Shown: positions 1 to 26,884 of the stretch, in pieces
Layout: each line of letters opens with the position of its first letter
Numbering within the stretch: position 1 is the stretch's first letter
IMG/VR virus record: IMGVR_UViG_3300040781_000266
Coordinates: 1 to 26,884 of that record
Length of the DNA: 26,884 nt
DNA from: a virus
Direction: 5' to 3' (one strand)
Notes under the pieces: model-generated
The model's input: only the letters and a program-made list of their open reading frames with translations
Told to the model about the DNA's origin: nothing
Databases searched by the model: none
Program-made: the position numbers and the translations under genes

Positions 1-33
1 GTTAAAAACTACAATAACATAAATGAGGAGTAA
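1..33 (+). CDS. 3' end of an upstream gene (partial)
   Basis: Reading from base 1 gives ten codons ending VKNYNNINEE and a TAA stop, three bases before the next start codon. The tight spacing fits the packed gene order of this phage. The fragment is too short to assign a function, and the frame is chosen only because it is open and ends just before the next gene. The GAGGAG serving the next gene lies within its last codons. Confidence 0.3.
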   Translation, partial: VKNYNNINEE

Positions 34-36
34 ATA

Positions 37-846
37 ATGCCAAAGAAAACTAAAGTGAAATTCAAAAAAACTGATATCGACATGGATGTCATTCAGTTAA
101 TGCTAAGTCAGAACTTAAAGAACAAAAGTTATAATCCTGACGAGGTTGAACTGGATAATATCAATCTAGACAGTATGTCCTTTACAGAGGTGAAGAACTT
201 CAAAGCAAAAGGACTAGTGTTCGGGAGATATCCATTTTGCGTACAGCTTAAAAAGAAAGACTTGACAGATCCCGTTCCAGAATGGTTGCCTAATAGTCAA
301 ACTCCAGAAATGGTTATGGGTACGGTTATAAAATCAAGGCCACTCATGGAAGAGTACACAGACCCAGTGACTGGAGAAACTTCCGAAAGACAGGTTATTG
401 TTCCTGAAGAAAGAACAAGACTTGTAAACAAGTTCGTGGAAGTTGATGGGGAACAGAGACCCGTGTGGGTAGATAATAACACAGGAACAGAGTACACAAT
501 ACTCACAGAACAGCAATATGAGGACTTACTTTCAGATGAAACAAAAGAAATGAGTCCTGTCAAGGTTGAAGAGTCATATGTGGAAAATGTATTGCAGTTT
601 GAAAACTATGACGTTCAGGAACTTGTACCAACAGAAAATATGATTCAGAAAACATGGGAACAGTATCTCCGAGGTATTGTTTCTGAAGAAGACAAAAATG
701 GTGATGCTGTTGGAAGTCTTGAATATCTTGATTCATATTTCACTATAGATAATATTGAAACACTTGAAGGTGTAGTAACAATGGTGTTGTCTAAAAAAGA
801 GTACAGAGAACTGATAGAAACTTATAGACCTAACGTGGAGATATAA
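37..846 (+). CDS. Unrecognised 269-residue phage protein
   Basis: Complete ORF with ATG preceded by GAGGAG at good spacing. The protein is hydrophilic and acidic, starts with a lysine-rich tail (MPKKTKVKFKK) and has no membrane segment, signal peptide or nucleotide-binding motif. Residues about 95-160 look beta-rich, with short Thr/Glu/Val stretches, which would suit a virion or assembly protein, but no family is recognised. Base and codon use differ visibly from the rest of the window: more G and C, frequent AGA, CAG, GTC and ACA codons. This may mean a different origin or higher expression. It is followed after two bases by a small gene and is probably co-transcribed with it. Confidence 0.75.
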   Translation: MPKKTKVKFKKTDIDMDVIQLMLSQNLKNKSYNPDEVELDNINLDSMSFTEVKNFKAKGLVFGRYPFCVQLKKKDLTDPVPEWLPNSQTPEMVMGTVIKSRPLMEEYTDPVTGETSERQVIVPEERTRLVNKFVEVDGEQRPVWVDNNTGTEYTILTEQQYEDLLSDETKEMSPVKVEESYVENVLQFENYDVQELVPTENMIQKTWEQYLRGIVSEEDKNGDAVGSLEYLDSYFTIDNIETLEGVVTMVLSKKEYRELIETYRPNVEI

Positions 847-848
847 AT

Positions 849-1109
849 ATGGATTTTGATAAAGCTCTGCTGATTGCTACAACTGCTTTCTTTATGGAAA
901 TGAAATTTGTTAATACTAATAAAGAACAGATATTTGATGGATTATCTCGTCTGCATGCCTTAGTTAAAACAGAAATTGATAATTATTGCACACCCGATTC
1001 TATTGTTAGTTTTGAAACCAAAGAGTTTTATTTTACTCAAAATTTTGATCTTCTTGGCAAACTATATGCCCAAAAATGGTTAACAATGGTAAAGCTAGAA
1101 GGTGAATAA
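849..1109 (+). CDS. Unrecognised 86-residue protein
   Basis: Small ORF starting two bases after the preceding stop, with GGAG embedded in the last codons of the upstream gene (GTGGAGATATAAATATG). This suggests translational coupling. The protein looks mostly helical, is slightly acidic, and has a single Cys and no transmembrane segment or known motif. No function is proposed. A TATAAATA box lies directly downstream and probably starts a separate late transcript. Confidence 0.65.
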   Translation: MDFDKALLIATTAFFMEMKFVNTNKEQIFDGLSRLHALVKTEIDNYCTPDSIVSFETKEFYFTQNFDLLGKLYAQKWLTMVKLEGE

Positions 1110-1117
1110 TTTTCCAT

Positions 1118-1125
1118 TATAAATA
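1118..1125 (+). promoter_or_regulatory. T4-type late promoter box candidate (TATAAATA)
   Basis: Exact match to the T4 late promoter consensus TATAAATA, in the short gap between two plus-strand genes and about 44 bases before the probable start at 1169. It could drive the following genes through the lysis cassette. Chance matches are expected in DNA this AT-rich, so position is the main support. Confidence 0.45.
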
Positions 1126-1168
1126 TTTGTAAAGCTAAATAAAAATTATTTTTGTTATGAGAAATTTT

Positions 1169-1774
1169 ATGATAGATTTTACAAATATAACCATTAATGT
1201 ACCAATTGAATCAATACTTAATTATTTTAAAAATGCGAACTATGCAGATTATATAAGTTGGATTATATCATTACTTGGTTTTATATCTTTTTTACTCAGA
1301 AATAAAATCAAAATAGGTATAAAAAAATCCGCAATTAATTATTATTTTCTCTCACCAATTTTCTATAATTTAAAAAATATTAAAATTGATATTGAAGAAA
1401 AATTACATGACTCAAATAAAAATTTAGAAATTGGTTTAATTATTCTAATTGATAATATTGATCAATCATTAAAATTTTATTTAAATGATTTAATTGATGG
1501 TAAAACTGTTTTAAATGACGTTTATTTAAAAAAAGCATTTAAAGTTTTCTATAAAAGATTTCATAAACAAATAGATGATTCAATATGCAATAAGAAAAAT
1601 AAAGATCTGATAATCAGTTCAATATTAAAAGTAAAAACTACAGTTACTTTAAGCGTTGATGATACTCTACAAGATAAATTCTATAAAACTAAAAAACAAA
1701 AAATAGAAATGTTATTAATGGCTATTGATTTTTTTATAAGAGATTTGATAATTAGAATATTGAGAGACTTATGA
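1169..1774 (+). CDS. Membrane-anchored unknown protein, first of an overlapping pair
   Basis: The ORF is open from an ATG at 1157, but the ATG at 1169 has a GAGAA six bases upstream while 1157 has no Shine-Dalgarno sequence, so 1169 (201 residues) is preferred. One hydrophobic segment lies at about residues 30-45 (WIISLLGFISFLL), followed by a basic, helix-rich cytoplasmic-type region with many Lys, Ile and Asn. No family is recognised. The stop overlaps the next start as ATGA, a sign of coupled translation, and the two proteins may work together. The context is just upstream of the lysis cassette, so a role in lysis control or membrane modification is possible but unproven. Confidence 0.65.
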   Translation: MIDFTNITINVPIESILNYFKNANYADYISWIISLLGFISFLLRNKIKIGIKKSAINYYFLSPIFYNLKNIKIDIEEKLHDSNKNLEIGLIILIDNIDQSLKFYLNDLIDGKTVLNDVYLKKAFKVFYKRFHKQIDDSICNKKNKDLIISSILKVKTTVTLSVDDTLQDKFYKTKKQKIEMLLMAIDFFIRDLIIRILRDL

Positions 1775-2361
1775 TTAAAAAAATTATTAATCTCGTTAAA
1801 GAGATTATCGGATTGGTTCAAGTTTTAAGTAAATATAATAATAAATTTGATCTTAGAAAACATTTATTATTTTCAGAAATTAAACGCATGCGTAAGCAAG
1901 TATTACCATCATTAGATATACAAAAGAAAAAGCATGCACTAATAATAATATTTGATTTACGTCTTAAATATTATAGAGAAATCTTATTAAAAGAATTAGA
2001 TTATTATTATTCTAGAAATGGTTTTGAAAATGATGCTGAATTAGCATCATATATGCAAGATGTTTCTAAAACAATTCTACAAAAGAGTTATAGTGATGCG
2101 ATCAGTATGGGTATACCAGTTCAACTAATTGATAGAGTATCGGCATACCATGCACCCAGAATAAAAGAAATAAATCAAATGATACATGATATCATTATGT
2201 CTGATTTTGGAAAAAGATCACAAGATCACAAATTATATAATGTTTTTTCATTAATTTTATTATCATTATTTTTTGCTATTTGTGATTTAGAAAAACATAC
2301 TTGTAATATTAATGGTGATATGGATAAGTATTTTAAAGAATTTAATAAACTTAATAAGTGA
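1771..2361 (+). CDS. Unknown helical protein, second of an overlapping pair
   Basis: A 196-residue ORF whose ATG overlaps the previous TGA by four bases. The predicted protein is strongly helical and rich in Lys, Ile and Tyr. A hydrophobic stretch (IILLSLFFAICDLE, about residues 162-176) could be a weak membrane segment or buried core. Its overall plan, a basic N-terminus followed by long amphipathic helices, resembles the preceding protein, but homology between them is only suspected. No known family is recognised. It is followed by a 35-residue membrane peptide and the holin-like gene. Confidence 0.65.
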   Translation: MIKKIINLVKEIIGLVQVLSKYNNKFDLRKHLLFSEIKRMRKQVLPSLDIQKKKHALIIIFDLRLKYYREILLKELDYYYSRNGFENDAELASYMQDVSKTILQKSYSDAISMGIPVQLIDRVSAYHAPRIKEINQMIHDIIMSDFGKRSQDHKLYNVFSLILLSLFFAICDLEKHTCNINGDMDKYFKEFNKLNK

Positions 2362-2368
2362 GGTTATT

Positions 2369-2476
2369 ATGGAATTTTTAACACGTAAACAATTACCTTT
2401 AACATTTAGAGTTCTCGGTTATAGTGCAGTCATAATAATGATTATGATGCCAATTATTGTACATATTTGTAGTTAG
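2369..2476 (+). CDS. 35-residue single-pass membrane peptide in lysis cassette
   Basis: Short ORF MEFLTRKQLPL... with ATG at 2369 preceded by GAGG (stop of the upstream gene within it) and a TAG at 2474-2476. The first 15 residues are polar and basic. Residues about 16-33 are hydrophobic (VLGYSAVIIMIMMPIIV), giving one membrane helix and a terminal Cys-Ser. It lies immediately before the holin-like and amidase genes, which suggests a lysis accessory role such as a small second holin or lysis regulator. That role is inferred from position only. Confidence 0.5.
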   Translation: MEFLTRKQLPLTFRVLGYSAVIIMIMMPIIVHICS

Positions 2477-2485
2477 GAGACTAAG

Positions 2486-2779
2486 ATGCATATTAAACAT
2501 TTAATCATGGATAAAAATGGTCAAGATACAATATCTAAAGGTGCAGTCTTATTGTGGTTAACATTCACTTGTTTGGTGTTTTTTTGGGTGCTCTATGCTA
2601 TCGCTGTTTATAAAGGCAAAACACCACAGGATGCGCCAGCAACACTTTTTAATGTGTTTATATTTTTGCTTGGTTATGTCGTCTTTCCAAAGGCAGAGAA
2701 ATTAATCAAGGCTTTAAACAGCAAAAATGATACTATTATTAACAATGTTGTAGGTAAAACTGATGAGAAAAATAAATAA
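2486..2779 (+). CDS. Holin-like protein, two membrane segments
   Basis: A 97-residue protein with GGAG six bases before the ATG. It has a short polar N-terminus, a first hydrophobic helix at about residues 19-42 (ending YAIAVYKG), a short loop with KTPQDAP, a second helix at about 50-66 (LFNVFIFLLGYVVF), and a charged Lys/Asp/Glu tail. This is the size and topology of small phage holins, which form the inner-membrane lesion that lets endolysin reach the cell wall. It overlaps the start of the amidase gene by 17 bases, the usual holin-endolysin arrangement. Holins share little sequence, so the call rests on topology and neighbour. Confidence 0.65.
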   Translation: MHIKHLIMDKNGQDTISKGAVLLWLTFTCLVFFWVLYAIAVYKGKTPQDAPATLFNVFIFLLGYVVFPKAEKLIKALNSKNDTIINNVVGKTDEKNK

Positions 2780-3218
2780 AATTCATTTACATTGTAGTGC
2801 ATCTACATGGGGTTCACAGACAATAATCGATGATTGGCACAAAGAGCGAGGATGGTCTGGTTGTGGTTATCATTTTGTAATTTGTAATGGTTGGTTAAAA
2901 CCAGCCGCATTTCTGGAAGCTTTAAATGGTCAAATTGAAATTGGTAGAGATATTGGTTCACCTCCTTCATCAATTAAGAATCATAATGAAGGTGCGATAG
3001 CTATTTGTCTCATCGGTGATAAAGAATTTTCAAATAAACAGTTTACCGCAATGACTGAACTTGTTTTAGAGTTGATTGAAAAATACGAATTAAATATTGA
3101 TGATGTTGTTGGTCATTATGAGCTTTATAATGGTAAAACCTGTCCAAATTTTTCAGTTGAAGATTATAGAGCTTTTCTTAAAGGTGAAGAAAGACAATTC
3201 TCACAGTTCGTTGATTAA
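2763..3218 (+). CDS. Endolysin: T7-lysozyme-like N-acetylmuramoyl-L-alanine amidase
   Basis: A 151-residue amidase_2/PGRP-family enzyme expected to cleave the amide bond between N-acetylmuramic acid and L-alanine in peptidoglycan. Visible zinc ligands are His10 in HLHCSAS, His118 in VGHYELY and Cys127 in KTCPNF. Tyr36 in GYHFVI and Lys125 match the catalytic Tyr46 and Lys128 of T7 lysozyme, and the length matches T7 lysozyme (151). There is no signal peptide, so export would depend on the adjacent holin. An AGGT lies eight bases before the ATG. The gene ends in a four-base convergent overlap with the minus-strand operon. In T7 the homologue also inhibits phage RNA polymerase; nothing here shows that. 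Confidence 0.92.
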   Translation: MRKINKIHLHCSASTWGSQTIIDDWHKERGWSGCGYHFVICNGWLKPAAFLEALNGQIEIGRDIGSPPSSIKNHNEGAIAICLIGDKEFSNKQFTAMTELVLELIEKYELNIDDVVGHYELYNGKTCPNFSVEDYRAFLKGEERQFSQFVD

Positions 3219-4711
3219 ATAACTTTTAATTTAAAATAATCAATACTATTATAATATCTATCTAAATACTCTTGTAAACTCATAAAATATATTTTATCAG
3301 AACTATATATTTTATTATTACGTACATAGACAACATGCATTCTATTCCAATATTTTTTATTATATGGTAATATTGAATAAAGTTTACCGTCACCATACAT
3401 ATATCTAGCTAATATTCCAAAATCGTCACAATTATGGACTATTACTCCACTATTTGCCATAATAAAGTTATGATTATCTTTAACCTCAATATCATAAACA
3501 TTAACTTTATCATTTAAGTTTTCAATTTTTTTAATATGTGTTTCACTTAAATTAGTATAACCATAATTTTTTTTATGAAACGCTTTTGGGCGATCATATA
3601 TTCTCCAAATCGGTTTATTACCAACACCACCATGTTTTAACTGATGATATGGTGCAACAGGATTTCCAATTTTAAAAGATATTTCAACAATAAAATCTTT
3701 TAAAATATCACAAGATGTGGAATAACATTTTTCTTTATTTTCTCTCATATGACCATCACCTAAAAAATATCCATCTAATATTTTTTGAAGTTTTTTAGGT
3801 GGTAAATTATATAATATTTTTGGTGGATTAATATTAAAACTATTTAAAACCATCTCACCTAATATATTATTACGAAAATCAGAGGTTAAAAATTCTATAA
3901 TTGGTAAATTATCACCTTCTCTTATTTTCAAAGAATATTTAATATCATATTTATCTAGTATTGGTATTATATATTTAGGTATATCGTGACCACCTATATA
4001 ACATCGTTTTTTATAATAATAACCTTCAGCCATATAATAACCCAATAAAAAACAAATATCCTCAGTATAATAATCATTATCTTGAATTGTATATGGCATT
4101 TTAGTTATAACTGGCACTTTCCTTTCATTATGGTTATTTATGTCAATGTCTTTTATTTTAGATACTTTATAATCTATATTCCCATGATATATTTTATGAT
4201 CAGGTGTAAAATCGCTATAATTACCAGTTTTATAATGTACTCGTACAATATTTTTTTTACCTTTATTGACGTGATTTAGTATTTCTTTAAATTCATATTT
4301 CTTTAAATTAAAATTATAGGATAAAACTTTATCATTTTTATTTAAATCTTTAATGGGTATATTTCCTCTTTCTGTAATTATTTTTTCATACTCGGCAACA
4401 CAATCTCCATAATAACGTCTTAGAATAATAACAGTTAAAAATCTAGGAAACCAATCAATTTTACCATGCAGTGGGTCTTCTAAATATTCATAAACTCTTG
4501 TTATCCATTGATCTTTTTCTTTTTCTGAATTGGCTTGTTTAACTTTATAAAATTGTTCTTTACCACTAATAGCGCAAAAAAGTTCTCCGTCAAAAAAACC
4601 TTTAAGTATATAAAATATGTTCATAACTAAATCTGTTGTTATGAATCTCAAAAAATAAGAATAAGAAACAGCAATAAAAATAAAAATGCCTTTATAAAGA
4701 GTATACATCAT
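3215..4711 (-). CDS. Transglutaminase-like cysteine peptidase interrupted by an intein
   Basis: A 498-residue ORF with GAGG upstream of an ATGATG start. The host protein (residues 1-103 plus 428-498, 174 residues after splicing) carries the rejoined motif GD-CDDFGILARY, typical of bacterial transglutaminase-like cysteine proteases (GDCxDxA). Its probable catalytic residues are Cys428, His459 (RMHVVYV) and an Asp near 472. The N-terminus has hydrophobic stretches (IFIFIAVSYSYF) that may be a signal or anchor. Residues 104-427 form the intein. Because the intein sits directly before the catalytic cysteine, the unspliced precursor should be inactive. It is the last gene of the minus operon, 19 bases after the kinase gene. 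The biological substrate is unknown. Confidence 0.8.
   Translation of the reverse strand: MMYTLYKGIFIFIAVSYSYFLRFITTDLVMNIFYILKGFFDGELFCAISGKEQFYKVKQANSEKEKDQWITRVYEYLEDPLHGKIDWFPRFLTVIILRRYYGDCVAEYEKIITERGNIPIKDLNKNDKVLSYNFNLKKYEFKEILNHVNKGKKNIVRVHYKTGNYSDFTPDHKIYHGNIDYKVSKIKDIDINNHNERKVPVITKMPYTIQDNDYYTEDICFLLGYYMAEGYYYKKRCYIGGHDIPKYIIPILDKYDIKYSLKIREGDNLPIIEFLTSDFRNNILGEMVLNSFNINPPKILYNLPPKKLQKILDGYFLGDGHMRENKEKCYSTSCDILKDFIVEISFKIGNPVAPYHQLKHGGVGNKPIWRIYDRPKAFHKKNYGYTNLSETHIKKIENLNDKVNVYDIEVKDNHNFIMANSGVIVHNCDDFGILARYMYGDGKLYSILPYNKKYWNRMHVVYVRNNKIYSSDKIYFMSLQEYLDRYYNSIDYFKLKVI
3431..4402 (-). mobile_element. Intein with LAGLIDADG homing endonuclease (324 residues)
   Basis: Encodes residues 104-427 of the peptidase ORF. 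Block A starts with Cys (CVAEYEKIITERGNIPI). Block B has the TPDH motif (FTPDHKIY, His172). Two LAGLIDADG-type helices are visible, LLGYYMAEG and LDGYFLGDG. Block F/G is VYDIEVKDNHNFIM through VIVHN, followed by Cys+1. All splicing residues are present (Cys1, block B His, penultimate His, terminal Asn, Cys+1), so it should splice, and both endonuclease motifs keep an acidic residue. Its target would be the uninterrupted GDC active-site codons of intein-free alleles. Confidence 0.9.
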
Positions 4712-4730
4712 TTAACCTCAATATAGATTA

Positions 4731-5387
4731 TTAAACTATGATATTATTTATGATATTAATTATATTCTTTCTTACGGTATGAATATTATCTTTATTTATT
4801 TTGAAACTATAGATATTATTAAAAATTGATTCATTTGACTCATATATAAACGATAAAAGATTATTCCATTTTGTTTGATATGTTATATCTGCATCAATTT
4901 TCTTTTTTGTTGGATCATTTTCTGAATCATCGTTTTGGATAAAACCAATCATGTTTATATGATATATTTCTTTTATCTTTAATTTTTCAAAAACCTCTTT
5001 ATATAAATTAATTATCACATCATTCATAAAATCATAGAGACCCTGATAGACCATTGATGATAAAATCATGCGATCAACAATAATATAATCTGAGTCTAAT
5101 TTACTTATGGTATCAATTATTTCTATCATGAGATTTTTTAAAAATTCGGTATTATTGCATACATTTGGATTATTGATACATCTTTTAAATTCAAAAGATT
5201 TAACGAGATTATCACTAGGAAAATGAACGAAATTAACACTATCTTTATATAACTCTCTTAATTCATTTATTGTTGTTGTTTTACCACTATTATCTGTACC
5301 ATCTAATATGATCAAAGTCTTTCCATTTAATTCAAAATCAACAATCTTATCAAAATCTTTTATATAAGAGTTATTAGTGTTACCCAT
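4731..5387 (-). CDS. Thymidylate (deoxynucleoside monophosphate) kinase-like protein
   Basis: A 218-residue P-loop kinase, expected to phosphorylate dTMP to dTDP. The Walker A motif is GTDNSGKTT (about residues 30-38). The DRx motif with trailing YQG (VDRMILSSMVYQG, residues 104-116) matches the DR(Y/F)xxS...AYQ signature of thymidylate kinases. The length is close to bacterial Tmk (about 205-215), with an extra 20-residue N-terminus. A typical lid RxE motif is not obvious, so specificity for dTMP rather than another dNMP is inferred. GGAG precedes the ATG and sits inside the last codons of the dCMP deaminase gene. It fits a dTTP-synthesis module with dCMP deaminase and ThyX just upstream. 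Confidence 0.75.
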   Translation of the reverse strand: MGNTNNSYIKDFDKIVDFELNGKTLIILDGTDNSGKTTTINELRELYKDSVNFVHFPSDNLVKSFEFKRCINNPNVCNNTEFLKNLMIEIIDTISKLDSDYIIVDRMILSSMVYQGLYDFMNDVIINLYKEVFEKLKIKEIYHINMIGFIQNDDSENDPTKKKIDADITYQTKWNNLLSFIYESNESIFNNIYSFKINKDNIHTVRKNIINIINNIIV

Positions 5388-5389
5388 AA

Positions 5390-5884
5390 CTATTCTCCAT
5401 ATTGAAGTTGACCATGTTCAAATATAATATCAAAATTAATGCCATTGTATTGGTAAACATTTATTTTGCTCATAGAGAGTAATTCCATTGCAAATTCATC
5501 AGGGTAAGACTCAATAAAAAAGATTTCAGTAATACCAGCCTGTATTATTAGCTTAGTACAAACTGAACAAGGTTGGTGAGTAATAAATATTTTAGAGTCT
5601 TTAGCAGATAGACCATATTTAGCACATTGTATTAATGCATTTTGTTCTGCATGTACAGCCATACAAGTTTCAATGTTTGTTCCCGATTTTATATTTCTCT
5701 CTGTACGCATGCATATACCTTTATCAGTGCAATGATCAATACTAGATGGAGCACCATTATAACCAGTTGCTAAAATGCGATTATCTTTAATAATTATCGC
5801 ACCAACCTGTCTTCTGATGCATGTTGATCTTTTAGCTATCTCTTTGGTTAACTCAATAAAATATTTATTCCAACCTTGTCTCAT
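5390..5884 (-). CDS. cd: dCMP deaminase
   Basis: A 164-residue zinc-dependent deaminase converting dCMP to dUMP, the substrate of thymidylate synthase. Zinc ligands are His78 in VHAEQNA with catalytic Glu80, plus Cys106 and Cys109 in PCSVCTKLI. CIRRQVGAIII and GYNGAP are characteristic of the ComEB/T4 Cd family. A second cysteine-rich stretch (HCTDKGICMR, residues 51-60) matches the extra zinc site seen in phage dCMP deaminases. Its length is near that of T4 Cd (193) and ComEB. The start is ATG at 5884 with GAGGGGAG upstream. It lies between the zinc-ribbon protein and the kinase in the operon. Confidence 0.92.
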   Translation of the reverse strand: MRQGWNKYFIELTKEIAKRSTCIRRQVGAIIIKDNRILATGYNGAPSSIDHCTDKGICMRTERNIKSGTNIETCMAVHAEQNALIQCAKYGLSAKDSKIFITHQPCSVCTKLIIQAGITEIFFIESYPDEFAMELLSMSKINVYQYNGINFDIIFEHGQLQYGE

Positions 5885-5895
5885 TTTACTCCCCT

Positions 5896-6414
5896 CTATA
5901 AATCTTCAATATTTATATCTTGCCCTGTTACCTCTTTAAATATTTCAATAAATCTTTTTTTATTATTTAAATCCTCATCTGGATCATCAGTATCTATATT
6001 TAAACCTTCCTCAATCATTTTTGCAATAATCATCTGACCTCTTGTTGTTATAAGATCAGTAGGTTTATTTTTCTTTTCCATTGCTAATCTTTCTTTTTTT
6101 AAATCTGGATTTTTTCTTTCAAGTTCTTCTCTATCTTTTATTTCTTGAATTTCTTTACGAACCTGCTCTTGTAAATCTTCTGGTAATTTGCTTATTTTAT
6201 CCTCAGATAATTGTGAATAATGTCTCAATGGTGCTTCATACTCAAACATTATCTGTTCACTACATCCTTTACATGATCTGAGATGATTACCATACCCACT
6301 TGCTGAAACATCATTAATTGTTTTACATTTAGGACATGTAAAAGTTGTTTTAATAAATTTTGGTTTTTCTTTCTTTTTTCCTTTTTTAATTTTTATTTTA
6401 GAACTTTTCATCAT
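5896..6414 (-). CDS. Zinc-ribbon protein of unknown function
   Basis: The ORF is open from 6426, but the ATG at 6414 follows GAAGGTGTTT with good spacing and is preferred (172 residues); the upstream ATG lacks a Shine-Dalgarno sequence. The N-terminus is very basic (KIKIKKGKKKEKPK). It is followed by a C4 zinc ribbon, TCPKCKT then SCKGCSE, with 17 residues between the pairs. The middle is a charged helical region (EEL..ERKNPDLKKERLAME). The acidic C-terminus contains TRGQMIIAKMIEEG and ends GQDINIEDL. This suggests a nucleic-acid-binding or transcription-associated factor, but no family is recognised. Its start overlaps the preceding 54-residue gene. Confidence 0.65.
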   Translation of the reverse strand: MMKSSKIKIKKGKKKEKPKFIKTTFTCPKCKTINDVSASGYGNHLRSCKGCSEQIMFEYEAPLRHYSQLSEDKISKLPEDLQEQVRKEIQEIKDREELERKNPDLKKERLAMEKKNKPTDLITTRGQMIIAKMIEEGLNIDTDDPDEDLNNKKRFIEIFKEVTGQDINIEDL

Positions 6415-6562
6415 AAACACCTTCATTAATCATTTTGGCTTTTATTAATATTTCAATTTTTATTAATCTTGGTAACAAATCTTTAACACTATTTATATTT
6501 TCCCAATCTATATTATTTTCGGATTCTTCGACCATCTCATCAAAAAAATATTTAATATTCAT
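6398..6562 (-). CDS. 54-residue acidic unknown protein
   Basis: Small ORF starting MNIKYFFDEM and ending NEGVYDEKF, with GGAGATTAATA directly before the ATG. The GGAG lies in the last codons of thyX (TATGGAGATTAA). The stop overlaps the next gene's start region by about 17 bases, a coupled arrangement. The protein looks like two amphipathic helices (residues 6-20 and 27-45) with no Cys or membrane segment. The function is not recognised. Its strong ribosome binding site and the coupling on both sides make it a likely real gene. Confidence 0.6.
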   Translation of the reverse strand: MNIKYFFDEMVEESENNIDWENINSVKDLLPRLIKIEILIKAKMINEGVYDEKF

Positions 6563-6564
6563 TA

Positions 6565-7710
6565 TTAATCTCCATAACTTATATCATTAAACAATTCAGG
6601 GTATTTTTCTTTAAAATGACCCAATAAAGGACGAGATAAATATAACATATCGGGATGCACATGCTTTGTTGTTCTTAATTTAAAAAATTCTCTCCACCAA
6701 TGCATTGTTTGTGTTATCGCAAATTCAGTTTTAACACCTATTGGTAAAACATTACGAGCAACATCAGGTGGACAACCTAAAGATTTAAGATGCATGTATG
6801 CTTTTTCTATATCACCATAAATCATATTTATTGTATCTATGATCTCAGGTATATTTTGTTTCATATAATCTAGCGTACCATATTTTTTATCATTTTTAAA
6901 TATCGAGTCTAATGTTGTTGTTGGATCTATAAATGTAATCTCATTACCAAACTTATCTTTATCATAGGAGCAATATCTCGTACTTTCCTGTGAAAAGCTA
7001 GCTACTCTGTGTCGAACTGATTCATGACTAACCCCTCTATTTGTAACAAAAATCATTGTTTTATATGTATGATATGATCTTATTTCCAAATTAGGAATTG
7101 TAAAAGGATCAATCTCTTCTATGTCATCAGATAGAAAATTTGTTTGATGTGTAAAGAAAATACTATAATGTCTACCTAAATGTGACATAATATACTGCAT
7201 TGATTTACGTTTAGAATCATCACCATGATAATGTAAATCATAAAATGCTCTCAAATTACCACTCAAATATACAGCTTCCTCTTTATAATCATAATTAAAT
7301 CGAATATGTGGGTGTTCAATAAATTTTGTTTTATTGGCAACTTTTATTGTTTTATTCTTTTTAAAAAATGATGGGGCTGGTCTTTCTTCAAATTCTATAA
7401 AATCATTTATAAAATCACCAGTAATTTTGAAGCATACTCTATAATGTTCTAATACAGATGTATGACCTCTATTGATAACGGAAGATAAAAAAGTAATTCT
7501 TTTAGAGTCTATTTCTATTTCTTTTTTCCTTTTCTCTGCTTCTTCTTTTTCCTTATCATTCATTTGATTTTGTGTATCAACATTAAATAGCATATTTTCC
7601 ATTTTGTCTTCTGATTTATAGGCAATGCGAGTGCATCTTTCAATTTTCTTTTTGTAATCTAACTCTACGTCTTTATCAAGCTCATAAAAACTAGGTTTAA
7701 TTAATTTCAT
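6565..7710 (-). CDS. thyX: FAD-dependent thymidylate synthase ThyX
   Basis: A 381-residue enzyme that methylates dUMP to dTMP using methylenetetrahydrofolate, NADPH and FAD. The ThyX signature RHRxxSxxxxSxRY is present as RHRVASFSQESTRY (residues 233-246). Other family blocks seen are HTSVLEHY (residues 83-90), ARNVLPIG (about 318-325) and the C-terminal WWREFFKLRT. It is much longer than typical ThyX (about 220-260 residues), with a charged Lys/Glu insertion near residues 38-70 and additional loops near 110-205. GGAG lies before ATG 7710. It sits in the operon with dCMP deaminase and the kinase, together a route from dCMP to dTDP. Confidence 0.95.
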   Translation of the reverse strand: MKLIKPSFYELDKDVELDYKKKIERCTRIAYKSEDKMENMLFNVDTQNQMNDKEKEEAEKRKKEIEIDSKRITFLSSVINRGHTSVLEHYRVCFKITGDFINDFIEFEERPAPSFFKKNKTIKVANKTKFIEHPHIRFNYDYKEEAVYLSGNLRAFYDLHYHGDDSKRKSMQYIMSHLGRHYSIFFTHQTNFLSDDIEEIDPFTIPNLEIRSYHTYKTMIFVTNRGVSHESVRHRVASFSQESTRYCSYDKDKFGNEITFIDPTTTLDSIFKNDKKYGTLDYMKQNIPEIIDTINMIYGDIEKAYMHLKSLGCPPDVARNVLPIGVKTEFAITQTMHWWREFFKLRTTKHVHPDMLYLSRPLLGHFKEKYPELFNDISYGD

Positions 7711-7714
7711 AATT

Positions 7715-7933
7715 TTATCTCCAATCTTTTGTTATAATAAAATTCTCTTTAATTTTTAAAATATTATGTTCATTATTTTTAGGTATGTTCAAATAAAATG
7801 AAAAAATATCTTCTTGAGCATAAATATTTGGTCTTAAAGGTATAGGATTGATATTAAATCTTTCTATATGCGGGTCGGTTTTATAGAAACGGTTATCGAT
7901 CTTAACATTAAACTGATACTTTAATTTTAGCAT
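7715..7933 (-). CDS. 72-residue unknown protein
   Basis: Complete ORF (MLKLKYQFNVKIDNRFYK...) with GAGG nine bases before ATG 7933 and thyX starting five bases after its stop. The sequence is beta-rich and basic, without Cys, membrane segments or known motifs. It is the first gene after an 80-base gap that carries an exact copy of the TTTGTTGTTAAGAT element, so a new transcript reading into thyX may begin here. Function not recognised. Confidence 0.6.
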   Translation of the reverse strand: MLKLKYQFNVKIDNRFYKTDPHIERFNINPIPLRPNIYAQEDIFSFYLNIPKNNEHNILKIKENFIITKDWR

Positions 7934-7948
7934 TTTTAAACCTCATTA

Positions 7949-7962
7949 ATCTTAACAACAAA
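7949..7962 (-). promoter_or_regulatory. Recurrent upstream element TTTGTTGTTAAGAT
   Basis: Exact copy on the minus strand, starting 29 bases before ATG 7933 and preceded by TACTAT, which could serve as a -10 box. The same 14-mer occurs before the UvsY-like gene and before dda. Probable phage promoter or transcript-leader signal for the thyX segment. Confidence 0.5.
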
Positions 7963-8014
7963 TAGTATTTGATCTTATATCATTTACATATTAAAAAATC
8001 AATAAAACAAAATT

Positions 8015-8434
8015 TTATTTTTTGAAAGTAACAACTGCATATGATCTTACTGCAAAATAATAAAGGTAGGCATATTCAAAATCAGCTTCAACTAACATAT
8101 CATAAAAAATATCATCCATCGCTTTACGTGTGAAACACATGTCTGGGTGTTTATAAAATTGGGTTAGAGCATCATGTACTAAGGACGCATAATATGTTAT
8201 AGGTTTACCAGTATCCTCATCAATATCACCATCAGGTGTACCAAAAATCCACTTACCTATTTTTACTTTGGGAGAACAACCGTTCCATGAATACCCAGCT
8301 CCAATTATTATGGTTCCAAATTTAGTTATTGTCATTCTTAGATTAGATTTACTATCATAAAATTTAGACTCTTTGGAACAAGGTTTTTTAGTATGATATA
8401 TAAATTTATTTTCTAATGTATAAAGCCAAACCAT
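8015..8434 (-). CDS. DUF1353-like phage protein
   Basis: The ORF opens at GTG 8440, but the ATG at 8434 has GAGG nine bases upstream and is preferred (139 residues). The layout IIIGAGYSWNGCSPK, then FGTPDGDIDED, then YYASLVHDALTQFY resembles the DUF1353 family, which typically shows an 'AGF.tD.AS.P' block followed by a 'VHDxLY' block with a conserved His-Asp. Here the His-Asp pair is at about residues 86-87. Function is unknown for the family; a hydrolase or tail-related role has been suggested only by context in other phages. It lies between the orphan glycyl-radical ORF (12 bases upstream) and an 80-base gap. Confidence 0.55.
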   Translation of the reverse strand: MVWLYTLENKFIYHTKKPCSKESKFYDSKSNLRMTITKFGTIIIGAGYSWNGCSPKVKIGKWIFGTPDGDIDEDTGKPITYYASLVHDALTQFYKHPDMCFTRKAMDDIFYDMLVEADFEYAYLYYFAVRSYAVVTFKK

Positions 8435-8452
8435 ATACACCTACCTCAAAAG

Positions 8453-8632
8453 TTAATCTGCTACAGATAGAAGTGATCTATCATCATCAGTTTCTACATC
8501 TTCCAATTCTGGCATCTTAAAGGTTTTTCTCATAAAAAATTCATGTTTTTTACCTTTATTCCAACTACTAACTGGACGGTAATAACCAACAACTCGGCTG
8601 AAGACTTCCATTTCGCCTGTGCATTTGTTCAT
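8453..8632 (-). CDS. Standalone glycyl-radical tail resembling the NrdD C-terminus (59 residues)
   Basis: Complete ORF with GAGGTCATT before ATG 8632 and a TAA stop. It begins MNKCTGEMEVFSRVVGYYRP, followed by VSSWNKGKKHEF and RKTF. This matches the extreme C-terminus of anaerobic (class III) ribonucleotide reductase, where the RVxGY loop carries the glycyl radical (Gly16 here) and is followed by the 'WNxGK..EF..R' tail. The rest of NrdD (about 550 or more residues) is absent and no NrdG activase is seen in the window. The tail beyond residue 40 is acidic and unrelated. The ORF is visibly more GC-rich than its neighbours. It could be a trans-acting radical cofactor like YfiD/GrcA, or a preserved remnant. 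Confidence 0.7.
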   Translation of the reverse strand: MNKCTGEMEVFSRVVGYYRPVSSWNKGKKHEFFMRKTFKMPELEDVETDDDRSLLSVAD

Positions 8633-8664
8633 AATGACCTCTTTAAATAATTATTAAGGTACTA

Positions 8665-9114
8665 TTATTTATAATTATTTTTAAAAGATTTAACAACTGA
8701 TTTAATTTTTTGTACGTAAAGAGGATCTTGCGCATAACCATTTTTAACTAGATCATTATAATATGTTAATGGTGATGTTCTATATTTCTTGCGACTTATA
8801 TAATTATGCATATCTATTATTGATTCTTTAATATTTTTATATCTTTTCATACAATAGATAGGCTTCATTTTACATCTATTATCTTTCCAATCTTTTATGG
8901 AAAAATAATTATTTAATTCATTATGTTTACTAGATTTAAAATGACCTGTCTCTAAAATAGCCTGACTTGCTATTATCATTGCTACATTCTTATATTCAGT
9001 TTTTTGAAAATAATCATATATTAATTTAGCTTTATTATGAATTTTAAAACCATGTATAATATTTGGGAATAATAAAAATAAAATTAATAGATTAGCTATT
9101 GCATATTTTATCAC
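8665..9114 (-). CDS. Secreted GH73-type glucosaminidase
   Basis: A 149-residue protein starting at GTG 9114 (GGAG seven bases upstream; no in-frame ATG nearby). A hydrophobic N-terminal signal or signal-anchor spans about residues 4-21 (ANLLILFLLFPNIIHG). The rest matches the bacterial glucosaminidase family (GH73, FlgJ/Bax type): IIASQAILETGHFKSS with probable catalytic Glu55, NNYFSIK, the helix YKNIKESIIDM, and GYAQDPLYVQKI near the end. It would hydrolyse the glycan backbone of peptidoglycan. Two cysteines (81, 88) could form a disulfide outside the cytoplasm. It lies in the repair/nucleotide operon far from the main lysis cassette, and its start overlaps a small membrane-protein gene. Confidence 0.8.
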   Translation of the reverse strand: MIKYAIANLLILFLLFPNIIHGFKIHNKAKLIYDYFQKTEYKNVAMIIASQAILETGHFKSSKHNELNNYFSIKDWKDNRCKMKPIYCMKRYKNIKESIIDMHNYISRKKYRTSPLTYYNDLVKNGYAQDPLYVQKIKSVVKSFKNNYK

Positions 9115-9253
9115 AAATCCACTCCGTTTTATTTGATGATTTAATACAGCGTTTGTAGCATTTTTCTTTATTATGCTCCCTCATAACAAAATATGAGAAA
9201 GTTATTAAAAAAGCTGATATGCAGAGTATAAAATAGTATATTTTATTTTTCAT
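9092..9253 (-). CDS. 53-residue Cys-rich membrane protein
   Basis: ORF MKNKIYYFILCISAFLITFS... with GAGACTTATA before ATG 9253. One membrane helix spans about residues 5-24. It is followed by a basic segment with paired cysteines (KCYKRC at about 31-36, then ICDKIC near 47-51) ending Asn-Ser-stop. The last 23 bases overlap the start of the glucosaminidase gene in another frame, suggesting coupled expression. The single N-terminal helix and Cys-rich outer domain could indicate a spanin-like, immunity or secretion partner of the enzyme. No homologue is recognised. Confidence 0.55.
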   Translation of the reverse strand: MKNKIYYFILCISAFLITFSYFVMREHNKEKCYKRCIKSSNKTEWICDKICNS

Positions 9254-9261
9254 TATAAGTC

Positions 9262-11196
9262 TCATTTATAAATTAAATCATTAAGCTCTTTTTCATTTAT
9301 AATTTTAATTTTATACTCATTTGCTTTTTTAACTTTAGAAGTACTAGTTTCATTACTAATTAACACATCTAATTTTTTACTCACACTTGTATGTATGATA
9401 CCACCGTAAGAATCTATTAAATTATAATAATATGCTTTACCTTTTGATACTTTACCTGAAATACAAAAGGAGAGACCTGTGATGCCATCTTTTTGCTGAG
9501 AGTTAAGTCTATCATTAACATTTTTTATTTTTACTATAGAGAGCAACTCTGCAATCTCTTCATAATTTAGTGTAAAATAATTATCAATATTTTTTGCTAA
9601 TATTGATCCGACACCATCAATTTCTTCAAAATCAGGATAGCTACATCTTAATATCTCACTAAAATCATTATCAAAATGTTCAGATATTTTTTCAGCCATA
9701 CCCATACCAACACCTTCAATACCAAGACCAGCCATGAATTGAGCTGTTGTTATTTCTTTTGTATCTTGTATAGCATTCCAAATATTATTTGCAGATTTTA
9801 TTTTAATCTTATCCAACATCATTAATCTTTTTGGTGATAGACTATAGAGATCAGCAATTTTACTTATAAATCTTCTACGTACCATTTTAATTATTAATTT
9901 ATCACCAATACCTTTACAACCTGTCATATTTAACCAATAAAGTATTTTTAATTCCAACTTACCTTTACATGTTGGATTATCACAATAAAGATTATATTGA
10001 TTTGATATGCTGAGTTTTTTAATAATTGGTTCTCCGCATTTTGGACATTTTTTAGGTATAGTTAAATAACTATCATCATTCCATTCTAATACTTTGTTTA
10101 TTTTAGGTATTACATCACCTGATCTTTGTAACTCAACAACTGATCCGATAGTAATATTTTTATCTTCGATAAATGTTAAATTATGTAATGTTGCCCTTTT
10201 AATTAAAACACCATTTAATTCAATAGGCTCAATCTCAGCAACAGGTGTTAATATACCAGTACGACCAAGTTGCCATGTAATAGCATTGATTATTGCTTTA
10301 GTGATATTTGGTTTGAATTTATATGCTATTGCGCCTTTAGGATGATGATCAGTGAAACCCTCTTGTAAAAATCTATAGATATTATTTCTTTGTATGACTA
10401 TACCATCAATATCATATGGTATTTTATTACGTCTATCTTCTGTCTCTTTTATCCATTTCATTATCTCATCATATTTAGATGTTACTATTTTAGGTACAGT
10501 TTCAAAACCAATTGATCTTAAATATTTCCAATTGATTGAAAATTTAATATTGAGTCTATCATCATCAGAGATATTATTATATATTCCATCAGCAATTAAA
10601 TTATATGCAATGAATTTAATACCTCTTTTTCTTAATATATCTGGGTCTTTTAGAGTATTAAATGATCCTGCTACTAAATTACGAGGAGTATTATAATCTA
10701 AATCAGAACTTTTTTTAAGTTCAGCAAATACCGCTCTATCCATAATTGCTTCCCCTCTAACCTCAAATGATGTATAATTTTCATTTGTTTTTTGTATCTT
10801 ATTAGGAAGATCAATACCATGAATAATATGGGTAACATCTTTTCCTATACTACCATCACCTCTTGTAACTGCTTTATGAATATAAAAATAATCATCACGT
10901 AGTATATAATGTATCGATATGGCTATACCATCCAATTTAAATGAACAAAAATATTTAACTTTATTAAACCATTTTATGAGTTCATCTGGTGTGTGTATTT
11001 TATCAAGACTCAACATTTTTGTTTTATGTTTGAAATCACCACCCTGATTACTTATTTTTTGTAAAAATTTATGTTTAGGGTCAGATGAACGTAACTCAGC
11101 TATAAGACAATCATAATCATAATCGCTCATAATTGCTTGACCTTTATCATATGCATCTAAAGCTTTTTCTAATTTTTTTATTAAAATATCATTCAT
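9262..11196 (-). CDS. ligA: NAD-dependent DNA ligase
   Basis: A 644-residue enzyme sealing nicks in duplex DNA with NAD+. Domains in order: an N-terminal Ia-like region (residues 1-60, with DYDYDCLIAEL), the adenylation domain with KLDG (catalytic Lys87 in SFKLDGIAIS), VTRGDG and DIDGIVIQ, the OB fold (GRTGILTPVAEIEP, TLHN), a C4 zinc finger with Cys384, Cys387, Cys405 and Cys410, helix-hairpin-helix repeats (about 425-560, GCKGIGDK, GLGIEGVGMG, IDGVGSILA), and a C-terminal BRCT domain (about 570-644). It is slightly shorter than bacterial LigA (about 670) but complete. GGAG lies before ATG 11196. T4 uses an ATP-dependent ligase; the NAD enzyme here is a replacement by a bacterial-type gene. 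Confidence 0.96.
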   Translation of the reverse strand: MNDILIKKLEKALDAYDKGQAIMSDYDYDCLIAELRSSDPKHKFLQKISNQGGDFKHKTKMLSLDKIHTPDELIKWFNKVKYFCSFKLDGIAISIHYILRDDYFYIHKAVTRGDGSIGKDVTHIIHGIDLPNKIQKTNENYTSFEVRGEAIMDRAVFAELKKSSDLDYNTPRNLVAGSFNTLKDPDILRKRGIKFIAYNLIADGIYNNISDDDRLNIKFSINWKYLRSIGFETVPKIVTSKYDEIMKWIKETEDRRNKIPYDIDGIVIQRNNIYRFLQEGFTDHHPKGAIAYKFKPNITKAIINAITWQLGRTGILTPVAEIEPIELNGVLIKRATLHNLTFIEDKNITIGSVVELQRSGDVIPKINKVLEWNDDSYLTIPKKCPKCGEPIIKKLSISNQYNLYCDNPTCKGKLELKILYWLNMTGCKGIGDKLIIKMVRRRFISKIADLYSLSPKRLMMLDKIKIKSANNIWNAIQDTKEITTAQFMAGLGIEGVGMGMAEKISEHFDNDFSEILRCSYPDFEEIDGVGSILAKNIDNYFTLNYEEIAELLSIVKIKNVNDRLNSQQKDGITGLSFCISGKVSKGKAYYYNLIDSYGGIIHTSVSKKLDVLISNETSTSKVKKANEYKIKIINEKELNDLIYK

Positions 11197-11205
11197 AATA
11201 ACTCC

Positions 11206-11628
11206 TTAAAATATATATTCTTGATTTCTTTTTAAATATGCATAAGCAAAGCCAATTACAGGATCATCAAATTTTACTACATCATTAAAAAATATCTTAT
11301 CTAGATCACAATGTAGATATAAGCCACCTTTTAGTATAATAAATTTACATGATTTAATATAATTTAAATCACCCTGTTTTCTCATTTTTCTAAATACTAT
11401 TGGTAATTTTTTAATATATTTCTCAGCACCTTTACTAATTTTAAATCTTTTATAATCCAAAAAATGTGATTTTTTTGATGATGTATTAAAAATCAGAGCA
11501 TTTTTTGCAAATGCTTCATTAACTAAATCTAAAATAACAGCACATTTTTCTTCTTCAGATCGACCATCGTAACTATATTCTGTATATGTACGTCTTTCAT
11601 TTGGTACAGATCTTCTATTATTTTTCAT
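11206..11628 (-). CDS. 140-residue unknown protein between gp46 and ligase
   Basis: Complete ORF (MKNNRRSVPNERRTYTEYSY...). It has an Arg-rich N-terminus, a helical region at about residues 25-45 (EEEKCAVILDLVNEAFAK), and a basic central region with KYIKKLPIVFRKMRKQ. The beta-rich end includes FIILKGGLYLHCDLD. No known motif is recognised. The ATG overlaps a variant copy of the recurrent upstream element (TTTGTTGTTATG), and the only G-rich stretch, GGGG, is 11 bases away, so translation initiation is less typical here. Its position within a replication/recombination operon suggests a DNA-metabolism role, by context only. Confidence 0.6.
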   Translation of the reverse strand: MKNNRRSVPNERRTYTEYSYDGRSEEEKCAVILDLVNEAFAKNALIFNTSSKKSHFLDYKRFKISKGAEKYIKKLPIVFRKMRKQGDLNYIKSCKFIILKGGLYLHCDLDKIFFNDVVKFDDPVIGFAYAYLKRNQEYIF

Positions 11629-11639
11629 AACAACAAATA
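11626..11639 (-). promoter_or_regulatory. Variant of recurrent element (TATTTGTTGTTATG)
   Basis: Minus-strand sequence preceded by GGGG and merging with the start codon of the 140-residue gene. It shares TTTGTTGTTA with the exact copies, but its tail is the ATG. It may be an internal promoter or leader, or a coincidental match because it includes coding bases. Confidence 0.3.
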
Positions 11640-11646
11640 CCCCACA

Positions 11647-14088
11647 TTAAATTTTTATTATTTTATATTTAGAAAATCCTTGTTTATTTAATTTTACTTG
11701 CACTCTCTTATCTATAAAACTCATCTCTTTATCAGTTTCTTTATGTGTGATTAATAATATTTTGAGATCATCAAAATATGTTCTAAGTAGTTTAAACATC
11801 TTATATGTATTATCTGGGTCTAATGGTGCTGTTAATTCATCTAAGAAAAGATTATTAAAAGTACCACCATGCATTAGTCTAGCCATCTCAATAAAAGAAA
11901 GTAAAATAATTAAATTGATTTGTGATCTCTCACCGGTACTAAAAGTATAATATTTTCTTTCGAGTCCTAAACTATTAACAGTTATGCTCATATCATTTTT
12001 CATTTTTAAAATAAAATTACTTTCTAATATAGTTGAATATTTATAAAATAAAGTGTTCAATGACGGAATATATTTACCAATTATATATTTTTTAATTCCT
12101 TTATCAGATATAATAAATTGTAATGCGTCAATTATTCTTTTTTCTTTTTCTAAATCTGAGAAACTATTTTTTAGCTCTTTTATATTTTGTTTAAAATCTC
12201 TAACTTTCTCTTTTTCTTTTTCTATTAAAGTATTTGATATTGTAATTTTATCTTTAATCTGTTTTTTGATGTCGTTTATATTTTTGATATCGTCTTGGAG
12301 TGTTTTATATGTTTCGCTTTTTTCTTCATATACTTTAAACTCTATGTTGAGTTTTTTAAGATCATTATTTAATTCTATATCTTCATCTTCTAAGGCATCA
12401 ATTTTTTTAGTGATGTCTTTGATGTTTATATCTTTTAATTTTTCTTTTAAAAAATTATACTCTTTAATTATTCTATCATTTTTAGTTGCTTCTTTTATAT
12501 CACTCTCGATACTATCAATTTTAATATCTTTGATTAATTTTATATCATCATCAATATCTTTGATCTTTTTAATTATAGCATTAATATTTATTTCTTCCTT
12601 TGACTCTAATTTTAAGTTTAGATCTTTTATATTTTGATTAATATCATTAATAACTCTCTCGTAATTTTGTACCGCTTTTAATTTTTTATCATTTTCATCG
12701 TTCTTATCTCTAATATTACAATAATCATCATAAGCTTTTTTCTCTTTTTCAGTTAATTCATCATACTCTTTTTTAACCCTAGAAACACCATTAAAAAGAT
12801 CTTTAAGTATTCTTTCTTTATGTTTATTATCTAAATTAGAGTAACAATGAGGGCAAGTTGAACCTATTTTAGTAAAAGCATCAATATCTTTATTACGTCT
12901 TTCTATATCAGCATAAAGAATATCTCTCTTTTTATCAAAAGACTTATAAATTTTAAATAATTTATCTTCTTTATCTTCATCTATTTTAGATATATTCTTT
13001 AATAATTTATCGTAATCTTTCTTTGTATCTTTTAATACAATCCTATAATCATTTATATCATTTATTATTTTTTCTTTTTCTTTTATATATTTTTCTGCAT
13101 CTTCTTTTTGATATTTTAATTTAATCTTTAAATCTTTTAACTCATTGATCTCATCAGATGCATCTTTTAGTTTTTCATGTAAATCATTAAGATTATGTAT
13201 TTTAATTTTCTTTATATCAATTAAATCCAATTTATCTTTCATCTCAGTATATGAATCAAGAGTATCATTTAATTTATCTAGTTCTTTATTACATTTAAAA
13301 ATTGCTGTATTAATTTGTTCTTTTTTAATTGATAGATTTTTAAATTCTTTAGAATCAAAATTTAAAACTTCTAATTTTTCTTCTATTTTAGCAATTGAAT
13401 TATTTTTATCTTTAATTCTATCCTTTAATTCTTTTATCTCATCTTTTGTTTCACTCTTAAATGTTTTATAATTTTGCTTCATTTTATCATATAATTCTTC
13501 TTTTGCTTTTAAAGATGATTCATACTCAATGAAACTATTCTTATTTAAAGATGCTGATTCTTTAACTTTAGAAGCAATATGATCATAAATATCTAAATTA
13601 AAAAATTCTCTCATGAAACTACGTCTACCATCTATATCTAAATCAAGGAAAGGTTGATAAAACTCAAGAGAGAAAAAAGTCATCTGTTTTAACTCTTTTT
13701 TATTATGACCAATAATTTCATAAATTTTTTCTTGCATATCAACTTTACCTTCTAATGGTATTGGATCACCATTACATGTAATGCTATAAACATCTGGTTT
13801 TTGTCCTCTTATGATAATATATTCTTTATCATCTTTAACAATGCAAGATTCTGTATATAATTTTTTATTATTCTTATTATTAATCAAATCAGGTAATGAC
13901 AAAGATCTTGATGTTTTAGAATAAGGCTCATTAAGTAAATTATATGATATTGCTTGTATAATTGTACTTTTACCTTGACCATTAAGACCTGTAATAACCT
14001 GTAAGGAATCATCTAAAGTAATTGTAACTAAATCATCACCAACGGAACATATATTTTTAAACTTAATCCATTTTAATTCAGAAATCAT
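11647..14088 (-). CDS. 46: gp46-like recombination endonuclease subunit (Rad50/SbcC family)
   Basis: An 813-residue SMC-type ATPase. Walker A is GLNGQGKS (residues 34-41). A long Lys/Glu/Asp/Ile-rich coiled coil spans about 175-690, broken by a zinc hook CPHC at 412-415. The ABC signature is FSTGERSQ (716-723), Walker B LFLDE (747-751), followed by the D-loop APLD and an H-loop His in LLITHKE. T4 gp46 (560 residues) pairs with nuclease gp47 to resect DNA ends for recombination-dependent replication. This protein is longer because of its coiled coil. The gp47 partner is not found in this window. It starts at ATG 14088, overlapping the stop of the UvsY-like gene by four bases. Confidence 0.92.
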   Translation of the reverse strand: MISELKWIKFKNICSVGDDLVTITLDDSLQVITGLNGQGKSTIIQAISYNLLNEPYSKTSRSLSLPDLINNKNNKKLYTESCIVKDDKEYIIIRGQKPDVYSITCNGDPIPLEGKVDMQEKIYEIIGHNKKELKQMTFFSLEFYQPFLDLDIDGRRSFMREFFNLDIYDHIASKVKESASLNKNSFIEYESSLKAKEELYDKMKQNYKTFKSETKDEIKELKDRIKDKNNSIAKIEEKLEVLNFDSKEFKNLSIKKEQINTAIFKCNKELDKLNDTLDSYTEMKDKLDLIDIKKIKIHNLNDLHEKLKDASDEINELKDLKIKLKYQKEDAEKYIKEKEKIINDINDYRIVLKDTKKDYDKLLKNISKIDEDKEDKLFKIYKSFDKKRDILYADIERRNKDIDAFTKIGSTCPHCYSNLDNKHKERILKDLFNGVSRVKKEYDELTEKEKKAYDDYCNIRDKNDENDKKLKAVQNYERVINDINQNIKDLNLKLESKEEININAIIKKIKDIDDDIKLIKDIKIDSIESDIKEATKNDRIIKEYNFLKEKLKDINIKDITKKIDALEDEDIELNNDLKKLNIEFKVYEEKSETYKTLQDDIKNINDIKKQIKDKITISNTLIEKEKEKVRDFKQNIKELKNSFSDLEKEKRIIDALQFIISDKGIKKYIIGKYIPSLNTLFYKYSTILESNFILKMKNDMSITVNSLGLERKYYTFSTGERSQINLIILLSFIEMARLMHGGTFNNLFLDELTAPLDPDNTYKMFKLLRTYFDDLKILLITHKETDKEMSFIDKRVQVKLNKQGFSKYKIIKI

Positions 14089-14495
14089 AATTTAACACCT
14101 CTTTTTTCTTGTATTTTTATAAAATTACCAGTTATAAAAGACATATTGTTTAGCAATTGAAATAATTTTTCTAATCTGGTGATATGTATTTCAAGTACAT
14201 CAATTTTAAATTGTTTATCCCTTATACTCTTATCATTTGTTAAATAATATTCTTCAATCTCACCTTTTTTTAAATCAAACTGAGTATTTTGTCTGTATTT
14301 ACGATATAACTTCGATTTATCTCTATTTATTCTTTTTGTTAACTGAGCTATTTTAGTCATAGCCTGACTATAAAGTAAAGTTGACTCAGAATAAATATCT
14401 GGTATATCTTTATGAACACTAAGTAAATCATTATCTTTTAATGATAATCTGAAATAAAAAGTATCTATTTTTTTCTCTAATGATATTTTTTCCAT
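14085..14495 (-). CDS. UvsY-like recombination mediator candidate
   Basis: A 136-residue, helix-rich, highly charged protein, first gene of the minus operon and overlapping gp46 by four bases. Size and layout match T4 UvsY (137 residues), which loads UvsX recombinase on gp32-coated ssDNA. It has an N-terminal segment ending in a Ser-Thr-x-Leu-x-Tyr type motif (ESTLLYSQAM), a basic middle (KRINRDKSKLYRKYR), a KGEIEEYYLTNDK stretch recalling the UvsY 'KSEMKTVLSADK' region, and a C-terminal helix ending FIKIQEKR like UvsY 'AIKHIQDMR'. The match is by eye and weak, so a search is needed. AAGG lies about ten bases upstream of ATG 14495, and an exact TTTGTTGTTAAGAT lies just before it. Confidence 0.55.
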   Translation of the reverse strand: MEKISLEKKIDTFYFRLSLKDNDLLSVHKDIPDIYSESTLLYSQAMTKIAQLTKRINRDKSKLYRKYRQNTQFDLKKGEIEEYYLTNDKSIRDKQFKIDVLEIHITRLEKLFQLLNNMSFITGNFIKIQEKRGVKL

Positions 14496-14516
14496 TTTAT
14501 ATGTGACCTTTAAAAA

Positions 14517-14530
14517 ATCTTAACAACAAA
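14517..14530 (-). promoter_or_regulatory. Recurrent upstream element TTTGTTGTTAAGAT (leftward operon)
   Basis: Exact minus-strand copy ending 21 bases before ATG 14495, with AAGG between them. A TATAAATA box on the same strand lies slightly upstream (14542-14549). Probable promoter or leader signal of the long leftward repair/nucleotide operon. Confidence 0.5.
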
Positions 14531-14710
14531 AATCGTGTTAATATTTATAATAAATCAAAAACAAAATGTCAAAGAAATAATAAAAAAATATTTAAGCCCG
14601 TATTTTAGTTTTAAGACCATTTTTTAATTGGGGGCATATGTTAGTATTAAAAAATATAAAAAAATCAAAGGACATAAGAAGCTTTAGCCAGATATAAAAA
14701 TAAAATTACT

Positions 14711-14727
14711 CGGGGCGGGGCGGGCGC
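14711..14727. repeat. GC-rich CGGGG tandem patch
   Basis: Two CGGGG units followed by CGGGCG, flanked by long AT-rich stretches. It has three G-runs, one short of a canonical four-run quadruplex. Role unknown; notable only for its contrast with the surroundings. Confidence 0.4.
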
Positions 14728-14823
14728 AACCCTGTCTGACCTTGTACAAGAAGTTACATCTTATCTTCTTTTTGCACTTGAATAATTATTACTTACTTTA
14801 CTATCCTTCCTTTCATTACTGAT

Positions 14824-15000
14824 GTGAATATTATTTTCATAATAGATGATAGATTTTATTTATTTATCATTCTAGTTCTTTAATCAAGTGAATATTTTTA
14901 TATTATTAATTCTTTAATCATAATTCTTTTAAGTGAATATATTATTTTATTTATTTACTTTTCATTCATTAAAAAAATTAATAATATATTTCTTTAATCA
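14824..15000 (+). repeat. Alternating short direct repeats (iteron-like)
   Basis: GTGAATAT occurs at 14824, 14888 and 14933. TTCTTTAATCA occurs at 14876, 14910 and 14990, alternating with it. Three exact copies of an 11-mer within 125 bases is unlikely by chance, even in AT-rich DNA. Spacing is irregular (about 34 and 80 bases between 11-mers). This could be a protein-binding array for initiation or regulation. Confidence 0.5.
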
Positions 15001-15243
15001 CCTGTGATAGATTATAAACACTCGACCGTAGGTCTCGCTTTTTCTTTCCTATTCATTTCCCTCCCGTGCGGACGTGAAAGAAAGAATATTAGAACTTGAA
15101 CAAATAATACTTTCTTTTCTTTCTTTTTTTTTATTTTATGAAGTTTAATAAAAATCTAACTTAGTGAGCGTAGCGAGCTAATTAGTATTTTTATCATCCA
15201 TATTGTTAAACCTTTAAAACTTTTTAAACTTTTCTTTATAATA

Positions 15244-15265
15244 ATATATCTCTTAGGAGATATAT
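15244..15265. repeat. Hairpin ATATATCTC-TTAG-GAGATATAT
   Basis: Perfect nine-base inverted repeat around a four-base loop, immediately before a GC-rich patch. It has no T-run typical of an intrinsic terminator. It may be a structural element of the control region. Confidence 0.5.
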
Positions 15266-15280
15266 ATTATATATCCTAGA

Positions 15281-15310
15281 ACGCGCGCGCGGACGTACGT
15301 CACGCACGTA
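15281..15310. other. CpG-rich alternating purine-pyrimidine island
   Basis: Contains ACGCGCGCGC followed by GGACGTACGT and CACGCACGTA. This is a 30-base block of mostly alternating purine/pyrimidine with many CG steps inside AT-rich DNA. Such sequence can adopt Z-form and often melts differently from its flanks. It sits between two hairpins. Function unknown. Confidence 0.5.
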
Positions 15311-15330
15311 AATACCCCTAAAGGGGTATT
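15311..15330. terminator. Perfect inverted repeat AATACCCCT-AA-AGGGGTATT
   Basis: Nine-base stem with four G:C pairs. The end pair probably opens to give a four-base TAAA loop, and TTTTA follows on the plus strand. It could be a weak intrinsic terminator or an origin hairpin; no gene ends next to it, which weakens the terminator reading. Confidence 0.4.
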
Positions 15331-15884
15331 TTAGGAACCAAGAAAACAACCCAATCTAGGAATTTATTAAATCTTAGGAAAACCATAAAAAATAATGAAA
15401 ATAGTTTTATGTGAAACATCGATATACAATAAATGTGCTTAAATATAAAAAAATATCCTTACCTCTGAGACACAGGCAATTCTTAATAGTAAATAAACAA
15501 AAATAAACTTTCATGTTTAAATTTGGTTTAAAAAATTCATATTACTGATTCATGAACCTAACAAATCTGTGTTTTCTTGTGATATAAAATTTTTATTATA
15601 TCTACCATCTCACCAAGAATATTATTGATTTAAAAAGAAGTGAGTCTTGTTGTAATTCCATATTTCCAGAAATTAGCTCAATTACTTAGGTTTACGACTG
15701 TATTTTATTTTTTTATTAAAGAGAGATAACATATAGTACCATAAAAAGAACTCTCTCGGTTCACAATGATCTTTTACTCATCATGATTTACAGAGCCATA
15801 ATCACGTTTTCAAAGACCAATAATATTTAATATTATAAAAACAATATAAATACTTTAAACGGTATGACGTTATTATATTTTTAT

Positions 15885-15898
15885 TTTGTTGTCAAGAT
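15885..15898 (+). promoter_or_regulatory. Recurrent element variant TTTGTTGTCAAGAT
   Basis: One-base variant of the repeated 14-mer, on the plus strand, 134 bases before dda. A second exact copy lies closer to the gene, and a TTGACA lies between them (15948-15953), so dda may have tandem promoters. Confidence 0.45.
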
Positions 15899-15985
15899 AT
15901 TTTTTAATATTTTTTTATGTTAATTGTTTGAAATGATAAGTAAAAACTTGACAACCCTTTAAAAATCAAGTAAAAGTACATATTA

Positions 15986-15999
15986 TTTGTTGTTAAGAT
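15986..15999 (+). promoter_or_regulatory. Recurrent upstream element TTTGTTGTTAAGAT (dda operon)
   Basis: Exact plus-strand copy ending 32 bases before ATG 16032, with TATTAT overlapping its 5' edge and AAGGTC as ribosome binding site downstream. It mirrors the arrangement before the leftward operon. Probable promoter or leader of the dda operon. Confidence 0.5.
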
Positions 16000-16031
16000 T
16001 TATTTAATTTTAAAATATAAAAGGTCAAAAA

Positions 16032-17213
16032 ATGTCACTTACAAAACCTCAAGCAGATGGAGTTAAAAAAGCAGTTCAATTTTATTTAAATTATAAACCA
16101 GATAATAAAAAACCATTTATTATATCTGGGGTCGCTGGTAGTGGAAAAACGTTCTCTGTAAAATATATAATAAATGAGTTAGGTATTCCACAACATAAAG
16201 TTGCTTTTATGGCATATACTGGAAAAGCTGTTGATGTTATGAATCAAAATGGTACATCCGCTAAGACAATACATTCAACATGCTATAATTGTCGTACAAT
16301 TAAAGATAAAGAAACAGGTAAACCAGTTTTTATTAAGGATTTAAAAGATAATTTAAAAGATATGTATGCATTATTTGTTATTGACGAAGTATCTATGGTA
16401 ACAGATGATATATTTGCTGATTTATTATCATTAGGTATTCCACTAATTGGGCTTGGTGATCATAATCAGTTACCACCAGTTGGACATAATAAATGTCATG
16501 ATTATGTATTAAACCCAGATGTAAGATTAGAAGAAAGTATAAGACATAAAGATGGTAATTATATTCTTACATTAGCTGAGGAAGTATTACAATCTCCATA
16601 TTTAAAAGTTGGTCATTATGGAGATAATGTTAAAATTGTTAATAATGCATCCAGATCAGTTTTTAAAAATGCAGATCAAATTATATGTAATACAAATAAA
16701 ATGAGATCAATAATAAGTAGAAAATTGAGAGGTTATAGAGGTATTGATACAAGTGAAACACCTTTACCTGTTGCTGGTGATAAATTGATGTCAAAGATAA
16801 ATCAATGGACTCGGTCTATAAACTCGGAAATGGGTTGGGGTGAGCTATACCTTATCAATGGTTTAATTGGTTACTCAGTAGATGATTTCAACTCGAATAA
16901 TAATACTTTAAACTTTAAACCATATTATCATAAATCAGTTGCATTTGATGAGGTTAAAACCGATTTTATTCCTTTTGTTGAGGAAACAGATAAAATTGAT
17001 CGTAATATTATGGTTGAAAATTTATATGAGTATGGTTTGCATACATTTGAGTATGCATATGCAATCACAGTACATTCATCACAGGGTTCTGAATTTGATG
17101 ATGTTGTTTTGTTTTTGAGAGATCTTTGGGGTAATAGTGCAATGCGTAAGAAGTTGTTATATACTGGAATAACCAGAGCAAAAAAGAATTTAACAGTTAT
17201 ATTGGGGAATTAA
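16032..17213 (+). CDS. dda: Dda-like SF1B DNA helicase
   Basis: A 393-residue ATP-dependent 5'-3' helicase of the RecD/Dda type. Visible motifs: Q-motif region LTKPQADGVKKA, Walker A GVAGSGKT (33-40), Ia AYTGKAV, Walker B VIDEVSMV (DEVS 118-121), motif III GDHNQLPPVG (142-151), motif V VHSSQGSEFDDV (about 347-358) and motif VI LYTGITRAKKNL. T4 Dda (439 residues) has the same layout; this one is somewhat shorter. In T4 the helicase acts in origin initiation and clears proteins ahead of the fork, which fits its place next to a candidate origin region. AAGG lies before ATG 16032. It heads a plus-strand operon of small genes. Confidence 0.92.
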   Translation: MSLTKPQADGVKKAVQFYLNYKPDNKKPFIISGVAGSGKTFSVKYIINELGIPQHKVAFMAYTGKAVDVMNQNGTSAKTIHSTCYNCRTIKDKETGKPVFIKDLKDNLKDMYALFVIDEVSMVTDDIFADLLSLGIPLIGLGDHNQLPPVGHNKCHDYVLNPDVRLEESIRHKDGNYILTLAEEVLQSPYLKVGHYGDNVKIVNNASRSVFKNADQIICNTNKMRSIISRKLRGYRGIDTSETPLPVAGDKLMSKINQWTRSINSEMGWGELYLINGLIGYSVDDFNSNNNTLNFKPYYHKSVAFDEVKTDFIPFVEETDKIDRNIMVENLYEYGLHTFEYAYAITVHSSQGSEFDDVVLFLRDLWGNSAMRKKLLYTGITRAKKNLTVILGN

Positions 17214-17215
17214 TT

Positions 17216-17518
17216 ATGGAAATATTTACAATAGTGTTTGTAATAATTTTATCTTATGTTATTGGATATATTTTTGGTATTATAGCTCATAAATCATTAT
17301 CTAAAAAGGAAACATCTTGTCCTATATGTGGTCATGATGATAAACATGGTTTAATTACTAATGATGCTAAGTTCTATCAGAGGATGTATTTTAGAGAAGC
17401 AGATAAATCTAAACGTTATCGAAAACAATCAAAACGTAAAGGTTATATGATTCATTATATGGTTAAAAATGGTTATATTACAAAAGAACAAATTAAAGAG
17501 ATAAGTGATAAAATTTAA
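17216..17518 (+). CDS. 100-residue membrane-anchored CxxC protein
   Basis: Starts two bases after dda, with GGGGA seven bases before the ATG. Residues about 3-25 form a hydrophobic helix (IFTIVFVIILSYVIGYIFGI). This is followed by CPICGHDDKHG, a single CxxC with nearby His residues that could bind zinc as a half ribbon or through dimerisation. The C-terminal region is basic and helical (DKSKRYRKQSKRKG...) and could contact nucleic acid at the membrane. No family is recognised. Confidence 0.6.
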   Translation: MEIFTIVFVIILSYVIGYIFGIIAHKSLSKKETSCPICGHDDKHGLITNDAKFYQRMYFREADKSKRYRKQSKRKGYMIHYMVKNGYITKEQIKEISDKI

Positions 17519-17530
17519 AGGGGATTAAAA

Positions 17531-18130
17531 ATGGCATCAATTAGATTAACAAATGATCGTAAGAAAGATTTAGTAAATATAATAATAGATGAAAAATTTC
17601 CAAGAGAGTTTTATCAAGATTTAGAGAAAAAATGTTTAGCTCTGGTTATTGAGTCTAATTTATATCAAAAACTAAAAGATAAATATATTGAAATAGAAAA
17701 TATTTTAGGTGATGATTTACAAAATTATAGAATAGCATACTCTGATCATGTAGATATAGAATATAAAAATGGTGATGTAAATAAATATGGTAATATTGAA
17801 GCATATAGATTTAGATTAACTACACCTAATAAATATTTATTATCAAATGAGATATATTCTTATATAGTCATTAGAAAAGGTAATTATAATATGAATGATT
17901 TAAATTTCAAAAAGGCACATGAAATAGTTAATAATCATTATTATGAAAAAAAGCAAATGAAAGATAAAATTTTTAAGACAATAAGCCCTTATACTACTGT
18001 TAAAAAACTTTTAAAAGATATTCCAGAGTTAACAAAATATTTTTCACATTTAGTAGAACATAAACAAGAAATTCTTCCAATTGATCAAAAAGGGATTGAG
18101 TTTCTTAAAATTTTAGTTAAAGGAGATTAA
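17531..18130 (+). CDS. Nmad5-like protein candidate
   Basis: A 199-residue protein with GGGG upstream of the ATG. It opens with IRLTNDRKKDLVNIIIDEKF followed by a helical region rich in Leu, Glu and Lys. A beta-rich centre follows, and the end is TTVKKLLKDIPELTKYF. The N-terminal 'RLTNxxR..iv' start and the C-terminal 'T..kLl...PEl..yf' block resemble the phage family named nucleotide-modification-associated domain 5 (Nmad5), which is often found in phage DNA-modification contexts. This is a memory-based resemblance at low sequence similarity and could be wrong. The neighbours are small phage genes, not recognised modification enzymes. Confidence 0.45.
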   Translation: MASIRLTNDRKKDLVNIIIDEKFPREFYQDLEKKCLALVIESNLYQKLKDKYIEIENILGDDLQNYRIAYSDHVDIEYKNGDVNKYGNIEAYRFRLTTPNKYLLSNEIYSYIVIRKGNYNMNDLNFKKAHEIVNNHYYEKKQMKDKIFKTISPYTTVKKLLKDIPELTKYFSHLVEHKQEILPIDQKGIEFLKILVKGD

Positions 18131-18131
18131 G

Positions 18132-18443
18132 ATGGGATTATACGTTCAAATAGGTGGGGCATCATTTGAAGAAAAATGTAATGGTTTATTAGATTTAGGA
18201 GCAAAAGAGTTCGAAAGACATGAAAAAATATTATTTAATTTATTAATTGGACTACCAAAAAATATACCAATTTGTGTGGTAGATAATGGAAGATTTGCTG
18301 CTGCTGCTGTTGGTTTTAATAGTGATGAAATAAAATTATTTTCAAATACCGAAGATTATAGACCAAAGAGATGGTTTATGATAGAGTATGATCTATTAAA
18401 ATTACATATGGGTGATGAGTTAGATAAATATTTAAACAATTAA
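18132..18443 (+). CDS. 103-residue conserved-looking phage protein of unknown function
   Basis: The ATG follows AAAGGAGATTAAG, overlapping the end of the preceding gene. The sequence has an N-terminal helix region, then a compact core ICVVDNGRFAAAAVGFNSDE followed by DYRPKRWFMIEYDLL. The VVDNG..AAA and RPR/K-W arrangement looks like a recurring small phage protein type, but no function is known to me. It sits directly before the Acb2-like gene with equal ribosome binding sites, so the two are probably expressed together. Confidence 0.65.
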   Translation: MGLYVQIGGASFEEKCNGLLDLGAKEFERHEKILFNLLIGLPKNIPICVVDNGRFAAAAVGFNSDEIKLFSNTEDYRPKRWFMIEYDLLKLHMGDELDKYLNN

Positions 18444-18454
18444 AGGAGATTAAA

Positions 18455-18862
18455 ATGGCTTTAGAAACGTTAAAAGATGTAAAAAAAATTGGTGAATTTG
18501 ATGTAGTTATAATGGATAAATTAAGAGAACAATATCCAGAAAAATTCAATGAATCAGGTGCAATGGATTATAAATGGTTTGAAAAAGAAATAAGACCAAA
18601 TAATTTTGTATATGTTAGACAAGATGTTAATTCAATTGCATTTACTCTACAAAATGGACCGATAAAAGAGAATGGTGTAAATGGTTGTCAGGTAGATACA
18701 ATTATTGAAGCCGCTAAGATGATTATCGAAGGGTTAAATGAAAAATACCCTTGTATAGAGAATATTAATACAATTACTGCATTAAAAGATGCCCTCTATT
18801 GGTTAAATAAGCGTAAACAAGATAGAGAAAACCGTGGTGTTGAAGGTTTAAATGAAAATTAG
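18455..18862 (+). CDS. Acb2-like (Acb2/Tad1 hairpin) anti-defence candidate
   Basis: A 135-residue protein with AAAGGAGATTAAA before the ATG. The C-terminal part forms two predicted helices: about residues 79-98 (TIIEAAKMIIEGLNEKYPC) and 102-126 (TITALKDALYWLNKRKQDR), then NRGVEG. This two-helix pattern, with A..W.N.R..DR..RGVEG in the second helix, resembles Acb2 (T4 Vs.4 type), a hexameric sponge that binds cyclic nucleotides made by CBASS. An additional N-terminal module (residues about 36-75, with FVYVRQDVNSIAFTLQNGPI) precedes it. It lies at the end of the dda operon, overlapping a convergent gene by four bases. The assignment is by pattern only. Confidence 0.6.
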   Translation: MALETLKDVKKIGEFDVVIMDKLREQYPEKFNESGAMDYKWFEKEIRPNNFVYVRQDVNSIAFTLQNGPIKENGVNGCQVDTIIEAAKMIIEGLNEKYPCIENINTITALKDALYWLNKRKQDRENRGVEGLNEN

Positions 18863-19557
18863 TCAACAAAGAAATCAATAATATTAGCAAACTGAGTTTC
18901 TAATTCTTCTTCTAATTTTTCAATAGCATCAACAGCCTGATTATACATAAACTCATAATTATATTCAGCACCATTAGTAAGTTTTTTAGTATATTTACCT
19001 ACAATTTGCGCCCAACGTAATCTTGATAGTTCGGTTGAATATTTAATAAACCATTGATTATCATACATTGATTCAGCATCAGTTTGTGAAACATCAGTAA
19101 AAACCTCAAGATAAATTTCAAAAGGTTCTATTACTGGTTTATGTCTAAAGAATATATTTTTGGTTGTTGAGTTATATGTGAAGTCATAATTAGGCATGAG
19201 TATTTTTTCAATTGTTTTTATATAATCTTTGAATACTGCAAAGTTGATAAGGTTAGATGACTCATACATTATATTCAACTCAGTTAGAACTAATCTTTGG
19301 AGATTTGGAGTTGAAAATTCATTAAATTTATAATAGCTTGTAACTGCATGAATATAATCAGGTAATTTATATTGCATCTGACCTAAAACAATATCAAGTT
19401 TATATACCGATCTTTCAGACCCGTTATAATGTCTACGAACAAATTTATCAGTAGCATCACCGATACATTCTTTAATTTCATCATCAGTTAATTCTACATC
19501 AATAAGTTCAATACCGAGACGTAATTTTATTTTTTCTATTAATTCTGCTTGTGTCAT
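18859..19557 (-). CDS. Putative virion connector/neck protein (gp13-like)
   Basis: A 232-residue acidic protein with AAGAGG before ATG 19557 and a TATAAATA box upstream. Its N-terminus, LIEKIKLRLGIELIDVELTDDEIKECIGDATDKFVRRHYNGSER, resembles neck/connector-type structural proteins of T4-like phages. In those, a short helix, an 'I.vE(l/v)TD(d/e)qi...i.dAl' block and '.yHydG.er' are common. The middle is beta-rich with a 'LPDYIHAVTSYY' strand. Lone leftward orientation amid plus-strand genes, with its own late-type promoter, fits a structural gene. The exact T4 counterpart (gp13 or other) is uncertain. Confidence 0.5.
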   Translation of the reverse strand: MTQAELIEKIKLRLGIELIDVELTDDEIKECIGDATDKFVRRHYNGSERSVYKLDIVLGQMQYKLPDYIHAVTSYYKFNEFSTPNLQRLVLTELNIMYESSNLINFAVFKDYIKTIEKILMPNYDFTYNSTTKNIFFRHKPVIEPFEIYLEVFTDVSQTDAESMYDNQWFIKYSTELSRLRWAQIVGKYTKKLTNGAEYNYEFMYNQAVDAIEKLEEELETQFANIIDFFVD

Positions 19558-19594
19558 AATAAACCTCTTGATTTATTTATATAAATATATATAA

Positions 19595-19602
19595 TATTTA
19601 TA
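19595..19602 (-). promoter_or_regulatory. T4-type late promoter box candidate (minus strand)
   Basis: TATAAATA on the minus strand, 38 bases upstream of ATG 19557 of the probable structural gene and preceded by G. The spacing is as expected for a T4 late promoter with a short leader. A second overlapping AT-rich match nearby (19580-19587, plus strand) could serve the rightward endonuclease gene. Confidence 0.5.
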
Positions 19603-19632
19603 CTTTTATTGTTATGATTAAAATTAATTTAT

Positions 19633-21309
19633 ATGCCTAAAAAGAAAACATATAAAGAATATATAATTAAAGCTAAAGATATTCATAATAATTTTTATAT
19701 CTATCCAAAAAATCAAGAAATAGAAAATAATAATACAAAAATAAAGATAATATGCCCTAAACATGGAGAATTTGAACAAACTCTAAGGAATCATTTAAGT
19801 GGTCAAGGTTGTCCTAAATGTGGTAATAAAAAAAGAAAAGTAAAAAAATATGAAGATTATTTAATAAAATTTAAAGATGTTTATGGTAATAAATACATTT
19901 ATCCAAAAAATCAAGAAATAAAGAATCATAATAGTATAATTAGTGTTATATGCCCAAAGCATGGTAAATTTAAGGTGAAAGTTCGTTTACATGCTAGCGG
20001 TAATTCTGGTTGTAAAGATTGTTTTAAAGAGAATTTAATAAATACGCATAAAAAAACTTATTATGATTATATTGAAAGATTTAAAGAAATTCATAATAAT
20101 TTTTATATCTATCCAAAAAATCAAGAAATAGATAATTGTAGTGATTATATAGTTATAAAATGTCCTATACATGGAAATTTTAGGCAAAATATACAAAATC
20201 ATTTAAGCGGACAAGGTTGCCCTAAATGTGCTTATGATAAAAGAACCAAAAATAGTTTATTATCTTATAGTGATAATATAGAGGTTTGTAAAAAAGCACA
20301 TGAGAACTTTTATCATTATCCTAAATATCAAGAGTTAGATGATGGTGTTTTTACGAAAATTATGATAAAATGTCCAAATCATGGTTGGTTTAAACAATCT
20401 TTAGATAATCATAAACACGGACATGGATGTTCAAAATGTAATAAATATGGTAAATCTAAAGCTGAAAAAGAAATAGGTGTATTTATTCAAAGCTATGGTA
20501 TTAAAGTAATATATAATAAAAGATTTTCATTTAATTCAAAATCTTTAGAGATCGATGTTTATTTACCTGATTATAAATTAGGAATTGAATACGACGGTAT
20601 ATATTGGCATAATGATCAGTTAAAATCAAAAAATTATCATAAAGATAAAAGTGAGTTTTTTAAGAAAAATTTTAACATAGATATTATACATATATTTCAA
20701 AATGAATGGATTTTAAAAAATAACATTGTAAAATCAATTCTTTTTAATAGGTTAAATTTAAATAAAATTAAAATATATGCTCGTAAGTGTGAGGTTAAAA
20801 TAATCAATAATGATTTATATAAAAAATTAGTTAAAGAGAACCATCTACAAGGTTATATAAGATCAGATAAAATATATGCTTTATATTATGAAAATAAGCC
20901 AGTATATATTATGTCTATGGGTAAATCGAGATATAATAAAAATTATGATTATGAAATATTAAGATCTTTTACTATTAAGCAATTTAGTGTTATTGGTGGG
21001 TTTTCTAAATTAATTAAATTTATAGTAAATGATCTTAAATCAACATCAATTATTTCTTATGTTGATTTAAGATATTTTACTGGAGAAAGCTATCTTAAAT
21101 CAAATTTTAAGTTACTAAAAATATCTCAACCAAATTATTTTTATTTTAAGAAAAATACATTAATTTTACATTCTCGTCTTAAATTTCAAAAACATAAACA
21201 GGAAAAAATATTGGATAATTTTAATCCTAATTTATCTGGTTATCAAAATATGTTGAATAATGATTATCTAAGAATATTTGATTGTGGTAATGCTGTATAT
21301 ATATATTAA
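19633..21309 (+). CDS. Homing endonuclease: zinc-ribbon repeats plus Vsr-like nuclease domain
   Basis: A 558-residue protein. Residues 1-270 contain four repeats of about 65-70 residues, each with YPKNQEI-type and CPxHGxF...H..G.GCxxC motifs (cysteine/histidine sets at about 41-63, 107-130, 177-199, 247-269). These are treble-clef-like zinc units of the DUF723 kind, probably for DNA binding. Then SKAEKEIGVFI and LEIDVYLPDYKLGIEYDGIY with WH form a Vsr-like/EDxHD endonuclease core (about 275-360). The C-terminal 180 residues end GYQNMLNNDYLRIFDCG, common in phage homing endonucleases. There is no ribosome binding site of note before ATG 19633. It is a free-standing mobile gene inserted next to a structural gene. 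Confidence 0.8.
   Translation: MPKKKTYKEYIIKAKDIHNNFYIYPKNQEIENNNTKIKIICPKHGEFEQTLRNHLSGQGCPKCGNKKRKVKKYEDYLIKFKDVYGNKYIYPKNQEIKNHNSIISVICPKHGKFKVKVRLHASGNSGCKDCFKENLINTHKKTYYDYIERFKEIHNNFYIYPKNQEIDNCSDYIVIKCPIHGNFRQNIQNHLSGQGCPKCAYDKRTKNSLLSYSDNIEVCKKAHENFYHYPKYQELDDGVFTKIMIKCPNHGWFKQSLDNHKHGHGCSKCNKYGKSKAEKEIGVFIQSYGIKVIYNKRFSFNSKSLEIDVYLPDYKLGIEYDGIYWHNDQLKSKNYHKDKSEFFKKNFNIDIIHIFQNEWILKNNIVKSILFNRLNLNKIKIYARKCEVKIINNDLYKKLVKENHLQGYIRSDKIYALYYENKPVYIMSMGKSRYNKNYDYEILRSFTIKQFSVIGGFSKLIKFIVNDLKSTSIISYVDLRYFTGESYLKSNFKLLKISQPNYFYFKKNTLILHSRLKFQKHKQEKILDNFNPNLSGYQNMLNNDYLRIFDCGNAVYIY
19681..20131 (+). repeat. 43-base exact direct repeat inside the endonuclease gene
   Basis: The stretch 19681-19723 recurs exactly at 20089-20131, encoding the same I-H-N-N-F-Y-I-Y-P-K-N-Q-E-I segment at the start of zinc-repeat units 1 and 3. 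Nearby codons (HLSGQGCPKC) also match, with only silent changes. This indicates recent duplication or gene conversion between repeat units. Confidence 0.85.
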
Positions 21310-21314
21310 TCTTT

Positions 21315-21322
21315 TATAAATA
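21315..21322 (+). promoter_or_regulatory. T4-type late promoter box candidate
   Basis: TATAAATA just after the endonuclease stop and 34 bases before ATG 21349, the spacing expected for a T4 late promoter. It would drive the following 82-residue gene. Confidence 0.5.
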
Positions 21323-21348
21323 CTATAAGATAATAGTTGGAGATTAAT

Positions 21349-21597
21349 ATGACTTTTTCTAGTACTAGTGATATACAAGGATATCCGAAGAATTTATCTA
21401 CTCTTAATACAATAAAAAAGAGTGATACGTTTTATGAATTACCAGTAGCGACAGCACAAACATTTTTTAAAAATGGTAAGTTGTCTAAGAAATATAAAAA
21501 AAAATTAAAAGAGTTAAAAGAATCATCAACCGGTAAAGTTTATATTACTTTTGAAAGTTTTATATTTGATGCTGATTTAATAGAGTTTGATGATTAA
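21349..21597 (+). CDS. 82-residue unknown protein
   Basis: Start set at ATG 21349, preceded by TTGGAGATTAAT; the reading frame extends to a TTG at 21337, but that would place the ribosome binding site inside the gene. The protein (MTFSSTSDIQGYPKNLS...) has a Lys-rich middle (KLSKKYKKKLKELKE), an acidic C-terminus and no known motif. A late-type TATAAATA precedes it. The TFSST..I.GYP start suggests a virion or assembly-related small protein, but this is a guess. Confidence 0.6.
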   Translation: MTFSSTSDIQGYPKNLSTLNTIKKSDTFYELPVATAQTFFKNGKLSKKYKKKLKELKESSTGKVYITFESFIFDADLIEFDD

Positions 21598-21605
21598 ATT
21601 TATAT

Positions 21606-21619
21606 TTTGTTGATATGAT
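21606..21619 (+). promoter_or_regulatory. Recurrent element variant TTTGTTGATATGAT
   Basis: Plus-strand variant of the 14-mer in the gap before the SAP-domain gene, about 70 bases upstream of ATG 21691. TATAAT follows 15 bases after TTGATA, so a host-type sigma-70 promoter reading is also possible here. Confidence 0.4.
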
Positions 21620-21690
21620 TTGATTTTTTATATAATCATTATATAATGTTTACACTGGCTAGATCATTATTATTTTTTAAGGAGATTAAA

Positions 21691-22194
21691 ATGTCAGAAA
21701 AAAGATTTCGTTATTTGTGCGTGAAAGACAACGGTCCTAAAGGTATCAGTATTAAGTTTTCGAGAGAAAGAAAATTTTCTAAAATTAAAAAAGGTAATAT
21801 TATTAAATTATCAGAATCGGAAGCAAAAATGTTTCCAGATTATTTTGAGTTAGTTGATCAAGATCGTAAACAGGAGATTAAAGCTCATATTGAGAGTATA
21901 ATTGAAAAAAATAACAAAGTAGATGAACCAAAAGATATTACAGAAGAAGAGGAAGATTGTGATATCGAAGAAGAGGAAGAAGAAAGCACATTAGACACAA
22001 GTGTTATGGTTTACGAGAAACATGAATTAGAAGAAATGAAGAGTGGTGATTTAAGAGGTGTTATGCGTAAACATAATCTTAATGATAAGGGTTCAAAAAA
22101 AGTTCTTATTAAAAGATATTTGGAATTTGTTAATACTGCGCTTGAACTTGATGAAGATGATACTACAGTTGAACTTGATGAAGATGATGAATAA
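21691..22194 (+). CDS. SAP-domain protein with acidic tail
   Basis: The ATG at 21691 has AAGGAGATTAAA directly upstream and is chosen over an upstream in-frame ATG at 21646 that lacks one (167 residues). The N-terminal 60 residues are basic and beta-rich. Residues 80-100 are almost all acidic (EEEEDCDIEEEEEES). Residues about 110-145 form a SAP motif (HELEEMKSGDLRGVMRKH then KKVLIKRYLE), a helix-loop-helix DNA-binding unit. The end carries a duplicated ELDEDD. It may bind DNA or act in packaging or repair. It is followed by uvsW, so a recombination role is plausible from context. Confidence 0.7.
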   Translation: MSEKRFRYLCVKDNGPKGISIKFSRERKFSKIKKGNIIKLSESEAKMFPDYFELVDQDRKQEIKAHIESIIEKNNKVDEPKDITEEEEDCDIEEEEEESTLDTSVMVYEKHELEEMKSGDLRGVMRKHNLNDKGSKKVLIKRYLEFVNTALELDEDDTTVELDEDDE

Positions 22195-22210
22195 TAATTA
22201 GTTTAATATT

Positions 22211-23749
22211 ATGCTTTATATACGTAAGAAAAATAATAATTATATTGAACTTGAAAGTGATGATACAAATCTAATTGATAAGATTGAAAAGTATTTTACT
22301 TATAAAAAAGAAGTATATAAAGAAAATAAAGAGACTGGTTATAAAAATAAAAAGATTTATGATATTACTCTGCTCGAAGAAAGACACTTACTGCCTTATG
22401 GTTTATTTTATGAGTTAAAGAGATTTATACGAACTCTTGAATATAATGACGTGTATATTGCTCCTAATCTAAAAATCAAAGGCAGTAAGTTAAATCTTAC
22501 TGATTTAAAGAAAATAGTCAAAAAATGGAATTTACCTAAACCATATTATCCTTTAAGAGATTATCAATATAAAACAATTTTGATGGGTTTTAATCTAAAA
22601 AGATTAACAATAATATCACCAACATCATCAGGTAAAACATTAAGCACATATGGTTTATGTAAGTTATTCATTAATAAGGTTAGAGTTAATAAAAGAATAT
22701 TAATAATAGTTCCACGTACACAATTAGTCGATCAGTTATATAAAGATTTTGAAAAATATGATTTAAATAATGAAGATAATATAAAAAAATATATTAAAAT
22801 GGTTCATTCAGAGTATGATAAGATCATTGAAGATCATCATAAAATCATAGTTGGTACATGGCAGAGTTTTCAAAATTTTGATCCTGATTTTTTTAAAATG
22901 TTTAAATATCTTTTTGTTGATGAGGTTCATAACTCAGCAGATGATAACAAATTGAGTGTTAGTGTAAAGAAGATTATTGAGATAGTACAATCATGTAAAA
23001 ATGCTGTGTATAGAATTGGTTTAACTGGTAGTATCTTTACTGAGGATGAGGTAGAGATACTAAAAAGAAAAACAATAGAAGGTTTATATGGTCGAGTTAA
23101 AGTAGCAACAACATCAAAATATTTACAAGAGAATAAATATGTTGCTAAGGTAAAAATAAAAGGTGTTATATTTGATTATGGTGTATTGAAAAATAAAACA
23201 ATGTCTTATGATGAGGAATTGAAATATTATGCTAAAAAAATGGGTAAAATTGATTATATAATTAAAAAACTTTCTAAAACACATCATAACGCAATAATAT
23301 TATTTAAACAAAGATCATATGGTAAGAAATTATATGATGAATTAACTAAATGTTTCCCAAATAAAGATATTCATTACGTGGATGGTACTATACCAAACAA
23401 AAAGAGGTTATTAATACAAAAACAACTAGACCGAAAAGACAATCAGGTTGTTGTAGGGTCGTTTAAAACTTTTGGTGAGGGTATAAGTATCAATAATATC
23501 TTTTTTGTTTATATGGTTGAGGATGTTTTATCAAAACAAGTCATATTACAGGCAATTGGTCGTGGAATGAGATTATATAAAGGTAAAAATATTGTTATAA
23601 TTTATGATTTAATAGATAAGTTATTTTTTAAAAGAAAAGAACTTTTATATGGGGGTATATGTTATCGTCATAGATATGATCGATTAAAATATTATAAAAA
23701 TCATAGCTATGATTTTAATCTTGTTGGTAATTTTAAAGTTAAAAAATAA
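22211..23749 (+). CDS. uvsW: UvsW-like SF2 helicase
   Basis: A 512-residue helicase close in length to T4 UvsW (503). An N-terminal substrate-recognition region (residues 1-110) includes ERHLLPYGLFYELKRF, matching T4 'NRLLPFGLVGQIKKF'. Helicase motifs: Q/DYQ (RDYQYKTILMGF), Walker A SPTSSGKT (136-143), Ia VPRTQLVDQLY, IVGTWQSF, Walker B VDEVH (236-240), III LTGSIF (271-276), and motifs V-VI GEGISINN and QAIGRGMR. UvsW unwinds branched DNA and R-loops and controls the switch from origin- to recombination-dependent replication. There is only a poor ribosome binding site before ATG 22211. Its stop overlaps the next gene's ATG. Confidence 0.92.
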   Translation: MLYIRKKNNNYIELESDDTNLIDKIEKYFTYKKEVYKENKETGYKNKKIYDITLLEERHLLPYGLFYELKRFIRTLEYNDVYIAPNLKIKGSKLNLTDLKKIVKKWNLPKPYYPLRDYQYKTILMGFNLKRLTIISPTSSGKTLSTYGLCKLFINKVRVNKRILIIVPRTQLVDQLYKDFEKYDLNNEDNIKKYIKMVHSEYDKIIEDHHKIIVGTWQSFQNFDPDFFKMFKYLFVDEVHNSADDNKLSVSVKKIIEIVQSCKNAVYRIGLTGSIFTEDEVEILKRKTIEGLYGRVKVATTSKYLQENKYVAKVKIKGVIFDYGVLKNKTMSYDEELKYYAKKMGKIDYIIKKLSKTHHNAIILFKQRSYGKKLYDELTKCFPNKDIHYVDGTIPNKKRLLIQKQLDRKDNQVVVGSFKTFGEGISINNIFFVYMVEDVLSKQVILQAIGRGMRLYKGKNIVIIYDLIDKLFFKRKELLYGGICYRHRYDRLKYYKNHSYDFNLVGNFKVKK

Positions 23750-24855
23750 TGAAAAAATCTAAGGAAAAACATATACATGAATGTAATTTGCAACATGATT
23801 ATTTTTATAAGTATCCTTTAAATCAAAAATTCATAACTAATAAAAAAATACAAATCATTTGTCCTTTACATGGTGTTTTTTATCAATTTTTATCACATCA
23901 TAAATCTGGTGCAATCTGCCCTACTTGCAACCCAAATATAAAAGATAAAAGTTATCAAGATTATATAAATGAAGCTAAAGTAAAACATGATAATTTTTAT
24001 CACTATCCAAAATATCAAGATATAAAAACGTGTAAAGATAAAATAATGATTAAATGTCCTAAGCACGGATGGTTTAAACAAAGATTATCGTCACATATTA
24101 ATGGTTATGGTTGTCCTAAATGTGGAATTGAAAAATTATCAAAGTCAAGAAAGAAACGTGATTATTATATAAATCTTGCAAATAAAATTCATAATAATAA
24201 ATATGATTATTCTTTAATTAAAAAAGGTATCAAGGCTAATGAGTATGTTAAAATTAAATGTCCTAAGCATGGGATATTTAAACAAAGATTATCATCACAT
24301 TTAGAAGGAAACGGGTGTAAATTATGCTCTAATAATTATTTAATGAGTTTTGATGAACATATTAATGAATGTAAATTAATACATAATGGTAAATATAATT
24401 ATCCAAAATATAATTATCCTAATTTAAGAGCAACATCAAAAATAAAAATTATATGCCCTAAACATGGAGAATTTGAACAAGTTTTATCAGATCATAAAAG
24501 AGGTAATGGTTGTCCACTATGTAAATCATCTAAAGGTGAGATGCGGATTATTAAAATTTTAAAGGAAATGAAAATTAAATATATACATCAAATGAAATTT
24601 AAAGATTGTATATTTAAGAAACAGCTGATTTTTGATTTTTATATACCTGATCAACAAATTTTAATAGAATATAATGGTGAACAGCATTATAATAATAATT
24701 CATTTGGTAACATAAATAATAATAATAAATTTAGATTGAGTCAATTAAGAGATAATATAAAAAAAGATTACGCAAATAAAAATGGGATTAAATTAGTTAT
24801 TATACCATATTGGGATTATGATAATATTGAGAAAATTTTATTAACGAAAATTTAA
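23749..24855 (+). CDS. Homing endonuclease: zinc-ribbon repeats plus PD-(D/E)XK-like domain
   Basis: A 368-residue protein whose ATG overlaps the uvsW stop (TAATG). Four zinc repeats of the CPxHGxF...H..G.GCxxC type lie at about residues 38-60, 103-125, 171-193 and 237-258, like those of the 558-residue endonuclease. The C-terminal domain differs: SSKGEMRIIKILKEM, FDFYIPDQQILIEYNGEQHY (Asp296, Glu307 in a PD-(D/E)XK arrangement), then RDNIKKDYANKNGIKLVIIPY. This matches a small PD-(D/E)XK/Vsr-superfamily nuclease common in phage free-standing endonucleases. It is a mobile gene placed directly after uvsW, with no separate promoter seen. Confidence 0.8.
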   Translation: MKKSKEKHIHECNLQHDYFYKYPLNQKFITNKKIQIICPLHGVFYQFLSHHKSGAICPTCNPNIKDKSYQDYINEAKVKHDNFYHYPKYQDIKTCKDKIMIKCPKHGWFKQRLSSHINGYGCPKCGIEKLSKSRKKRDYYINLANKIHNNKYDYSLIKKGIKANEYVKIKCPKHGIFKQRLSSHLEGNGCKLCSNNYLMSFDEHINECKLIHNGKYNYPKYNYPNLRATSKIKIICPKHGEFEQVLSDHKRGNGCPLCKSSKGEMRIIKILKEMKIKYIHQMKFKDCIFKKQLIFDFYIPDQQILIEYNGEQHYNNNSFGNINNNNKFRLSQLRDNIKKDYANKNGIKLVIIPYWDYDNIEKILLTKI

Positions 24856-24870
24856 GGTAAAAAAATAAAA

Positions 24871-24878
24871 TATAAATA
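24871..24878 (+). promoter_or_regulatory. T4-type late promoter box before gp14-like gene
   Basis: TATAAATA in the 57-base gap between the endonuclease gene and the neck-protein gene, 42 bases before ATG 24913, with AAGGTG as ribosome binding site. A structural gene under a late promoter is what T4 biology predicts. Confidence 0.6.
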
Positions 24879-24912
24879 ATATTAAGAGAAATAATATATT
24901 AAGGTGTGACAT

Positions 24913-25533
24913 ATGAAATCACAGACTTTTAATGGTGTAAGTTTTAAAGAAGCAAAATTATTTGCAAGAGCTGAGAGAGAATCAATTGAAAAATATGGTC
25001 ATCCTGTTTTTTATTTACCTCGTACATCTTTAAATATAGATAAATTACATGGTGAAGATTATTTGAGTAGTTTTGAAAAATCATATGAGATGACAATGGA
25101 TCTTGGAGATGTTGCTGCATTTACAGGTGGGTCTTCAAGTACAAATATATATGGAGCTGATTTTTTAATGCAACAAGGTTTCACTATTGAGATAGAAGCT
25201 TTTAAATTCTATACTGGTGGTGAAATAGAAAAACCAGTAATTAGAGATATTTTATATGTACCATTATTCAATAAGTTTTTTAAAATACAAGGTTTTGATG
25301 ATATTAATAGAGAGGATTATAAGACACATGGTTATGATCTTTGTTATCACATAGAGGTTGAAGTTTGGACATATTCTCATGAATCTATAAATACAGGAAA
25401 TATCGAAGTTGATAGTAATATACCAACACGTGATGACTCACAATATATTGAAGATCAAAATGATACAAACGAGGATATTGATATGCGCAATGAGATAAAT
25501 CAAAACTTTACTGATGATTGGAATGATGATTAA
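24913..25533 (+). CDS. 14: gp14-like neck protein
   Basis: A 206-residue structural protein with AAGGTG before ATG 24913. The segment HPVFYLPRTSLNIDKLHGED, followed by LSSFEKSYEMTMDLGDVAAF, is typical of T4-type neck protein gp14. The family pattern there is 'Y.lPR....D.iyGED.ls.F..ay.i.myi.nv.gF'. A GADFLMQQGFTIEIE strand and a FFKIQGFDD block follow. An acidic Asn/Asp/Glu-rich C-terminus lies at about 165-206. T4 gp14 is 256 residues, so this form is shorter. The neck complex closes the filled head and joins it to the tail. In T4, 13-14-15 are adjacent; here gene 14 lies alone between uvsW/endonuclease and gene 32. Confidence 0.75.
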   Translation: MKSQTFNGVSFKEAKLFARAERESIEKYGHPVFYLPRTSLNIDKLHGEDYLSSFEKSYEMTMDLGDVAAFTGGSSSTNIYGADFLMQQGFTIEIEAFKFYTGGEIEKPVIRDILYVPLFNKFFKIQGFDDINREDYKTHGYDLCYHIEVEVWTYSHESINTGNIEVDSNIPTRDDSQYIEDQNDTNEDIDMRNEINQNFTDDWNDD

Positions 25534-25545
25534 AAATAATTTAAT

Positions 25546-25559
25546 TTTGTTGACAAGAT
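25546..25559 (+). promoter_or_regulatory. Recurrent element variant TTTGTTGACAAGAT
   Basis: Plus-strand variant in the 95-base gap after the neck gene. It also contains TTGACA with TATATT 17 bases later, a near-ideal sigma-70 promoter. It could drive the small gene and gene 32. Confidence 0.5.
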
Positions 25560-25587
25560 GATTATTTAAATATATATTAACTTTAAT

Positions 25588-25601
25588 TTTGTTGCTATGT
25601 T
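25588..25601 (+). promoter_or_regulatory. Recurrent element variant TTTGTTGCTATGTT
   Basis: Second variant 42 bases after the previous one, preceded by TTTAAT and followed by the GAGGTC ribosome binding site of the 75-residue gene. It lies too close to the start codon to be a -35 box, so it would mark a transcript start or leader. Confidence 0.4.
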
Positions 25602-25628
25602 ATTTAAACTTATGAGGTCAAATCAAAA

Positions 25629-25856
25629 ATGGCTAAATCAAAAAAAGATATAGATCCAGATATAATTCAATTTGTTCTAAATAAGGGTCGAGAGATTGGT
25701 TATTTAGAAGCTATAAAAGAATTATATCGACAAGGCTACCATATAGATGATATTAAGTTAATAAAATATCACGATCTTATACGTGGTAAATTAGAAAAAG
25801 AGTGTAGGCGTAAAAATTTGCTTAAACGCAATGATCGAAAGAAAATTAATTATTAA
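25629..25856 (+). CDS. 75-residue basic unknown protein
   Basis: MAKSKKDIDPDIIQFVLNKG... with GAGG 11 bases before ATG 25629. It is helix-rich and strongly basic at the C-terminus (RGKLEKECRRKNLLKRNDRKK). The EAIKELYRQGYHIDDIK region looks like a small helix-turn-helix-like unit, so it may bind nucleic acid, but no family is recognised. It sits 12 bases upstream of gene 32 and is probably co-transcribed with it. Confidence 0.65.
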   Translation: MAKSKKDIDPDIIQFVLNKGREIGYLEAIKELYRQGYHIDDIKLIKYHDLIRGKLEKECRRKNLLKRNDRKKINY

Positions 25857-25868
25857 AAGGAGTAATTT

Positions 25869-26884
25869 ATGAGCAGAGTAGCAAGCATGTTATCTAAACA
25901 AAACTTACGTGAGAGAACTAAAAAATCAACTGAGAGTTTAAATACAACTCAGAGCTTTGAAGAAGATTCAAGAATAATTAAATTAGGTCTTACACCTGAT
26001 GAAAAAGGTCAAGAAATAGTTGTTAGATTTTTACCTAGTATGGCTTATCTTGAGGAAAAAAGTGATTTATTGATAGCTAAAAATTTTTCACATTGGTATA
26101 AACATGGAACAAAAAATGTTAGTTTTAAATGTTTAGAGAATCTAGGTGAGGAATGTCCACAGTGTGAAAGAATATGGGCTGATTGGACTGATGCTGATGA
26201 TTCTTTAAAGGAAGTATTAAAGAAAAGAATGTCTAAACGTAAATATCTTGCCAATGCATATATTATTGAATGGGATGAGAGACCTGAATTAGTTAATACA
26301 GTTGTTGTTTTGGAATTACCATATACAATATATAAAATTATTAATGATGCACTTGAAGAAAAAGATAAAAATGTTTGGGATATTAGTGAAGAGGGTTATG
26401 ATTTTACAATCAATATTAAAGTTAAAGAATGGGATGGTAGAAATGTACCTAATTTCGATGGTTGCAATGTTGATCGTAAACCATCAGCATTTTTAAATGG
26501 CAAAACTAAAAAATGGGATGCTGTATTAGAGACTACCTATGATCTAGAAGAGTTTATAAACAAAGATGATTATATGAGTGTTATTGAAATGAATGATTAT
26601 CTGGATACATTAACTGGAGCCGCATTGAAAGCAGACATACAAGATAAAATAAAAAAAGATGATGATTATGATATTGATCTTGATGATCTTGATGAAGATG
26701 AGCTTGTTGAATATATGAAAGAACATGGTTATAAAATTAAAGGTTGGAAAAAAATGTCTGAAGATGAGTTAAGAGACGCAATACAAGATATTGAGTCCGA
26801 GCATGATGATTCTGATAATGAATTAGAAGATAAAGATGATGAAAGTAATAATGAGTCTGAAAATGAATCAGAAGATCCAGAAGA
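25869..26884 (+). CDS. 32: gp32-like ssDNA-binding protein (3' end outside window)
   Basis: Open from ATG 25869 (AAAGGAG before it) through the window end, 338 residues seen. The N-terminus has a basic RERTKKST stretch like the T4 gp32 'KRKST' cooperativity motif. The OB-fold core carries a zinc site, His75 (SHWYKHG), Cys88, Cys96 and Cys99 (ECPQC). VVRFLPSM, KRKYLANAYIIEW and the WDISEEGYDFTI strand match the family. After about residue 265 it becomes very acidic, as in the T4 protein tail that recruits partner proteins. Within that tail, residues about 275-307 form a SAP/LEM-like helical unit (ELVEYMKEHGYKIKGW, MSEDELRDAI). T4 gp32 is 301 residues, so this is a longer form. Confidence 0.92.
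   Translation, partial: MSRVASMLSKQNLRERTKKSTESLNTTQSFEEDSRIIKLGLTPDEKGQEIVVRFLPSMAYLEEKSDLLIAKNFSHWYKHGTKNVSFKCLENLGEECPQCERIWADWTDADDSLKEVLKKRMSKRKYLANAYIIEWDERPELVNTVVVLELPYTIYKIINDALEEKDKNVWDISEEGYDFTINIKVKEWDGRNVPNFDGCNVDRKPSAFLNGKTKKWDAVLETTYDLEEFINKDDYMSVIEMNDYLDTLTGAALKADIQDKIKKDDDYDIDLDDLDEDELVEYMKEHGYKIKGWKKMSEDELRDAIQDIESEHDDSDNELEDKDDESNNESENESEDPE

Follow-up and report, generated by a model that had tools for sequence, protein, structure and literature searches.

The gene at positions 18455-18862 (+) of the window, by which we mean the whole 26,884-base virus record analysed here (25.6% GC), encodes a 135-residue hairpin protein that we take, with a probability of about three in four, to be a Tad1-type signal sponge, judging from its sequence, a predicted structure and analogy with characterised Tad1 proteins. 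The 135-codon ORF, supported by the ORF call, homologues, profile match and model, begins with ATG, 11 bases beyond the end of the upstream ORF, and ends with TAG at 18860-18862. It is served by a perfect ribosome-binding site, AAAGGAG, and the exact match to the site with its start codon (AAAGGAGATTAAAATG) lies at 18442-18457 (+). This is a real gene, chance being ruled out by relatives at 53 loci in IMG/VR, of which the nearest shows 75% identity across almost the whole length, and by clear codon-level constraint (dN/dS ~0.1, from few usable pairs).

Tad1-type chains are the sole significant PDB matches in both sequence and profile searches. With the window protein alone, phmmer places Tad1 8kbb first (2.2e-11), followed by phiKZ gp184 (8y6v, 5e-5) and then CbTad1 chains (~0.01). 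The corresponding values for a profile of 43 homologues are 8.4e-27, 3e-14 and 1.2e-16, although the profile takes in ten classical-type rows on which the CbTad1 E-value leans; the single-sequence value is free of them. PHROG 2428 matches the protein at 3.9e-20 and is also the best family for the Tad1-annotated protein of Bacillus phage SPG24, and tblastn against named phages matched 42 records, including the Tad1-annotated proteins of SPG24 and of SBSphiJ7, the phage in which tad1 was originally found (PMC12043709). PADLOC and NCBIfam gave no match to the window protein, and a Pfam HP1451_C match (E 0.029, 14 residues, below cut-off) was taken as chance.

An AlphaFold2 monomer model built on 43 sequences (mean pLDDT 88) predicts a Tad1-like C-terminal part, comprising a strand, the QNGPIKENGVNG loop, the hairpin and the RGVEG tail, preceded by a divergent N-terminal module that combines strands with a helical insert. 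The clade-specific module (residues 1-57, 18455-18625 (+)) has no alignment with the classical Tad1 N-terminus and carries predicted strands near residues 11-12, 15-19 and 52-55, a fourth lying at 60-63. Predicted helices 20-26 and 39-49 sit between strands 2 and 3, within a two-helix insert (residues 20-50, 18512-18604 (+)) that is present in 135-residue members and shorter or absent in members of 112-122 residues. The strand and QNGPIKENGVNGCQ loop common to Tad1 follow at residues 58-79 (18626-18691 (+)), as placed by the model and by alignment with 8kbb, and here the model is at its least certain, the QNGPIKENG loop having a block mean pLDDT of 62. Hairpin helix 1 (residues 80-97, 18692-18745 (+)) and helix 2 (residues 101-127, 18755-18835 (+)), the latter holding the conserved N103, R120, R124 and R127 of the alignment, are modelled at pLDDT mostly above 90. 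The RGVEG motif falls at residues 127-131, and the chain ends in the Tad1-type tail GVEGLNEN (18836-18859 (+)), which on sequence comparison is absent from T4 Acb2.

The preliminary description had recognised C-terminal paired helices with R..DR..RGVEG, and these are borne out, the quoted A113, W116, R120, R124, R127 and VEG129-131 all being in place. The upstream 75-residue segment that it set apart is likewise real, but the last ~20 residues, i.e. the QNGPIKENG loop and the strand before it, belong to the Tad1 core, so that on alignment the truly divergent portion is residues 1 to ~57. This portion is present and unusual in sequence, but it is not an extra for a Tad1, since a beta-sheet at the N-terminus is normal for that family (PMC12043709). 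The second ligand or part in oligomerisation that the description suggested for it is conjecture.

In Foldseek searches the top PDB match of the model is CbTad1 8kbf (probability 1.00, E=0.011, TM=0.46 over 80 columns), and the fold match therefore covers less than the whole window protein. The best match in a viral structure library is a full-length 135-residue protein (48% identity, TM 0.88), and several annotated or likely Acb2/Tad1 hairpin proteins come next. The predicted order of elements, two strands, the insert, two strands and QNGPIKENG, would fit a diverged Tad1 beta-sheet. An insert-free relative (L041) was tried as a structural bridge; its model is good (pLDDT 86), yet Foldseek gave no Tad1 match, and N-terminal equivalence to Tad1 gains no support from it.

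Every residue conserved across the Tad1 core is intact in the window protein. R120, R124, R127, V129, E130 and G131 are at least 90% conserved among the 43 homologues, and Q66, G68, P69, K71, E72, G74, N76 and G77, together with E102, N103, R120, R124, R127 and VEG129-131, are common to classical Tad1-like proteins and to the branch that includes the window protein, here called the MALETLK-type clade. Since these family-wide residues are kept, sequestration is the best guess at function, and by analogy the protein most likely acts as an oligomer that mops up Thoeris and/or CBASS nucleotide signals. Characterised Tad1 assembles as hexamers of dimers and blocks both Thoeris and CBASS, holding gcADPR or cyclic dinucleotides in its dimer pockets and cyclic trinucleotides at its trimer interfaces (PMC12043709). 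On this precedent the window protein would dimerise and assemble into a hexamer, binding gcADPR or cyclic dinucleotides uncut in the dimer pockets and possibly cyclic trinucleotides at the trimer interfaces, and sequestration of these signals would prevent Thoeris and/or CBASS effectors from being triggered in the course of infection. The divergent N-terminal module probably shapes the pocket and would thereby shift ligand preference.

Members of the MALETLK-type clade start with the pattern MALETLKG..IGGF.V, the N-terminal module continuing into the two-helix insert and FIYVRHD.NSISF. By a hand-made grouping the MAL.TL start is present in 29 of 31 long or short members, and the classical [GN][AG].H.[YF] motif in none of the 31, against 17 of 24 classical-type rows; the window protein itself is without the G-A-x-H-E-Y motif of classical Tad1. 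An hhalign comparison of clade and classical Tad1 N-terminal alignments found no similarity (probability 0.2%), and the N-terminal segment alone has no convincing homologue among named phages or in the PDB. In a tree built from the C-terminal 78 residues, and hence almost free of the N-terminal label, the clade splits from classical Tad1 with support of 96/95; resolution inside the clade is poor. Two rows placed inside it, L034 and L056, are exceptions in lacking the MALETLK start. Such comparisons indicate that the MALETLK type is a well-supported sister clade of classical Tad1, known here almost only from uncultured phages.

Clade-typical residues extend into the hairpin (Gln79, Asp81, Thr82, Ala87, Ile90, Leu94 and Asn95), and the hairpin aromatic F of classical Tad1 has become Leu94 in the window protein. 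CbTad1 F82, N92, R109 and R113, which presumably matter for gcADPR binding, would map to Leu94, N103, R120 and R124. Because the N-terminus is unalignable, the H-E-Y motif is missing and F is replaced by Leu94, the ligand of the window protein may differ, or binding may be lost. We regard as tentative, at odds well short of even, the further suggestion that the clade is a functionally distinct sponge, taking by way of its different N-terminal module and altered hairpin residues another immune nucleotide than classical Tad1 and Acb2, or having a different preference.

Among 14 full-length 135-residue members, mean column identity is 87% in the loop, 84% in the insert and 73% in the helices, and dN/dS, based on just 10-14 unsaturated pairs of 135-residue members, is ~0.07 for the insert and 0.22 for the hairpin. 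Exact peptide patterns, MDYKWFEK and KENGVNGC among them, were used to gather the loci, and conservation at those stretches is thus partly a collection effect; the insert is still kept in members carrying KENGVNGC (L003, L004 and L010). Three relatives combine the N-terminal module with an altered C-terminal part: L037 (5004-5372) and L038 (736-1104) retain the N-terminal module with a C-terminal half that is without the QNGPIKENGVNG loop and RGVEG tail, and L017 (257-625) retains it with an altered hairpin end and no tail. The N-terminal and C-terminal halves seem able to evolve apart.

The window's adjacent genes are absent beside all 53 viral relatives, and a conserved gene neighbourhood, considered as a clue to function, was found across none of them. 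Other window-gene matches at these loci amount to single distant ones with UvsW (L036), amidase (L040) and dCMP deaminase (L052). The same viral scan, which requires identity over 8 residues and has lower sensitivity for proteins that change quickly, turned up no relative for Ad2, for the upstream ORF, for UvsW or for Dda. With 53 relatives, all without the window's adjacent genes, against none for these four, the distribution fits a mobile gene that travels between unrelated phages, where it would serve as an accessory counter-defence gene. Gene GC tracks its surroundings at each locus, which makes very recent transfer look unlikely.

The window also carries T4-like core genes for a Dda-like helicase, a gp46-like SbcC, a head-tail adaptor and head closure. 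Directly upstream of the Tad1-type gene is a 103-residue ORF (18132-18443 (+)) with no family match and no relative found on viral contigs, and the same gene run holds a 199-residue ORF (17531-18130 (+)) whose similarity to Nmad5 (nucleotide modification associated domain 5) is weak and below cut-off (E=2.6e-4). An intein (Intein_splicing 7e-14, TIGR01443/TIGR01445) that weakly matches LAGLIDADG lies in a 498-residue ORF at 3215-4711 (-). Zinc-finger-like units (DUF723/DUF4379) recur in two ORFs, at 19633-21309 and 23749-24855 (+). These lie one upstream and one directly downstream of UvsW and are possibly mobile endonucleases, and the first has a weak restriction-endonuclease-like match (MTES_1575, below cut-off). 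Hairpin relatives of ~81-102 residues without the RGVEG tail occur on Metabacillus/Bacillus chromosomes (L071-L079) and share the pattern INIKFQTGAID.EGVNGCQVEDVI...; the ORFs flanking one of them (L072, 5977-6237) look chromosomal by eye rather than phage, and it may be a resident, domesticated copy.

Some of these relatives bear on whether a Tad1-derived protein could have ceased to be a Thoeris/CBASS sponge, the hairpin being kept for oligomerisation in another job such as that of a virion component or regulator. This is unlikely: the hairpin protein of Lactococcus phage 1706 is annotated as a 'structural protein', the chromosomal Metabacillus copies have no tail, L037 and L038 have lost the conserved hairpin residues beside a similar N-terminal module, and this module looks more constrained than the hairpin, but the window protein keeps all the conserved Tad1-core residues and the patchy, non-syntenic distribution suits an accessory counter-defence gene.

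At E<=1, PF24729 (Acb2_Tad1_hairpin) picks up 26 of the 43 family members (best 3.7e-8); it is not reported for the window protein itself at the Pfam curated cut-off, the close relatives L003 and L010 falling short of the 27-bit threshold at 25.9 and 25.5 bits. The preliminary description had called the protein Acb2-like, which holds for the hairpin superfamily and fails for the branch. T4 Vs.4 (Acb2), whose sequence comes from the T4 record and agrees with its own structure 7uq2, gives 16% probability in hhalign over 15 columns only. That the protein is an anti-CBASS sponge of the Acb2 type to which an N-terminal module has been added is highly improbable. The shared PF24729 domain and the predicted helical hairpin would suit this view, but no Acb2 chain appears at E<=10 in PDB sequence or profile searches, BLAST finds no match to T4 Vs.4 (E=11), Vs.4 has no QNGPIKENG loop and ends without the RGVEG tail, and the Acb2 N-terminus is a short helix, not a beta-module (PMC12043709); on the direct Vs.4 comparison and the PDB profile search, Acb2 membership was rejected. 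By sequence, the window protein is Tad1-type, not Acb2-type.

A Tad1-type sponge can counter two or more bacterial immune systems simultaneously, and the present copy likely represents this already known type, on a branch that has been little described and whose front half differs. The branch is widespread, and routine annotation would miss it because the members tested do not reach the general Pfam model's cut-off. Should the branch prove to have another ligand, this would hint at host signals not yet matched to any sponge; as it stands, the MALETLK-type branch is a useful but modest extension of the known Tad1 family.

Like Tad1 (8kbb, CbTad1 7uav/8kbe-h, SBSphiJ7/SPG24), the window protein has a strand, a loop, two long helices and an R..R..R.VEG-type tail, with an N-terminal module preceding the hairpin and a similar length (~122-142 residues), and it matches the Tad1 loop pattern Q.GPIKE.G.NG, which is degenerate in CbTad1. 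Unlike Tad1, its residues 1-57 cannot be aligned by profile, lack the G-A-x-H-E-Y motif and contain the two-helix insert, and its hairpin has Leu94 in place of F and Ile90 in place of R, among other clade-specific changes. The same C-terminal Tad1 core is found in phiKZ gp184, called phiKZ Tad1 in the literature, although this protein, unlike ours, is 230 residues long with a long unmatched N-terminal part. The phage delivers phiKZ Tad1 into its host by injection (PMC13282480). Acb2 (T4 Vs.4; Pseudomonas phage p26, 8h2j/8ixz) shares the helical hairpin superfamily but has no N-terminal beta-module, QNGPIKENG loop or RGVEG tail, and no sequence match to the window protein. Minimal Acb2 is a short N-terminal helix and a hairpin in ~90 residues, whereas the window protein spans 135 residues with a strand-containing module and a Tad1-type tail.
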